NCBI GenBank assembly: GCA_016872835.1 | Contig: VGYX01000012.1 | Location: forward strand, 27,065 to 91,064 | DNA from: Planctomycetota bacterium | GTDB lineage: Bacteria; Planctomycetota; Phycisphaerae; Phycisphaerales; SM1A02 | Reading direction: 5' to 3' | Length of the DNA: 64,000 nucleotides | Shown here: piece after piece, positions 1-64,000 of the stretch | Layout of the letters: every line of letters begins with the position of its first letter | Numbering within the stretch: the first letter of the stretch is position 1 | Translations under genes and position numbers: made by a program | The notes under the pieces: model-generated | What the model saw: only the letters and a program-made list of their open reading frames with translations | Told to the model about the DNA's origin: nothing | Databases searched by the model: none

Positions 1-10
1 CCGATCGTGC

Positions 11-769
11 TCAAGGTCGCCGCGCGAAGCTTCGGCCGGGGACGCCCGATGCCCATTGCGGCGCAGTGGCGACTGCCGCCGTCGTGAACCCTTCGCGCGC
101 GGGCTGCCGCGAGGGAACCTGCAGGAAGCGCTCCTCCTCGATGCAGTAGCCGGTGAGCGTGCCGCCGTAGGCGCAGCCCGTGTCCACGTTCACCACGGAG
201 GGTCTGCCGCCACGCCGAACCATGAGGGGCTCGAGCAGCGGTTTGTGGCCCACGATCAGCAGGCCATCGCGTCCGTCGTAGAGCTCCCACCAGGGCGTTT
301 CGCCCGGCGCCGCCTTCAGGTGGATCTTGTCGTGATCGCTCGTGCCGGCGAGTCCCGCGCCGGGCACCACGCCACCGTGCAGCACCGTCCAGCCGTGACC
401 CTGCATGACTACGCAGCCCACCGCCTCGGCCAGCAGGCGTCGCGCGGCGACCAGTCGATCGGCGCGATCAAGCAGCCGGATCGCCTGCAGTTCGCTGGCC
501 GCGATCGAGTCGAGCGGGTGGCCGGCGTCGCGCCGACGCAGCGCCTCAAGCAGTCGGATGTCGTGATTGCCACACACCAGGTCCACGCGGCGACCCTCGG
601 CTCGGCGCTGCATCACCAGATCCACGATCAGGTCGGGTCGCGGGCCTTTCGTGAACAGGTCTCCCACCAGCACCAGCCGCGCATCGCAGCGCTCCCGGCG
701 GGCGACATCAAGCAGCTCGGCGAGCTCCTCGCCACAGCCGTGCAGGTCGCCGATCACCAGGGTGCTCAT
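11..769 (-). CDS. metallophosphoesterase (calcineurin-like, ApaH/PrpE-type)
   Basis: MSTLVIGDLHGCGEEL...VLVGDLFTKGP...VCGNHD...VLHGG...VGHKP motifs; ATG at 769 inside the longer ORF 11..1123. Confidence 0.85.
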   Translation of the reverse strand: MSTLVIGDLHGCGEELAELLDVARRERCDARLVLVGDLFTKGPRPDLIVDLVMQRRAEGRRVDLVCGNHDIRLLEALRRRDAGHPLDSIAASELQAIRLLDRADRLVAARRLLAEAVGCVVMQGHGWTVLHGGVVPGAGLAGTSDHDKIHLKAAPGETPWWELYDGRDGLLIVGHKPLLEPLMVRRGGRPSVVNVDTGCAYGGTLTGYCIEEERFLQVPSRQPAREGFTTAAVATAPQWASGVPGRSFARRP

Positions 770-887
770 GCCAGCCGAAACCATAGCGTCTGATCGGCGT
801 TTGCGTGGTCCAAAGCCCAACTTCCAGCGTGAAGGATCGGTGAATCCTGTGGCTCGGGCGGGTCGGTCGGACCCTAGACTCGCGCGC

Positions 888-2666
888 GTGCCCATCCGTC
901 CGCTGCCGCCGAACCTGGTGAACCAGATCGCCGCCGGCGAGGTGGTCGAGCGTCCGGCGAGCGTGGTGAAGGAACTGGTCGAAAATGCGCTCGACGCGGG
1001 CGCCACGCGCATCGAGGTTCGTCTGGAGGGGGGTGGACGCGACCGCATCGAGGTGCTCGACGACGGGGGCGGCATTCCAGCGGAGGAACTGGCTCTGGCG
1101 GTGGCTCCGCACGCCACCAGCAAGATCGCCTCGATGGAGGACCTGCTGCAGGTGGGAACCTACGGCTTCCGCGGTGAGGCCCTCGCCAGCATCGGCTCGG
1201 TGTCACGCCTCACCGTGACCAGCTGTCCGCGACGTGGCTCGAGCGCCTCCAGCATCCAGGTGGATCACGGTCGCCAGGAATCCGTGCGGCCTGCGGCCGG
1301 CAATCCGGGCACCCGTATCGAGGTCACGAACCTGTTCGGCGAGATGCCGGCGCGACGAAAGTTCCTGCGCAGCGAGCCGACCGAGGCCGGGCGCGTGGTG
1401 GAGGCGCTGGAGTGGATCGCGCTGGGTCGACCTGGCGTGGCGTTCACGCTCTGGCAGGAGTCCCGCAAGACGCTGGATCTGCCCGCCGAGAACGATCCCG
1501 CGCGCCGTGTCGCGGCGGTGCTGGGCGCGGAAGCCGCCGCCGACGCGCTGACCGTGGAGGCTGAGGCCGCGCTCGCGCCGGGATCTCCGATCTCGGTGTG
1601 GGGCCGGATGGCCCGGCCCGCGCAGGCGAAGGTCGCGGCCAAGGGACTTCGACTCACGTTGAACGGGCGCGCGATCATCGATCGCGGCGTGCTGCACGCG
1701 ATTCGCGAGGCCTATCGCGGACTGATCGAGCCGGGCCGCACGCCGGTCGGCTTCCTGGCGATCCAGATCGATCCGCGCGAGGTCGACGTGAACGTGCACC
1801 CGGCCAAGAGCGAGGTGCGCTTCCGGCAGCCGGCGGCGGTGCACTCGTTCGTGCATCGTGCGGTGAAGGCGGCGTTGCGCACCGCGAACCTGATGCCGGA
1901 GATGCCGATCACGGAGACCGCGGCGCCCTCGAGCGGCGGCTTCATGCACTTCGGAACCGCCACGTCGCGTGCCACCGGTAGCGCGCCCGGTTTCGACTAC
2001 GGCACGCTTGCACAGGCGCTTGACGGCCCCGCGGCCACCGCGGCGACCGCTCTTGCCCACGTACAGCCCGCCGAACTTCCCATGCCGATCGCGTCGCGTC
2101 GCTTCCTGCAAGCGGGCCGCATGTGGCTTGTGACCAGCGACGAGCAGGGGCTGGTGATCGTGGACCAGCACGCCCTGCACGAGCGCGTGATGTTCGAACG
2201 GCTGCGCGCGCGCACGCTGGCGGGCGCGCTGGAGAGTCAGGCGCTGCTGTCGCCGCGCATCGAGCCCGCCACCGCGCTGGAGGTGGAGCGTCTTGAGGAG
2301 GCGCGGCCGCTGCTGGAACGATTGGGTTTCGACGTGCGCGCCGGAGGCCCGCGAAGCCTGGTGGTGCACGCTGAGCCGGTGTTCCTGATCGAGCGCCGCG
2401 TGGATCCCGTGGAGTTGCTGCGCGAGTGGCTGGGTCGCGACGACTTCGACGCCGCCGGCGACGGGGAAGCAGTGCTGGCCAAGGTGCTGGACATGATGGC
2501 CTGCAAGGCGGCCGTGAAGGCCGGCGACGCGCTGAGCGAGCGCGAGATCGCGGAACTGCTGCAGCAGCTCGACGCGATCGAGCGCGCGACCAACTGCCCG
2601 CACGGCCGGCCCACCGCGATGCGCATTCCCTGGCGCGAGATCGAACGGCGCTTCGGTCGCGGCTAG
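888..2666 (+). CDS. mutL: DNA mismatch repair protein MutL
   Basis: IRPLPPNLVNQIAAGEVVERPASVVKELVENALDAGATRIEV, GFRGEALASI, C-terminal CKAAVKAGD...CPHGRPT; GTG start at 888. Confidence 0.97.
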   Translation: MPIRPLPPNLVNQIAAGEVVERPASVVKELVENALDAGATRIEVRLEGGGRDRIEVLDDGGGIPAEELALAVAPHATSKIASMEDLLQVGTYGFRGEALASIGSVSRLTVTSCPRRGSSASSIQVDHGRQESVRPAAGNPGTRIEVTNLFGEMPARRKFLRSEPTEAGRVVEALEWIALGRPGVAFTLWQESRKTLDLPAENDPARRVAAVLGAEAAADALTVEAEAALAPGSPISVWGRMARPAQAKVAAKGLRLTLNGRAIIDRGVLHAIREAYRGLIEPGRTPVGFLAIQIDPREVDVNVHPAKSEVRFRQPAAVHSFVHRAVKAALRTANLMPEMPITETAAPSSGGFMHFGTATSRATGSAPGFDYGTLAQALDGPAATAATALAHVQPAELPMPIASRRFLQAGRMWLVTSDEQGLVIVDQHALHERVMFERLRARTLAGALESQALLSPRIEPATALEVERLEEARPLLERLGFDVRAGGPRSLVVHAEPVFLIERRVDPVELLREWLGRDDFDAAGDGEAVLAKVLDMMACKAAVKAGDALSEREIAELLQQLDAIERATNCPHGRPTAMRIPWREIERRFGRG

Positions 2667-2878
2667 GCCTGCGGCGGCTCGTCGGCGTCGTGGATCAGTT
2701 CCGTGAACACGGTCTGGCCGGTGCGCAGCGCGCGTCGCAGGTAGGGCCTGCACAGGCCGCAGCCAGTGCCGCAGCCCATGCGCGACTCGATCTGCGTGAG
2801 CGAGAGTCCCTCGCGGCGCGCCAGGTCGACGGCATCGGCGAAGGTCTCTTCCATGCACACGCAGCGATCGATCCGCAT
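2663..2878 (-). CDS. BFD-like [2Fe-2S]-binding protein
   Basis: 71 aa; CVC...GCGTGCGLCRPYLRR cysteine pattern typical of the BFD-like [2Fe-2S] family; 1 nt after the stop of the upstream gene. Confidence 0.75.
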   Translation of the reverse strand: MRIDRCVCMEETFADAVDLARREGLSLTQIESRMGCGTGCGLCRPYLRRALRTGQTVFTELIHDADEPPQA

Positions 2879-2879
2879 G

Positions 2880-3674
2880 TCACCTCGGGTCGTATGCAGA
2901 ATCGTCGTTGGACAGGAAGCCGTTGCGCGGCCAGTCGAGCGGCGACTTGAGCAGGGCGGGCGAGGCGTGCGGGCCCTGTTGCGGCTCGTCCATCAGCGAC
3001 ACGTGGCCGTCGAGCCAAGCCACGTTGCACTGTCCGCGATGGCGGAACGCGCTGCCGCCCGCGTACACCATGCCAAGATCATTCTCGACTTTCGCGCTTG
3101 GCGCGCGCATGAACTTGTTCGCGCCGCCGCGCCAGCCGCCATCGGCGAAGACGGCGGTGGTGTCGGTGTGGCGCCACTGGCCTGGACCGACGCCCGGTCG
3201 CACGCGCCTCCAGCCCTCCAGCACCGCGCCGGAGCTTGTAGTCATGGGCAGCAGCCCTTCGGCCCCGAGGTAGGTGGTGTTGTATTGATAGCCCGTCGCG
3301 GGATCCGCGCCGAAGGTGCTCGGCACGCGGCAGTCCGGACACTGGTGCACGGCATCGGTGCGGTCGGGCCGGTCGCCGAACTTCCAGATCGCGCCGGGCT
3401 TCACCTTGCCCGCGTGCTGCTCGAAGTCCCAGGCGACGGTGCGCATCGCGCCGCCGCTTCGGTAGTACAGCACGGCTGCGGGCAGGTGGCCCTGATTGCA
3501 ATTCGCGTAGGCCAGCGACGCGATGAAGATCTGCCGAAGGTTGCTGCGGCAACTCATGGCGCGCGAACGCTCGCCCGCGGCGCGCAGTCCGCCCACGCTC
3601 AGCGCCACCAGCATGCCGATGATGCCGGTGGTCACGAGGATCTCGATCAGCGTGAAGCCGCGTCGTGCGTTCAT
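2880..3674 (-). CDS. prepilin-type N-terminal cleavage/methylation domain protein (DUF1559/H-X9-DG-like pseudopilin)
   Basis: MNARRGFTLIEILVTTGIIGMLVAL prepilin signal; FRHRGQCNVAWLDGHV = H-X9-DG motif. Confidence 0.88.
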   Translation of the reverse strand: MNARRGFTLIEILVTTGIIGMLVALSVGGLRAAGERSRAMSCRSNLRQIFIASLAYANCNQGHLPAAVLYYRSGGAMRTVAWDFEQHAGKVKPGAIWKFGDRPDRTDAVHQCPDCRVPSTFGADPATGYQYNTTYLGAEGLLPMTTSSGAVLEGWRRVRPGVGPGQWRHTDTTAVFADGGWRGGANKFMRAPSAKVENDLGMVYAGGSAFRHRGQCNVAWLDGHVSLMDEPQQGPHASPALLKSPLDWPRNGFLSNDDSAYDPR

Positions 3675-4567
3675 CCGCCCATCTCCAGCAGCACGATCGC
3701 CACGTCTCCGAAGTCCACCACGCCGCTTCCATCCACATCCATCGGGCCGCCGGCGTCGCCCATCGACAGCAGCAGGAACGCGATGTCGCCGAAGTCGACC
3801 GTGCCGCTGCCATCGAGGTCGTACGGGGATGGCGTGGGCGGAATCACGGCCACGGCGTCGACTTCGGGACTCCCGAAGGATCCCGCCGCATGCCGCAGCC
3901 TGATGAAACGCGCACTCGCCAGGCCTGCTGCCGCGAGATCGATGCCCACGCCGCCTGCGCCGCCGTCGTACTGCGTGAGCAGTTCGGTGTACGCCATTCC
4001 AGCCACCGCGGACTCGTTCACGGCAGGGTTCACCGCTCGAAGAAAATCACTCTCCACCGAGCCAGGTGCCGTGTCGTACGCGCCGGCATCGCTCCACCCC
4101 ATCGTGGGCAGTCCACCCTCGATCGTCGCGCCGGGCACGTTCATCCAGTTCACGCCGTCCTCGCTCAGATCCACCAACCCGCCCTCGGAAGCCAGAAAGC
4201 CGGGCACGCCCGTGGGCCACGCCATGTCGCTGAAGAACGCGTTGCCGTACACGATCAGGTCGATGCCGAACCGGTGGCCGGGATCGTCGGTGGCGGTCGC
4301 ACCAAGTTCGAGGACCAGCGAACCGCCCGCGCCGATCGACACGACCTGATCGGGCATCCATGCGGGCTGGAAGGGCGTGACGGTCTCGGGTTCCGCCGTG
4401 CTGCCCGTCATGCGCGCGGGCGCACCGAGCGCCGACGCGGCGACGCGATGCCCCGGCGCTGCGCCCGAGCCCGGCGCGTAGCTGATCACGCGCGTGGCGA
4501 ACCATGAAGTGCACCAAGCCGATGGCGCGATTGCGCAGCAAGTGATCACGATGATCCAGTGACGCAC
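3671..4567 (-). CDS. secreted protein with C-terminal dockerin-like repeats, downstream of a cobalamin riboswitch
   Basis: GTG start with GGAGG SD 5 nt upstream; signal peptide; YDLDGSGTVDFGDIAFLLLSMGD...MDVDGSGVVDFGDVAIVLLEMGG; 4-nt overlap with the next gene. Confidence 0.85.
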   Translation of the reverse strand: MRHWIIVITCCAIAPSAWCTSWFATRVISYAPGSGAAPGHRVAASALGAPARMTGSTAEPETVTPFQPAWMPDQVVSIGAGGSLVLELGATATDDPGHRFGIDLIVYGNAFFSDMAWPTGVPGFLASEGGLVDLSEDGVNWMNVPGATIEGGLPTMGWSDAGAYDTAPGSVESDFLRAVNPAVNESAVAGMAYTELLTQYDGGAGGVGIDLAAAGLASARFIRLRHAAGSFGSPEVDAVAVIPPTPSPYDLDGSGTVDFGDIAFLLLSMGDAGGPMDVDGSGVVDFGDVAIVLLEMGG

Positions 4568-4572
4568 GCCAG

Positions 4573-4590
4573 CCTCCGTGAAGTCGGAGG
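4573..4590 (-). promoter_or_regulatory. SD-sequestering hairpin (putative riboswitch expression platform)
   Basis: minus strand CCTCCG-ACTTCA-CGGAGG; the 3' arm contains the GGAGG SD of the 4567 GTG start. Confidence 0.7.
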
Positions 4591-4624
4591 TTCGCCCGAA
4601 CCCCGTTGCGCGGGGGCGAGGGCC

Positions 4625-4815
4625 GAAGGTCGAGGCAGGTCTTCCGGCTTCGGGTTCCGCGCCTCCCGCCTTCCCGATGCGGCGTGGCCGCAGCAGTGGC
4701 TTCGGGGAGGCGCGTTGCGGGGCATGTGCCCCGCGCCCGTCACGGCGGCGCGTCCGCGGCGGATTTCAACCGCCTTCCCTCATCCGGAACCGGCAGGGCC
4801 GGTCATCCGGATGGT
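4625..4815 (-). ncRNA. cobalamin (B12) riboswitch
   Basis: minus strand: GAGGGAAGGCGGTTGAAATCCGCCGCGGAC...GTGACGGG...GAAGCCACTG...GGGAAGGCGG...GAAGCCGGAAGACCTGCC (B12 box at 4631-4650); boundaries approximate. Confidence 0.92.
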
Positions 4816-4947
4816 GCTTGGGATCCTCCCCCAAGACACCTCGACGCGGGCAGCATAGCGGGGCTGCTCGCCGCGCCGGAGCACGGATTCCGGTAGATTC
4901 CCAAGCCCCCAACGCGGCCTTCGCCGCGCAATCTGGAGACCCCTCGG

Positions 4948-7437
4948 ATGTCATTCGCCTCTGCGCTCGTTCTCGTTCCAATGCTCGCCCTCGCGTCGCC
5001 CGCCGCGGCCTTCCTGGACGAGGAACCCGCCGCCGCACAGACCGAAGCGCCCGCCGAGGCGGCACCCGCCGACGATGCCGACCTGCAGGCGCTTCCCGAG
5101 GAGATGCGTGCGGGCGCCGAGCAGGCGCTGGCGATGCTGGAGCTGGACCAGCAGAACGACCCTGAGAAGCTTCGTGCGGTGCTGGCTGGGATTGCGCAGC
5201 AGGAAGACGCCGTGCCCGAGGAGGCGAAGCCGATGGTGGCTTTCCTGAAGGGCCGCGTCCAGGCGCGCATCGATCAGCTCGAGGCCGGCGCGGGTGGCGC
5301 TGCGGACGCGGCGCCCGAGGCGGCGTCCACGCAGGGCGCGCCGTCGGCCGCGAATCAGGAAGCGCTGGAAGCCTTCATCCACGCCGCGTTGATCGCGCGC
5401 GCGGATCTCGCGAAGTCATCGCTGGAGGTGCTGCTGGTCGAGGGCGTGAAGGGCGAGGAGCTCGCCGTGATCGTGGAACAGCGGGGCCTGTCCGATCGGC
5501 TGGAGCGTGCCGTCATCGCCACGCGCGCCGTGGCCGACGTGGGACCGATGGCTGCCGAGCTTCTGCGCAAGGTGGATCTGGGCCGGAACGCGATGGCTCG
5601 TGAGGGCGCGCGCATCGATGCGCTGGTGCCGCAGCTGAAGGGGACCATGCGTCAGCAGGCTCACGCCATGCGCCTGCTGGAGCAGGCTGGCGCGTACGCC
5701 ATGCCCGCGCTTCTGAAGGCGCTCACCGAGAGCAACGACTCGCAGCTGGAGCTCATGGCCTCGCGCGCCATGGTGGCGATCGGCCGCAACGCCGTGCTTC
5801 CGCTGTGCATCGCGCTGCCGTCGCTGCCGCCCGCGCAGCAGACCAAGGTCTGTCAGGTGCTGGGTGACATCGGCTGGAAGGCCGCCGCGCCCGCGCTGGT
5901 GACGCTTGCCACGGACACGAAGGCCGACGCCGCGGCGAAGGAAGCCGCCGGCGTGGCGCTGCGACGCATGGGCGTGACCTCGAACGAGCCGGGTCCGCTG
6001 TGGGCCAGCCTGGCGAAGAGCTGCCTGACCGGCGGCGAGGGACTCGTTCCCTATCCGCAGGATCCCACCCAGCCGCTGTGGCGCTACAGCGCCGATCACG
6101 GCCTGATGCCCACCACGGTGCAGACGCCGGCATATCTGGATGTGCTGGCGCGCGGCTTCGCACGTGAAGCCATGAAGAGCGACACCAACGATGGTGGCGC
6201 GCTGGCGACCTATCTGGCCGCCGGTCTTCGACTGGAAGCGATGCAGGTCGAGGTTCCGGGCGAGACCATCTCGCCGTCGAACCTGGTGATGCTCGCTGGC
6301 CCCAGCGTGGCGCAGCAGGTGCTGGGTCTGGCGATCGCGATTCAGGATCCCGGCCTGCAGCGCAGCGCGATCCGAACGCTTGCGGCGACCGGCGGCGCAT
6401 CGTCCCTCGTGCAGGGCGGTCCGTCCGCGCCGCTGGTGGCGTGCCTTGACAGCGCAAGCCAGCGCGTGCGTCTGGAGGCGGCCGTCGCGATCGCGCGCGC
6501 CAATCCCACCTCGACCTTCGCGCGCAGCGACGCGGTGGTGCCGCTGCTGGCGGGCGCCATGCGTGCCTCGGGACGTCCGGCCGCGGCGGTGGTCGCGGCG
6601 CAGTCCGAGGATCGATCGAACTTCGAGCAGTGGCTGAAGGGCCGCGGGTTCGAGATCGTGGCCAGCGAGTCCAACGCGGACACGCTGGCGCAGGCGCTTG
6701 CGGGCCGTGGCGCCGTGGAACTCGTGGTGATGGCTGGCAGCCCGGCCGACGTGAATGGCGCTGCGCGTCGCGTGCGTGGAGCCGCCACCACGGGCGGTGC
6801 GCTGATGCTCGCCGCCGTGCTGGAGGACGACGCGACGGCGCTGGATCGAACCGTGCGTGACGATCGCTCCGCGGCGGTGTGGTTCCTGGGCGGCAACCCC
6901 GACACCTTCGGCGCCGCCGTCGACGCGCTCATGCACCGCAGCGGCGGTGGCGCGCTGGCGGAGGGCGAGACCGATGCGTTGGCGATGCAGTGCGCCGACG
7001 CGCTGATCGGACTCGGCCGAGCCGGTGGCGGCGTGTTCCGCATGACCGATGGCCAGCTGGCGATGATCGAGGCGTTGCGAAGCCAGAGCGGCGCGATGCG
7101 CGCGAAGGTCGCCGAGGTGCTGTCGTGGGTGCCCTCGCAGGAGTCGCAGCGTGCGCTGCTTGCCGCCGCCTTCACGGCGCAGGGTGGCAGCCCCGAGGAC
7201 TTCCAGTCGATCCCGATGCTGCTTCGCGCGGCCGCCGCGAACGCGCGTCGTTTCGGCGACAAGGCCGATCCGTCGCAGGTCGAGAAGCTCCGCAAGGCGC
7301 TCACCGATCTGGCCGCCGGAAAGGGCGCGCAGGAAGCGCCCGCCGAGGCGATGGCCGACCTGCAGGCGGCGATCGCCGAGTGTTACGGCTCGCTGAATCT
7401 TGGGCCGCAGCAGTCGATCAAGCTGATCGCCAACTGA
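4948..7437 (+). CDS. exported HEAT-repeat-like protein
   Basis: N-terminal signal peptide; repeated Ala/Leu-rich helical units (e.g. LMASRAMVAIGRNAVLPLCIALPSL...QVLGDIGWKAAAPALVTLA). Confidence 0.7.
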   Translation: MSFASALVLVPMLALASPAAAFLDEEPAAAQTEAPAEAAPADDADLQALPEEMRAGAEQALAMLELDQQNDPEKLRAVLAGIAQQEDAVPEEAKPMVAFLKGRVQARIDQLEAGAGGAADAAPEAASTQGAPSAANQEALEAFIHAALIARADLAKSSLEVLLVEGVKGEELAVIVEQRGLSDRLERAVIATRAVADVGPMAAELLRKVDLGRNAMAREGARIDALVPQLKGTMRQQAHAMRLLEQAGAYAMPALLKALTESNDSQLELMASRAMVAIGRNAVLPLCIALPSLPPAQQTKVCQVLGDIGWKAAAPALVTLATDTKADAAAKEAAGVALRRMGVTSNEPGPLWASLAKSCLTGGEGLVPYPQDPTQPLWRYSADHGLMPTTVQTPAYLDVLARGFAREAMKSDTNDGGALATYLAAGLRLEAMQVEVPGETISPSNLVMLAGPSVAQQVLGLAIAIQDPGLQRSAIRTLAATGGASSLVQGGPSAPLVACLDSASQRVRLEAAVAIARANPTSTFARSDAVVPLLAGAMRASGRPAAAVVAAQSEDRSNFEQWLKGRGFEIVASESNADTLAQALAGRGAVELVVMAGSPADVNGAARRVRGAATTGGALMLAAVLEDDATALDRTVRDDRSAAVWFLGGNPDTFGAAVDALMHRSGGGALAEGETDALAMQCADALIGLGRAGGGVFRMTDGQLAMIEALRSQSGAMRAKVAEVLSWVPSQESQRALLAAAFTAQGGSPEDFQSIPMLLRAAAANARRFGDKADPSQVEKLRKALTDLAAGKGAQEAPAEAMADLQAAIAECYGSLNLGPQQSIKLIAN

Positions 7438-7460
7438 GTCCGGGTGCTGCGCGGGCAGAG

Positions 7461-7532
7461 AGCCACCTACGGGATTTGAACCCGTGACCTGAGCTTTACG
7501 AAAGCTCCGCTCTACCACTGAGCTAAGGTGGC
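7461..7532 (-). tRNA. tRNA-Thr (anticodon CGT)
   Basis: minus strand GCCACCTTAGCTCAGTGGTAGAGCGGAGCTTTCGTAAAGCTCAGGTCACGGGTTCAAATCCCGTAGGTGGC; full cloverleaf; CCA not encoded. Confidence 0.96.
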
Positions 7533-7602
7533 GCGGTGCGGCCGATGACCCACGCGCAAGGGGGGGAGTGTAGCGGCTCCCGGCCCCGCGCAGGAGCGAC
7601 TG

Positions 7603-8427
7603 TCAGAACAGGAAGCGCAGGCCCGCCATCGCCATGAAGTTCGAGTTGCCACGGTTGAAGGAGTTCTCCCACACCGGCAACTGGATGGCGAACTCGAAGG
7701 CGAAGCGGGTGCCCTCCATCAGGATGCCCGGCCCGATCGACCACTGCGCGCTGCCATCGGTCTCGTAGATGCCCTGCATCTCGGTCTGGAAGTACCACGC
7801 CTCGCGGTGCTCCTGTCCGTATTCCTGGGGGGCGAGCCGATACAGCCAGCTCATGCCGCAGTGCAACATGTCGGCGTTGGTCTGCGTGGCAAAGACGGGA
7901 TCGAACGTCTCGCCCGTGTTGAACATCCATCGCGCGCTCAGGCCCACGCCATGGCGACCCGCGATCCAGGTCATCGCGCTGCCAAGGAAGGGATTCACGG
8001 AGTCGGCACCGTAGCCGCTGGTGCCGGTTGGGACCTGCGTGCCGAGGGTCGCCGCCACGCGCAGCGTGTCGATCGCGTCGTAGTCGATCTTCAGCAGCCG
8101 CAGCTTCACGTCGACCTCCAGATTGCCCAGCCCCGTGCCAAGGATGCGCTTGGATGGATCGTTCGAGCCCAGGCTGCCGTTGAATACGGGCAGGTTCCCC
8201 TCGATCGCCACACCCGGCGCCACGCCGAGCATCGCCATCGTGTTCTCCTGGATCAGGTAGCCGTCGACGCCCTCAGGGCCGGTCGAGAAGAACGTGCTGC
8301 CCTGCACCATCACGTGCGAGACCCACGTGCCGGGTCCCGGCATGGTGGCCGCGGGGGTGAAGCTCGCCTCCTGGGCGCACGCGATCGAGGCCGCGCCCAG
8401 CGCGACACATGCAGGAAGGATTCGCAT
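7603..8427 (-). CDS. outer-membrane beta-barrel/transporter-like protein
   Basis: signal peptide; alternating beta-strand pattern ending in terminal Phe (MAMAGLRFLF). Confidence 0.65.
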   Translation of the reverse strand: MRILPACVALGAASIACAQEASFTPAATMPGPGTWVSHVMVQGSTFFSTGPEGVDGYLIQENTMAMLGVAPGVAIEGNLPVFNGSLGSNDPSKRILGTGLGNLEVDVKLRLLKIDYDAIDTLRVAATLGTQVPTGTSGYGADSVNPFLGSAMTWIAGRHGVGLSARWMFNTGETFDPVFATQTNADMLHCGMSWLYRLAPQEYGQEHREAWYFQTEMQGIYETDGSAQWSIGPGILMEGTRFAFEFAIQLPVWENSFNRGNSNFMAMAGLRFLF

Positions 8428-8430
8428 GGA

Positions 8431-8805
8431 TCACTTCCCCTCGATGCTCGCGAGGGTCAGGCCCGAATCGTCGACCGCCTTCGCCAGCGCGCCGCGCGTG
8501 ACATGCTTGGTCGGGTCGAAGTTCACGACCACCTTGCCCGTGGACATGTCAATGCTCGACTTCTGCACGCCTGGAATGCGGGCCAGCTGGATGTCGACGT
8601 TGGTCACGCACTTGGGGCAGCTCATGCCCTTCACGTTCAGGATCACGGGTGAGGTGGTGACGGTGGTCTGGTCCGTCAGCATCGCCCGGTCCGTGGTCGA
8701 GCGTTCCATGAGTCCGCGATCGTCGGAGTAGGTGTATTCGCAGGCAGGCAGGGCGGCGAGCGCGGCCAATGCGGCAGCGATGCGACCCATCGTCTGAAGT
8801 GGCAT
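8431..8805 (-). CDS. heavy-metal-associated (HMA) domain lipoprotein
   Basis: lipobox LPAC; VKGMSCPKCVTNVDIQLARIPGVQKSSIDMSTGKVVVNFDP (MxCxxC). Start could also be 8820. Confidence 0.85.
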   Translation of the reverse strand: MPLQTMGRIAAALAALAALPACEYTYSDDRGLMERSTTDRAMLTDQTTVTTSPVILNVKGMSCPKCVTNVDIQLARIPGVQKSSIDMSTGKVVVNFDPTKHVTRGALAKAVDDSGLTLASIEGK

Positions 8806-8911
8806 GGGAGTTCCTTTCATGTTCGTGCCGTGGGGGCATGACGCACGCGCGTCATGACGCAGGCGCCCGCATGGTGGGGCGCGAAAAACGGGTTTCACCA
8901 ACGGAAAGGAG

Positions 8912-9295
8912 CTAGTGACGCAATCGACAGCCCTGACGAAGCAGGGAGCGGCCGGAAGCGAGGGAAACCTCGCATCGCGGCGCGTGCGAGGGTCGAACTT
9001 CCTGCGCGCCCATCGCCGGCGTCCACCAGAGCACCGGTCCCGGAAGGCAGAGCGCGCGCTCCAGTTCCGTCGAGGCGCTTGCGGGTGCGGGTGCGCGCTG
9101 CTGGATCGGGTTGGCAGGCGCGTCGTCGTCCTCGCAGCAGCATGCCGCGACATCGCCGGCCTTCTCGCAACAACCGCACGCAGCGGCGCAGCAGGTGCCG
9201 GAATCGGAGTCCGCCTCGTGACATGCCGCCGCCACCGCCGCGTCGGGCCGCAGCAGCGCAAGGCAGGTCAGCAGGCTGAGCACGAGTCGGCGCAT
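8912..9295 (-). CDS. small secreted Cys-rich protein, possibly metal-binding
   Basis: signal peptide then CHEADSDSGTCCAAACGCCEKAGDVAACCCEDDD; co-oriented with the HMA lipoprotein. Confidence 0.55.
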   Translation of the reverse strand: MRRLVLSLLTCLALLRPDAAVAAACHEADSDSGTCCAAACGCCEKAGDVAACCCEDDDAPANPIQQRAPAPASASTELERALCLPGPVLWWTPAMGAQEVRPSHAPRCEVSLASGRSLLRQGCRLRH

Positions 9296-9351
9296 CGGGT
9301 GGAAGTGTGCGCCGGGTTCGCGGTGGGTGCAAGCGGGTTCAGTCCGGTTCG

Positions 9352-9357
9352 TACACT
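9352..9357 (+). promoter_or_regulatory. putative -10 element, leaderless start (TACACT-6nt-ATG)
   Basis: pattern recurs at many transcription-unit starts in this window. Confidence 0.45.
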
Positions 9358-9363
9358 TTTCAG

Positions 9364-10347
9364 ATGGCAGGTCCGGTTCTCAAGCCCCAGCCCGCGCGGT
9401 CCGTCGAGTGCCTGATGGCGCTCGATGTGACGCCGTTGCTGCCGGTCGAGATTCCCGGAAGCGGCGCCACGATCTGGTGCAAGGCCGAGTATCTGCACCC
9501 TTCAGGCAGCACGAAGGACCGGATCGCCTGCCACATCCTGTCCAAGGCCGTGCGCGAGGGTCGGCTGCAGCCTGGCGCGGAAGTGGTCGAGGCGAGCAGC
9601 GGCTCCACCAGCATCGCGATGTCGATGGTGTGCGCGCGCCTGGGCCTTCGATTCCGCGCGTTCATGCCCGAGGGCGTCAGCCGCGAGCGATCCGTGATGA
9701 TCCGCGCCTACGGCGGCGAGGTGGAACTCACGCCACGAGCCGACGGCATCGTGGGCGCGCTCGAGGCCGCGCGCGCGTGGGCGCGTCGACACGGCAGCTT
9801 CGAGCCGCGTCAGTTCGAGAACCCGGACAACGCCGAGGCGCACCGTACGGGCACGGCCGCGGAGATCCTGCGGCAGATTCCGCAGGCCCGCGTGGACGCG
9901 TACGTCTCGGGCGTGGGCACCGGCGGCACGCTGGTGGGCATGCGACTGGGCTTCGCCGACGCGGGGCTTGCGCCGCACGCGTTCGCGGCGCGGCCGATCG
10001 CGGGATCCTCCGGTGTCTGCTGCGACTGCTTCGCCGCGGCCGAACAGTGCAGCTTCTCGGGGCGGATTCCCGGCGTTCTGGATGGCATGAGCCACCTTTA
10101 CAAGCCCGAGGCCTTCGAGCGCCTCGACGTGATCGAGGTGTCTGACGAGGAGGCGATGCGGCTCACGCGCGAGCTGATCCGCATGGGCCACCCGGTGGGG
10201 CCTAGCAGCGGCCTGAACATGGCCGCCGCGATCGAGGCCTCGCGACGGCTGCCGGCCGGCGCGATCATCGTGACCGTGCTGTGCGACCGCATGGAGCGCT
10301 ACTTCAGCACGGAACTCCTCGCAGGCTGGGTTGCCGCGCCTCGGTAG
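9364..10347 (+). CDS. PLP-dependent cysteine synthase family protein
   Basis: AEYLHPSGSTKDRIA, ASSGSTSIAMS, VSGVGTGGTLVG, GPSSGLN; ATG at 9364. Confidence 0.9.
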   Translation: MAGPVLKPQPARSVECLMALDVTPLLPVEIPGSGATIWCKAEYLHPSGSTKDRIACHILSKAVREGRLQPGAEVVEASSGSTSIAMSMVCARLGLRFRAFMPEGVSRERSVMIRAYGGEVELTPRADGIVGALEAARAWARRHGSFEPRQFENPDNAEAHRTGTAAEILRQIPQARVDAYVSGVGTGGTLVGMRLGFADAGLAPHAFAARPIAGSSGVCCDCFAAAEQCSFSGRIPGVLDGMSHLYKPEAFERLDVIEVSDEEAMRLTRELIRMGHPVGPSSGLNMAAAIEASRRLPAGAIIVTVLCDRMERYFSTELLAGWVAAPR

Positions 10348-10356
10348 ACTTTCGCG

Positions 10357-10665
10357 ATGAGCCACGGACACCAGCACGGCGGCGCGCCCGCCCCGCGGAA
10401 GATGGGATTCAAGCACGCGATCCGGTTGTTCCTGCTGAATGCGGTGCTGTATGGCGCGTGCGCCGCCTTCGCGGGCCTGATCGTGGGCGACTACCTGCCG
10501 GTCGAGGCACAAGGCCGCGTGATCCTGGCGTTCATGGCCGTGCCGCTGGCGATCGCGGTGGTCAGCACGGTCGCGCATCTGAAGGCGCACCAGTGGACAA
10601 GCGTGGATGACATGGCGGAGCGCTTCTCGCATCCGCACCAGCACGGCGATCGCCGCGGCTCCTGA
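10357..10665 (+). CDS. small His-rich-ended membrane protein
   Basis: MSHGHQHGG... two hydrophobic segments ...HPHQHGDRRGS; preceded by TAGACT-6nt-ATG. Confidence 0.6.
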   Translation: MSHGHQHGGAPAPRKMGFKHAIRLFLLNAVLYGACAAFAGLIVGDYLPVEAQGRVILAFMAVPLAIAVVSTVAHLKAHQWTSVDDMAERFSHPHQHGDRRGS

Positions 10666-10670
10666 CGCCC

Positions 10671-11606
10671 GTGTCGATCTCCCGTCGAGCCTTTCTTGCG
10701 GCGCTTGGCGTTGGCGCGGTGGCCGCCCGCGCGGCCGCGATGCAGGACGCCAAGCCGGCGGGTGGCGAATCGCCCGAGGAACTCGGCGCCCGCAAGCAGG
10801 CCGCGGCGGCCCCGAATCCGATCGGCGTGACGCAGCAGTCCTTCCAGCGCAAGTTCGGCGAGGGATGGAAGGTCGTGGACTTCCCCAAGTTCGTGAAGAC
10901 GCAGGTGGGGGTGTCGCTGGTGTCGTGGAGTGCGCCGCTGATGGGCGACACGGGTGCGCAGTCGATCGCCGCGCTGCGGGCCGCGATGGACGATGCGGGG
11001 GTGCGAAGCGTGCTGGTGGATCCGGCGTTCGGCGCCGGACTGGCGTCGGCCGACGGCGTGGCGCGTGCGTCGGCGGTGGAGCGGCTGAAGCCGTGGCTCG
11101 ACGTCACGCGCAGGCTCTCGGGCACCGGCGTGTCGCTTGATCTGCGCGGCGAGGGCGACATGGAGGTGCAGCGCGCGAACGCGATCGAAGGTCTGAAGCT
11201 GGTGCTGCCGGTGCTGAAGGCGGCGGGGCTGCAGGGGGTCGTGAAGTGCCTGGGCGGCTGCACCAGTCACGGACAGTTCCTCGCCTCGCTCATGCAGACC
11301 ATCCAGGATCCGGCGATCCGGCTGGAGCCGACCTTCGACAGTTGGCGCGTGAGCGCGACCGAGGAGTACCACCGTGTGCGTGGCACCGAGCTGCTGATGC
11401 CGTTCGCGTCGTGCGTGCTCGTCGATTGCGGCGAGTTCAAGCCGGATGGCGAGCCGGTGAACGTGCCGACCCGCTATCTGGTGCAGCGCATCCGCGCGGG
11501 CGGCTTCCGGGGACCGGCCATGATGCAGTTCAAGGGCGCGGGCGACGAGCTCGAGGGCACCCTGAAGATCAAGAAGCTCCTGATGAGGTATCCGTTCCGA
11601 CCATGA
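10671..11606 (+). CDS. Tat-exported protein, possibly sugar phosphate isomerase/epimerase-like TIM barrel
   Basis: SISRRAFLAALGVGAVAARAAA twin-arginine signal; 4-nt overlap with the next gene. Confidence 0.6.
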   Translation: MSISRRAFLAALGVGAVAARAAAMQDAKPAGGESPEELGARKQAAAAPNPIGVTQQSFQRKFGEGWKVVDFPKFVKTQVGVSLVSWSAPLMGDTGAQSIAALRAAMDDAGVRSVLVDPAFGAGLASADGVARASAVERLKPWLDVTRRLSGTGVSLDLRGEGDMEVQRANAIEGLKLVLPVLKAAGLQGVVKCLGGCTSHGQFLASLMQTIQDPAIRLEPTFDSWRVSATEEYHRVRGTELLMPFASCVLVDCGEFKPDGEPVNVPTRYLVQRIRAGGFRGPAMMQFKGAGDELEGTLKIKKLLMRYPFRP

Positions 11607-12679
11607 GTCCCTCCAAGTCCGGCATGTATCCCGCGGTCCCGGACCGCCCGCTCTCGGGCCTTCGTCGCAGCCGCGCCGTGCTCGTCACGGGCGCCGGCGG
11701 CGAGATGGGCCACTCGCTCATCGGTGCGTTGGCGGCGCGACCGGGCACCAGCGTGGTGGCGATGGACATCCGCGAACTCGACCACGAGGTGCGCGCAAAG
11801 TGCGAGAACGCCTTCGTGGGCGACGTGTGCGACGCGCAGCTGCTCGAGCGGTTGCTGGCCATGTACGAGGTGGACGAGGTGTTCCACTTGGCCGCGCTGC
11901 TGAGCACACGCGGCGAGTTCGCGCCCGAGACCGCGCACCAGGTGAACGTGGTAGGCACGCTGAACCTGCTCAAGCTCTCGGCGGAGCAGGCGCGCAGTCA
12001 TGGTCGGCGCGTGAAGTTCATCTTCCCCAGCTCGATCGCGGCGTACGGCATTCCAGATCTCGACACGAAGCGCAAGGCGGGTGCGGTGCGCGAGGACCAG
12101 TTCCTCGAGCCGCACACCATGTACGGGGTGAACAAGCTCGCGGGCGAGCACCTCGGACGCTACTACGAGAGCCACTACCGCAAGCTCGCGAAGGATCGCA
12201 TGGCCAGCCCGATCGACTTCCGCAGCATCCGCTTCCCTGGAATCATCAGCGCGGACACGCTGCCGAGCGGCGGCACGAGCGACTACGGGCCGGAGATGAT
12301 CCACGCGGCGGCGCAGGGCAACGCGTACGCGTGCTTCGTGCGGCGCGACACGCGCATTCCGTTCATGACCATGCCCGACGCGGTGGAGGCGATCCTGAAG
12401 CTTGCCGCGGCGCCGAAGGAGCGGCTGACGCGCTGCGTGTACAACGTGGCGGGATTCTCGCCGAGCGCGGGAGACTTCGAGCGACTGGTGCTGGCACGCT
12501 TCCCGAAGGCGCAGATCAGCTTCGAGCCGGACCTTGGTCGCCAGTCGATCGTGGACAGTTGGCCCGAGGATGTGAACGACTCGGCGGCGCGCGGCGACTG
12601 GGGCTGGAGCCCGAAGCATGACCTCGATCGCGCGTTCGACGAGTACCTGATGCCGCGCATCACTGCGCGGTACCGGTAA
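11603..12679 (+). CDS. tdh: L-threonine 3-dehydrogenase, SDR (epimerase-like) type
   Basis: VLVTGAGGEMG; HLAALLS; PSSIAAYG; EPHTMYGVNKLAGE; RFPGIIS...GGTSDY; YNVAGFSPS; DSWPEDVNDSAARGDWGWSPKHDLD match the SDR-type Tdh signature. Confidence 0.88.
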   Translation: MSPSKSGMYPAVPDRPLSGLRRSRAVLVTGAGGEMGHSLIGALAARPGTSVVAMDIRELDHEVRAKCENAFVGDVCDAQLLERLLAMYEVDEVFHLAALLSTRGEFAPETAHQVNVVGTLNLLKLSAEQARSHGRRVKFIFPSSIAAYGIPDLDTKRKAGAVREDQFLEPHTMYGVNKLAGEHLGRYYESHYRKLAKDRMASPIDFRSIRFPGIISADTLPSGGTSDYGPEMIHAAAQGNAYACFVRRDTRIPFMTMPDAVEAILKLAAAPKERLTRCVYNVAGFSPSAGDFERLVLARFPKAQISFEPDLGRQSIVDSWPEDVNDSAARGDWGWSPKHDLDRAFDEYLMPRITARYR

Positions 12680-12724
12680 CGAGGGTCAGAGGTCGTTTCC
12701 GACCATTTGGCGTAGCCTGAGCGA

Positions 12725-13825
12725 CTGCCGGGATCCGCGGGGACCATCGATCACTTTCCAAGCACCCACGCCACGTGGATCGCCAAGCGCGTCACGCTGG
12801 GCGTGGACGCAGACATTGCCCCGTCCATCGCGCAGGCGGCGCGAGCCGAGTTGAACGCGCACGTGATGTCACGCTGTTTCGAGCCGCTGCGCGCCTATGT
12901 GCAGGGCGGCGGCTGGCGCGGCTTCGGCGAGAGCGCGGACCTGGTGAACGGATTCTTCGCCAGTCGGCTGGACAAGCCCGACTATCTGCTGCAGTGGCGC
13001 GAGAGTGGGCTGCCGCTTCGACGCTGGCTGATGAACGGGCTGCTGCTGCACCTGCACGAACGTGCCCGCGCTGAGCGTCGTATGTTGCGGCGGGCTGAGC
13101 CTTGCGATCCGGGACCGCTTGAGCGTGTGGCAGGCGCGATGGATCACGCCCCCGAGGCCGAGCGCGCGATGGATCGCGCCTGGGCCGATGCCGTGGTGCA
13201 GGCGGCCGTGCGTGACACGGTGCAGGCGCTGGAGCAGTCTGGCCGCGCGCAGGCCTGGGCGACGTTCCGCCGCCACTTCGTGGAGGGCGCCGCACATGAC
13301 GCGATCGCGCGCGAGACGGGCGTTTCGGTGAAGGAGCTGAAGGCGCATGCGAAGCTCGTGCAGCGCGTGCGCGCGAGCTCAAGTTGCAACACGCAGGGCG
13401 CCCCCAAGTTCGGCGACTTCTTCGTCGACCTGCTCGATGCCGGCGAGATCCGTCAGGCCATCGCCACAACCCCCGGCAAGAGCTACCGACTCACATTCTG
13501 GCTCTCGGGCGATTGCGCCGGTGGCCCCGCCACGAAGCGCGTGACCGCTTCACTCGGCAGCGCCACGCAGAACTTCGACCACGCTTGCGTGGGAAGTGCC
13601 GTGCAGGCATGGCGAAGTTGCACACTTGAGTTCATCGCGAATTCCGCCATCACCAATCTGTCATTGAAGAGTCTGGCAGGGGGTTCCTCCAATGGACCCT
13701 TGGTCGACGGCGTCCGCGTGGAAGACATCAGCATCAGTTGTGCCGGTGACGTTGACGGCGACGGTGAAGTGACCGGCAGCGACATCGGTCTGGTGCTGCT
13801 GAATTTCGGTCCGTGTCCGCAGTGA
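12725..13825 (+). CDS. chimeric protein: N-terminal sigma-70/ECF-like domain fused to C-terminal DUF642-like secreted domain with dockerin-like repeat
   Basis: N-term ...LVNGFFASRLDKPDYLLQWRESGLPLRRWLMNGLLLHL...FVEGAAHDAIARETGVSVKELKAHAK; C-term GEIRQAIATTPGKSYRLTFWLSGDCAGGPATKRV...GPLVDGVRVEDISI...GDVDGDGEVTGSDIGLVLLNFGPC; listed GTG start 12803, but homologous-looking sequence extends in frame to CTG 12725. Confidence 0.65.
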   Translation: MPGSAGTIDHFPSTHATWIAKRVTLGVDADIAPSIAQAARAELNAHVMSRCFEPLRAYVQGGGWRGFGESADLVNGFFASRLDKPDYLLQWRESGLPLRRWLMNGLLLHLHERARAERRMLRRAEPCDPGPLERVAGAMDHAPEAERAMDRAWADAVVQAAVRDTVQALEQSGRAQAWATFRRHFVEGAAHDAIARETGVSVKELKAHAKLVQRVRASSSCNTQGAPKFGDFFVDLLDAGEIRQAIATTPGKSYRLTFWLSGDCAGGPATKRVTASLGSATQNFDHACVGSAVQAWRSCTLEFIANSAITNLSLKSLAGGSSNGPLVDGVRVEDISISCAGDVDGDGEVTGSDIGLVLLNFGPCPQ

Positions 13826-13831
13826 CGATCG

Positions 13832-13848
13832 AGACACTCCGTCTCGGA
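13832..13848 (+). terminator. short GC hairpin after 13825 stop (GAGAC-ACTCC-GTCTC), weak terminator candidate
   Basis: GAGACactccGTCTC immediately downstream of the stop codon; no clear T-tract. Confidence 0.35.
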
Positions 13849-13942
13849 GAACCCGATCGCGGTTCAGGCACATCCACGCGGGCCTGCTGAACTTGGCCGG
13901 CCGTCGCGGCATCGCGTCCAAATTGCGTCCACGCCGCATCTC

Positions 13943-13948
13943 TACACT
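13943..13948 (+). promoter_or_regulatory. putative -10 element of recC (TACACT-6nt-GTG)
   Basis: 6-nt spacing to the start codon. Confidence 0.45.
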
Positions 13949-13954
13949 GGCCGC

Positions 13955-16900
13955 GTGTCCGCGCCCCGTGGAGAAACCGGCGAATCCCGCGAATCCGTCG
14001 CGCACGGTCACCTGCGCATCGTGCGCGCCACGCGCGCAAGCGATCTCGCGGCGGATCTGGCTGCGCAGTTCGCGCCGGGTACCGCGCCCGAGCTCTGGAA
14101 AGAGTGTCTGGTCGTGGTGCAGGGCCCGGGCATGGCGCAATGGGTGCGTGCCGACATGGTCCGGAGGCTGGGCGCTTGGGGTGGCATGGACACGCCGTTC
14201 CTGCGCGAGTTCCTGCTGGGCTTGCCCGCGCGCGCCGGCCTGTGCGACCTCGTGCCTCGCGGTCGTCAGCCGCTGCAGGAACTCGGGTATCGGATCGCAG
14301 CCTGCGTGATGGAGACCGCCGCGGCGCGACCCACGCCGTTCGCCGACGCGATCGAGCCATTCCTGCGCATGTGCCGCAGCGAGTCCGGCGCGCTGCAGCC
14401 AGACGCGGCCATCACGTACGGACATGCGCTTGCCGAGGCGTTCGATCGTTACGAGATGGACCGTCCCGACCTCATCGAGGCCTGGCGCGCGAATCGCCCA
14501 TGGCGCGAAGCTTCGAAGGATTGGAACGAGCAGGCCGCCGCCACCGAGGCGTGGCAGCGCGCGCTCTGGAGCAGAGTGGTTCCAAACGCATGGACACCGC
14601 ATGTCGCGTGGTGCGCGCTTCGCAATCTGATCCATCGACTCGATGCGGGGGAGCTGCCGGGACGGCTGGCCGATCTTGGATTGGTGAGCGTGTTCGGCGT
14701 CTCCTCGCTGCCGCCACTCGCGTTGCATGCGCTTCGTGCGCTGGCCCGCCATCTGCCGGTGCATGTGCACATGCTGGTGCCGACGATCGCGTTCCAGTCG
14801 CGTGATCATGCGCGAAAGGCGCAGGTGGCGCGCGCGCTCGCGCAAGGGGTGGACACGGCGTCCGTGCAAGGCGCCGACGCTCCGCATCACCCGCTGTTGA
14901 CTTCGCTTGGTGGAGCCGCGGCGGCTGCCGCCACGGTCGTTGAAGGCATGGAGGCTGAGCTGATCGATCTGCCGCTCGAGCCGGCCGGCGAGTCCATGCT
15001 GCACGCGATGCAGGCGGCGCTGTGTCTCGACGAAGCACCCTCCCAGCACGCATGTGTGAAGGATGGCAGCGTGCGTGTGCATGGCGTGGCCTCGATCACG
15101 CGCATGGCCGAGATCGTTCACGACGAGATCCTGCATGGCTTCACCGACGTGCCGGGCCTTCGGCAGGAGGAGGTGCTGGTGCTTGCACCCGGTCTCGATT
15201 CGCTCGCGGGAACGCTGCAGGGGGTCGTCCGTGAGCGAGAGGCCGCGCACTCGGGCTCCGGAGGCATGTCGCTGCGCGTGTCCGACGTGGCGGGCGCAGA
15301 TCGCGCGCAGGTCGCCACCGCGATCCTTCGGCTGCTTGATCTCGCAAGCGAGGACCAGCCGATGGACCGCGTGCGCGCGCTGCTGCAGTCCGCGCCGTGC
15401 TGCGCGCGCGCCGAGGTCGAGCAGGCCCGAATGGAGTCGCTGCTCGACGCGATGGAGGAGGCCGGTGCGCGTCGCTTCCTCGATGCCTCCGCCCGTGCGC
15501 GTTGGCTGGGCGGCGATCATGCGGACGACGCGCTGCACACGCTGGAGTGGTCGATCGACCGGCTCGTGCTCGGTGCAGCCGCGGGTGCTTCGCCCGCCGC
15601 GCAGGCGCTGCATGGGAAGGTGCTGCCAAGCGGCATGATGGCGGCCCTCGAATCGGACACCATGCATCGCGCGCTTCGTCTGCTCGATGCCGTGGCCGAC
15701 CTTGCGCGCATGGTGCAGCGCGGGGATCACCCGATCGTGGCGTGGCACGCGGCGCTCGCGCAGGCGTGCGAGTCCATCCTGCCCGCGGCGGATCATGAAA
15801 CGTTCGGGCGGCAGCGCGATCAGGCGGACCGCGCGATGACACAGGTCGCGGACGCGGCGACTGCGGCGGGTCTCGGTGCCGTGCCGTGGCCGGTCGCGCG
15901 CGCGGAGTTCGAGTCGGCCTTGCGAGGGCTGGTGGAGGGCCGCTCCTTCGCCGCGGGTGGCGTGACGCTCGCGCGGCTCACGCCCATGCGCAGCGTTCCG
16001 GCGCGTCTTCTTGTGCTGGCGGGTCTCGATCACGGTGTCTTCCCGCGTGCCTCGCGACGCGATCCTCTGGACCTCTCGAAGCTCTGTCCGCGCGCCGGTG
16101 ATCGTGACGATCGCCTCGAAGATCAACTGCTGCTCCTCGAATCGCTGCATGCGGCGACCGAGCGACTGGTGATCGTGGTGCAGGACACCGTGGCTGGGTC
16201 CGGTCAGCCCGCGCCACTGAGTCCTGTGATCGAGGAAATGCTGGGTGCGATGGCGGCGCACGCGGGCATGGCCCCGGGCAAGGCGCGCGCGGAACTGCTT
16301 CTGCATCAGCCGACGCTGGGCGACCAACCTGAATCGTGGAGCGCGTCGGCCTTCGGCGGCTTCAGCGCGCAGTCGAGGGCGCGCGCACAGGCGATCGACC
16401 ACGCACGGCGTCAGGGGGCGGAGCGCGTCTTCGCGTCGTATCCGCATGGCGACGGTGCCGAGCCGTCCGCCACCATTCGATCGGTGGATGAAATCGCCGG
16501 CGTGCTTCGAAATCCCGCGCGGGCATGGCTGAAGGCGCAGGGGATCCGAGTGGCCGACCTCTCGCGAGAACTCGGCGAGCGCTGCGAGCCGATCGAGATC
16601 GACGCCTTGCAGGGATGGCATCTGGAGCAGCGCGCGCGCCGGGGTGTGCTGCTGGGCGAGGATCCGCAGGAGATCCTGCGACAGCTCCAACATGATGGAA
16701 GCCTGCCGCATGGGGCCGTGGGTGGGCGCGAGTGGCAGGAGGTCTGGTCGACGCAGGAGGCGATTCCTCTTCGATTGGCCGAGCAGCTCGGCATCTCCAC
16801 GTGCGAGCTGCACGTGGAGGCGCTTGCGTTCGAGGTGCCCGACATCGACCCCTCGCTGAGGGCCCGCACGCTCTGGGTTCCATCCTGTCGCACGCAGGTC

Positions 16901-17422
16901 CTGGTCACGCGCGCGGGGCGCGAGAAGGAATGGTTGCAGCTCTGGCCCGAGCATCTTGCGTTCGCGGCGGCGCATCCGGATGCGCGCATGATCCGCATCG
17001 ACCTGCCGAAGAATCGCCGCCATGCGGCCGTGGTGATTCCGCACGAGCCAGTGCCCGTGGAGTTGGCTCGAACAATCCTCATGGATGTGCGCGAGCTTGC
17101 GCAGCAGGCCCAGCGCAGGCTTCTCCCGATTCATGCGGAGCTGCTCTATCCGTTCCGAAGCAAGATCGGCGCATCCATCGAGGAGCAGATGGATTCGATG
17201 CGTCAGAAGCTGCTTGCCGAGAGGCCCGGTCATGCGTCGCCCGCGGCCGAGGCGTGGTTCCGGGCCGCCTGGCGCGGCCTCGACATGCTTCAGGTTGGTC
17301 GCGAGTCTGGCGCCCCGCAGATCGTGGGCGTGGAGCCGTCCTTCGATGGCGTCGCGTCGTGGCTGCATGCGCGAATGGACATGACGGGCTGGAAGGTGCG
17401 CTCGAAGAAGGGGTCCTCATGA
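13955..17422 (+). CDS. recC: exodeoxyribonuclease V subunit gamma (RecC)
   Basis: VVVQGPGMAQWVRADMVRRLG; VFGVSSLPPLALHALRALARHLPVHVHML; position upstream of recB/recD. Confidence 0.88.
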   Translation: MSAPRGETGESRESVAHGHLRIVRATRASDLAADLAAQFAPGTAPELWKECLVVVQGPGMAQWVRADMVRRLGAWGGMDTPFLREFLLGLPARAGLCDLVPRGRQPLQELGYRIAACVMETAAARPTPFADAIEPFLRMCRSESGALQPDAAITYGHALAEAFDRYEMDRPDLIEAWRANRPWREASKDWNEQAAATEAWQRALWSRVVPNAWTPHVAWCALRNLIHRLDAGELPGRLADLGLVSVFGVSSLPPLALHALRALARHLPVHVHMLVPTIAFQSRDHARKAQVARALAQGVDTASVQGADAPHHPLLTSLGGAAAAAATVVEGMEAELIDLPLEPAGESMLHAMQAALCLDEAPSQHACVKDGSVRVHGVASITRMAEIVHDEILHGFTDVPGLRQEEVLVLAPGLDSLAGTLQGVVREREAAHSGSGGMSLRVSDVAGADRAQVATAILRLLDLASEDQPMDRVRALLQSAPCCARAEVEQARMESLLDAMEEAGARRFLDASARARWLGGDHADDALHTLEWSIDRLVLGAAAGASPAAQALHGKVLPSGMMAALESDTMHRALRLLDAVADLARMVQRGDHPIVAWHAALAQACESILPAADHETFGRQRDQADRAMTQVADAATAAGLGAVPWPVARAEFESALRGLVEGRSFAAGGVTLARLTPMRSVPARLLVLAGLDHGVFPRASRRDPLDLSKLCPRAGDRDDRLEDQLLLLESLHAATERLVIVVQDTVAGSGQPAPLSPVIEEMLGAMAAHAGMAPGKARAELLLHQPTLGDQPESWSASAFGGFSAQSRARAQAIDHARRQGAERVFASYPHGDGAEPSATIRSVDEIAGVLRNPARAWLKAQGIRVADLSRELGERCEPIEIDALQGWHLEQRARRGVLLGEDPQEILRQLQHDGSLPHGAVGGREWQEVWSTQEAIPLRLAEQLGISTCELHVEALAFEVPDIDPSLRARTLWVPSCRTQVLVTRAGREKEWLQLWPEHLAFAAAHPDARMIRIDLPKNRRHAAVVIPHEPVPVELARTILMDVRELAQQAQRRLLPIHAELLYPFRSKIGASIEEQMDSMRQKLLAERPGHASPAAEAWFRAAWRGLDMLQVGRESGAPQIVGVEPSFDGVASWLHARMDMTGWKVRSKKGSS

Positions 17423-20400
17423 GCGCCCCAGTCTTCGCGCCTGAATTCGACCTGCGGGCGGACAGCATGCTTGATGGTGCCACGGCCGTCGAGGCGAGCG
17501 CGGGCACCGGCAAGACCTGGACGATCGAGCGCATCGTGCTGGCCCGCGTGCTCGCGGGGGTGTCGATGCGACGCATCGCGCTGATGAGCTTCACCCGCGC
17601 TGCGGCGGACGAGCTGGCGGAGCGTGTGCGCGGAACGCTGCATGCGCGTCTTGCCGATCCTGCCTCCACGGCGACGGATCGCGGCCTGCTGGAGCGCGCG
17701 TTGCTCGACTTCGATGCCGCATGCATCAGCACGATCCACGGCTTCTGTCAGCGCATGCTGCAGGAACACGCGGCCGAGGCGGGTGTGCTGGGTCTTGCTG
17801 GCTGGTCGCTCGATCCCGACCCCTCGGGCAGCGAGCGTCTGGCACTCGCCGACGCCTACAGCGCCACGGCGTTGCAGGATCCGATCTGGAGCGCGCTGGC
17901 GGACGGTCCGGACAAGCTTGGTCGGCGGCTCTCGCAGGCGCTTGAGAAGGCGCGCATCCGTGAGCAGGTGCTGCGAGCCGATTTCCTGCAGGCCATCAAG
18001 GCTTGGCGAGCGGCCGCAGCCACCGTGCATGAAGCAGCGGGAGTCGTGGACGCGCTGCGCGTGATCGTGGAGCACAGCACCAAGAAGGCGGGCGAACCGG
18101 TTGCGGACGCTGCCGACGCGCTTCAGGCATGGCAGGGCGGCCCGCAAGATGATGTCGACGCCGCCGCGGCCGCCGCGGACGCACTCTGCAAGATCGAGCA
18201 CATCGTGCTGGATGAGGCGCAGGCGCTTGAGGGCGCCCTGAAGAAGGGTGGCGACCATCGCGCGCCGATCCAGCAGGCGCATCGGAAGAGCCTGGCGCCA
18301 TGCACCGGTCCGCTGCAGGCCCTTCTGGAAGCCTGGCCTGCCGCTCGGGAACAGGCGGGCGACGCCGTGGTCGCGCGCGCCATCGAGATGCTCGCGAAGC
18401 GTCGCGAGCGGCGTCGGCAGTTCGACTTCCATGACCTGCTGCGGCGCCTGCATCAGGGGCTGCATTCGCCGGACAGTGCGCTGCTTCACGCGATCCGCTC
18501 GCGCTTCGACGTGGCGATCTTGGACGAATTCCAGGACACCGATCCGGTGCAAGCCGACATCGTGCGCCTGCTGTTCCGTCACCCGGGCGCGGCGCTCTAC
18601 CTTGTGGGTGATCCGAAGCAGAGCATCTACGGCTTCCGCAGCGCCGATCTGAAGAGCTACATGGAGTTGCGGCGGACCGTCGACGAGCGACGCCGACTCT
18701 CGGTCAGTCATCGTTCCGACGGTCGCCTGGTCGATGCCGTGAACGCGCTGTTCGCGGTGCCCGCGCCGTTCTTCCATCCGGAAGTGCTCGCGGAGCCGGT
18801 GCAGAGCGCGTTCAAGACCCGAAGGCTTCGTCGCGACGGTTGCGAGGATCCCGCCGGACTGGTGCTGCATGCGGAGCCGGGTCAGGCGACGGCGGGCGCC
18901 TGCGCGCACCTGGTCGCGTCGCAGATTCGCGCGCTGCTTGGACAGGGCTGGATGGTGCGTGTGAAGGAGGTCGATGCGTGGCGACCGCTGCGTCCCTCGG
19001 ACATCGCGGTGCTGAGTCGCACGAACGCGGAGCTGCAGGTGCTCGCGGACGCGTTGCGCGCTGCGCGGGTTCCCTGCGTGGTGCTTGGCAGCGACAACGT
19101 GTTCGGATCGGAGATGGCGCGTGACCTCGCGGGTGCGTTGCTTGCGTTCGCGCGGCCCTCCAATCGAGGGCTCGCCCTTGCGGCGGCCGGTTCCAGGCTG
19201 ATCGGCCTGACGCAGCACGCGCTCGCGACCGATCCCGACGGCGTGGTGCAACGCATGCGCGCGGCTGGAGCGGTGCTCGATCGGCATGGCGCGGTCGCGG
19301 GCATCCGCGAGTGGATGCGCACGGCGGGTCCGGGTCTCGGCGGTCTCGCGACCGAGCCCGATGGCGAGCGGCATCTCTCGGATCTGGCGCAGTTGCTCGA
19401 GTTGCTCGACGAAGCGGAGCGTTCGGGCGTCCGAGGCGCGCCCGCGCTCGCCGGCTGGATGGCCGAGCAAGTCGCCGGCACGCGGTCGGGCGACGATCAG
19501 GTGCAGCGCGTTCGTGCGCTGGCCGAGCACGATGCCGTGACGCTGCAGACCGTGCACGGCAGCAAGGGCCTGACCTACGGCATCGTGTGGCTTCCATCCG
19601 CGATGCGTGCCGGCAAGCAGGACGACGATCCTGAAGTCGCGCGCGAGGCCGCGGCGGAAGCGCGGCGGCTGCTCTATGTGGGTCTCACGCGCGCACGCTG
19701 GCAAGCGCACGCGCTCTGGCGTCATGACAAGGAGCCGGCGCATGCCGCGCTCGCCACGTTGCTGCATGCGCGCGGCGAGGACGACTCGGAGCAGTCGGCG
19801 GAGGTCTCGTCGGACCGGCTCGCCGAGGACCTTGCAGAGGTGATGAAGGACCTTCACGCCGTGGCCACGCAGTCGAGCGGCGCCATCGAGGTGCGGGAGC
19901 TGTCCGCGCCAGTCGACGGACGGCCGATCGATCAGACCGCGTCGTCATGGCGCGAGGCGCTGCCGGTGCCGGCGATTCCAACGGCTGCGCGACAAGTCAG
20001 CTTCACGAGCCTGCATGATCATCTCTCCGAGGGTGATGAATCCGGCCAAGGCACCGACCGCGATGATCGCGGCGCGCCTGCGCCCGCCGAGGCGGGCGAC
20101 CCCACACCGTGCGATCGTGCGCTGCGGAACCTGGGCGTGCGTGGTGTGGCGCTTGGAAATCTGGTCCATGAGTCGCTTGAACAGCCCGAGGTCTTCACCG
20201 CACTCGATCGGCCTGAAGGGGTGGATCTGCTCGCAGGCGCACTGCGGCGGGGCGTGCATGGTGCTGACGCTGCGGTTCGTGCACGCGAGGCAGGGGCGCA
20301 GATCCACGCGGTGCTTGGCGTCACGGTGCCCGGTGTTCCAAGCGTGACACAGATCAGTTCACGTCCACGTGGCGTCTTCCGTGAACTCAAGCTCGCGGCA

Positions 20401-20889
20401 GGCTGGCGCGGCGGGCTGCAGGATGTTGCCGGCGCCTTCGATGCCGAGCCGCACGCGTGGGCCCCGATCTTCGCGCAGGCGCTTCGATGCGCGGATCGCC
20501 AGCGCATGCACGGACTACTTGTCGGCAACATCGACCTTGCGGTGCTGACCGAGCGAGGCTGGTTCCTGTACGACTACAAGACGAACGATCTGGGACGCGG
20601 TCTTGCCGCCTATGCCGCGACCCGTGACTCGGGCCGACTCTCGCCGCTTGACGAGGGCATGATCCGCAGCGGCTATCCGCTGCAGGCCGTGCTCTACGCC
20701 ACGCTGGTCCGTCGATGGTCTCGCGCACGCGGATGCATCTCGCAGAGCCACGTCGCCGGTGTCTCCTATCTGTTTCTTCGAGGCATGAAGGCGGGCGTTG
20801 CGGATCACGGCGTCTGGCACTGGACACCGACCGAGGCGGTGCTTGACGCGATCGATGCGCACCTTGTGCACGAGGAGGTGCCTGCATGA
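17419..20889 (+). CDS. recB: exodeoxyribonuclease V subunit beta (RecB), UvrD-type helicase/nuclease
   Basis: VEASAGTGKTWTIERIVLARVL; MSFTRAAADELAERV; ISTIHGFCQRML; VAILDEFQDTDPVQ; LYLVGDPKQSIYGFRSAD; YDYKTNDLG; 4-nt overlap with recC. Confidence 0.95.
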   Translation: MSAPVFAPEFDLRADSMLDGATAVEASAGTGKTWTIERIVLARVLAGVSMRRIALMSFTRAAADELAERVRGTLHARLADPASTATDRGLLERALLDFDAACISTIHGFCQRMLQEHAAEAGVLGLAGWSLDPDPSGSERLALADAYSATALQDPIWSALADGPDKLGRRLSQALEKARIREQVLRADFLQAIKAWRAAAATVHEAAGVVDALRVIVEHSTKKAGEPVADAADALQAWQGGPQDDVDAAAAAADALCKIEHIVLDEAQALEGALKKGGDHRAPIQQAHRKSLAPCTGPLQALLEAWPAAREQAGDAVVARAIEMLAKRRERRRQFDFHDLLRRLHQGLHSPDSALLHAIRSRFDVAILDEFQDTDPVQADIVRLLFRHPGAALYLVGDPKQSIYGFRSADLKSYMELRRTVDERRRLSVSHRSDGRLVDAVNALFAVPAPFFHPEVLAEPVQSAFKTRRLRRDGCEDPAGLVLHAEPGQATAGACAHLVASQIRALLGQGWMVRVKEVDAWRPLRPSDIAVLSRTNAELQVLADALRAARVPCVVLGSDNVFGSEMARDLAGALLAFARPSNRGLALAAAGSRLIGLTQHALATDPDGVVQRMRAAGAVLDRHGAVAGIREWMRTAGPGLGGLATEPDGERHLSDLAQLLELLDEAERSGVRGAPALAGWMAEQVAGTRSGDDQVQRVRALAEHDAVTLQTVHGSKGLTYGIVWLPSAMRAGKQDDDPEVAREAAAEARRLLYVGLTRARWQAHALWRHDKEPAHAALATLLHARGEDDSEQSAEVSSDRLAEDLAEVMKDLHAVATQSSGAIEVRELSAPVDGRPIDQTASSWREALPVPAIPTAARQVSFTSLHDHLSEGDESGQGTDRDDRGAPAPAEAGDPTPCDRALRNLGVRGVALGNLVHESLEQPEVFTALDRPEGVDLLAGALRRGVHGADAAVRAREAGAQIHAVLGVTVPGVPSVTQISSRPRGVFRELKLAAGWRGGLQDVAGAFDAEPHAWAPIFAQALRCADRQRMHGLLVGNIDLAVLTERGWFLYDYKTNDLGRGLAAYAATRDSGRLSPLDEGMIRSGYPLQAVLYATLVRRWSRARGCISQSHVAGVSYLFLRGMKAGVADHGVWHWTPTEAVLDAIDAHLVHEEVPA

Positions 20890-22562
20890 GCGAGGTCGAC
20901 ATCGCGACCCTTCGGCCCGCGGCGAGTTCGACATGGTTCGCACGCAGGCTCGCAAGGAACCTGTCGAGCGAGGACACGGCGCTTGAGCAGCCGCTCACGT
21001 GGCTTCATCACCAGTGGTTGCAGGGGCATACGTGCCTCGATCTTGCCGGCACTGTGCTGGGTGACGTGGAGTCCACGCGTCCGGGGACCGAGCGCATGCA
21101 GGCGAGAGCTCGCGTTCCGGCGAGCTGGCGAACCGAGTTGGCGAGTCTGGCGTGCGTGGAGCGATCCGATCCAGGCGGTCGAAGCGCGAGCGAGCGATTG
21201 CTGGTGCTGGAGGGCGACAAGCTCTTTCTCGCGGCGTGCCGACATGACGAGATCGTGGTGGCGGAAGCGCTCCTGCACAGGGCCGCGCAGGCTTCGCGGT
21301 GGACCGCGCCTGCGGGCGGGGATGCGTGGATCGCCGAGCGCGTGCGCGCGTTGCTGCCACAGGCGGATGCGCTCCAGATCGCGGCCGCCGGATTGCCGTT
21401 TCGATCGCGGCTCGGCATCGTGACGGGGGGGCCTGGCACCGGGAAGACCACGGTCGCGGGTTGCATGCTCGACGCGCTGCTGCAGATCGACGAAGGGGCC
21501 GTGGTCCGGGTTCTTGCGCCCACGGGCAAGGCCGCCGCGCGCATGACCCAGAGCCTGCGCAGCATGTCGTCGAGGGCGGGACTCCATGCACGAACAAGCG
21601 CACTGTTGCAGTCCGTCGAGGCCTCCACGATCCAGCATGCGTTGCTGGCGGGCGGAGGAGCGGGATTGCGGGCGGCCGGTCTGGTGATCGTGGACGAGAG
21701 TTCAATGATCGACATTTCGCTGATGCGTCGTCTGCTTGAGGGTCTGGCCCCCGAGGCGTCGCTCGTGCTGCTGGGCGACCCGGCGCAGCTTGCAAGTGTC
21801 GAGGCGGGCACGATGCTGAGCGACGTGCTTCCCGCGAGTCCATCACATCCGCTTCACGCCTGTACTGTGGCTTTGACGCACAGTCATCGCTTCGCCAAGG
21901 ACAGCGCGTTGGGCGCACTGGCTGCCGCGATTCGCGACGCGGACATGGATGGCACGATGCGTGCGCTTCAAGCCGGTGGAGACATCCAGTGGATCTCCGT
22001 CGGCTCATCGGCCGAGGCGATCGATGCGGTGGTGCGCACGCAGGCGCGGTTCTTCGAGAATGCGCGCGTGCTCTGTGGGCATCGGCGCGGCCCGGACGGC
22101 TCGCTTGCGATGAACCGAGCGATCACGCGCGCGCGATTCGCCGCCGTCGATCCGGATCCCCTCAGCGGCGGCGACTTCATCGGACGCCCCGTGATCGTGA
22201 CCGTGAACGATCCGGTCACCGGCCTGCACAACGGTGACACGGGCATTGTGGAGAGTGGCCCCGAAGGGCTGATTGTCCGCTTCCCGGATCTTGGGCAGGT
22301 GGTGCCGGTCCGTGCGCTGCCCGCCCGTGAGACGGCGTGGGCGCTCACGATCCACAAGTCTCAGGGTTCCGAGTTCGACGAGGTGGTGATCGTGCTTCCG
22401 GTGCAGGCATCACCCGTGCTGACGCGCGAGCTGCTCTACACCGGCGTCACGCGCTCGCGGGGCCGGGTCACGTTGATCGCCTCGGAGACGGCGCTGCGAA
22501 GCGCGATCGAGCACCGCATCGAGCGGGCAAGCGGGCTACGGGCGCGTTTCAAACAGGACTGA
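20886..22562 (+). CDS. recD: exodeoxyribonuclease V subunit alpha (RecD)
   Basis: GIVTGGPGTGKTTVAGCMLDALL; LAPTGKAAARMTQSL; VDESSMIDISLMRRLLEGL; LTIHKSQGSEFDEVVIVLP; 4-nt overlap with recB. Confidence 0.95.
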   Translation: MSEVDIATLRPAASSTWFARRLARNLSSEDTALEQPLTWLHHQWLQGHTCLDLAGTVLGDVESTRPGTERMQARARVPASWRTELASLACVERSDPGGRSASERLLVLEGDKLFLAACRHDEIVVAEALLHRAAQASRWTAPAGGDAWIAERVRALLPQADALQIAAAGLPFRSRLGIVTGGPGTGKTTVAGCMLDALLQIDEGAVVRVLAPTGKAAARMTQSLRSMSSRAGLHARTSALLQSVEASTIQHALLAGGGAGLRAAGLVIVDESSMIDISLMRRLLEGLAPEASLVLLGDPAQLASVEAGTMLSDVLPASPSHPLHACTVALTHSHRFAKDSALGALAAAIRDADMDGTMRALQAGGDIQWISVGSSAEAIDAVVRTQARFFENARVLCGHRRGPDGSLAMNRAITRARFAAVDPDPLSGGDFIGRPVIVTVNDPVTGLHNGDTGIVESGPEGLIVRFPDLGQVVPVRALPARETAWALTIHKSQGSEFDEVVIVLPVQASPVLTRELLYTGVTRSRGRVTLIASETALRSAIEHRIERASGLRARFKQD

Positions 22563-22608
22563 AAGAAGGGCGCACAGGCTTCAAGTCGGCCCGTCGGCAC
22601 CACGCTGA

Positions 22609-22672
22609 AATTGCACAACAAAGTTCGCGATTCGATTTGGAGGCGACGCGATCGAATCGTACCGGTGCAATT
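22609..22672. repeat. nested intergenic inverted repeat (8-bp outer arms, 9-bp inner arms)
   Basis: AATTGCAC(22609-22616)...CGATTCGAT(22628-22636)...ATCGAATCG(22651-22659)...GTGCAATT(22665-22672). Confidence 0.75.
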
Positions 22673-22769
22673 GGCCGTCGTATGCGGCTTGACTTCTCCT
22701 GAGGTTCCGGGCCGACCACGCCTGTGTGGCGTCCCGCTCACTGAAATCCCGTAGTCGGAGATCAGAAAC

Positions 22770-23450
22770 ATGAAAGCGATGGATGCAAAGCGCCCATTCG
22801 GGCGCGCGGCTGTGGTTTTAGCTGCGATGCTGAGTCTGGCGTGCGGTTGGATGGCTGCGGCCGTGCCACAGCCAGAACGCGAGCTGGGCGACAAGTCTGC
22901 GATCGTCATCGATTGGGAACTTGCGGCCCTCATGGTCGACCTTGGGGTGCTCGAGATCGACGTCTACTCCGATGATGGCGGCGCCGTGGCGACGATGGCG
23001 TCGGCGGCAAGCACTGGACCGACCGTCATCGTGCTGAGTCCTGGGGGTGACGTGATCGCGCCGGCGCCCGTGTTTCCGGCATTGCCCCCAGGCTACTTCC
23101 CGACCCGGCGGGATTGGGATCGGCCGTGGCGGTTCCTCGAGTGCCGAACCGTCGTTGGTGGCGAAGTTTCAATGTTCTGCATCTACACCAAGAAATGGAC
23201 GGTGTACGTAGACGTCCCATGCTCGCCTGGTGGACCGACGGTGCGACACTTCTACACATTCACGGCCGAATGCACGGTCCCCACCACGAACTGCGAGTGC
23301 CCGGATAACCCGGATTGTCCGCCGGTTCCGGTCGCAGGGTGGCAAGGCTGCTTGCCCGGTCCCGCGGGCGGGCCGCCGGCGAGTCCGAACTGTATGGCGG
23401 GTCCGCCGCGCATCACGATTTCACATCGAGTCGGAGGTAATTGCCCCTGA
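22770..23450 (+). CDS. secreted Cys-rich hypothetical protein
   Basis: hydrophobic N-terminus; CECPDNPDCPPVPVAGWQGC...; no recognised family. Confidence 0.55.
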   Translation: MKAMDAKRPFGRAAVVLAAMLSLACGWMAAAVPQPERELGDKSAIVIDWELAALMVDLGVLEIDVYSDDGGAVATMASAASTGPTVIVLSPGGDVIAPAPVFPALPPGYFPTRRDWDRPWRFLECRTVVGGEVSMFCIYTKKWTVYVDVPCSPGGPTVRHFYTFTAECTVPTTNCECPDNPDCPPVPVAGWQGCLPGPAGGPPASPNCMAGPPRITISHRVGGNCP

Positions 23451-23516
23451 TTTCGATGAGTCCGTACCACCTCCGGCATCCACCGTGATCCAGCGGTTGC
23501 ATGCCACCCTTCAGGC

Positions 23517-23548
23517 ACCGCCCGTCGGCACGCACCGGCGGGCGGTGT
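23517..23548 (+). terminator. GC-rich hairpin between 23450 stop and kbl
   Basis: CACCGCCCGtcggcacgcaccgGCGGGCGGTG followed by tcactttc. Confidence 0.6.
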
Positions 23549-23606
23549 CACTTTCATGGCTCGCGGAAATGCGGGACCCACGACGGCGTATGGGTACATT
23601 GCCCGC

Positions 23607-24827
23607 ATGACCACCGCTGTCGAGCCGACCTTCGCCAGCCGCACGCACACGATTCTCGAGTCGCTCAAGCAGAGCGGCCAACTCAAGCACCTGCAGACCA
23701 TCGAGGGCCCGATGGACGCCACGGTGAAGCTGCAGGGCTACGGCGAGGTCGCGTGCTTCTGCAGCAACAACTATCTTGGCCTGGCGAACCACCCGGAAGT
23801 GGTGCAGGCGGGCATCGAGGGCCTGAAGAAGTACGGCGCGGGCACCGCCAGCGTGCGCTTCATCTGCGGCACCTTCGACTGTCACCACAGCCTTGAGGCG
23901 ACCATCGCGAAGTTCTACGGCGTGGAGGCGGCCTACACCTTCACGAGCTGCTGGAACGCGAACGAGGCGATCTTCCCGACGCTGTGCGAACCTGGCGACA
24001 TCATCGTGAGCGACGAGCTCAACCACGCGAGCATCATCGACGGCATCCGTCTGGCGGTGAGCATGAAGAAGGGGCTGCTGCGCACGGTGTATCGCAACGG
24101 CGACATGGCGGCGCTGGAGGCGAAGCTCGCCGAGGCGCGCGCGAACCCCGCCGTGACCGGCACCATCTGGGTGGTGACCGACGGCGTGTTCAGCATGGAG
24201 GGCTCGCTGGGCAACCTTCCGAAGATCCGCGAGATCTGCGATCGCTTCGGCGCGCTGCTCGTGATGGATGACAGCCACGGCACCGGCGTGATGGGCAAGA
24301 CCGGCCGTGGTACGCACGAGCACTGGAACATGCCGGCCACGAAGATCGACTACTTCACCGGCACGTTGGGCAAGGCGCTCGGCGGCGGGGCGGGTGGCTA
24401 CATCGCCGGCAGCCGCGAGGCCATGGACCTGCTCGTGCAGCGCGGCCGGCCCACGCTGTTCAGCAACGCGCTGCCGTGCACCATCGCGTGCAGCGCCCAG
24501 AAGGCGATCGAGATCCTGATGCGCGAGCCGCAGCGGGTGGAGAAATTGCGTCGCAACGTGGCGGCCGCGCGCGCGGGCATCGGCGAGGCCGGATTCGAGG
24601 TGCTGAAGAGCCCGACCGCGATCTGCCCGATCATCGTGCACGACACGGCGAAGGCGATCGCCATGAGCAAGCGCCTGCTGGAGCTGGGCGTGTTCGTGAT
24701 CGGCTTCGGGTACCCGGTGGTGCCCGAGGGGCACGCCCGACTTCGCGTGCAGATCAGTGCGGCGCATGAGGATGCGCACATCCGCAAGTTGATCGATGGA
24801 CTGAAGACCCTCAAGAGAGAGTTCTGA
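23607..24827 (+). CDS. kbl: glycine C-acetyltransferase (2-amino-3-ketobutyrate CoA ligase)
   Basis: CFCSNNYLGLANHPEV; GTASVRFICGT; DELNHASIIDGIRL; VMDDSHGTGVMGKTGRGT; TGTLGKALGGGAGGYIAG. Confidence 0.95.
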   Translation: MTTAVEPTFASRTHTILESLKQSGQLKHLQTIEGPMDATVKLQGYGEVACFCSNNYLGLANHPEVVQAGIEGLKKYGAGTASVRFICGTFDCHHSLEATIAKFYGVEAAYTFTSCWNANEAIFPTLCEPGDIIVSDELNHASIIDGIRLAVSMKKGLLRTVYRNGDMAALEAKLAEARANPAVTGTIWVVTDGVFSMEGSLGNLPKIREICDRFGALLVMDDSHGTGVMGKTGRGTHEHWNMPATKIDYFTGTLGKALGGGAGGYIAGSREAMDLLVQRGRPTLFSNALPCTIACSAQKAIEILMREPQRVEKLRRNVAAARAGIGEAGFEVLKSPTAICPIIVHDTAKAIAMSKRLLELGVFVIGFGYPVVPEGHARLRVQISAAHEDAHIRKLIDGLKTLKREF

Positions 24828-24829
24828 AC

Positions 24830-26374
24830 ATGGCTGCTGCTGCCGCCTCCGCCACTGTGCCAGGCCGGCGACGCCCCGTGCTGCGAACCATCGGCCTTGT
24901 CGTGCTCGCCGTCGTCGTCGTGTACGCCGCCCTCGCGATCTACCTGGCCACGCGCCCGGTGGTCATCTCCTTCGACGCGGTGCAGACGTTCCGCGACTCG
25001 CTGCCGAGGCCCGCCAAGCCTGCGGACGCCGCGTGGCCTGCGTATCGCGATGCGTTGGTGTCGCTCGGTTGGGAGCGTGGAAGCCAGAAGGATCCGGCCG
25101 TGGAAGACAATCTCGGGAACGGGCCGGGGCAGCAGGGCTGGACCGAGATCTCCGCATGGGTGGATGCCAACCAGGCGGCCATCGCATCGGCACGGGCGGC
25201 TTCGAAGCGGCCCATGTTCGGATTTCCCCTCGCGCAGGAGCGCGCGGGCGCGGATGCCGCCTTCTTCCCAGAGGCCGCCGGCGGGTCGCAATCTGGCATG
25301 GACAACTCGGACCGTGAGCAGTTCCCCATGCTCTCGGTCAGCTTGCCTCACTTGGGCACGCTGCGTGGCCTGGCGAACGTGCTTCTTGCGGACATGTTCC
25401 GCGCCGCCGAGCAAGGCGATGGCGAGCGAGCGACGCAGGACATCGAGGCCGCCATGGCGCTTTCGATCCATCTGCCCGAGGGGCGCCTCCTCATCTCGGA
25501 TCTTGTCGGCATCGCGATCCGTGCGAGGACCGCGCGAGATGTGCTTGCGACGCTCGAATGGAAGCCCGAGCTGTTCACGGACGCCCAACTGACGCGGATA
25601 CAGGCCGCCCTGCGATCCGTGCCCGCTGCGCTCGAGCGCATCGAGGTCGCCTCCGAGCGCTTGCTGTTCGAGGATGTAGTGCAGCGGTTCTTCTCGGATG
25701 ATGGGGCGGGTGACGGTCTGTTCGTGCCCACTTGGCGGCAGCTGAAGTTCCTGGAGGAGATCTCCACGCTCTCCGCGGGATCCAAGCCCTGGTCGAGCGC
25801 GTGGCCGTGGACCTATGCCGCCTTCGTCGGGGCCTCGAGGCCGCTGGGTGTCTGGGCGATCGCCGGTCGCAAGGAGACTTTGGATCGGCATGCGGCATTC
25901 ATGCAGGGTTTGCAGCAGGTGCCCAACGCATCGCCTCGCGAGGCATTGGCTGCAGCCAAGGCCCTGGAGGCCCAGTTCAGCTTGGATCGCGCCGACCCGA
26001 GGGCGGCTACGCGCTATTTCCTGCAAAGCGTGACCCTTCCGGCGCTGGCGGTTGCCACCGTGAACTTCGCCAGAGACCGCACCGGTCGAGAGATGGCTTG
26101 CGCCGCCATCGCCGCCGAACGCTTCCGTCGCGTGAACAAGCGGTGGCCGAACTCCGCGGCGGAGTTGGCCGCGTTCAACGGCGGCACGGCGCCGATGGAT
26201 CCGTGGGGCGAGGGTCCGATCAAGGTCGCCGCAGACGGGCCCGGGTTCCGCATGTGGTCGGTGAGCCGCAACGGCACCGACGATGGCGGCGATCCGGCTC
26301 AGACGCTCGAGAATGAGGAAGGCGACTGGGTCTTCTTCGCGCCGAGCGGCAAGCTCGACCGGATCAGGAACTGA
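24830..26374 (+). CDS. membrane-anchored hypothetical protein
   Basis: single N-terminal TM helix (TIGLVVLAVVVVYAALAIYLA); long soluble domain. Confidence 0.6.
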   Translation: MAAAAASATVPGRRRPVLRTIGLVVLAVVVVYAALAIYLATRPVVISFDAVQTFRDSLPRPAKPADAAWPAYRDALVSLGWERGSQKDPAVEDNLGNGPGQQGWTEISAWVDANQAAIASARAASKRPMFGFPLAQERAGADAAFFPEAAGGSQSGMDNSDREQFPMLSVSLPHLGTLRGLANVLLADMFRAAEQGDGERATQDIEAAMALSIHLPEGRLLISDLVGIAIRARTARDVLATLEWKPELFTDAQLTRIQAALRSVPAALERIEVASERLLFEDVVQRFFSDDGAGDGLFVPTWRQLKFLEEISTLSAGSKPWSSAWPWTYAAFVGASRPLGVWAIAGRKETLDRHAAFMQGLQQVPNASPREALAAAKALEAQFSLDRADPRAATRYFLQSVTLPALAVATVNFARDRTGREMACAAIAAERFRRVNKRWPNSAAELAAFNGGTAPMDPWGEGPIKVAADGPGFRMWSVSRNGTDDGGDPAQTLENEEGDWVFFAPSGKLDRIRN

Positions 26375-26383
26375 CGCCGCGCG

Positions 26384-27427
26384 TCACTCGGACGCGCCAT
26401 CGATCCGCCGCAGCCCCTCGGCCGCCGCGCGCTGCCCCAGCCATCCGCTCAGCCACAGCATGGCCGCGGTGGCCACCAGCAGCCACAGCCCATGCTTCAC
26501 GTCGACCCGGATCACGTCCTGGCCCTCCATCAGGAAGAGGCCGAGCGCGAGCGCCATCACGTCGAGCATGCACCACTCGCGGATCCAGCCGATCCAGCGC
26601 CAGCGCCTTCGATGCGCGTGCGCGGTGGCGGGCACGATCCACGCCCACGCCTCGGCAAGCAGCGTGATCGCCGGCATGGCCACCAACCCGACCGCCGAGA
26701 GGAACGCGAGAGGCCAGTTGCCGCCCTGCGCCATCGCCAGCGGCACGCTGCCGACGCCATAGGCGTTGTCGCGCAGCAGGAACTGGTGGATCTGCATGAA
26801 TGGAAGCCCGAGCGCACCGACGAAGAGGGCAAGCGCGATCGCCAGCACCGCGATCGCGGCGACGCCCAGCCGCCCCGAACGCTTCGCGAGCGCGATGCGC
26901 TCCCGGGGGGCACTGGACTTCTCGCGGATCTCGCGCGCATCGAGAGCCGACGCGGTGATCGAGAGCCACATGGTGGTGGCGACGGCCGTCAGGAACGCGT
27001 ACACGCCCAGATAGGTCGTGGCGGTCACGGCCCATTGGTCGGTCGCGAGCAGCACCAGCACGAGCACGCCCAGCGGGTCGAGCATGCTCCACTTGCCGAG
27101 TCGGCCCATCCACTCGAGCACATGCGTTCGGCGCGGGCCCGCAGGCAGCCGCAGCCAAGCCCATGCCAGCACCCCGATCTTCACGAACGGGAAGATCACG
27201 CTGAATCCGACGATCAGCAGCGCGAGCAGGTGCATGCCACCTTGCCAGAGCAGCGAGACCGATCGCAGCAGCGAGTAGTCCTCGCCACCCTTGATGAACA
27301 CCGCGATGCGCAGGAAGGGCAGCAGGAGTCCGGCGACCTGCAGTGAGAGCGCGATGCCAAGCGCCGCGAGCCAGAACCGCCCCCAGACGCCGGCGCGTCG
27401 ATGAAGCGTCTGTGAGGCCGCGGGCAT
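26384..27427 (-). CDS. paraquat-inducible protein A (PqiA)-like integral membrane protein
   Basis: two PqiA-like modules (FPFVKIGVLAWAWLRLP...GRLGKWSMLDPLGVLVLV...; IREWCMLDVMALALGLFLMEGQDVI...GLWLL). Alternative GTG start at 27454. Confidence 0.75.
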   Translation of the reverse strand: MPAASQTLHRRAGVWGRFWLAALGIALSLQVAGLLLPFLRIAVFIKGGEDYSLLRSVSLLWQGGMHLLALLIVGFSVIFPFVKIGVLAWAWLRLPAGPRRTHVLEWMGRLGKWSMLDPLGVLVLVLLATDQWAVTATTYLGVYAFLTAVATTMWLSITASALDAREIREKSSAPRERIALAKRSGRLGVAAIAVLAIALALFVGALGLPFMQIHQFLLRDNAYGVGSVPLAMAQGGNWPLAFLSAVGLVAMPAITLLAEAWAWIVPATAHAHRRRWRWIGWIREWCMLDVMALALGLFLMEGQDVIRVDVKHGLWLLVATAAMLWLSGWLGQRAAAEGLRRIDGASE

Positions 27428-27438
27428 GCTGGACGCGC

Positions 27439-28350
27439 TCACCAGTTCGGCCACGTCGCCGGAGGAGGGGGCGCATCATCGCGCTGCACGACGGCCTCGA
27501 TGAAGCCGTAGGGTCGGTCCGCTGCGATGTGCACCTCGTTCGCGTTCCGTTGCCCGAAGGGCGACAGGTCCACCACAAAGTGGTGCTTGTTCGGAAGGCT
27601 GAGGCGCACCGCCGCGATCGCGTCCTGCTGCTTCAACACCGCTTCGCCCATCGCGAACAGCGTCTGCTGCAGCGACAGGCTGTAGTGATCCGCGTAGACC
27701 GCGAGCATCGTGTCCATCGCGGTGCGGTGACTGGTCGCCCAGTCGACGCCGTCGAGTTTCGATGGGTCGCACGTGCTCCAGCGCCAGCAGGCGGTGACCT
27801 CGGTCGCCATGATGCGATCGTCGGTCTCCTTGAGGGTGGTGAATGCGTCGCGCAGATAGCCCTTGAAGGCGCTGTCGCCGGTCTTCAGCACCACAAGCTT
27901 CTCCAGACCGCTCGTGACCCACGCGCGCAGGCTCGCCCCTTCGCGGCTCGCGCGCACCGTCGCCGTGCGCACGTGCGAGCCATCGCGGCGGAATGCGCGC
28001 GGGTGCGGCTTGCCCTTGCTCACGATGCGCTGCCAGGGGTACTGCTCGATACGGATCTCGGCGCCCGAGACATACTGCTGCGTGCCGATGAAATGCCGAG
28101 CCAGCGCGATGCCGAAGGCCTCCGGCTCGAGCGGTCCGAGCTTGTGTGACAGCGCGAACACCGTGTTCTTCTGCGTGTCCGTGGGCAGCACCTTCGCGTT
28201 GTCGCCGGTCAGGTGCGTCTCGGTGAAATCGCCCATGAGCTGCACCGAGACGTTCAGGTCCAGGATCTCGTGCGTGTCGCCCTGGCGTGTGATGCGGAAG
28301 ACACGGTTTTCCGCCTTGCCGTAGCGGTTCTCGCCGAGCACGATCGCCAT
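27439..28350 (-). CDS. pucL: factor-independent urate hydroxylase (uricase)
   Basis: GENRYGKAENRVFRI; DFTETHLTGDNAKVLPTDTQKNTVFAL; QYPWQRI; LVVLKTGDSAFKGYLRDAFTTLKETDDRIMATEV; LSLPNKHHFVVDLSPFG. Confidence 0.95.
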   Translation of the reverse strand: MAIVLGENRYGKAENRVFRITRQGDTHEILDLNVSVQLMGDFTETHLTGDNAKVLPTDTQKNTVFALSHKLGPLEPEAFGIALARHFIGTQQYVSGAEIRIEQYPWQRIVSKGKPHPRAFRRDGSHVRTATVRASREGASLRAWVTSGLEKLVVLKTGDSAFKGYLRDAFTTLKETDDRIMATEVTACWRWSTCDPSKLDGVDWATSHRTAMDTMLAVYADHYSLSLQQTLFAMGEAVLKQQDAIAAVRLSLPNKHHFVVDLSPFGQRNANEVHIAADRPYGFIEAVVQRDDAPPPPATWPNW

Positions 28351-28352
28351 GA

Positions 28353-28700
28353 TCAGCTTCCTCGGTAGGTGCTGTAGCCGAAGGGGCTCAGCAGCAGGGG
28401 TACATGGTGGTGGCGTGACGCGTCGGTCACCTCGAACTCGATCGAGACGCTCGGAAAGAAGCCCTTCGTGCCACGGGCGGCGCGCCAGGTGCCGGTGTTG
28501 AAGGTGAGGCGGAAGATGCCGACGGAGAGCGGCGCGGAGCCGAGCACCGTCTTGATGCGGCCATCGGCGTCGGTCGCGCCGCCGCCGACTTCCTTCCAAT
28601 GATCGCCATCGCGTCGCTCGCAGCGAACCTGCATGCCCGCGGCGGGAAGGCCAGTGGCGGTGTCGAGCACATGGGTCGAGAGTCCGTGGGAAGCGCTCAC
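28353..28700 (-). CDS. uraH: 5-hydroxyisourate hydrolase (transthyretin-like)
   Basis: LSTHVLDTATGLPAAGMQV; TDADGRI; FFPSVSIEFEV; HHHVPLLLSPFGYSTYRGS. Confidence 0.96.
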   Translation of the reverse strand: MSASHGLSTHVLDTATGLPAAGMQVRCERRDGDHWKEVGGGATDADGRIKTVLGSAPLSVGIFRLTFNTGTWRAARGTKGFFPSVSIEFEVTDASRHHHVPLLLSPFGYSTYRGS

Positions 28701-28706
28701 CTACGC

Positions 28707-28712
28707 AGACTA
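28707..28712 (-). promoter_or_regulatory. putative -10 element of the uraH-uricase operon (TAGTCT-6nt-GTG)
   Basis: minus strand TAGTCT gcgtag GTG. Confidence 0.4.
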
Positions 28713-28742
28713 GATCGAAGCCTTGCGAGGGTCAATGAAGCG

Positions 28743-31700
28743 ATGCGGTGGTACCTTCGCAAGATGCCTGAACGCGACCACATGGAGCATGACGCGCCCA
28801 TGTACCGCGACTTCCTCTCCGATGCATGGATGGCGCACCTGCTCGCGCGGAGTACGCCTGTTCCGGGGGTGGATGGCCTTCGGCAGGTGGGTACGTGCGC
28901 GGGGCTCGAATCGCGTGAGGCGCTCGAGTTCCTGCGTGACCTGCATGATGCGGTGAAGCACGATCTGCGCCGCGTGCTGGAGCGTCGCTCGACCGATCGC
29001 GCCTTCATCGATGAGCGCACCCGCGCCTGCGTGGCCCTGAACCGAGATCTTGGAATCGGTTTCCGCGACGCCGACTACCAGACGGTCATCGGCATGCAGG
29101 ACGGCGACGGCCGCACGGTGATCGGGCCGCTGCGTGCGGACTACGCCGAGGCGCACGGGCAGGCCCCGATCGCGCCGGTTCCGGCGTTCCTGCAGGGTCA
29201 TCATGTCACGCTGTTCGGCCCGCCCGATGACGCCAAGCTCTCGATCAACGCGATGAACGCGTTCCATCGGCGCATCGAAGGGGAGCCTGCGATCGTGGAG
29301 GAACTGCTGCGCGACAGCGGGGCGGTCGCCATGTGGGGCGCCGATGACGAGGATTCGAAGACGCCGCTGCGCGCCGATCTGGTGCAGGCGGGGGAAAATC
29401 TGACCGGCTGCCTGCGCGGAGACATCGCGTGCACCGACGCACGCACGGGGCGCACCTATGCGCTCGCTGCCGATCGGCGCTCGCGACCGATCAAGCGCTT
29501 CCCGGGCCTCGCGCTTCCGTGCACCTTCCTGTTCCGTGGCGGCAATCCTGTGCCGCTGCACCTGTACGACTTCGCGCTGCATCTCTTCGCGAACTGGCGC
29601 AACCCCCAGGCGCTCGCGTTCTACGCGCCCAAGTTGGAGAACGACGAGGAGGCCACGTACCTCGCGGGCATGCTGCGTCACGCCGAACGGCTGCTGCAGG
29701 CGCGCGAGCCCGCGTATCGTACGGGTGGTGTCCGGCTGCTGATCGTGCTCGAGAACCCGCGCGCGGTGTTCCGCCTGAACGAGATCATCGACGCGCTGCA
29801 CCCGTACTTCGCCGGGGCCTCGCTCGGTTGGCACGACTACCTCGCCAGCACGGCGCGCCTGATGAAGGAGGACCCGAACTACCGCATTCCGGTGAAGGCT
29901 GATCCGGAGATCGTGATCAAGCACATCAAGGCCTCGCATGAGCTGCTGGCGCGCGTGGTGCACCCGCGCGGCGGCATCTCGATCGGCGGCATGTACGGCG
30001 TGCTGCCGAGCGAGAACCGCATCGGGAGCGAGTCGTTCCAGGTGGCGATCCGCGGATTCCTGCGTGACGTGTTCACGCAGCTCAAGCGCGGTCTCGACGG
30101 CTTCTGGGTGGCGCATCCCGACTTCGTGCGGCTCGGCTTGGCATTGGTCGAGGGATGGAAGCGGCTGCAGGCCGGCGACCATGGGCCGATCGAGGCGCTG
30201 GTGCGTGGCCTGCTGGCTGCGAAGCATCAGCAGCTGATGCTTGACTTCATCCATGGGCCCGACATCGCGAGCCTTGACCGCGCCGATCCGCTCTATGCAC
30301 GTGCGTTGCTCGCCGCCGATCGACCAACAAGCGATTGCATTTCCAATGACGATCCCGAGGAGGTTCGCTACAACTGCTTCCAGTGCCTGCAGTACCTGGC
30401 CGACTGGCTCTGCGGCAACGGGTGCGTGGCGCTTCCAGCGGCGATCGATGGCGTGCCGGTGCGTGTGATGGACGATCTGGCCACCACGGAGCGCTCGCGC
30501 TGGGAGGTCTGGCACGAGGTGCGACATGGGCGTGTGACCGTCGAGCAGCTCGTGCGCATCGCGCACGAGGAGATGCACTTCATCCAGAAGGACCGCACGG
30601 CGCCTGGCAAGGCGGTGCAGGTGAAGTGGGACGACCGCACGCGCGGCTGGTACCCGGTGGCGATGCACCTGATGCTGCAGTTGATGACCGCCGAGCGGCC
30701 GGTCGAGTTTGCGAGCGAGCTTTTGTTGCCCTTCACCGTGGATTCGGTGCGTGTCGCGCCGGATCCGCTCGTGGCTGCGGCGGCGGTGGAGCCCGCGAAG
30801 TACGCGTTGAGCCGCAGGATGTCGCGTTGTCATGCGGCGTTCACGGCGTGTGGTGCGCAGGCTTTCGTGCGTGCGCTTGTCGACCTGCCCGTGCTTGATC
30901 TGGACGCGGCCAAGCGCGCGGTGATGGCGTTCTCGGTCGATGACGTGAACGAGGCCGCCGGCTTCCACGGCGACATTGGTGAGCGGCGCACCACGCTCGA
31001 TGCCCGCGCCGCGCAGGAGCAGGCGGGCGTGGCAGGGGAGGCCGAGGCCGTGCAGTCGCGCCTGCGCGAGCTCGGCGCGCGATATCGCGAGAAGTTCGGC
31101 TTCAAGTTCCTGATCGCCGCCAAGGGCAAGTCGGGTGCCGAGATGCTCGGGGCGCTCGAGGCGCGGCTGGCCGGTACGCCGATGCAGGAACTGCAGCATG
31201 CACGCGAGGCGCTCTGGACGATCGCGAAGCAGCGATTGATCGCGTTCGGCGCCGATGGGGTGATCGATCGTGTGCGGGAGGCGTGTACCCGTCATGGGGT
31301 GCGTGGACTGTCGGCCTGCGTGAGCGCGCCGGGGTGCGCACCGCAGTCGATCGTGTTCGGCGACCGGGAGCCTGGCGAGCCGGTCACGGCCGACACCGCG
31401 TTCGAGATCGCCTCGCTCAGCAAGACGATCGGATCATGCTTCGCGATCGAGCACTTCCGAAGTGCGGGAATCGGGCTCGATGCGTCCGTGCAGCCACTCC
31501 TTGCGGCGTGCGGAGGCGACTTCCGACTTCGTTCGCTCGATGCCACGCATGCGGAGTGGGCCGATCAGGTGCAACTCGCGCACCTGATGCGCCACGAGGC
31601 GCTCAACATGCACTACGTGAACGGCGTGCCGGCGAATCGGCCGATGCCGCCAGTCGCCGAACTGTTGCCCGGCAACGCGGCGTGGCGCTACGAGCCTGTC

Positions 31701-33467
31701 GGTGTGGCGAACGAGCCTGGCACGCGCTTCGCGTACTCGGGCGGTGGTTTCATGGTGCTCGAGCATCTCGTGCAGCGGCGCGTGGGCATGCCGATCCATG
31801 AGGCAACACGGCCGTTCCTCGAGGCGCTCGGCATGCGGCACACCTCCTTCGAGCAGGTGGAGGCGCCTTTGCCGGAGATCGCGAAGTGTTTCCGCGATGA
31901 CGGATCGATGATCGACGGCGGGCGCCTGCTCTTTCCCGGGTTCGCCGCCGGCGCCGTTTCGACGCCCGCCGATGTGGCCCGGTTCCTCCGCACGCTCACG
32001 CAGGCTTTCCATCGCGTGGAAGGCTGCGGCCCCATCTCGCACGACACCGCGGTGCGCATGCTGCACGGCGTGGATCGTGGCAGTCGCGTGTTCATGGGCT
32101 GCGACATGGGTCTCGGCGTGTTCATCGTGGAAGCGGGAGCCAACCGCTTCGCCGTGCACCAAGGAGCCAACGACGGCTGCCGCGCGCTGTTCGCGCACTG
32201 CTTCCATGGGCCCGATGCCGGATGCGGCGTGGTGATCTGCGCCAGCGGCGAGGAGCGCGCCGTCGCGTGCATCGCCGAGGTGGCGCGAACGTTGCTTCAG
32301 CATCTTGGCGTGCGCGGCGTCGACTGGTCGCGCCTTGGCGATGGCATGGTGGCGGCCAATACGCCGCCTGAGCAGCGCGTGAACATCGGCTACCGCGAGT
32401 CGCTGTTCCGCGCATTCGAGCCGGATCTCGCGGAGGTCATTGTGCAGCGCGGTCCGCTGGATCCGCTCGCCCGCTTCAACTTCGTCGTCGGTGCCACGAT
32501 CGAGAGCGTCTCCAACCAGCGATTCGCGCGCGCCGAGAATCTGCTCTCGCCCCATGAACCCGTGTTCGATCCTGCGCTCTTCGGCAAGCAGGGCAAGGTG
32601 ATGGACAGCTGGGAGACGGTTCGCCACAACCCACTCGGTCGCGACACGCTTGTGCTGCGGCTGGCGAAGCCGGCGAAGATCTCGCTCGTGGCCGTTTCGA
32701 CACGCTTTCATAATGGCAATCAGGCACAGGCGATCGAGTTGGAGGGCTTTCACGAGCGTGCCGGCGTCTGGAAGCCAATCCTTGCACGCATGCCGCTGCA
32801 GGGTCACGCCATGCATGTGGCGCCCACGCGCATCTTCAACGAAACCTTCGAGCGCGTTCGCCTCACGATGTTCCCGGACGGGGGCGTCACGCGGCTCGGG
32901 CTCTTCGGTGCCGACCTTCCCGCAACCGAGCGCGAGCGTCTGCTCGCCTCGCCGTGCGTCCCGTTCCCCGCGTTCGACGCGCAGACCCGCAAGCCGCTCA
33001 TGCCGAAGTTCGTGGGCGTGCCGCGTGCCCCATCGGCGGGATGCAACCTTGCCAGCGCCGCCTTCGGTGCCCGCGTCGTCGCCGCGAGCAACGAGCACTA
33101 TGGTCCCGCAGCGCAGGTGATCTCGCCCTTCCCGCCACTGCACATGTTCGACGGCCTCGAGAGCGCGCGCAGTCGCGAGCCCGGGCACAGCGAGCATGTC
33201 ACGATCGCGCTTGCCCGCGCCGCACCCATCGGTCGCATCCGCATCGACTTCACGCACTTCGTGAACAACAATCCGCGCGAACTTCAGGTGGAAGGTCGTA
33301 CGGGCGGTGCCTGGATCACGCTCGTTCCGCGCACGCCGGTGAAGGCCTACGCCGGCAATGCCACGGAGTGGCTGGTGCACGAATCGGCCGTCTGCGACCA
33401 GATCCGCGTGACCGCGTACCCTGACGGCGGCATGAATCGTGTCCATGTCTTCGAGGCTGGCGCATGA
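28743..33467 (+). CDS. four-domain purine-catabolism fusion: malate synthase - OHCU decarboxylase - serine beta-lactamase-like hydrolase - allantoicase
   Basis: Single uninterrupted ORF. Malate synthase: LLIVLENPRAVF...LGWHDYLAS...HPRGGISIGGMYGVLP...RYNCFQCLQYLADWLCGNGCVAL...VMDDLATTERSRWEVW. OHCU decarboxylase: GFHGDIG...QEQAGVAG...YREKFGFKFLIAAKGKSGAEML. Serine hydrolase: FEIASLSKT (SxxK), YSGGGFMVLEHLV, VHQGANDG. Allantoicase: two copies including GKVMDSWETVRHN...FHNGNQAQAIELEG...PDGGVTRLGLFG and NLASAAFGARVVAASNEHYGPA...FVNNNPRELQVEG...PDGGMNRVHVFE. Start uncertain (28743 or 28764). Confidence 0.92.
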   Translation: MRWYLRKMPERDHMEHDAPMYRDFLSDAWMAHLLARSTPVPGVDGLRQVGTCAGLESREALEFLRDLHDAVKHDLRRVLERRSTDRAFIDERTRACVALNRDLGIGFRDADYQTVIGMQDGDGRTVIGPLRADYAEAHGQAPIAPVPAFLQGHHVTLFGPPDDAKLSINAMNAFHRRIEGEPAIVEELLRDSGAVAMWGADDEDSKTPLRADLVQAGENLTGCLRGDIACTDARTGRTYALAADRRSRPIKRFPGLALPCTFLFRGGNPVPLHLYDFALHLFANWRNPQALAFYAPKLENDEEATYLAGMLRHAERLLQAREPAYRTGGVRLLIVLENPRAVFRLNEIIDALHPYFAGASLGWHDYLASTARLMKEDPNYRIPVKADPEIVIKHIKASHELLARVVHPRGGISIGGMYGVLPSENRIGSESFQVAIRGFLRDVFTQLKRGLDGFWVAHPDFVRLGLALVEGWKRLQAGDHGPIEALVRGLLAAKHQQLMLDFIHGPDIASLDRADPLYARALLAADRPTSDCISNDDPEEVRYNCFQCLQYLADWLCGNGCVALPAAIDGVPVRVMDDLATTERSRWEVWHEVRHGRVTVEQLVRIAHEEMHFIQKDRTAPGKAVQVKWDDRTRGWYPVAMHLMLQLMTAERPVEFASELLLPFTVDSVRVAPDPLVAAAAVEPAKYALSRRMSRCHAAFTACGAQAFVRALVDLPVLDLDAAKRAVMAFSVDDVNEAAGFHGDIGERRTTLDARAAQEQAGVAGEAEAVQSRLRELGARYREKFGFKFLIAAKGKSGAEMLGALEARLAGTPMQELQHAREALWTIAKQRLIAFGADGVIDRVREACTRHGVRGLSACVSAPGCAPQSIVFGDREPGEPVTADTAFEIASLSKTIGSCFAIEHFRSAGIGLDASVQPLLAACGGDFRLRSLDATHAEWADQVQLAHLMRHEALNMHYVNGVPANRPMPPVAELLPGNAAWRYEPVGVANEPGTRFAYSGGGFMVLEHLVQRRVGMPIHEATRPFLEALGMRHTSFEQVEAPLPEIAKCFRDDGSMIDGGRLLFPGFAAGAVSTPADVARFLRTLTQAFHRVEGCGPISHDTAVRMLHGVDRGSRVFMGCDMGLGVFIVEAGANRFAVHQGANDGCRALFAHCFHGPDAGCGVVICASGEERAVACIAEVARTLLQHLGVRGVDWSRLGDGMVAANTPPEQRVNIGYRESLFRAFEPDLAEVIVQRGPLDPLARFNFVVGATIESVSNQRFARAENLLSPHEPVFDPALFGKQGKVMDSWETVRHNPLGRDTLVLRLAKPAKISLVAVSTRFHNGNQAQAIELEGFHERAGVWKPILARMPLQGHAMHVAPTRIFNETFERVRLTMFPDGGVTRLGLFGADLPATERERLLASPCVPFPAFDAQTRKPLMPKFVGVPRAPSAGCNLASAAFGARVVAASNEHYGPAAQVISPFPPLHMFDGLESARSREPGHSEHVTIALARAAPIGRIRIDFTHFVNNNPRELQVEGRTGGAWITLVPRTPVKAYAGNATEWLVHESAVCDQIRVTAYPDGGMNRVHVFEAGA

Positions 33468-33940
33468 CTGACCATCAGCGACAGGCCTTGATGCGCCGTG
33501 CCATCCACTTGAGCGCGGAGAACGTGCAGCGAGGTGGCGGTCCCTTTGGCGCAGTGATCGTGCGGGATGGCACGATCGTGGGGGAGGGCTTCAACCGCGT
33601 CACAGCATCGAATGATCCGACGGCGCACGCCGAAATGGTTGCCATACGCGAGGCATGCAGGCACCTGAAGACCTTCACGCTCGCGGGTTGCGAGATCTAC
33701 ACCAGTTGTGAGCCCTGTCCGATGTGCCTGAGCGCGATCTACTGGGCGCGTCTCGACCGCATCTGGTTCGCCAACACCAAGGTCGACGCCGCTGAGATCC
33801 AGTTCGACGATCACTTCATCTACGACGAGCTCGCCAAGGATGTGGCGCACCGCACCATCCCGATGCGGGGCATGCTCCGCGACGAGGCTCTCGCCGTCTT
33901 CCGGGATTGGCAGGCGAACGCTTCGCGTATCCGATATTGA
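33464..33940 (+). CDS. guaD: guanine deaminase (CDA-fold)
   Basis: GPFGAVIVRDG; NDPTAHAEMVAIREAC; TSCEPCPMCLSAIYWARLDRIWFANTKVDAAEIQFDDHFIYDEL; 4-nt overlap with the fusion gene. Confidence 0.88.
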   Translation: MTDHQRQALMRRAIHLSAENVQRGGGPFGAVIVRDGTIVGEGFNRVTASNDPTAHAEMVAIREACRHLKTFTLAGCEIYTSCEPCPMCLSAIYWARLDRIWFANTKVDAAEIQFDDHFIYDELAKDVAHRTIPMRGMLRDEALAVFRDWQANASRIRY

Positions 33941-33953
33941 GCGGACCTGCTGC

Positions 33954-33959
33954 TAGACT
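33954..33959 (+). promoter_or_regulatory. putative -10 element upstream of xdhA (TAGACT-8nt-ATG)
   Basis: same hexamer/spacing pattern as other units. Confidence 0.4.
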
Positions 33960-33967
33960 CCCTCGCG

Positions 33968-35437
33968 ATGCGTGACTACGCGCTGCTGCATGTGAACGGC
34001 GTGCCACGCGAGGTGAGAGGCCGCGAGGCGCTCATGATGCTCGCCACCTGGCTTCGCAAGGAGGCCGGCCTTCCGGGCACGAAGATCGTCTGTGCGGAGG
34101 GTGACTGTGGCGCCTGCACGGTGCTGCGCGCCTTCGACACCCCCGGTACGGAGTCGTTGGACGCGCCCTTCGAGGTGATGAATTCCTGCATCGCGATCGT
34201 TGCGCAGATGGATGGCGCGCACATCGTCACCGTCGAGGGCATGCAGGATGGCGACGCGCTCGCGCCGGCGCAGGAAGCCATGCGGCGCTGCCACGGGAGC
34301 CAGTGCGGTTTCTGCACGCCCGGCTTCGTGATGGCGCTCAGCGGCATGCTTGAACAGCACGGTGGTGTGGCCGTCGAGCGCAAGGTCGCCGCGAATCACC
34401 TCACGGGCAACCTCTGCCGATGCACCGGATACGAACCGATCCTCGAGGCCGCTTGCACCGTGCGCACCTCGCCGCGCCATGTCGTCGGACCGCGCTACGG
34501 AACACGCGAGCGTCGTGAGCGTGCGCGTGCCGCGATGCAGGACGGGCTGCAGATCGAGCATGACGGCGTCCGATTCGCGGCTCCGACCTCGCTGCGCGAG
34601 GCGTGCGCCTTCGTGGCCGCGCACCCGGGCTGCCGGGTCGTCGGCGCCTCCACGGATCTTGGCGTCCCGATCAACAAGGGTCGCCCGATGCCTGAGGCGC
34701 TGCTGAGCCTGCACCTGATCCCCGAACTGCATGAGGCGCGGCTCACGCGATCGGAAGTCGTGGTGGGTGCGCGCGTGCCGCTGGCGAAGGTGCGGCACCT
34801 CTGCGAGCAGGCTGCGCCCGAGTTCGCGCGCTTCCTGAATCTCTTCGCGTCGCCGCAGATCAAGAACGTGGCCACGCTGGTCGGCAACATCGCGACCGGC
34901 TCGCCGATCGGCGACACGCTGCCGTTCCTGCTCGTCTCGAACGCGATGGTGCACGTGGCAAGCAGGCCGGGCGGTCGCGGCGCGGTGCAGCGGCGCGAGA
35001 TCCCGATGACGAGGCTTTACCGCGGCTACCGCCAGCTTGCGCTGGAGCCTGGCGAGCTGATCACGCACGTCTCGTTCGAGCGAACCCGTCCCAAGGAGGT
35101 CGTGCGTCTGTTCAAGGTCTCGCAGCGCAAGGATCTCGACATCAGCACGGTGAGCGCCGCCTTCGCGCTCACGCTGGCCGGCCCGCGCACGAAGGGAAGC
35201 CGGCAGGTCACCGAGGCGCGGGTCGCGCTGGGCGGCGTGGCCGCCACGCCGATCCGGCTGCCCGAAGTCGAGAAGGCGCTCGTCGGAACCCTTGATGCGG
35301 CACGGATCGAGCCGATCGCCGCGCTGATCGGGCGCGCCATCGCACCGCTGAGTGACGTGCGGGGCACGGCCGCCTATCGCACGATGCTGGCCGCGAACCT
35401 GTTCCGCCAGTTCGCGCAGGAGTTGCTCGATGGCTGA
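33968..35437 (+). CDS. xdhA: xanthine dehydrogenase small subunit (2Fe-2S and FAD domains)
   Basis: CAEGDCGACTVL; CHGSQCGFCTPGFVMAL; NLCRCTGYEPILEAA; FAD domain VVGASTDLGV..KNVATLVGNIATGSPIGD. Confidence 0.95.
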   Translation: MRDYALLHVNGVPREVRGREALMMLATWLRKEAGLPGTKIVCAEGDCGACTVLRAFDTPGTESLDAPFEVMNSCIAIVAQMDGAHIVTVEGMQDGDALAPAQEAMRRCHGSQCGFCTPGFVMALSGMLEQHGGVAVERKVAANHLTGNLCRCTGYEPILEAACTVRTSPRHVVGPRYGTRERRERARAAMQDGLQIEHDGVRFAAPTSLREACAFVAAHPGCRVVGASTDLGVPINKGRPMPEALLSLHLIPELHEARLTRSEVVVGARVPLAKVRHLCEQAAPEFARFLNLFASPQIKNVATLVGNIATGSPIGDTLPFLLVSNAMVHVASRPGGRGAVQRREIPMTRLYRGYRQLALEPGELITHVSFERTRPKEVVRLFKVSQRKDLDISTVSAAFALTLAGPRTKGSRQVTEARVALGGVAATPIRLPEVEKALVGTLDAARIEPIAALIGRAIAPLSDVRGTAAYRTMLAANLFRQFAQELLDG

Positions 35438-37853
35438 TCGCGCCGAGAGCGAGACGCCCCGCGTGGGTGCCGCGGTGCTGCCGGATCCCGGTTCGGTGCC
35501 GCACGATTCGGCGACCACGCATGTCACCGGTCGCAGCGAGTATGTGGACGACCGTCCGATGCTGCGCGGGGAACTGCTGTGTGGCATCGTCTACAGCCCG
35601 CACGCGCGCGCGCGCCTGACACGACTGGATCTTTCGGCCGCGCTCGCGGTGCCGGGTGTGGCCTGCGCCGTGACGGCCGCCGACGTGGCGCACAACCTGT
35701 GGGGCAGCATCATCGTGGACCAGCCGCTGCTCGTGGAGCAGGAGGCCCAGTACGCCGGCGAGGTGGTCGCTGTCCTTGCCGCCGAGAGCCGCGAGTCGCT
35801 GGCGAAGGCCATGCGTGCGGTGCGTGTGGAATGGGAGAAGCTTCCGGCGATCCGCTCGATCGATCAGGCGGTGGCGGCGGGCGCGTTCATCGGTGCCGAG
35901 CGCTCCATCGCCCGCGGAGACGCTGACGCTGCGCTTGCCGCGGCGCCTCACCGTCTCTCCGGCACGGTCGTGATCGAGGGCGCCGATCATTTTTATCTGG
36001 AGAGCCAGGCGGCGATCGCCTACCCGCGCGCGGACGGGCCGATGGAGGTGCATTCGTCCACACAGCATCCGACCGAGACGCAGCATGTGGTGGCGGAGGC
36101 CATCGGCGTTCCCTTCAACGAAGTCGTCTGCATCGCGCGCCGGCTGGGTGGAGGTTTCGGCGGCAAGGAGTCGCAGGCCGCGCCCATCGCCGCCTACGCC
36201 GCGCTCGTGGCCCGCAAGACCGGCCGTCCCGCGCGTCTTGCGATCAGCAAGGACGACGACATGATCATCACGGGCAAGCGCAACCCGTTCCAGATCCGAT
36301 ACGAGGTCGGATTCGACGGCGAAGGGCGGTTGCTCGCGCTGAAGGCCCAACTCCACTCGGATGGCGGCGCCTACGCCGATCTTTCCACGGCGATCATGGA
36401 GCGCGCGCTGCTCCACAGCGACAACGCCTATTGCATCCCCGACATGCACGTGCGCGGGCAGGTCTGCCGAACGAATCACCACCCACACACGGCATTCCGC
36501 GGTTTCGGGGGCCCGAAGGGAGTGGCCATGATCGAGTCGGTGATCGAGGACGTCGCACGGACCTTGGGTCGTGACGCGCTCGATGTCCGCAAGCGCAACG
36601 TGTACGCGCCCGGCCGCGACACCACGCACTACGGTCAGAAGGTCGAGAACAACTGTCTTCCCGCGCTGTTCGAGTCGCTCGAGGCGCGGTGCGACTACCG
36701 CCGCCGGCGCGAGGACATCACGAAGTGGAACGCCGACCGCTCGAGCAACCCACGCGGGCTCTCCATGACGGCGGTGAAGTTCGGCATCTCGTTCACCACC
36801 CGCTTCCTGAATCAGGCGAACGCGCTGGTGAACGTGCATCGGGATGGCACGGTGCAGGTGTCGACGGGCGCGGTCGAGATGGGGCAGGGGGTGAACACGC
36901 GCATCGCCGCGATCGTGGCCGAGCGCCTCGGCGTGCCGATCGGTGCGGTGCGGGTGATGGTCACCTCGACCGAGAAGAACGCGAACACCTCGCCCACCGC
37001 CGCGAGCGCGGGCACCGACCTGAACGGCGCTGCCGCGGCCGCCGCGTGCGATCGCATCTGTGCGCGACTGGCGAACCTTGCGCTGCATCTGCGTGACCTG
37101 CCGCCCGAGCGCTGGCCCTCGCGTACCGCGGGGCTCGGCACCCAGCCCGAGGCGCAGGTCACCGACCACCCGCCCGCTGAGCCGGTGCGTTTCGAGGCTG
37201 GCCGCGTGCATGCCGGTCCGTTCTCGATCGCCTTCGCCGACCTCGCCCGCGAGGCGTGGCTCAGCCGCATCTCCATCTGCGAATATGGTCATTTCGCCAC
37301 GCCAGATCTGGGCTTCAACAAGCTCACGGGCCAGGGCCGTGCCTTCCTCTATTACACGCAGGGGGTGGCGGCCAGCGAGGTGGAGATCGATCGCTTCTCC
37401 GGCGAGGTGAAGGTTCGCCGCGTGGACCTGCTGATGGACATGGGCCGCCCGATCAACCATGCGCTCGATGTCGGGCAGGTGACGGGCGGCTTCGTGCAGG
37501 GGATGGGATGGGTCACCACCGAGCATCTCTTCTACAACGCCGATGGTCTGCTCGTGTCGCACTCGCCGAGCACCTACAAGATCCCGAGCATCCAGGACAC
37601 GCCGCGCGTCTTCAACGCGCATCTTGTCTTCAACGAGGGCAACGCCGCGAACATCCGAGGCACGAAGGCCGCGGGCGAGCCGCCGCTGCTGCTGTCGCTC
37701 TCGGTCTGGACGGCGATCCGTGACGCGGTCATGAACGCGCGCGCGGCCCGCTCTGGGGGTCGTGACCTTGTTCCAATGGCCATCCCAGCCACCGCCGAGC
37801 GCGTGCTGCGCGCGCTTGAGCCTGAAGCCTTCGCCGCCATCGAGACGCGCTGA
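35430..37853 (+). CDS. xdhB: xanthine dehydrogenase molybdopterin-binding subunit
   Basis: RLGGGFGGKESQ; HTAFRGFGGPKG; GAVEMGQGVNTRIAAIVA; GTKAAGEPPLLLSLSVW. Confidence 0.95.
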   Translation: MADRAESETPRVGAAVLPDPGSVPHDSATTHVTGRSEYVDDRPMLRGELLCGIVYSPHARARLTRLDLSAALAVPGVACAVTAADVAHNLWGSIIVDQPLLVEQEAQYAGEVVAVLAAESRESLAKAMRAVRVEWEKLPAIRSIDQAVAAGAFIGAERSIARGDADAALAAAPHRLSGTVVIEGADHFYLESQAAIAYPRADGPMEVHSSTQHPTETQHVVAEAIGVPFNEVVCIARRLGGGFGGKESQAAPIAAYAALVARKTGRPARLAISKDDDMIITGKRNPFQIRYEVGFDGEGRLLALKAQLHSDGGAYADLSTAIMERALLHSDNAYCIPDMHVRGQVCRTNHHPHTAFRGFGGPKGVAMIESVIEDVARTLGRDALDVRKRNVYAPGRDTTHYGQKVENNCLPALFESLEARCDYRRRREDITKWNADRSSNPRGLSMTAVKFGISFTTRFLNQANALVNVHRDGTVQVSTGAVEMGQGVNTRIAAIVAERLGVPIGAVRVMVTSTEKNANTSPTAASAGTDLNGAAAAAACDRICARLANLALHLRDLPPERWPSRTAGLGTQPEAQVTDHPPAEPVRFEAGRVHAGPFSIAFADLAREAWLSRISICEYGHFATPDLGFNKLTGQGRAFLYYTQGVAASEVEIDRFSGEVKVRRVDLLMDMGRPINHALDVGQVTGGFVQGMGWVTTEHLFYNADGLLVSHSPSTYKIPSIQDTPRVFNAHLVFNEGNAANIRGTKAAGEPPLLLSLSVWTAIRDAVMNARAARSGGRDLVPMAIPATAERVLRALEPEAFAAIETR

Positions 37854-37854
37854 C

Positions 37855-38670
37855 ATGGCTGCGCCCGTGCACGACTACCTGCATCACGCCTCGCGCCTCG
37901 CGGAGCGCGGCGTCGCGTTCATCACGGTCACGCTCGTGCAGCCCGAGGGCCATGTGCCGCAGGACATCGGGGCGAAGGCGATCATCACGGCCGAGGGTCT
38001 CGCGTGGGGCACGGTGGGGGGCGGTCGCCTTGAGGCCGCGGCGATCGACCACGCCAGGGGCATGCTTGCCCGCGCCACCGACGGCGCCGGTGTGCCCCAG
38101 CCCGTCGCGCCCGAACTCGTGCGCTACGAACTCGCCCGTGACCTGAACATGGTGTGCGGTGGCGCCGCGTCGCTGTTCTACGAGGTCGCCACCGCGGCCA
38201 CCTGGAACATCGTGGTGTTCGGGGCGGGTCATGTGGCGCAGGCGACCGTGGGGCTGCTTGCCACGTTCCACTGCAATCTCACCTGCATCGATCCGAGACA
38301 GGAATGGCTCGCGCGCCTCGCGCCTCGCCCGAACCTCCGCACGGTGCTCGTGCCGGAGCCCGCGGAGGCCGTGACCGCCTTGCCGGCTGGCGCCTTCGTG
38401 CTCTGCATGACCCAAGGTCATGCCACCGACTTGCCGATCGTGCGCGAGCTGCTGCGTGCGGGGACGGCCCGCTTTATCGGCGTGATAGGCAGCGAACCCA
38501 AGGCACGAACCATGCGCAGCGCGCTTCTGAAGGAGGGCTTCGCCGAGGCCGCCGTCGTCGCCATTCGCTGTCCGCTGGGGCTTGCGATCGGCTCGAACGC
38601 ACCCGCGGAAATCGCGGTCAGCATCGCCGCGCAGCTGCTGCAGGTGCGTGACACGTCCGCCGCGTCCTGA
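37855..38670 (+). CDS. xdhC: xanthine dehydrogenase accessory protein XdhC
   Basis: GTVGGGRLEAAAI; NMVCGGAASLFYE; VVFGAGHVAQA; DPRQEWLARL; MTQGHATDLPIV; IGVIGSEPKA. Confidence 0.93.
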   Translation: MAAPVHDYLHHASRLAERGVAFITVTLVQPEGHVPQDIGAKAIITAEGLAWGTVGGGRLEAAAIDHARGMLARATDGAGVPQPVAPELVRYELARDLNMVCGGAASLFYEVATAATWNIVVFGAGHVAQATVGLLATFHCNLTCIDPRQEWLARLAPRPNLRTVLVPEPAEAVTALPAGAFVLCMTQGHATDLPIVRELLRAGTARFIGVIGSEPKARTMRSALLKEGFAEAAVVAIRCPLGLAIGSNAPAEIAVSIAAQLLQVRDTSAAS

Positions 38671-38707
38671 TCGTCACCTGAGCCGCGACATGCGGCGGGT
38701 TGCCCGG

Positions 38708-38713
38708 TACCAT
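38708..38713 (+). promoter_or_regulatory. putative -10 element of the RND operon (TACCAT-6nt-ATG)
   Basis: 6-nt spacing to ATG 38720. Confidence 0.4.
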
Positions 38714-38719
38714 CCCGCG

Positions 38720-40267
38720 ATGCTTCGGCACTTGTGGTCCGCACCAGAACGATGGCTGGCGATCCTCGTCGCGGGCGTCGTGGCGGGCTGCATGGTGGGC
38801 CCCGACTACACGCGACCCGAGCCGCTGCTGCCACAGGCGTTCAAGACTCCCGAGCCGGCGCAGGTGCGTGTCGATGCTGACGCGGACCTGAACGATTGGT
38901 GGAAGCGCTTCAACGACTCCAAGCTCGACGAGCTGATCGAGCGGGCACAGAGGGGCAACATCACCCTTATGCAGGCGGGTGTGAGCATCGCTCAGTACCG
39001 CAGCGGATACGGCATCAGCTACAGCCAGCTCTTCCCGAGCCTCGATCTCGGTTCCAACTACAACTACTCCCTGTTCAACACCGCCCAGGTCGGCGCCGAC
39101 ACGCCTTCCGCCCCGTTCAACCAGTGGGGCTACGGCGTGCGGATCGCCAGCTGGGAGATCGACCTGTTCGGCAAGATCCGTCGCGGCATGGAGGCCTCGC
39201 AGGCCCGGCTGCAGGCGAGCGTGGAAGGCTGGCGGCTCGCGATCGTGAGCCTTCGCGCCGAGGTGGCGACCTCGTACCTCACGATCCGCACGCTGCAGGC
39301 GCAGCGGGACCTCGCGGTTCGCAACGTCGACCTGCTGCAGCAGATCTACGACGCCACGAAGGCGAAGTACAAGGCCGGCACCGCCTCGCAGATCGATCTC
39401 AGCGAATCGGCGGCGCAGCTCGCGACCTCGAAGGCCACCGTGCCCAAGCTCGAGGCCGCCATCAAGACCCAGTGCAACGGCCTCAGCGTGCTGCTGGGCG
39501 AGGCCCCTGGGCCCATGCAGGACGAACTTGCCGCGAGCGCCCCGATTCCGCTGATCGAGGGCGAGACCGCGATCGGCATTCCGAGCGACCTGCTGCGACG
39601 CCGCGCCGATGTGCTGCAGGCGGAACGGCTGCTCATGGCCGCCACGGCCGAGATCGGCGTGGCCGAGGCCGGTTACTACCCCGACCTGCGCCTGAACGGC
39701 ACGTTCGGCATCGCCGCCACGGACTTCTCGGGCCTCGGCGACATCATGAACCAGACCTACACGGTTGGTCCGACCCTTACCTGGAACTTCTTCAATGGCG
39801 GGTTGGTCACCAGCCAGGTCCAGTTGAAGCGGGCGGTGGCACTGGGTTCGGCGCTGCAGTGGCGGCAGGCCCTGCTCAACGCCGCCGGCGAGGTGCAGAG
39901 CGCCATCGACAACTACGCGGGTGCCCGTCTGCAGGTGAAGGCGTACACCGACACGCTCAGTGACATGAAGAACGTCTACGACCTGGCCCTGTCGCGCTAC
40001 AAGGCGGGCACGATCAACATCACGCAGCTGCTGCAGCTGGCCCAGTACGTTCTGGAAGCTGAGAACGGCTACGCGCAGGCGCGCGGCCTCACCTCGCAGA
40101 ACCTCGTGGGCCTGTATCGAAGCCTCGGCGGGGGATGGGAGAGCGTGCAGGTGCCCGCCGCCGGCGACGACGCCTTCGAGAAGGACGGTCCCGACATGTG
40201 GAAGAAGCAGCCGAAGTTGCCGAGCGAGAACCCGGCCGCGCCGGCCGATCAGGGAGTGAACGGATGA
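38720..40267 (+). CDS. NodT-family outer-membrane efflux lipoprotein
   Basis: lipobox VAGCMVGPDYTRP; IASWEIDLFGKIRRGMEASQA; GIPSDLLRRRADVLQAERLL; YPDLRLNGTFGI. Confidence 0.95.
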   Translation: MLRHLWSAPERWLAILVAGVVAGCMVGPDYTRPEPLLPQAFKTPEPAQVRVDADADLNDWWKRFNDSKLDELIERAQRGNITLMQAGVSIAQYRSGYGISYSQLFPSLDLGSNYNYSLFNTAQVGADTPSAPFNQWGYGVRIASWEIDLFGKIRRGMEASQARLQASVEGWRLAIVSLRAEVATSYLTIRTLQAQRDLAVRNVDLLQQIYDATKAKYKAGTASQIDLSESAAQLATSKATVPKLEAAIKTQCNGLSVLLGEAPGPMQDELAASAPIPLIEGETAIGIPSDLLRRRADVLQAERLLMAATAEIGVAEAGYYPDLRLNGTFGIAATDFSGLGDIMNQTYTVGPTLTWNFFNGGLVTSQVQLKRAVALGSALQWRQALLNAAGEVQSAIDNYAGARLQVKAYTDTLSDMKNVYDLALSRYKAGTINITQLLQLAQYVLEAENGYAQARGLTSQNLVGLYRSLGGGWESVQVPAAGDDAFEKDGPDMWKKQPKLPSENPAAPADQGVNG

Positions 40268-41409
40268 TGACGCACCCACGACGCCTTCTCGCCTCGGCCC
40301 TGTTCGGCGCGCTCGCCGCGTGCGGCCAGCAGCCGCCACCCGCGCGCCCCGAGGGTGTCCCTGTGACCACCGTGGCCGTCGCTAAGCGCGACGTCCGGAT
40401 GCGGATGAACTACCCCGGCATCATCACCTCGCCGCGCGGCATCCAGCTCGTGGCGCGCGTGCCGGGCTTCCTGCTCAAGCAGGGCACCGCCGACGGCGCG
40501 GTCACGAAGCCCGGCGACGTGATCTACCGCATCGACCCGCGGCAGTACGAGGCCGCGGTGCTCGCCGCCGAGGGCAAGCTTGCCGAGGCGACGGCGCAGC
40601 GCAACTACGCCAAGCTCGAGCGCGACCGCAACGAGCCGCTCGTGAAGCAGAACGCGATCAGCCAGCAGATGTTCGACGACCTCGTGACCAAGTACGAGTC
40701 GGCGCAGGGCCAGATGGAAGTGGCACAGGCGCAGCTCGTGAACGCGAAGCTCGACCTCTCGTACTGCACGGTCAGCAGCCCCTTCGCTGGCGTGCTGGGG
40801 CCCAGCGCCTACTTCGAGGGCGCCGTCGTGGGCGAGGCGAACACGCGCAACCTGAACACGCTGGTGCAGATCGACCCGATGTGGGTGCAGTTCAGCCCCT
40901 CGTCCAAGGAATGGCCGCGCTTCCAGGAGTTGATGGCCAAGGGCAGCTTGCCCGTGCAGCTCACCACCGACGGTGACCGGCCGGCGAAGGCCTCGGGCCG
41001 CCTGATCTTCGCCGACAACCAGGTCTCCACCAGCACGAGCACGCTCATGCTGCGTGCGGAGTTCCCGAACGCCTCGGGCGCCTTCCGGCCCGGCGCCTAC
41101 GCCAACGTCACCGTGGACGTCGGCGACCTCGGCGACTGCCTCGTGCTGCCGGAGCGTGCCGCGTTCGCGCGCCTCTCCGACATCTTCGTCTGGCGCGTGA
41201 AGTCCGACGACACCGTCGAGTCGGTCTCGATCAAGCCCATCAAGGTGGAGGATGGTGACCTCGCCTTCACCAGCACGCTGCAGGTCGGCGACCGCATCGT
41301 GGTCGACGGCATCCAGCGCCTGAAGGCGGGCAGCAAGATCATCGACACCGGCGCGCAGGCCGCCAAGCCTGCTCCGGCCGCGCCTGCCGCGACGGGAGCC
41401 GCGAAGTAA
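40264..41409 (+). CDS. RND efflux periplasmic adaptor (MFP)
   Basis: lipobox ALAAC; PGIITSPRGIQLVARVPGFLLKQ; YRIDPRQYEAAVLAAEGKLAEA; CTVSSPFAGVLG. Confidence 0.95.
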   Translation: MMTHPRRLLASALFGALAACGQQPPPARPEGVPVTTVAVAKRDVRMRMNYPGIITSPRGIQLVARVPGFLLKQGTADGAVTKPGDVIYRIDPRQYEAAVLAAEGKLAEATAQRNYAKLERDRNEPLVKQNAISQQMFDDLVTKYESAQGQMEVAQAQLVNAKLDLSYCTVSSPFAGVLGPSAYFEGAVVGEANTRNLNTLVQIDPMWVQFSPSSKEWPRFQELMAKGSLPVQLTTDGDRPAKASGRLIFADNQVSTSTSTLMLRAEFPNASGAFRPGAYANVTVDVGDLGDCLVLPERAAFARLSDIFVWRVKSDDTVESVSIKPIKVEDGDLAFTSTLQVGDRIVVDGIQRLKAGSKIIDTGAQAAKPAPAAPAATGAAK

Positions 41410-41432
41410 GGCCCCGGGGCCCGAACGCAGCC

Positions 41433-44400
41433 ATGGTGCGCTTCTTCATCCATCGTCCGATCTTCGCCAGCGTGATCGCCATCATCACGGCGCTCGCCGG
41501 CGCGATCGCCATGGTGATCCTGCCCATCGCGCAGTTCCCGAACGTGGTGCCGCCGACGGTGCAGGTGAACAGCACCTACAACGGCGCCGACGCGCTCACC
41601 GTGGCCAACTCGGTCACCATGCCGCTCGAGAACCAGATCAACGGCGTCGAGGGCATGCTGTACATGTCCTCGAACAGCACCAACAATGGCACGTCGAACA
41701 TCACGGTCACGTTCGAGGTGGGCTACGACCTGAACATCGGCGCGGTCGACGTGCTCAACCGCGTGCAGTCGGCCATGCCGCAGCTGCCGCAGGCCGTGCA
41801 GAACCTCGGCGTCACGATCAACAAGCAGTCGACCAACCTCACGGTGGTCGTCTCGCTGCTCTCGCCGGACGGATCCTACGACAGCACCTTCCTGTCGAAC
41901 TACGCCAACGCCATCGTGCAGCCCGTGCTCAGTCGCGTGGACGGTGTGGGCAACATCACCATCTTCGGCCTGCTGCAGTACAGCATGCGCGTGTGGCTCG
42001 ATCCCGCGCGCCTCACCGCGATGAACCTGTCGCCGCAGGACGTGGCGAGCGCGGTCTACGACCAGAACCAGCAGGCCGCGATCGGCAGCGTGGGCGCAGC
42101 GCCCACCGTGGGCTCGCCAAGCTTCAACCTGATGCTCACGACCAAGGGGCGCCTCGTCTCGGCCAAGGACTTCGAGGACATCGTCGTGCGCACCGGCGCC
42201 GACGGCGCCATCGTGCGGGTGTCCGATGTCGGCCGCGTGGAGCTGGGCGCGTACCAGTACAGCAGCACCTCGAGCCTCAATGGCGGAAGCACCGGCGCGC
42301 TGGGCATCTACCAGCTGCCCACCGCCAACGCCTACGACGTGGTGGAGAAGATCGAGGAGCAGATGCGCCGGCTCGAACCGCTGCTGCCGCCCGGCGTGAA
42401 GTGGCAGGTCACCTACGACAGCACCAAGTTCGTCTCGGCCTCGATCGAGGAACTCATCAAGACGCTCGTGGAGGCAGGCCTGCTGGTGCTGGCCGTGATC
42501 TTCATCTTCCTGCAGAGCGGGCGTGCCACGCTGATCCCGATGATCGCGATCCCGGTCTCGATCGTGGGCACCTTCGCCGTCATGGCGGCGGCCGGTTTCA
42601 GCATCAACACCCTCACGCTGCTCGGCCTCGTGCTCGCGATCGGCCTGGTGGTCGACGACTCGATCATCGTGGTGGAGAACGTGTACCGGCAGCTCGAACT
42701 CGGCGCGCCGAACGGCGTGGTCGCCGCCGAGCGGGCCATGAAGGAAGTGGCGGGACCGATCGTCGCGACGAGCAGCGTGCTGCTGGCGGTGTTCATCCCG
42801 GCGTCGCTCATGCCCGGCATCACCGGCCAGCTGTACAACCAGTTCGCCCTGACGATCGCGTTCAGCATCGCGCTGAGCATGGTGAACTCGCTCACGCTCT
42901 CGCCGGCGCTCTGCGCGGTGTTCCTGCAGAAGCCGCACGAGACGAAGTTCAAGCCCTTCGTGCTGTTCAACCAGGGCTTCGACTGGGCGACCCACAAGTA
43001 CTCCACCCTCGTGCGTTGGCTCGCGCACCGCTGGTGGATCATCGCGGTGGCGTTCCTGTTGGGCGCCATCGGCGTGTTCCAGCTGCTCGAGCGCACGCCG
43101 ACCGCGTTCATCCCGAACGAGGACCAGGGCTACTACTTCGTGGGCGTGCAGCTGCCGCCGGGATGCAGCCTGGAGCGCACGGAAGCCGTCAGCAAGAAGG
43201 TGCTTGAGATCGTCCGGCAGGATCCCGCCGTGGTGGACGTGATCGAGAACAACGGCTTCAACGTCATGACGTACGTCACGCAGACCAACGCGGCGTTCAT
43301 CATCGTGGTGCTGAAGCCGTGGGACGAGCGCGATCCGTTCACGGAGAACGCCCGCGCCATCCTCCAGCGCACGGCACCAAAGCTGCTCTCGATCCCCGAG
43401 GGCATCGCGATGCCATTCCCGCCGTCCCCGATCCCGGGCCTCGGCACGGTCGCTGGCTGGCAGGTGCAACTCGAGGACGTGAGCGGGCAGGGCTTCAACT
43501 TCCTGGCCGGTGCCGCGAACGACCTCATGGAGGCTTTGCAGAAGCGGCCCGAGGTCGCGGGCCTGAACACGCCGTTCCAGTCGCAGGTGCCCATGGTGCG
43601 CATCAAGGTCGACCGTACCAAGGCCATGAACTATGGCCTGAACATGAGCGACATCTTCGCCGCCATGGGTCAGACGCTGGGGCAGTCGTTCATCAACAAC
43701 TTCAACGAGTTCAACCAGGTCTACAACGTGATGGTGCAGGCCGACGCGACCAGCCGCATGCGCCTGAGTGACGTGTTCAAGCTGTACGTGCGGAACAAGA
43801 GTGGCGGCATGGTGCCCCTGAGCACCTTCGCCGACTTCGAGTTCATCGTCGGCACCGACAACGCCACACGCTACAACCTCTACAACACGATCCAGCTCAA
43901 CGGCTCCACCGGCCCTGGCCACGGCTCGGGTGACGCCATCAAGGCGGTCGAGGAGGAGTGCGCGCGCGTGCTGCCCGATGGCGTCACCTATGAGTGGACC
44001 GGCACCACCTATCAGCAGATCGAGGCGGGCAACTATGCGCCTTTCGTCTTCATCATGGCGATCGTGGCGGTCTTCCTACTGCTCGCCGCGCTCTACGAGA
44101 GCTGGATCCTTCCGCTGAACGTGCTGCTGGCGGTCACCTTCGCCGTGCTCGGCGCCCTGGTGTTCATGCACATCCGGGAGCGCGCGCTCGACGTGTACGC
44201 GCAGATCGGCATGGTCATGCTCGTCGGCCTCGCTGCGAAGAACGCCATCCTGATCGTGGAGTTCGCCAAGATGCGCTATGACCAGGGCGAGTCGGTCATC
44301 GACGCTGCGGTGAACGCCTCGCACCAGCGACTGCGGCCCATCATGATGACGGCCATCGCCTTCATCCTGGGCATCGCGCCGCTCGTGGTGGCCGTGGGCG

Positions 44401-44606
44401 CCGGCGCCAACAGCCGGCAGTCGATCGGCACCACCGTCATGGGCGGCATGATCGGATCGGCGACCTTCGACCAGCTCGTGGTGCCGGTGTTCTTCGTGAT
44501 GATCGTGGGCTTCGCCGCGCGTCACGGTCTCGTGAAGCGCATGCCGCACGGCGAGCCGACCATCAAGGCAGGCCCGGGCGAGACGCCACCGCCGGCCGCG
44601 CACTGA
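41433..44606 (+). CDS. RND (HAE1-family) multidrug efflux permease
   Basis: MVRFFIHRPIFASVIAIITALAGAIA; GLVVDDSIIVVENVYRQLE; GLAAKNAILIVEFAK. Confidence 0.97.
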   Translation: MVRFFIHRPIFASVIAIITALAGAIAMVILPIAQFPNVVPPTVQVNSTYNGADALTVANSVTMPLENQINGVEGMLYMSSNSTNNGTSNITVTFEVGYDLNIGAVDVLNRVQSAMPQLPQAVQNLGVTINKQSTNLTVVVSLLSPDGSYDSTFLSNYANAIVQPVLSRVDGVGNITIFGLLQYSMRVWLDPARLTAMNLSPQDVASAVYDQNQQAAIGSVGAAPTVGSPSFNLMLTTKGRLVSAKDFEDIVVRTGADGAIVRVSDVGRVELGAYQYSSTSSLNGGSTGALGIYQLPTANAYDVVEKIEEQMRRLEPLLPPGVKWQVTYDSTKFVSASIEELIKTLVEAGLLVLAVIFIFLQSGRATLIPMIAIPVSIVGTFAVMAAAGFSINTLTLLGLVLAIGLVVDDSIIVVENVYRQLELGAPNGVVAAERAMKEVAGPIVATSSVLLAVFIPASLMPGITGQLYNQFALTIAFSIALSMVNSLTLSPALCAVFLQKPHETKFKPFVLFNQGFDWATHKYSTLVRWLAHRWWIIAVAFLLGAIGVFQLLERTPTAFIPNEDQGYYFVGVQLPPGCSLERTEAVSKKVLEIVRQDPAVVDVIENNGFNVMTYVTQTNAAFIIVVLKPWDERDPFTENARAILQRTAPKLLSIPEGIAMPFPPSPIPGLGTVAGWQVQLEDVSGQGFNFLAGAANDLMEALQKRPEVAGLNTPFQSQVPMVRIKVDRTKAMNYGLNMSDIFAAMGQTLGQSFINNFNEFNQVYNVMVQADATSRMRLSDVFKLYVRNKSGGMVPLSTFADFEFIVGTDNATRYNLYNTIQLNGSTGPGHGSGDAIKAVEEECARVLPDGVTYEWTGTTYQQIEAGNYAPFVFIMAIVAVFLLLAALYESWILPLNVLLAVTFAVLGALVFMHIRERALDVYAQIGMVMLVGLAAKNAILIVEFAKMRYDQGESVIDAAVNASHQRLRPIMMTAIAFILGIAPLVVAVGAGANSRQSIGTTVMGGMIGSATFDQLVVPVFFVMIVGFAARHGLVKRMPHGEPTIKAGPGETPPPAAH

Positions 44607-44647
44607 CCCCGCACGGGTCGGCGCGGCGCGCAGCCCCGGACGGCGCG

Positions 44648-45748
44648 TCAGCTGATCGTGAGCGTCGGGCGCTCGGCCGCGTTGCCGCTCATCGCTGCCA
44701 GGCTCGCCTGCGCCGCCACCTGCTGGCAGAGCACGTCGAGCGACTTCGACATGGCGGGCACTTCCCAGTTGCGGAGCGGCGTGCCCTCGTCGCCGTTTCG
44801 GCGCAGGTCCACGTGAATGGGAAGCGAGCCCAGGAACGGCAGCCCCATCGTCTGCGCCATGATCTCCGCGCCACCGCGGCCGAACAGGTCGTATTCGGTT
44901 CCATCCGGCGCCGCGAAGAAGCTCATGTTCTCGACCACGCCGAGCACGTCCACGCCCAGATTCTGGAACATGCGCACCGCGCGCCGCGCGTCGTCCTGCG
45001 CCACGCGCTGCGGCGTGCAGACGACCACCGCACCCGTCACCGGCAGCAGCTGGCTCATGGTCAGCGCCACGTCGCCCGTGCCTGGCGGCAGATCGATGAT
45101 CAGGTAGTCCAGCGCGCCCCAGTCCGTCTGGGTGGCCAGCTGCTTGAACGCGCCGTGCGCCATCGGCCCACGCCACACGAGCGCCTTGTCCGGGTCGACG
45201 AGCTTGCCGATCGTCATCGCCTTGATGCCGTGCACCTCGAAGGGCAGCAGCATGTTGCCGCGCGCCCTCGTGCCCACCTGATCCAGCCCCAGCATGGTCG
45301 GCGCGCTCGGGCCGTAGATGTCGGCATCCAGAAGGCCCACCTTGCTGCCGAAGCGCGCCAGGCCGACGGCCAGATTCACGGCCACCGTGCTCTTGCCCAC
45401 GCCGCCCTTGCCGGCGCCCACCGCGATCACCTGCTTCACCAGCGGCAGCGGGCTGCCCTGATCCTGCACCTTCTCGTTCGCCTTGCGCACGTCGGCGGTG
45501 AACTCGATCTCGATGGTCTCCAGTGTGGTGCCGCAGGCCTTCGCCTTCGCGTGCACCGCGGCCTCCACGTCCGCGCGGATCTTGTCCTTCATGGGGCAGG
45601 CGGGCGTGGTCAATTCGATCACCAGCCGCACGGCGTCGCCACCCACCGCGATGTGCTTCACCATGCCCAGCGTGACCAGATCCTTGTGGATCTCGGGGTC
45701 CTGGACGGTGCGAAGGGCCTGCTCGACGGCGTCACGATCGAAATGCAT
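44648..45748 (-). CDS. apbC: Mrp/NBP35-family Fe-S cluster carrier ATPase
   Basis: DPEIHKDLVTLGMV; VAVGAGKGGVGKSTVAVNLAVGLA; GLLDADIYGPSAPTML; DYLIIDLPPGTGDVALT. Confidence 0.95.
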   Translation of the reverse strand: MHFDRDAVEQALRTVQDPEIHKDLVTLGMVKHIAVGGDAVRLVIELTTPACPMKDKIRADVEAAVHAKAKACGTTLETIEIEFTADVRKANEKVQDQGSPLPLVKQVIAVGAGKGGVGKSTVAVNLAVGLARFGSKVGLLDADIYGPSAPTMLGLDQVGTRARGNMLLPFEVHGIKAMTIGKLVDPDKALVWRGPMAHGAFKQLATQTDWGALDYLIIDLPPGTGDVALTMSQLLPVTGAVVVCTPQRVAQDDARRAVRMFQNLGVDVLGVVENMSFFAAPDGTEYDLFGRGGAEIMAQTMGLPFLGSLPIHVDLRRNGDEGTPLRNWEVPAMSKSLDVLCQQVAAQASLAAMSGNAAERPTLTIS

Positions 45749-45910
45749 GGGAGGGGGATCCTAGAACCCCTTGGAAACTTCCGCAGCGGGCATTCCCCGA
45801 CGAATTCGCCTCGGCGGGGCAATACCCCCGATGCAGGCCCCGTTCACCGCGCGGTGCGGGCCTCGGACCACGTGGATCCGGGCGCACCGACACCCGAAAG
45901 GAACGGACCC

Positions 45911-46648
45911 ATGCGTCCAACCAGCCACACCGACCGTCTCTTCAATCTCCGATGCCTCGCTTCGGCGATCGCGCTCGGAGCCGCCATCTTCGTCGCCAAT
46001 GCGCAGGGCCCCGGCCAGCCGCCGCCGCCACCGCCGGGCGGTGGTGATACGGGGGGTCCACCCGTGCCTCCAGGTGCGCAAGAGGGCGACGGCGACTTCG
46101 GTGGCGCTGGCAAGCCCGGGCGTCGTCCCGGTGGCGCCGGCGGCGGGATGCGCGACCGCATGCAGGGTGGGCGCGCCTGGATGATGACCTGGAACGAGTT
46201 CAAGGGCACGCTGAGCCCCGAGCAACTCGAGAAGGCCGAGAAGATCCAGAAGGAATTCGAAGGCAAGATGAAGGCCTGGCAGGAAGCCAACGCCGAGAAG
46301 CTGAAGTCGCTGCGCGAGCAGATCGAGGGCGCGATGCAGGGCGGTGGTCGTCCGGATCCCGCCGTCATGCAGGAGATGCAGAAGCTCAACGAGAGCCGCC
46401 CGAAGGTCGAGGAGAGCCACAAGCAGCTCTTCGCGCTGCTGGGTGCCGAGCAGCAGGAGTCGTTCAAGAAGAAGCTCGCCGAGACCGAGGCGAAGATGAA
46501 GGAGCGTGCCGGCAAGGGTGGTGAGGGCGGCCCCGGTGGCCCCGGCGGGAAGGGCGGAAAGGGTGGCAAGGGCGGCAAGCCCGGTGGCCCGCCGCCGCCG
46601 CCGAAGGATGGCGAAGGCGCGCCGCCTCCGCCCCCCATGGATCAGTGA
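45911..46648 (+). CDS. exported low-complexity (Gly/Pro/Lys-rich) protein with LTXXQ/Spy-like helical core
   Basis: signal peptide; PGGAGGGMRDRM...; helical Glu/Lys core; GPGGPGGKGGKGGKGGKPGGPPPPPKDG tail. Confidence 0.65.
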   Translation: MRPTSHTDRLFNLRCLASAIALGAAIFVANAQGPGQPPPPPPGGGDTGGPPVPPGAQEGDGDFGGAGKPGRRPGGAGGGMRDRMQGGRAWMMTWNEFKGTLSPEQLEKAEKIQKEFEGKMKAWQEANAEKLKSLREQIEGAMQGGGRPDPAVMQEMQKLNESRPKVEESHKQLFALLGAEQQESFKKKLAETEAKMKERAGKGGEGGPGGPGGKGGKGGKGGKPGGPPPPPKDGEGAPPPPPMDQ

Positions 46649-46682
46649 CGGGCGCCTCCCGACACCATCGTGATGGAACAAC

Positions 46683-46711
46683 GACGGCCGCCCTTTCCGG
46701 GGCGGCCGTCT
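46683..46711 (+). terminator. intrinsic terminator-like hairpin
   Basis: GACGGCCGCCC-tttcc-GGGGCGGCCGTCTTC, between convergent genes. Confidence 0.75.
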
Positions 46712-46742
46712 TCGTTGGATCGATGCGGACTCCAGCGCCGGC

Positions 46743-47804
46743 TCAGCCGCCGCCGAACACCCGGATGTCGTCGTAATTGTCGATCGCGGCAAGGCCATCC
46801 TTGCTGGCGAGATCGGTGAACGGCGCACCCTTGCGGCCGGGGCCATCTTCCGTGCTGAAGAAGATGCCGTCCTTGCCGCTCGAGAAGATCACGAAGCGGC
46901 CGCGCGGGCTCGACTGAAGAGGCTTGCCCGGTTCGCCGAACGCGGGATTGCGGATCAACTGGGCAAAGTTCCGGATCTTGCCCTGGTCATCGGCGCCATC
47001 CAGCACGGAATAGGCGGCACCCGACGGTGCGTTCGCCTTGGTCTGCTTGCTCATCATGGCACCCAACGAGGGGCTGCCCAGATAGGGCTGCAGGCCAGCG
47101 AAGCGACCGCCGGAATTGCTCAGCACGATGAACTGCGGCCGGTCCGTCGCGCGGCCGCAGAGCGGTCCCATCGTGCGAACCGAGCGCAGATAGAGCAGCG
47201 GATTGCCCCATGCGTCGCGCAGGCCCGGGATCTTGGCGATCTCGCCGTCCGGCGCAGCGGTGACGATCGGGTTGCCCTGCTCATCGGTGAGGGGCTGGTC
47301 GCTGCCGCCCAACTTGCCGGCGATCGGCTGCAGATCCGCCGCCTTCGGGGCGAAGAAGGCGGGGTACTGCTTGCCGGCGATGCGCGGCCCCTCGCCGATC
47401 TTGCCGGGGTTGATTTTCACAAGGTAGGGGGTGCCGCCGCTCACATTGAAGCTCACCTCGGTCCAGCCATCGGCGGTCTTCAGCGCGTCATACGCGGTCT
47501 GTTCCATGTCCGCCCTGCGAACGCCTCCGCCCATCAGTTCCAGCAGCGCGTTCTCGGTGCTGCTGAACTTCGGATCACCGGCCAGGATGTCGTCGGGCAC
47601 CAGGCCGGGATAGCGGCCGATCTCCTGCTGGAAGCTGTCGCACGCCTTCGAGAACTCCTCCATCAGGCCACGCGTCTGGGTGGCCTTGGCGCGCTCCTGC
47701 ACCTTGCCCAGCGCGGGCAGCAGGATGCCGACCAGCAGGGCGATGATGCCGACCGTGACAAGAAGTTCGACCAGGGTGAAGCCGCGGCGTGTGGTGGGGT
47801 GCAT
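46743..47804 (-). CDS. prepilin-type cleavage/methylation domain protein
   Basis: TTRRGFTLVELLVTVGIIALLVGILLPALGKVQERAKATQT. Confidence 0.9.
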   Translation of the reverse strand: MHPTTRRGFTLVELLVTVGIIALLVGILLPALGKVQERAKATQTRGLMEEFSKACDSFQQEIGRYPGLVPDDILAGDPKFSSTENALLELMGGGVRRADMEQTAYDALKTADGWTEVSFNVSGGTPYLVKINPGKIGEGPRIAGKQYPAFFAPKAADLQPIAGKLGGSDQPLTDEQGNPIVTAAPDGEIAKIPGLRDAWGNPLLYLRSVRTMGPLCGRATDRPQFIVLSNSGGRFAGLQPYLGSPSLGAMMSKQTKANAPSGAAYSVLDGADDQGKIRNFAQLIRNPAFGEPGKPLQSSPRGRFVIFSSGKDGIFFSTEDGPGRKGAPFTDLASKDGLAAIDNYDDIRVFGGG

Positions 47805-47854
47805 GAATCGGTTCTCGGGGCGTCGGGTTCGCAATTCCATCCGAAGCGGACATG

Positions 47855-48376
47855 CTACGGGTTCCCGGCTCCTGACAGCAGACAGGAGGGATCCGTGCCG
47901 GCGACCTGTCGGAGCCCCTCATAGACCCCGCAGGCCACCGCGGTGGCCAGGTTCAGGCTGCGCGCGTCGGGGTGGGGGCGCATGGGAAGGTTGACTCGGT
48001 TCCCGTCGCCGAACTGCCGCAGGATCCAGTCATGGACCGCCTTGGGGGCGCCATCCGTCTCGCTGCCGAACAGCAGGTGGTCGCTCCGATGGAACTGCGC
48101 CTGCCAATGCGGACGGCTGGACGCGGTGGTGTAGAGCCACGCGCGCGCGGGCCGTTCGGCCTCCAGATAGGCCTCCCAGCTGGCGTGCTCGCGACAGTCG
48201 ACCAGATGCCAGTAGTCCAGCCCGGCGCGTCGGCGCGCCTTCTCGCTCATGTCGAAGGCGATCGGATGCACGATGTGCAGACGGCACCCCGTCACCGCGG
48301 CGGTGCGACCCACGTTGCCGGTGTTGTTCGGGATCTGCGGATGCAGCAGCACAATGTTCAGCAGCGGTTCGGGCAT
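47855..48376 (-). CDS. trmL: tRNA (cytidine(34)-2'-O)-methyltransferase
   Basis: LNIVLLHPQIPNNTGNVGRTAAVTGCRLHIVHP; LLFGSETDGAP; NLPMRPHPDARSLNLATAVACGVYEGLRQ. Confidence 0.95.
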   Translation of the reverse strand: MPEPLLNIVLLHPQIPNNTGNVGRTAAVTGCRLHIVHPIAFDMSEKARRRAGLDYWHLVDCREHASWEAYLEAERPARAWLYTTASSRPHWQAQFHRSDHLLFGSETDGAPKAVHDWILRQFGDGNRVNLPMRPHPDARSLNLATAVACGVYEGLRQVAGTDPSCLLSGAGNP

Positions 48377-48379
48377 GGA

Positions 48380-49756
48380 TCAGCCTTGCGGTGCGGCGGT
48401 GGGCGCCGGAGCCGGGCGCGGTGGCGGCGGGGGCGGAAGCTGCAGCGGCACGCGCACCGTGTCGGCGAGCACCGTGCAGCTTGATGCGGCCTTGGAGAGC
48501 GCGAACCCGGCGTCGGGCTCGATGCGAAGCGTGGCCGGGCGCGTGCGGTCCAGCGCATCGGGCATCGCCACGGCGGAGAGCTCGATCGCCGGAGCCGTCA
48601 TGTCGATCCAGACGCATCCGACCTCGAGTTGCAGGCCATCCTGCTCGACCAGCACGCGCGAACCGATCGCCGCGTCCTCGCGCTGCAATGTCGCGATGTC
48701 GCCCGGCATCGAGACGATCAACTTTCCGGAGGCGTCGCACGCGCTTGATGCGCCACCGGCCCACGACTTCAGCATGGAAGCGAGCTCGGGCATGGGCACC
48801 ATCTCCACCTTGATCTGCGAGGGATCCACCACGTGCAACTTGAACGGCGCGGTGCCGGTGGCGTGGAAGGGTCCGTCGGGCTGCCGCATCGAGACGGTCA
48901 GCGTGCCTTCGTAGTCGCCGGGCAGTCTCGGCGCCTCAAAGGCTGCACCATCGAACTCACGACGGGGCCGCTGCGGAAAGGTCGCGTTCTGCGTCAGTTC
49001 CGCGACCGATCCGTCCGTCGCCTTCAGCGTCGCCTTCTCGATCGTCAGCACCAGCGTGGAACGGTTCACCCATGCAGCGTTCTGGGTGTTGGGCAGGCGC
49101 GTGGTCACGATGAACAGATTGCCCGCGCGCACGGGGCGTGGTTCGCCCGCCACCGGGTTCACACCCTGCATGCAGGTGGTCAGCAGTTCCGTGGTGAGCG
49201 CGGGTGGCAGGCGCCGAAGGTCGGCGAGTCGCCCCAAGATCCGTCCACCTTCTCCCGGTCGCTGGTTCGGTGACGCCGCAGCGATCGCGGCCGCGGCGCG
49301 CCCCGCGGCCTGGAGCGCATCGCCCTCCATGCGGCCGTCCACCAGGCGTGTCTCGAGTTCCGGCATGGCCACGCGCGGCATGGTCTCGAAGGCGATCAGC
49401 AGCGCTGAATCCGGAAGCCACGCGCACAGGCTTCGGCCTCCATTCAGCAGTCGCGCCGGGTGACCAAGCCACAGCAGTGCAACGCCCAGCGAGGTCATCA
49501 TGATGGCCGCAGCCCATCGCCACGGCACCGACTCCGATGTCGCGGGTCGCAGCGATGCCTTCGCCAGACTGTCGCCGCATTCGGGGCATGCGGTGCCACC
49601 GGGATTCAGGCCGCGCAACTCGAAGCCGCACCGTCCGCAGCACGTGGTCCAACCGGTCACGCGCCCGCGCCACGCACGCATCCACAGGGCGCCAGCCACC
49701 AGAGTGGCGAGCACACCCGAGGCCAGCAGAAGCGAAGCGGCGGCGCTGAGGCTCAT
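48380..49756 (-). CDS. membrane protein with zinc-ribbon-like motif, unknown function
   Basis: CCGRCGFELRGLNPGGTACPECG; TM helices. Confidence 0.65.
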   Translation of the reverse strand: MSLSAAASLLLASGVLATLVAGALWMRAWRGRVTGWTTCCGRCGFELRGLNPGGTACPECGDSLAKASLRPATSESVPWRWAAAIMMTSLGVALLWLGHPARLLNGGRSLCAWLPDSALLIAFETMPRVAMPELETRLVDGRMEGDALQAAGRAAAAIAAASPNQRPGEGGRILGRLADLRRLPPALTTELLTTCMQGVNPVAGEPRPVRAGNLFIVTTRLPNTQNAAWVNRSTLVLTIEKATLKATDGSVAELTQNATFPQRPRREFDGAAFEAPRLPGDYEGTLTVSMRQPDGPFHATGTAPFKLHVVDPSQIKVEMVPMPELASMLKSWAGGASSACDASGKLIVSMPGDIATLQREDAAIGSRVLVEQDGLQLEVGCVWIDMTAPAIELSAVAMPDALDRTRPATLRIEPDAGFALSKAASSCTVLADTVRVPLQLPPPPPPRPAPAPTAAPQG

Positions 49757-49803
49757 GGGAGCGGCGTGGAAGGCTGCGATGAAGGAGGTTACACTTTCAC
49801 CCT

Positions 49804-49944
49804 ATGGTTCCTGTGCTGCTCGTCAATCTCGCTTGGGTTCTTCTCCTTGCCACCTGGTGCATCGCCTACTTCGTGCAGGAGAAGTCAGATCGTGCCAAGG
49901 GCGGGCGCTATCTGGCGAACCTCGAGCCCGAGCCCAAGGACTGA
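49804..49944 (+). CDS. 46-aa single-TM small protein (absent from the ORF track)
   Basis: MVPVLLVNLAWVLLLATWCIAYFVQEKSDRAKGGRYLANLEPEPKD*; preceded by TACACT-8nt-ATG; 6 nt before the next CDS. Confidence 0.6.
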   Translation: MVPVLLVNLAWVLLLATWCIAYFVQEKSDRAKGGRYLANLEPEPKD

Positions 49945-49950
49945 CTGCGC

Positions 49951-51591
49951 GTGGCACACGCACTGGAGCGCGCGCGCAATCTATTTCAGGCATCGCGGGG
50001 TCTGCAAGCCGCTGCGATGTGGGCGCTGTGCCTGTGGATGACTGCCGCGGCCTTGGCCGCACCGCCGGTCGCAGCCGCCTCGGATCCATCGGACGCGCCG
50101 GAACCCCTGGGCTACCCGACGCCCCTTGCGTTGCTTCGTCATTTCGAGCAGTCGATGCAGCGCGGCGACACCGATTCGGCCATGCGCTGCATGGACCTGA
50201 GCACGATTCCGCCGGGCGTGCGTCAGGAGATCGGCGAGCGACTCGCCCTGCAGCTGGCCTTGGCGCTTGAGCGGTTGCCGCCGGTCGCTCTGGAGGATCA
50301 GCCGAAGGACGACACGCTCACGCTTGCCACCCTGAGCGTGGGAGACCTCGGCATGCGGCGCCGAACGCATGCCGGTGACGAGCGGCTCTGGCAGTTCTCC
50401 AGCCGCACCACGGAGGCACTCCCGAGCATCTTCCGGTATCTGATGCGTCATGGCCCGGTCGATCCGTCGCTGGCGTCACTTGGCGAGGCGAAGAAGCCGA
50501 TCGACGTGCTGCAGTGGCGCTCGCCCGAAGTCGCGCTCTGGGTGTCGCTGCCCGAGGGCTGGAAGCGTAACGTGCTGGGGCTCGAGCTCTATCAGTGGTT
50601 GGTTCTGCCGATCGTGGCGCTGCTGGCGTGGTTGATGAAGCTGATCGTGGAGGTTCCGATTCGGGCGCTTCTGCGGCGGCTCGCCGGCCGCGGTGCGACG
50701 GCGGTGGACTGGGACATCGTGATCATGCGTTCCACGCGAGCCGCGGGCTGGACGGTCGCGCTGCAGTCGGCGGCGTGGCTGGTGCTGCTGCTGGGCCTGC
50801 CGCTGGACCCGCTCGATGTGGTGCTGCTGGCGGTGCAGGTCGCGAATGTCGCGTTGCTGGCGCGGCTGGCCGTGCAACTGGCGGATTTCGCGGCGGTCTG
50901 GGTGCGCTCGCGTGATTGTGACGGCGCTGCGCTGCAGCCCTTGGACGGGCTGCTGATCGTGATCGGGATCCGGATCACGAAGATCCTGATCATCACGGGC
51001 GCGCTGATCTGGATCGTGAGCATCATCGGTGCCGAGAGTTCGGTGGACCGGCTGCTGGCCGGCCTCGGCATCGGCGGCATCGCCTTCGCGCTGGCCCTGC
51101 AGGAGCCGCTGCGCAACTTCTTCAGCTCGATCATGCTGGCCGCGGAAAGGAACTTCGGCGTGGGTGACACGCTCAGCTTCGAGGGTGTGCAGGGCAGGGT
51201 CGAGCATGTCGGGTTCCGCACCACCACGCTGCGCACCAAGCTCGACACGCGGCTGCTGATCCCGAACGCCACCTTGGCCAGCACCAAGCTGGAGACGCAC
51301 TCCGGCAATACGCTGAGGGAGTTCGCGGTGGTGCTGCCCGTCGCCTTCGACGCGCAGCCGGCTGTGCTGCAGGCCTTCGGCGAGCGCGCACAGGTGCTGC
51401 TGCGCGAGGCGCCGGGTGCGCGCGTGAAGAGCATCAAAATCGGCGTGACGGCGCTGGGTGCCCATGGCATCGAGTACACGGTCACGGCGCTGTTCGAGAA
51501 GCGCGACACACCGAACTGGCAGATCTTCGATGGCTTGAATCTTGCACTGCTGCAGGCGGCGCACGAACTGGGCCTGCCGTTGCGGGCTTAA
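49951..51591 (+). CDS. mechanosensitive ion channel (MscS) family protein
   Basis: LLAGLGIGGIAFALALQEPLRNFFSSIMLAAERNFGVGDTLSFEGVQGRVEHVGFRTTTLRTKLDTRLLIPNATLAS. Confidence 0.93.
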   Translation: MAHALERARNLFQASRGLQAAAMWALCLWMTAAALAAPPVAAASDPSDAPEPLGYPTPLALLRHFEQSMQRGDTDSAMRCMDLSTIPPGVRQEIGERLALQLALALERLPPVALEDQPKDDTLTLATLSVGDLGMRRRTHAGDERLWQFSSRTTEALPSIFRYLMRHGPVDPSLASLGEAKKPIDVLQWRSPEVALWVSLPEGWKRNVLGLELYQWLVLPIVALLAWLMKLIVEVPIRALLRRLAGRGATAVDWDIVIMRSTRAAGWTVALQSAAWLVLLLGLPLDPLDVVLLAVQVANVALLARLAVQLADFAAVWVRSRDCDGAALQPLDGLLIVIGIRITKILIITGALIWIVSIIGAESSVDRLLAGLGIGGIAFALALQEPLRNFFSSIMLAAERNFGVGDTLSFEGVQGRVEHVGFRTTTLRTKLDTRLLIPNATLASTKLETHSGNTLREFAVVLPVAFDAQPAVLQAFGERAQVLLREAPGARVKSIKIGVTALGAHGIEYTVTALFEKRDTPNWQIFDGLNLALLQAAHELGLPLRA

Positions 51592-51609
51592 CCTGATTCG
51601 CGATTGAAC

Positions 51610-51682
51610 GCCCCGCGCGCGATTCGAACGCGCGACCTCCAGTTTAGGAAACCGGTGCTCTATCCAACTGAGCTAGCGGGGC
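51610..51682 (-). tRNA. tRNA-Arg (anticodon CCT)
   Basis: minus strand GCCCCGCTAGCTCAGTTGGATAGAGCACCGGTTTCCTAAACTGGAGGTCGCGCGTTCGAATCGCGCGCGGGGC; CCA not encoded. Confidence 0.97.
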
Positions 51683-51732
51683 AGCCAACGGCAAGAGTAG
51701 CGGCGTACACCCCACAGGGCTCGTTCCGGCGC

Positions 51733-52398
51733 TCAGGCCTTTCGCCCACGCCGTCGGCCGTTGACCAGTGCGGATCGCATCGCCGGCTTCCATCGCGGCA
51801 ACACGCTCTGGCGCACGTACAGGATCGACTCGGGTGTGCCGCAGACCACCACGATCCGCCTGCGCACGTCGGAGGAAAGGTGACTCAACTTCCCCTCGCC
51901 GATCAACTGCTGCAGCACGCGCTCGGCGACCGCCTGCGGCTCCTCATCCAGCAGGAACAGGTCGGGAGCCAGCATGGCCATGCGGGGGGCGAGGTGACGA
52001 AGCTCGAAGGCATGCGGAAGCGGGGTGCGGGCCTCGGCCAGCACCACGTCGCGCAGCAGCGGCCAGAAGGCCATGTACTGCTGGTTTCGAAAGCCCTGCT
52101 GCGGCGAAACAAGCTCGGCTTCGGTCGGGGGCGGCTCGTCGGGATTCGGCGTCTCCGCGCCTGGATCCCCGTTCGCGGCGGACTCCAGAAGCTGCTCAAG
52201 CTCCTCCGCCATGCCCTGCGCCAGGTAGATGCGCTGCAGCGCCTCGATGTCGTACAGCGCGTCGGTCAGCATCACGTATCGCTGGCTGCCATGGGTGCAT
52301 CGCACCGGCGGTCGGCCGCACATGCACAGCACGCGCAGGTCGAACTCGGTCTGCACCATGTCGTCGAACAGGGCGATTTCCCAGTCGTGGATCGGCAT
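51733..52398 (-). CDS. hypothetical protein
   Basis: ORF consistent with codon usage; start uncertain (MPIHDWEIALFDD at 52398 or further upstream). Confidence 0.5.
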   Translation of the reverse strand: MPIHDWEIALFDDMVQTEFDLRVLCMCGRPPVRCTHGSQRYVMLTDALYDIEALQRIYLAQGMAEELEQLLESAANGDPGAETPNPDEPPPTEAELVSPQQGFRNQQYMAFWPLLRDVVLAEARTPLPHAFELRHLAPRMAMLAPDLFLLDEEPQAVAERVLQQLIGEGKLSHLSSDVRRRIVVVCGTPESILYVRQSVLPRWKPAMRSALVNGRRRGRKA

Positions 52399-52650
52399 GC
52401 GCAGCAGCTGACGTCCGCGAGGCGAAACCGAGGGTCGGATGCGACGGCGACGGCGTGGCGTTCCATCGCCTTCAGGTTGCAAGGTCAAGGTGCTTCCTCC
52501 GGGTACGAGATTGCCAAAGGCGCCGACAGGCGGAGCCAGGAACGCGCAGCATTGTGGGGCTGCGATCGGGACACATTTCGGACACGAACGCGCCCGACGC
52601 CCGACGCATGATTTCAGCCGAAAGCGCGCGGCGATCGCCGCGCCCGTCCG

Positions 52651-52656
52651 TACCAT
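52651..52656 (+). promoter_or_regulatory. putative -10 element of rmuC (TACCAT-6nt-ATG)
   Basis: taccat gcccgc ATG. Confidence 0.4.
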
Positions 52657-52662
52657 GCCCGC

Positions 52663-54057
52663 ATGGACTCGCTCTCGCTGATTTCCGGTCTGGCGCTTGG
52701 CGCGGTGGGTGGCGCGATCGCCGGCTTCGTGCTTGCCCGCTCGTCGGCCCGTGCGCAGGGCGCCGCGGATCGCACAAGCCTTGAGCAGCTCAACCGACAG
52801 TTGGTCGACGCGCAGCGCGAGATCGAACGCGCACGCGCCGCGCTTGCCGAGTCCGACCGCACGTCAGCCGACGCCGCCGCGCGCCTCGCCGAGCGCGAGC
52901 GCGCGCATCAGCAGCTGCTGGCCGAGCGCGAGCGCAGCCTGGAAGAGCTGAAGGCCATGCAGGCGCAGGCCCGCGAGGCCTTGCGGGAGGCGTTTCAGGC
53001 CACCGGCGCCGAGGTGCTCAAGCAGGCGGGCGAGCAGCTTGCGGCGCAGGCCAAGCGACAGTTCGAGGATCAGCGCAAGCTCACACAGCAGGAGATCGAC
53101 GAGCGGCGCAAGGCGATCGACGCCACCGTGACGCCGCTTCGCGAACAGCTGGTGCTGCAGGCCGAGATGGTGAAGCAGCTCGATCTGAAACGCGAGGGCG
53201 ACGCGAAGGCGCTGGGGGAGCACCTGCGCGTGATCAGCGAGCTGCAGCAGAAGGCGAGCAGCGCGGCGCAATCACTGGCGGGAGCGTTGCGCGACAATCG
53301 TCAGCGCGGGCGCTGGGGCGAGATCAGCCTGCGCAACGTGGTCGAGATGGCCGGGCTCTCCGCGCATGTCGACTTCTCCGAACAGGCCTCGCTCGAGGGC
53401 GAGGATGGACGGCTGCGCCCCGACATGACGGTGAACCTGCCGGGCGGGCGCCAGGTGCCGATCGACTCCAAGGTGCCCATGAACGCCTACTTCGATTCGC
53501 TCGACGCCGCGCTTCCCGATTCGGAGCGTGCCGCGCGACGTCAGGCGCATGTGCAGGCGCTGCGCACGCATGTGCGCACGCTTGGAAGCCGTGCGTACGC
53601 CAAGGCGCTCGACGGCGAGGTGGATTTCACGGTGCTGTTCGTGCCGGTCGAGAGCGCGCTGATGGCGGCGCTCGAGGCGGATCCCGCGCTCTATCCCGAG
53701 GCGCTCGAGAACGGCGTGGTCATCGCCACGCCGGGCACGCTACTGGTGCTGTTGCGCACCTTCGCCATGCACTGGCAGCAGGCCGCGCTGGCCGAGAACG
53801 CGCGCCTGATCGGTGATCGCGCCTCGGAACTGCTCGATCGCATCGGCAAGTTCGCCGAGCATCTGCAGGGGATCGGCAAGGGTCTTGAGACGGCCGTGAA
53901 GAGCTACAACCAGTCGGTGGGCTCGTTCAACACGCGCCTGCTGCCGGGCGCGAAGGCGGCCGCGGAACTGACCCATCGCGCCGAGGCGCTGCCCGAGGAC
54001 GTCCGGGCCGTGGAGGCTGCGCCGCGGGCCGATGTGGCGCGGTTGGAACAGGCGTAG
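52663..54057 (+). CDS. rmuC: DNA recombination protein RmuC
   Basis: N-terminal TM + long coiled coil; RGRWGEISLRNVVEMAGLSAHVDF; LRPDMTVNLPGGRQVPIDSKVPMNAY; VLFVPVESAL; ALLAENARLIGDRASELLDRIGKFAEHL-type region. Confidence 0.93.
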   Translation: MDSLSLISGLALGAVGGAIAGFVLARSSARAQGAADRTSLEQLNRQLVDAQREIERARAALAESDRTSADAAARLAERERAHQQLLAERERSLEELKAMQAQAREALREAFQATGAEVLKQAGEQLAAQAKRQFEDQRKLTQQEIDERRKAIDATVTPLREQLVLQAEMVKQLDLKREGDAKALGEHLRVISELQQKASSAAQSLAGALRDNRQRGRWGEISLRNVVEMAGLSAHVDFSEQASLEGEDGRLRPDMTVNLPGGRQVPIDSKVPMNAYFDSLDAALPDSERAARRQAHVQALRTHVRTLGSRAYAKALDGEVDFTVLFVPVESALMAALEADPALYPEALENGVVIATPGTLLVLLRTFAMHWQQAALAENARLIGDRASELLDRIGKFAEHLQGIGKGLETAVKSYNQSVGSFNTRLLPGAKAAAELTHRAEALPEDVRAVEAAPRADVARLEQA

Positions 54058-54087
54058 GCGCGGTGCGTGTGCAGGGGCCGGCGCGCC

Positions 54088-57000
54088 TCAGCGGCAGGGG
54101 CCGAACTCGAGGAGCAGAAGGTTTACATCGCCGTAGTCGACGATTCCGTTGTCGTCGAGGTCGCCGGTGTTCCATGTGCCCATCAGGAGCAGGACGACTG
54201 CCAAATCGCCGTAATCAACAGCGCCACTGCCGTCGATGTCGGCTGGGCATGGATTTCCGGTCGCGCCTTCCGTGAGCGAGTTACCGCCGAGATTCACGAA
54301 TGCTCCCATGATGTCCCGGTATCGATATGCGCCGGGGCCGATGCTTGAGTTGTATTGAACCTGCGTCCCGGTGAGCTCAACACCGGCATCCGCTGCGAAG
54401 GGACAGTCTCCGCGAGGATTACTCTTCAACTTCTCGAGACCGATTGCGATGCCGCCGCCGCCGAGAGGCGCTGAGTTTGAGTAGACGAGGCAATCGTGGA
54501 GTTGCAGTTGGCGGACGGGATTGCCGTCGGGTCCAGTCGCGTCCGGATGTCGATATCCGAGCGAGTAGGCGATCGCACCGCCGTAGCCGTTCGAGATGTT
54601 CCCGGTGAAGACGCAGCGATCGAAGACCGGAGCGCCGCGGTCATATCGCGTCGTGCATCCTTCGGTGACCCCCTCGCAGCCGACACGCGTTGAGCAGTTC
54701 GAATTGCACCAGGCGAAGGCGTCGCCAATCGTGTGAATCGATACGGCGCCGCCGTCCGAATTTACCGCGACATTGTTGATGAAGTTGCACTCCGAAATCA
54801 CTCCATCGTGTGTGAAGGCGTAGATGGCGCCGCCCATGGTTTGTGCACGATTGTCGACGAAGTCGCACTTTCGAATGTTGGAACGTGATCGCGTCATGAA
54901 GATCGCGCCGCCGTATCCTGCAAATCCGTTCACGAACCGGCACATCTCGATCGTGGGGCTTGCGCCGGAAAGAAAGCTGCTGGCGCAGAACTCTGCTGTG
55001 AACTGGTTTCCGATGTAAATCGCCCCGCCAACGACGGAGGCAGGATTGCTGGGCCAGATCCGGCCTTTGTTACCGCCATAGAAGGTAAAGCCTCGGATTA
55101 TGCACGCTGGACTTTCATTGCTCCAGCACGTGACGATCGAGCGCGTCAAGGAAGTGTTGTCATGGAGCGGGTCTTGAGTCACGGACACGGAACCGAAGAG
55201 CCAGGTGCCTCGCTGCCAATTCGACGCCTCTTCCGGATTCTCTGCGGTAAGCGTTATGTCGCCGCGCAGTTCAAGGCCTGTCAAGTCCGAGCGGATCTGG
55301 CGCGGATACCACCTGCCGGACGCAACGCGGACCACGCCGCCCACCGGAGCGGCGTCGATCGCATCCTGAATCGTGTAGTACGGTCCATTCCGGTGATCTG
55401 CGACGTATTCATGGCCCACGAGGGTCGCGATCGCTTCTCCACCGAGGACGATTTTGTGCACCCTAAGCGAGCGCCCTGAGGCCATCACATTCGGAAGCTG
55501 GGGCGGCAAGGCTGCCTCGTAGGTTCCAGAGAGGTTCCGGACCTTGCCCCACACTCGAACTGCTCCATCGGAGAGCAGGCACGCGCTCGAGGACGCTGAA
55601 GCGGCGATGGCGAGTGCTGGCGATGGAAGGTCTGGCACCGAGCACTGTTGTTTCGAGTTGTTGCCCTTGGCGATCACGGATCCGGTGCGGGTCAGGCCGA
55701 TCCAGTGGTCCGATCCGGCTGCGATGCTCTGAAGCGCAGGCGTAGCCAGATCAGGGCTCAGTTGGCCCTGCGCATTGGCACCCCAGATCACAGGAGTGCC
55801 GGCGACATCGACAGCGGCGGAGAAGAAAGCTCCTGCCGCGATTGCGTTCGCAAGTAGACCTGCGGGTACTGAAGTCTGCCGCGATCCGTTGTTGCCCCAC
55901 GCGAGAACCCGACCGGTCGTGAGTAGTCCAACTGTGTGTCGGTTCCCGCATGCGACGCGAATCCAGCGCTCGTTCGCCGCCAGAACGCTAGGGCCGGCGG
56001 GCACCAAAGTTCGTCCGTCGGCCGAATCTCCCCACATCACCAGTGTGCCGTATTGCGTGAGCGCCGCGGCGTGCTGCGCGCCTGCCGCGCAGGATGCGTA
56101 GGTGCCACTCGGGACGGACTGAATGGTGTCGATCTGATTGCCCCAGGCGATCAAGGTTCGATCGCGACGCAGTCCCACGAAAAAGCCGTCGCCACTCGCG
56201 ATGTCGAGCAGCGGCTCGTTGGGCGTGCCGGTTTCGCCGTAGAAGTTGGCGCCAACGATCGTGAGCGACGCGCCTGCAGTTTCGCAGCTGTCGCCTGACT
56301 GCTCGATTGCCGAGTGATACAGACCGACGGCAATCTTTGACACGTCATTCCGGGCTCGTATCCCCGCGCCGCCAAGAGAGCACTGATTGAAAGAATTGTC
56401 GCCCCAGGCTTCCGCTCGACCACTGTTGTGGAGCGCCACTGTGTGAAGGGCTCCAGCGCGGACGTCGACCCAGCCATTGTTCGGTGAGCGATAGGTCGGG
56501 CTGAATCGGATCTGGCCCTGGGCGTTGGATCCCCAGCCGACCAGATAGCCGGTATCTGTGATCGCGGCGGAGTGCGTGAGGCCAGCAGCGACAGCTATGG
56601 CGCGAATCGGCTTGTTCGGCGCGGCGGCGTCGTAGCCGGGGTCCCCAGGCTGCAGCGACGGAACGTCGCACTGACTCGAGGAGTTCAGCCCCCACGTCGC
56701 CACCTCATGCGAATACTTGTCGATGCCGACGGAGTGCGAGCCTCCAAGCGCGACCGTTTCCCATCGTCGTCCAGAGGGCGGAGTCGATTGGCCAAACTCG
56801 TCCAGTCCCGCCATCTCAAGAACGCCGTCGTCGGTCCACGCTGCGGAGTGCGCTCCGCCTGCAGCGACGCCGGCCCAGGTCAGACTGCTGGGGTCGCGGG
56901 GGGACACGGGAAGCGTTCGAGCGCCTAAGGGCGTCTGTGTCGTGAATCCGGCGGGCGAGCCCCACGTCTGGAGGTGAGTCGGATCCAGAAGAGCCACGCC

Positions 57001-57288
57001 GTGGGCGTTGCCCAAGGCCATGGAGACGGCGTTTCGGGGCATGTCGCGGATCAGGCCGTTGCCGTTGGATCCAAGGCCTGTCCATGTCCCGTCGCACTGC
57101 AGCACTGCTGTAACGGATCCACCGCACACAACTTCGCGCACCCGAGTGAGCGAGGCGGACGGCAACGACTGGGCCATGCCGGAGGTGAGCACCGAGCCGC
57201 TGGCGAGTTCCGGGGGCTCGGCGAACGCCGGGGTCGCGAGGGTGATCAGGGCTGCGAAGCCGAGGGTACGTGAGCATGGACGGTTCAT
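54088..57288 (-). CDS. large secreted protein: RCC1-like repeats + right-handed parallel beta-helix + dockerin-like C-terminus
   Basis: repeated G.xHxxAL...GxVxAWGxN units; YYTIQDAIDAAPVGGVVRVASGRW; CDFVDNRAQTMGGAIYAF; ADIDGSGAVDYGDLAVVLLLMG...GDLDDNGIVDYGDVNLLLLEFGPCR. Confidence 0.85.
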   Translation of the reverse strand: MNRPCSRTLGFAALITLATPAFAEPPELASGSVLTSGMAQSLPSASLTRVREVVCGGSVTAVLQCDGTWTGLGSNGNGLIRDMPRNAVSMALGNAHGVALLDPTHLQTWGSPAGFTTQTPLGARTLPVSPRDPSSLTWAGVAAGGAHSAAWTDDGVLEMAGLDEFGQSTPPSGRRWETVALGGSHSVGIDKYSHEVATWGLNSSSQCDVPSLQPGDPGYDAAAPNKPIRAIAVAAGLTHSAAITDTGYLVGWGSNAQGQIRFSPTYRSPNNGWVDVRAGALHTVALHNSGRAEAWGDNSFNQCSLGGAGIRARNDVSKIAVGLYHSAIEQSGDSCETAGASLTIVGANFYGETGTPNEPLLDIASGDGFFVGLRRDRTLIAWGNQIDTIQSVPSGTYASCAAGAQHAAALTQYGTLVMWGDSADGRTLVPAGPSVLAANERWIRVACGNRHTVGLLTTGRVLAWGNNGSRQTSVPAGLLANAIAAGAFFSAAVDVAGTPVIWGANAQGQLSPDLATPALQSIAAGSDHWIGLTRTGSVIAKGNNSKQQCSVPDLPSPALAIAASASSSACLLSDGAVRVWGKVRNLSGTYEAALPPQLPNVMASGRSLRVHKIVLGGEAIATLVGHEYVADHRNGPYYTIQDAIDAAPVGGVVRVASGRWYPRQIRSDLTGLELRGDITLTAENPEEASNWQRGTWLFGSVSVTQDPLHDNTSLTRSIVTCWSNESPACIIRGFTFYGGNKGRIWPSNPASVVGGAIYIGNQFTAEFCASSFLSGASPTIEMCRFVNGFAGYGGAIFMTRSRSNIRKCDFVDNRAQTMGGAIYAFTHDGVISECNFINNVAVNSDGGAVSIHTIGDAFAWCNSNCSTRVGCEGVTEGCTTRYDRGAPVFDRCVFTGNISNGYGGAIAYSLGYRHPDATGPDGNPVRQLQLHDCLVYSNSAPLGGGGIAIGLEKLKSNPRGDCPFAADAGVELTGTQVQYNSSIGPGAYRYRDIMGAFVNLGGNSLTEGATGNPCPADIDGSGAVDYGDLAVVLLLMGTWNTGDLDDNGIVDYGDVNLLLLEFGPCR

Positions 57289-60200
57289 GAGGTTTCTCCG
57301 AAAGAGAGCAGCACAAGCGTGACATCCCCGAAATCGACCACGCCGTTTCCGTCGAGGTCCGCGGTGCATGCCGGACAGGGGCCCATGTCCAGCAGCAACA
57401 GATTCACGTCTCCGAAATCGACCAGTCCGTTTCCATCCAGATCGGCGCTCGGTTCGCGCGGCGAAATGTCACCGAAAGGTTGAAGAATGAGGTCGTCAGA
57501 CGATCCAAGAAGGCTGGTGGAGGGTACGGTGGTGACCAGTGCTCGTGCGGTGGTTCCAGGCGCTCCGCCTGGGCCGCAGGCTATGGCGCGACGTGCCCCC
57601 GGTGCCTGGGCGACGCGCACCACGTATCCGAGGGCCAGACCGCCCACGCCGTCGAGATCGGTACGTGCCGCCGCGACCGCGCCGTCGCTTCGCGTGACGA
57701 TAAGGTCCGGAATGGCCGCGCCGGGCTTGGTGAAGACGCTCGCTGTCGCGATCGCCACGGATCCCTGAGTGCCCGAAGCCGTGCGGAGCGGCACGATCGA
57801 GTCGAGTCCGGTCGTAGTCGCGGATCCCACGCCGCTGCCGCGCAGCACAGTCACGTCGCTGGCCGAGCCCGGTGCGTTCGCGGTGGCGATACAGATCGGC
57901 TCGCCGCCCTGCGATCCCAATGGGACGGGCACCAACACCAGATCGCAGGGCAGTTCGGAGGCCAGCTCGACCGGTGCCGCGTTTGCCAAGAGGCCGGTTG
58001 ACTGGGGATCCTGCGGGTTCCATGCGTTGTCGACTCGAACCCACTGGACAAAGCCAGTCCACGCTTCGACAAGGTTGAAGGTCTTGGTTTTCGTCGAACC
58101 GCCGGTGGCGATTCCTACGCCTTGGGTTCCGACGGTGCCTCCGCCCCGGGTCGACCGTGGAACGCCCGCGACCTGCACTCCGGCGCCACGTTGTGCCGTG
58201 AGCGCTGCCACCGAGTAGCGGTACAGGATGCCCGTGTCGCCGGCCGTCGCCACGCCGCCCACGAAGCCTGGCGCCTGCGCCACGACGCTGTTGCCCGGCG
58301 TGCGTGGAACGATTGCCACGCAGGTCGGTCGTGTTCCGATCTCGAGCGATGCCGCGTTGATCGGATCTGCGAAGATCGGTCGATCGACTGCGGTCCCGTT
58401 GCGGACATTCATGAAGAGCCGGAACGGAGCGTTGCCTTCGCACGCGACCGCAAGGTCGATGTCTCCGTCGCCGTCGAAGTCGCCTGCATCAAGCGGCTGT
58501 CCGTCGCCGGAGGTTCCATTCCATGGCCGGATCGGCTGCACCAAGGTCGGGTCGTGGTCTGAGTTGTCCCCGGCGTCGAGGATCTTCGTCCAGGCGGGCA
58601 GTGGTATCAGACGATCGGCTTCGACCCCGTACACGCGGATCTCGCCCGGGGCCCCGTTCCTTCGGACCACCACGACGACCTCGTCGGCGCCGTCGCCGTC
58701 GAGATCCACGGCCATTTTGCCCATCTCCGAGTCATCGAGGCGCGATGCCACGCCAGCCCCGACCGAAGGATCCGTGCTCGAGTCAGGCACCACCGCGAGC
58801 AGAAGCGAATGCGCCGCGGGTGCATCGGCCTCGGCGTTCACTGTGGCCTCGCGTTGCTCGAAGCGCATGCCGCGCGGTGGGGTGCCTGAGATCAGGCCGT
58901 AGCGACCAAGCGGAAGTGATGCTGCCTGTCGGATCAGTTCCAGACTCGGCAGCCCGGCAGCCGGCATGGTGCCGGCTGCGAGCGATGTGTCGACCTGGAG
59001 TGCACCGCGCACAAGCACTGGTGTGCCCGCCTGTGAGGCGTCGATCGCAGGCACGGAGGAATTCGCGAGCGACGTCCAGTCCCAGAGCACCAGCAGGGTG
59101 GCTGGGTTCTCGGGTGTCGAAGCATGCTCGATTCGGAGCACGTTTCCCAGCTCCTCGGAAGCGTTGATGTTCGAGATCGTCAGTGAGCCGGTTGAATCGA
59201 AAGGCAGGCGCCACGCGCGCAGCGTTCCTGCCGCGCGCACCTCGAGCGTGCCGGAATTCGAGGCATCTCCTAGCGGGCGCAGGACGCCTCGCGCGTCCAT
59301 GACCGTGCGCACGGGAGTCTGGAAGAGCGGTGTCGCCGTGTCGCCAGACAGGAGGATTTCGCATCCGCTCAGGGAGATCCGCTCGGACGCCTCGATCCGG
59401 GTCCCCGGGCTGGACCACAGCTGGGTGCGAGCATCGGCGCCGATGCTCTCGATGCGACCTGCGCGAAGCAGCCCGTTGCGCGCCGGCCGGTCCGTCCAAC
59501 GAGGATCCAGCACAAGCGACGAGGTGCCTTCGAGGCGGACAACGCCCAGATCATCTCGCGTCCCGAAAGGATCGAGCAATTCCAATGTCCAGTCACCGAG
59601 CGCGATGAAGGCCTGAGTTTCGGAGAGAACCATGGAGCCGGCTTCCTGATCGCAGTGCAATGCCGCGTCCATAATGCGGGGCGCAAACAGAGCATCCCGG
59701 ACCGTGCTGTTCCAGCCGGGGCGGTTGCGGTTGTTGGACTGCGATGGGAGCCAGTTGTAGGGGGCTTCCCATGCCTGCTGCGAGGTAGGCAGTCCGATCC
59801 ATCGGGTGAAATCCGGACCAAATCCGTGTTGACAGGGCTCCTGCTCGCAGGCGTCGAGCACGCCGTTGCGGTCAAGGTCGAGCGTCGGATCCTCCGCGAT
59901 CTCGCACTCGTCGGGCTTTCCAACGATCCGGCCGCAGTCGAGGCTGCGTCCAGTCTGAATGTCCAAGGCGTCGTCGATGCCGTTGCCGTTACAGTCGTTC
60001 AACGGTTCGCATTCGTCAGGCACGCCGTTGAAATTTCTATCAAACTCGCAGGCATCGGGAGTTCCGTCTTGATCGCAGTCCACGCTGCAGCGCCCGCAGA
60101 GCGAGTTGGCGAGCTCCGCGCACATCGAGTCCCAGGCGATGTCGCAGCAGGTCCATGCGACGTTGCAGACGGTCGTCGTGCAGGTGTCGAAGTTGCGGGG

Positions 60201-60326
60201 GATCCGGCCCTGGTTGGGCTCGCAGGGGCAGAACGTGTCTGCCAGAGAGACCGAATGCAACAACAGGGCCACCAGCATCGTGGGTGCGCCCCTAAATCGT
60301 TTGTTCGTCGAGTCGAGCAACTTCAT
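57285..60326 (-). CDS. large secreted protein: Cys-rich/TSP3-like N-terminus, FG-GAP-like repeats and dockerin-like C-terminus
   Basis: CDQDGTPDACEFDRNFNGVPDECEPLNDCNGNGIDDALD; DLDGDGADEVVVVVR; DFDGDGDIDLAVACEGNAPFRLFMN; ADLDGNGLVDFGDVNLLLLDMGPC...ADLDGNGVVDFGDVTLVLLSFGE; 4-nt overlap with the next gene. Confidence 0.85.
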   Translation of the reverse strand: MKLLDSTNKRFRGAPTMLVALLLHSVSLADTFCPCEPNQGRIPRNFDTCTTTVCNVAWTCCDIAWDSMCAELANSLCGRCSVDCDQDGTPDACEFDRNFNGVPDECEPLNDCNGNGIDDALDIQTGRSLDCGRIVGKPDECEIAEDPTLDLDRNGVLDACEQEPCQHGFGPDFTRWIGLPTSQQAWEAPYNWLPSQSNNRNRPGWNSTVRDALFAPRIMDAALHCDQEAGSMVLSETQAFIALGDWTLELLDPFGTRDDLGVVRLEGTSSLVLDPRWTDRPARNGLLRAGRIESIGADARTQLWSSPGTRIEASERISLSGCEILLSGDTATPLFQTPVRTVMDARGVLRPLGDASNSGTLEVRAAGTLRAWRLPFDSTGSLTISNINASEELGNVLRIEHASTPENPATLLVLWDWTSLANSSVPAIDASQAGTPVLVRGALQVDTSLAAGTMPAAGLPSLELIRQAASLPLGRYGLISGTPPRGMRFEQREATVNAEADAPAAHSLLLAVVPDSSTDPSVGAGVASRLDDSEMGKMAVDLDGDGADEVVVVVRRNGAPGEIRVYGVEADRLIPLPAWTKILDAGDNSDHDPTLVQPIRPWNGTSGDGQPLDAGDFDGDGDIDLAVACEGNAPFRLFMNVRNGTAVDRPIFADPINAASLEIGTRPTCVAIVPRTPGNSVVAQAPGFVGGVATAGDTGILYRYSVAALTAQRGAGVQVAGVPRSTRGGGTVGTQGVGIATGGSTKTKTFNLVEAWTGFVQWVRVDNAWNPQDPQSTGLLANAAPVELASELPCDLVLVPVPLGSQGGEPICIATANAPGSASDVTVLRGSGVGSATTTGLDSIVPLRTASGTQGSVAIATASVFTKPGAAIPDLIVTRSDGAVAAARTDLDGVGGLALGYVVRVAQAPGARRAIACGPGGAPGTTARALVTTVPSTSLLGSSDDLILQPFGDISPREPSADLDGNGLVDFGDVNLLLLDMGPCPACTADLDGNGVVDFGDVTLVLLSFGETS

Positions 60327-60343
60327 GCCGGAATGAGAACTTC

Positions 60344-60373
60344 GCCAAAAATAGTTCCGTCTGCTGTTTTGGC
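60344..60373. repeat. GCCAAAA-N16-TTTTGGC inverted repeat in AT-rich upstream region
   Basis: GCCAAAA at 60344-60350 and TTTTGGC at 60367-60373. Confidence 0.6.
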
Positions 60374-60472
60374 AAAATAATATTGTTGTGCAGTTGAAAC
60401 TTTCGAGACGCTCAAGCTCGATTCCGACTCGGATTTCGCAGGGGAGCGGCGTTCTCGGACTTGGCTGGCCGC

Positions 60473-63400
60473 TCAGGGAGCCGGGCTTGCCCGAACACAG
60501 GGAGGCTTCACGTCCACCGGCAAGTTGTCGGCGTTTCGCGCCTGGCGAAGTTCGGCGATCTCGTGGCGAACAGCCTGCTCGCGCGGATCGCCCGTGGAGC
60601 GGAGCAGATCCGCGAGCAGGTTGGTTGCGATCCATCGTGCCTCGGAAAGTTTGTTGAGACCGCCTGTCTTCGGGTCGTGCCTTGCCCGCTCCAGAGCGAG
60701 TTCAAGCGTCCGGATGGCAGCGGCGTTCTCGTGCGATCTGAACTGCGCGCATGCCAGATCCTTAGATGTGTTGACGAAATTGATGAGTTCCGCGGTGGAA
60801 GCCGCGTTCGACCACCTGCTCATCAGGTGCTCGCGGATCGGAATCGCGTTCCGTGGATCCGGTCCACTTTCGTGGTACTCCGCGATGTATTCGTGGACCT
60901 CGAAGCACCAGGGCAGTGGTGGTCGTTGCGACTCAAGGATCTGCTGCGACTTCTCGATGCAGGCCTGGGCACCACCCTGATCGTTGCGGCTTCGCAGCGC
61001 GTGAGCACGCCACACAAGCGCTCGTGCGCCGGCTTCGGCCATTGCGGCTTCGGGTGTGGGCGTGAATTGAAGGATCTGCTCCACGCCGTCCGCCCCTTTG
61101 ATTTGCCAGAGCGCTTGCGCCAGCGAGGTCCGGGCGCGAGAAATCTCGCCCGAGTCCTCGCCGAGCAGATCGTTGAAGTCCTTGATTGCTTTCTCAAGGT
61201 TCCGAAGACCCTGGTCTTTGTAGGCGGTGGCTTGAGCCGAATTGGAAGCAGATGTCTCTCGCGCCGCGTCGAGTTGGGCGAGAGCAAGATTGTTCAGCAC
61301 CTTGAACCTGATCTTCGGATCCACGTCCGAGGCATCCTTTACGGCGGTCCAAGCTGACGTTAGCAGTGCAATTGCTTGGATCGCGTCATCTTGCTGTCGA
61401 AGTATCTCGCCCGCGCTCAAGGCGGATGTCCAGAGGCGCTGCATCACCTTGGCGCGCAGATCCGGGTTGTCACGCACTCTCGACTTTTGAAGTGCAGCCT
61501 TCGCGTCATTGTGCACTGACTCCAATGCACTGGCCGCGTCCTTATGCTTGCCGCGCAGGATGAGAGCATCGGCAAGTATTTCCCGGGCCATCCAAGCATC
61601 GGCGTCAAGCACTTGCGCGTTGCGGGAGTACAACTCACAGCCGTACCGAATCGCTTCAAGCGCCGCTTTCTGCTGTTCATTGCTCCTCTCGGTTTGAGCG
61701 TCCGAAATCCTGCCGAACCACACGAGAGATTGTGCCAGCTTGCGTTGCGCGGTTGGCGAAGTGGCCGTTCCGCTTGCCAACCACTCACGGATTTCCAGCG
61801 CAGACTGCTGCAACGGCAGCGCCAGTTCAGGCTTCGAGATCGCGTACTGCACGATCGCGAGGACCTGCTTCAAATCGGCGAGAGTCTCGGGGTCCTTCAG
61901 TTTCTCGAGGGTTTCCCGATCCTTCAGATTCACGGCCGCGGTGGAATCGTCATCCGGTCGTGGACCGATCCCAAACTGGACCTCTGCTGTCTTGTCGCCG
62001 GGCTTCAGAATCGCCTCTTCCAGGAGGTCGCGGGCCAGATCGGCGGCATTGACCAGCTGGAATGCATCTCGCACGACCTGCATCCGGCGATCGCGATCGA
62101 CTTGATCCGACACGGCTGCGGCAACCGCGGTCTCGACTCGGCTCAAGATCAGGTCCCGAAGTTCCGGTCCAACCACTTCGGGCACCGCCTGCTCCAGCAT
62201 GTCCTGCTGGAATTCCGACACGGCCCGCACCTGCCGCTCGCGTTCCTCGGCCAGCCGGCGCTGCTTCGCCTCGCCCAGCCAGAAGATGGTGCTGACCACG
62301 GCGGCTGCCACGACCACGCCTGCCATCAGCGCGCCCGAGAGCACCGCGGCGCGATGTCGCCGGACGAACTTGCGTGTGCGGTAGGCGGCGCTCTCCGGAC
62401 CCGCGATGAGCGGCTTGCCGCCCAGATAGTTGCGGATGTCGTCCGCAAACTCCGCGGCGGAGCGATAGCGCTCGCTGCGCTCCTTTCGCATCGCCTTCAT
62501 CGGCAGCCATTCCAGTTCCTCACGCAGGCGGGTCATGAGCGTCTGCGACTTGGTCGCGCGCTCCTGTGCGATGGTCACGGCGCTCGGTGTGTCGGGGCTC
62601 GCCGCCGCCGCCGTCATGGCGCGCAAGCGGTCGCTGGGCTTCGGGGGGTCGGAGTCGCGGATGATTCGGTGGATCGCGGCCAATCCCGCGCTTCGGAGCG
62701 ACTTCGGATCGAAAGGGGTGGCGCCAACCAACAGCTCGTACAGCACCACGCCCAGCGCGTAGATGTCGGTGCGCGTGTCCACGTCCAGACCGCCGTCGGC
62801 CTGTTCGGGACTCATGTACTCCGGCGTGCCGATCATCTGGCCGAGCTCGGTGAAGAGCTGTCGGTCCGTCAATGGGCGGGCCGTCGCCTTCGCAACGCCA
62901 AAGTCGATGATCTTCACGCGCGCGTTGAAGCCGTCGGCGCCATCGGTGTCGCCCATCGCGGCAAGGATGTTTCCCGGTTTCAGGTCGCGATGGATGATGC
63001 CCTTCATGTGGGCGTGCTGGATGGCATCGCAGGCCTGGGCGAAGAGCCCCAGGCGCCGCTCGATCGTCAGCTTGTGACGGTCGCAGAACTGTGTGATCGG
63101 TTCCCCCTTCACCAGTTCCATCACGAAGTAGTTGCGACCGCCCTCGGTGATGCCGCCGTCGATCACCTTGGCGATGTTCGGGTGATCCATCAGCGCGAGC
63201 GACTGGCGCTCCTGCTCGAAGCGGGCGAGGACGCTTTCGCTGTCCATGCCGGGCCGGAGCAACTTGATTGCCACCTGCTGCACGTACGGTTCACGCCGCT
63301 CGGCCCGCCAGACCACGCCGAAGCCGCCGGATCCGATCTTCTCGAGCAGCGTGTAACTGCCGACCTGGTCACCGGCCTTGTCGCTGTTCAACAGTGATGC

Positions 63401-63535
63401 CGCACTCGATCCATCCGATCGGGGCGTGGGTGCATGGGTGTCACCGCGCATGGGAAGCGTGTTGGCATCATGCGAACCCGGGTTCTGTGGAGCGTTGTGA
63501 GAGGGGGAATCTTCACCGGAAGGAATCAGATTCAT
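60473..63535 (-). CDS. serine/threonine protein kinase with TM segment and C-terminal TPR-like region
   Basis: YTLLEKIGSGGFGVVWRAERREPYVQQVAIKLLRPG; GIIHRDLKPGNIL; VKIIDFGVAKA; GTPEYMSPEQADGGLDVDTRTDIYALGVVLYELLVG. Confidence 0.96.
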   Translation of the reverse strand: MNLIPSGEDSPSHNAPQNPGSHDANTLPMRGDTHAPTPRSDGSSAASLLNSDKAGDQVGSYTLLEKIGSGGFGVVWRAERREPYVQQVAIKLLRPGMDSESVLARFEQERQSLALMDHPNIAKVIDGGITEGGRNYFVMELVKGEPITQFCDRHKLTIERRLGLFAQACDAIQHAHMKGIIHRDLKPGNILAAMGDTDGADGFNARVKIIDFGVAKATARPLTDRQLFTELGQMIGTPEYMSPEQADGGLDVDTRTDIYALGVVLYELLVGATPFDPKSLRSAGLAAIHRIIRDSDPPKPSDRLRAMTAAAASPDTPSAVTIAQERATKSQTLMTRLREELEWLPMKAMRKERSERYRSAAEFADDIRNYLGGKPLIAGPESAAYRTRKFVRRHRAAVLSGALMAGVVVAAAVVSTIFWLGEAKQRRLAEERERQVRAVSEFQQDMLEQAVPEVVGPELRDLILSRVETAVAAAVSDQVDRDRRMQVVRDAFQLVNAADLARDLLEEAILKPGDKTAEVQFGIGPRPDDDSTAAVNLKDRETLEKLKDPETLADLKQVLAIVQYAISKPELALPLQQSALEIREWLASGTATSPTAQRKLAQSLVWFGRISDAQTERSNEQQKAALEAIRYGCELYSRNAQVLDADAWMAREILADALILRGKHKDAASALESVHNDAKAALQKSRVRDNPDLRAKVMQRLWTSALSAGEILRQQDDAIQAIALLTSAWTAVKDASDVDPKIRFKVLNNLALAQLDAARETSASNSAQATAYKDQGLRNLEKAIKDFNDLLGEDSGEISRARTSLAQALWQIKGADGVEQILQFTPTPEAAMAEAGARALVWRAHALRSRNDQGGAQACIEKSQQILESQRPPLPWCFEVHEYIAEYHESGPDPRNAIPIREHLMSRWSNAASTAELINFVNTSKDLACAQFRSHENAAAIRTLELALERARHDPKTGGLNKLSEARWIATNLLADLLRSTGDPREQAVRHEIAELRQARNADNLPVDVKPPCVRASPAP

Positions 63536-63631
63536 GCCAGCATTAGACCTGTGGAAACAGGGCAGGGCAAGCGCGCCTCGTGAATTCAGCGTTCTCGGAT
63601 CGATCCCGCACCGAGGAGCGCTTGCGTGGAT

Positions 63632-64000
63632 TTAGGCCCGCTTCCCGCGCCTTTCGGGCACGGTCTTGCCCTCGATCTCGGCCAGATACTTCCGCGTCGC
63701 GGCTGGCAGCACCGTCCACATCTTCAGGCAGAACACCAGACCCAGGATGCCGAAGGGCAGCAGCACCATGGGCCAGTACGACCAGCTCACGCTCGCGGCC
63801 TTGCCGATCACGAACGACTGCAGCGCGCTGCCCGCGTAGGCGAAGGCGTCGGCGATGCCGGTGGCGGTGGCCGCGGCCTTCTTGCCGCCGAAGTCCGCCG
63901 TCGCGGTGCCCGACATGATCGAGTGCACGCCGATCACCGACATCATGATGGTGACGGCGCAGACGCCCACCACGATGGCGCGCATGCCAAGCAGGCTTGA
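63632..64000 (-). CDS. MFS transporter, C-terminal part (OPA/GlpT-like), truncated by the window end
   Basis: GVHSIMSGTATADFGGKKAAATATGIADAFAYAGSALQSFVIG. Confidence 0.8.
   Translation of the reverse strand, partial: SSLLGMRAIVVGVCAVTIMMSVIGVHSIMSGTATADFGGKKAAATATGIADAFAYAGSALQSFVIGKAASVSWSYWPMVLLPFGILGLVFCLKMWTVLPAATRKYLAEIEGKTVPERRGKRA

Follow-up and report, generated by a model that had tools for sequence, protein, structure and literature searches.

One gene in a Planctomycetota genome encodes four domains in a single reading frame, in the order malate synthase, OHCU decarboxylase, serine hydrolase (PF00144) and two-repeat allantoicase. The fusion is real and conserved and is new as far as the open-access literature shows; the sequence-only reading that first pointed it out knew of no described enzyme of such architecture, and no published description was found in the open-access literature either. 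Judged from sequence, the probability is roughly 0.7 that the protein is a multifunctional enzyme leading from OHCU to malate, in which the serine-hydrolase domain would be an allantoinase for which the DD-peptidase/class C beta-lactamase fold was recruited. This reading is built on what is directly observed, i.e., the domains, their catalytic residues and conservation, the gene context, and the exchange between the serine hydrolase and the allantoinase AllB. For the fuller claim, that the domain represents a third, serine-dependent class of allantoinase within a four-domain enzyme holding its intermediates between neighbouring active sites, the odds are slightly better than even.

The gene is embedded in a complete purine block in the window (the whole stretch of 64,000 nucleotides that was analysed), in a host genome of 2.39 Mb that is 98.9% complete. 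The features of the block are:

27439..28308, minus strand: urate oxidase (uricase, PF01014)
28353..28700, minus strand: 5-hydroxyisourate (HIU) hydrolase, transthyretin-like (PF00576), divergently oriented relative to the fusion gene
28743..33467, plus strand: four-domain fusion gene, 1,574 amino acids, recognised by Pfam domains and recurrence in other genomes
28920..30812, plus strand: divergent malate synthase domain, residues 60-690, recognised by Pfam, PDB match and GlcB alignment
30813..31256, plus strand: OHCU decarboxylase domain, residues 691-838
31257..32387, plus strand: serine-hydrolase domain, DD-peptidase/class C beta-lactamase fold, candidate allantoinase
32388..33464, plus strand: allantoicase domain, two repeats, residues 1250-1390 and about 1435-1570
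33464..33940, plus strand: guanine-deaminase-like protein (PF00383), with a 4-base overlap with the fusion stop codon
33968..35437, plus strand: xanthine dehydrogenase small/FAD subunit, XdhA type
35424..37853, plus strand: xanthine dehydrogenase molybdopterin subunit, XdhB type
37849..38670, plus strand: XdhC accessory protein

Directly 3′ of the purine cluster (window 38582-44606) there are an outer-membrane efflux protein (PF02321) and then two frames resembling the remaining components of an RND efflux system.

Domains and catalytic residues of the fusion protein

The plus-strand frame from 28743 to 33467 contains no stop, and its 1,574 amino acids are counted from the ATG at 28743. The in-frame start giving the longest open reading frame is at 28599; conservation sets in only near residue 20, and the true start therefore probably lies between 28743 and 28800. 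All four domains exceed the curated Pfam cut-offs, and the sequence matches of the protein in the PDB are malate synthase A, OHCU decarboxylases, beta-lactamases and yeast allantoicase. The sequence-only reading had described one uninterrupted frame with four separable domains; the frame is indeed uninterrupted, Pfam supports four of the four domains, and the boundaries given for them were correct to within about 100 bases. The three C-terminal domains (882 residues) were modelled together with a pTM of 0.91, and a fixed spatial arrangement of them is plausible in this predicted structure.

Conservation was counted over 57 divergent sequences from at least two phyla, with L038, L041 and L045 (other reading frames) excluded. 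In the malate synthase domain, Pfam recognises MS_TIM-barrel (PF01274, residues 255-465, 80 bits) and MS_C (PF20659, residues 539-656, 44 bits); R252, E337, D365 and D578 align with R338, E427, D455 and D631 of E. coli GlcB and are kept in 57 of 57 sequences. These profiles and the Arg/Glu/Asp/Asp set place the domain in the malate synthase family, at a distance from the equivalog malate_syn_A (TIGR01344), against which it scores 140 bits (cut-off 594.5). The fusion holds the sole PF01274 match in the host genome. The OHCU decarboxylase domain (OHCU_decarbox, PF09349, residues 720-832, 85.8 bits against a cut-off of 24) is assigned to its family by profile and by the catalytic His and Glu (H742 and E759, invariant in 57/57), with a score below the TIGR03180 equivalog cut-off; R831 is invariant in 51 aligned rows. 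The allantoicase domain matches PF03561 in two stretches (172 bits together), as expected of the two-repeat family, and aligns with yeast allantoicase 1sg3, scoring under the TIGR02961 cut-off; many of its positions are invariant (51 rows).

The serine-hydrolase domain matches Beta-lactamase (PF00144) over residues 844-1170 with 86.7 bits (cut-off 27), and its predicted structure has a pLDDT of 94. It has an SxxK motif, comprising S891 (31413-31415) and K894 (31422-31424), a tyrosine within YSG (Y998, 31734-31736) and HQG at residues 1139-1141; S891, K894, Y998, H1139 and G1141 are invariant in all 57 sequences. Profile, fold and the SxxK, Y and HxG motifs thus place it in the PF00144 superfamily, and a score of 21.4 bits against 415 for bla_class_C (NCBIfam) sets it apart from true class C beta-lactamases. 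The structural neighbours of the model in the PDB are IS11 esterase, D-amino acid amidase, LACTB, R61 DD-peptidase and AmpC. Folds of this type include amidases and lactam-opening enzymes; the fold alone leaves the substrate unfixed, because esterase and peptidase structures also match the domain. Against 21 generic homologues, in which they are rare or missing, Y958, N1134, Q1140, R1147 and the FM at 1117-1118 stand out as invariant or almost invariant within the fusion clade, and from this pattern they are candidate specificity residues.

Recurrence and ancestry of the fusion

Within the family of the host (151 genomes searched), the fusion was found elsewhere at 52-71% identity, and on complete contigs it is one frame of about 1,585-1,724 amino acids. 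Across Planctomycetota and Bdellovibrionota, dozens of genomes carry the same domain order in a single frame of about 1,540-1,690 amino acids. A wide scan, with the serine-hydrolase domain as query and one genome per species, gave 66 loci carrying this domain, and all 66 have the four-domain order, bar contig-end truncations and a few interrupted copies in metagenome-assembled genomes (MAGs). The loci are assigned to Planctomycetota, Bdellovibrionota and a few Pseudomonadota; in the phylum of genome G543, the domain is present in 69 of 369 genomes. Its identity among fusion genomes is 30-75%. No stand-alone single-domain orthologue was found in another purine cluster among 392 Planctomycetota, the 369 genomes of G543's phylum or the one-per-species scan.

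It is so improbable as to be hardly worth entertaining that assembly has joined separate genes into this frame, or that the gene is a pseudogene in decay. In a few MAGs the copy is interrupted, by an in-frame stop (L080, L093) or a frameshift (L070, L101), which may reflect sequencing error, decay or truly split genes; against them stand dozens of independent genomes with the uninterrupted order and invariant catalytic residues. Because the full frame recurs both in the family and across phyla, the fusion is neither chance nor mis-assembly, and the artefact that the sequence-only reading had itself raised is thereby refuted. Separate trees of the four domains each split Planctomycetota from the rest with support of 97-100, and this agreement fits one origin followed by inheritance as a unit.

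The gene contexts are alike: HIU hydrolase usually adjoins the fusion, xanthine dehydrogenase is often near, and the urate oxidase is of the Uox or the PuuD type. In the two Bdellovibrionota clusters examined, a PuuD-type urate oxidase adjoins HIU hydrolase. The Bdellovibrionota PuuD-type enzymes (Urate_ox_N) at L077:5443-7191 and L091:5482-7182 have a C-terminal carboxypeptidase-regulatory-like domain.

The allantoinase step and competing explanations

OHCU decarboxylase produces allantoin, allantoicase acts on allantoate, and allantoinase is the enzyme that bridges the two. The sequence-only reading had proposed a possible assembly line from a uric-acid intermediate into central carbon metabolism; its domain assignments and the link between urate and malate hold, but as the decarboxylase gives allantoin and the allantoicase needs allantoate, the line misses a step, which had been overlooked. 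The fusion spans all steps from OHCU to malate except that from allantoin to allantoate, and there the serine-hydrolase domain sits. This domain had been correctly recognised as serine beta-lactamase-like and given no role, though of all candidates for the missing allantoinase it is the strongest.

AllB (TIGR03178) over cut-off was found in 0 of 56 fusion genomes, which are mostly MAGs (completeness is given for 14, of which 12 are high-quality). PuuE (TIGR03212, NodB/polysaccharide-deacetylase type) was likewise found in 0 of the 56 and not in the host genome, and the fusion protein itself has no match to TIGR03178 at E up to 1. In the host genome, the only full-length TIGR03178 matches are a dihydropyrimidinase and a dihydroorotase. 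The sub-threshold AllB-like hits that were classified in fusion genomes are dihydropyrimidinase or dihydroorotase, except L151, which is unassigned; for L124, L125 and L128, AllB was rejected, the best NCBIfam match being dihydroorotase PRK09060, over cut-off. The host dihydropyrimidinase (L003:1408-3754) adjoins a beta-ureidopropionase-like gene, a pair that points to reductive pyrimidine breakdown too. Dihydropyrimidinase is carried by many fusion genomes including the host and might act on allantoin; as a general allantoinase it was rejected, since in at least 10 fusion genomes a dihydroorotase is the sole match.

The controls were the 10 other allantoicase-bearing genomes among the 392 Planctomycetota. 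In 9 of the 10, AllB is over cut-off (508-556 bits) and lies directly beside allantoicase, in most cases accompanied by OHCU decarboxylase and HIU hydrolase; the tenth genome is 66% complete and has a partial AllB hit. The contrast of 0/56 with 9/10 gives a Fisher p of 3e-10, to be read with the shared ancestry of the fusion genomes for this gene: as the fusion is seemingly of single origin, the contrast does not represent many independent events. From the exchange it follows that the serine-hydrolase domain occupies the AllB slot, and it is from this gene replacement that we infer its allantoinase activity (EC 3.5.2.5).

AllA (ureidoglycolate lyase) is absent from the 39 fusion genomes searched and from 10 of 10 controls, and ureidoglycolate can decay spontaneously to glyoxylate and urea (PMC3793230). 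Thus, the ureidoglycolate step does not separate the two groups of genomes, and the allantoinase step does. In two relatives, G677 and G678, allantoicase is the only fusion partner of the serine hydrolase; AllA is the adjacent gene in G678, and in G677 a PuuD-type urate oxidase and a malate synthase-like gene of its own lie nearby. Such a pairing suggests that serine hydrolase and allantoicase may form a core unit, as might be expected if the serine hydrolase supplies allantoate to allantoicase. Both relatives have Phe at the position of Tyr998 and Ala at that of Gly1141, and may therefore work differently. The two-domain proteins, at L224:4887-7844 and L223:3013-11122, lie outside the four-domain fusion, one of them beside AllA; near the other are a class V aminotransferase, a one-repeat allantoicase, a malate synthase-like gene and a PuuD-type urate oxidase.

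Could the serine hydrolase handle ureidoglycolate, or a later intermediate, with dihydropyrimidinase or another enzyme opening allantoin? The lack of AllA in fusion genomes and the position of the host dihydropyrimidinase beside a beta-ureidopropionase-like gene would fit this, but the AllB-bearing controls manage without AllA as well, so no replacement is required; ureidoglycolate decays spontaneously; AllA adjoins the serine hydrolase-allantoicase gene in G678; at least ten fusion genomes offer dihydroorotase-type matches only; and the gene lost where the fusion occurs is AllB. A substitute for ureidoglycolate lyase is weakened in particular by the AllA-less controls and by AllA beside the domain in G678, and this explanation is considered unlikely; the domain is probably, on the sequence evidence, an allantoinase and not a ureidoglycolate enzyme. 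It is less likely again that the intact domain serves another substrate (an ester, a peptide or regulatory acylation), or that its main role is that of a scaffold linking the other domains. The esterase, D-amino acid amidase, LACTB and DD-peptidase among its nearest structures and the compact model of the three C-terminal domains would agree with that, yet the Ser, Lys and Tyr kept in every sequence would be superfluous in a pure scaffold, and the close relatives of the domain are confined to the purine architecture, with the allantoinase step otherwise unfilled.

Falling between these two in likelihood, and still doubtful, is the suggestion that the four domains are real but that the malate synthase-like domain forms another product or condenses another keto acid. 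Its low scores against PF01274 and malate_syn_A show how distant it is from known malate synthases; set against this, its four catalytic residues align with those of GlcB and are invariant, allantoicase yields a precursor of glyoxylate, and no other PF01274 protein is found in the host.

If the serine-hydrolase domain is the allantoinase, HIU hydrolase from the neighbouring gene would supply OHCU to the fusion, where the decarboxylase domain would convert it to S-allantoin. Ser891 would then attack the amide carbonyl of the hydantoin ring to form an acyl-enzyme, with Lys894 and Tyr998 acting as bases, and hydrolysis of the acyl-enzyme would release allantoate. Allantoate would be split by the allantoicase domain to urea and ureidoglycolate, the latter would give glyoxylate, spontaneously or via another factor, and the malate synthase domain would condense glyoxylate with acetyl-CoA to malate. 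The covalent mechanism and any channelling are, like the activity itself, deduced; in this scheme the domain would be a non-homologous replacement of the metal-dependent AllB.

Significance and comparison with known systems

To our knowledge, only two unrelated allantoinases are known, AllB and PuuE, the latter reportedly identified through genome context by Ramazzina et al. in 2008. A serine-type allantoinase, if true, would be a third solution; a penicillin-binding fold would have been recruited into central nitrogen metabolism, an apparent pathway gap would be filled in many Bdellovibrionota and one Planctomycetota family, and annotations otherwise reading beta-lactamase would be corrected. 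As one polypeptide ties purine waste to malate, the handling of substrates between four active sites becomes testable.

Like AllB (cyclic amidohydrolase superfamily), the domain is proposed to convert allantoin to allantoate, and it takes the genomic place that AllB has in the controls, next to allantoicase, OHCU decarboxylase and HIU hydrolase; unlike AllB, it has a serine-hydrolase fold, with Ser-Lys-Tyr replacing the binuclear metal centre. PuuE is a non-metal-dependent allantoinase, an unrelated alternative recruited from polysaccharide deacetylases (PMC10967932), and sets a precedent for an enzyme of this activity that is unrelated to AllB. The fusion domain resembles it as a proposed non-homologous, non-metal-dependent replacement of AllB, and differs from it in fold.

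With class C beta-lactamase, R61 DD-peptidase, D-amino acid amidase and IS11 esterase the domain has the PF00144 fold (TM-score by query 0.64-0.74) and the SxxK, YSG and HxG motifs in common, but it is only 14-22% identical to such enzymes, falls far under the beta-lactamase cut-offs, and has its own invariant Y958, N1134, Q1140 and R1147 as well as purine-enzyme fusion partners. The malate synthase domain has the TIM barrel, C-terminal domain and Arg/Glu/Asp/Asp catalytic set of malate synthases A and G (AceB, GlcB), whereas it is only about 25-30% identical to ordinary malate synthases, lies below the malate_syn_A cut-off, and is tied by its gene clusters to purine catabolism, not to isocitrate lyase. 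Other Planctomycetota (e.g. G281 and G216; L182, L183, L189) also fuse allantoicase and OHCU decarboxylase within a purine cluster; in contrast to the four-domain fusion, their domain order is reversed, neither serine hydrolase nor malate synthase is fused, and AllB is a separate gene beside them.
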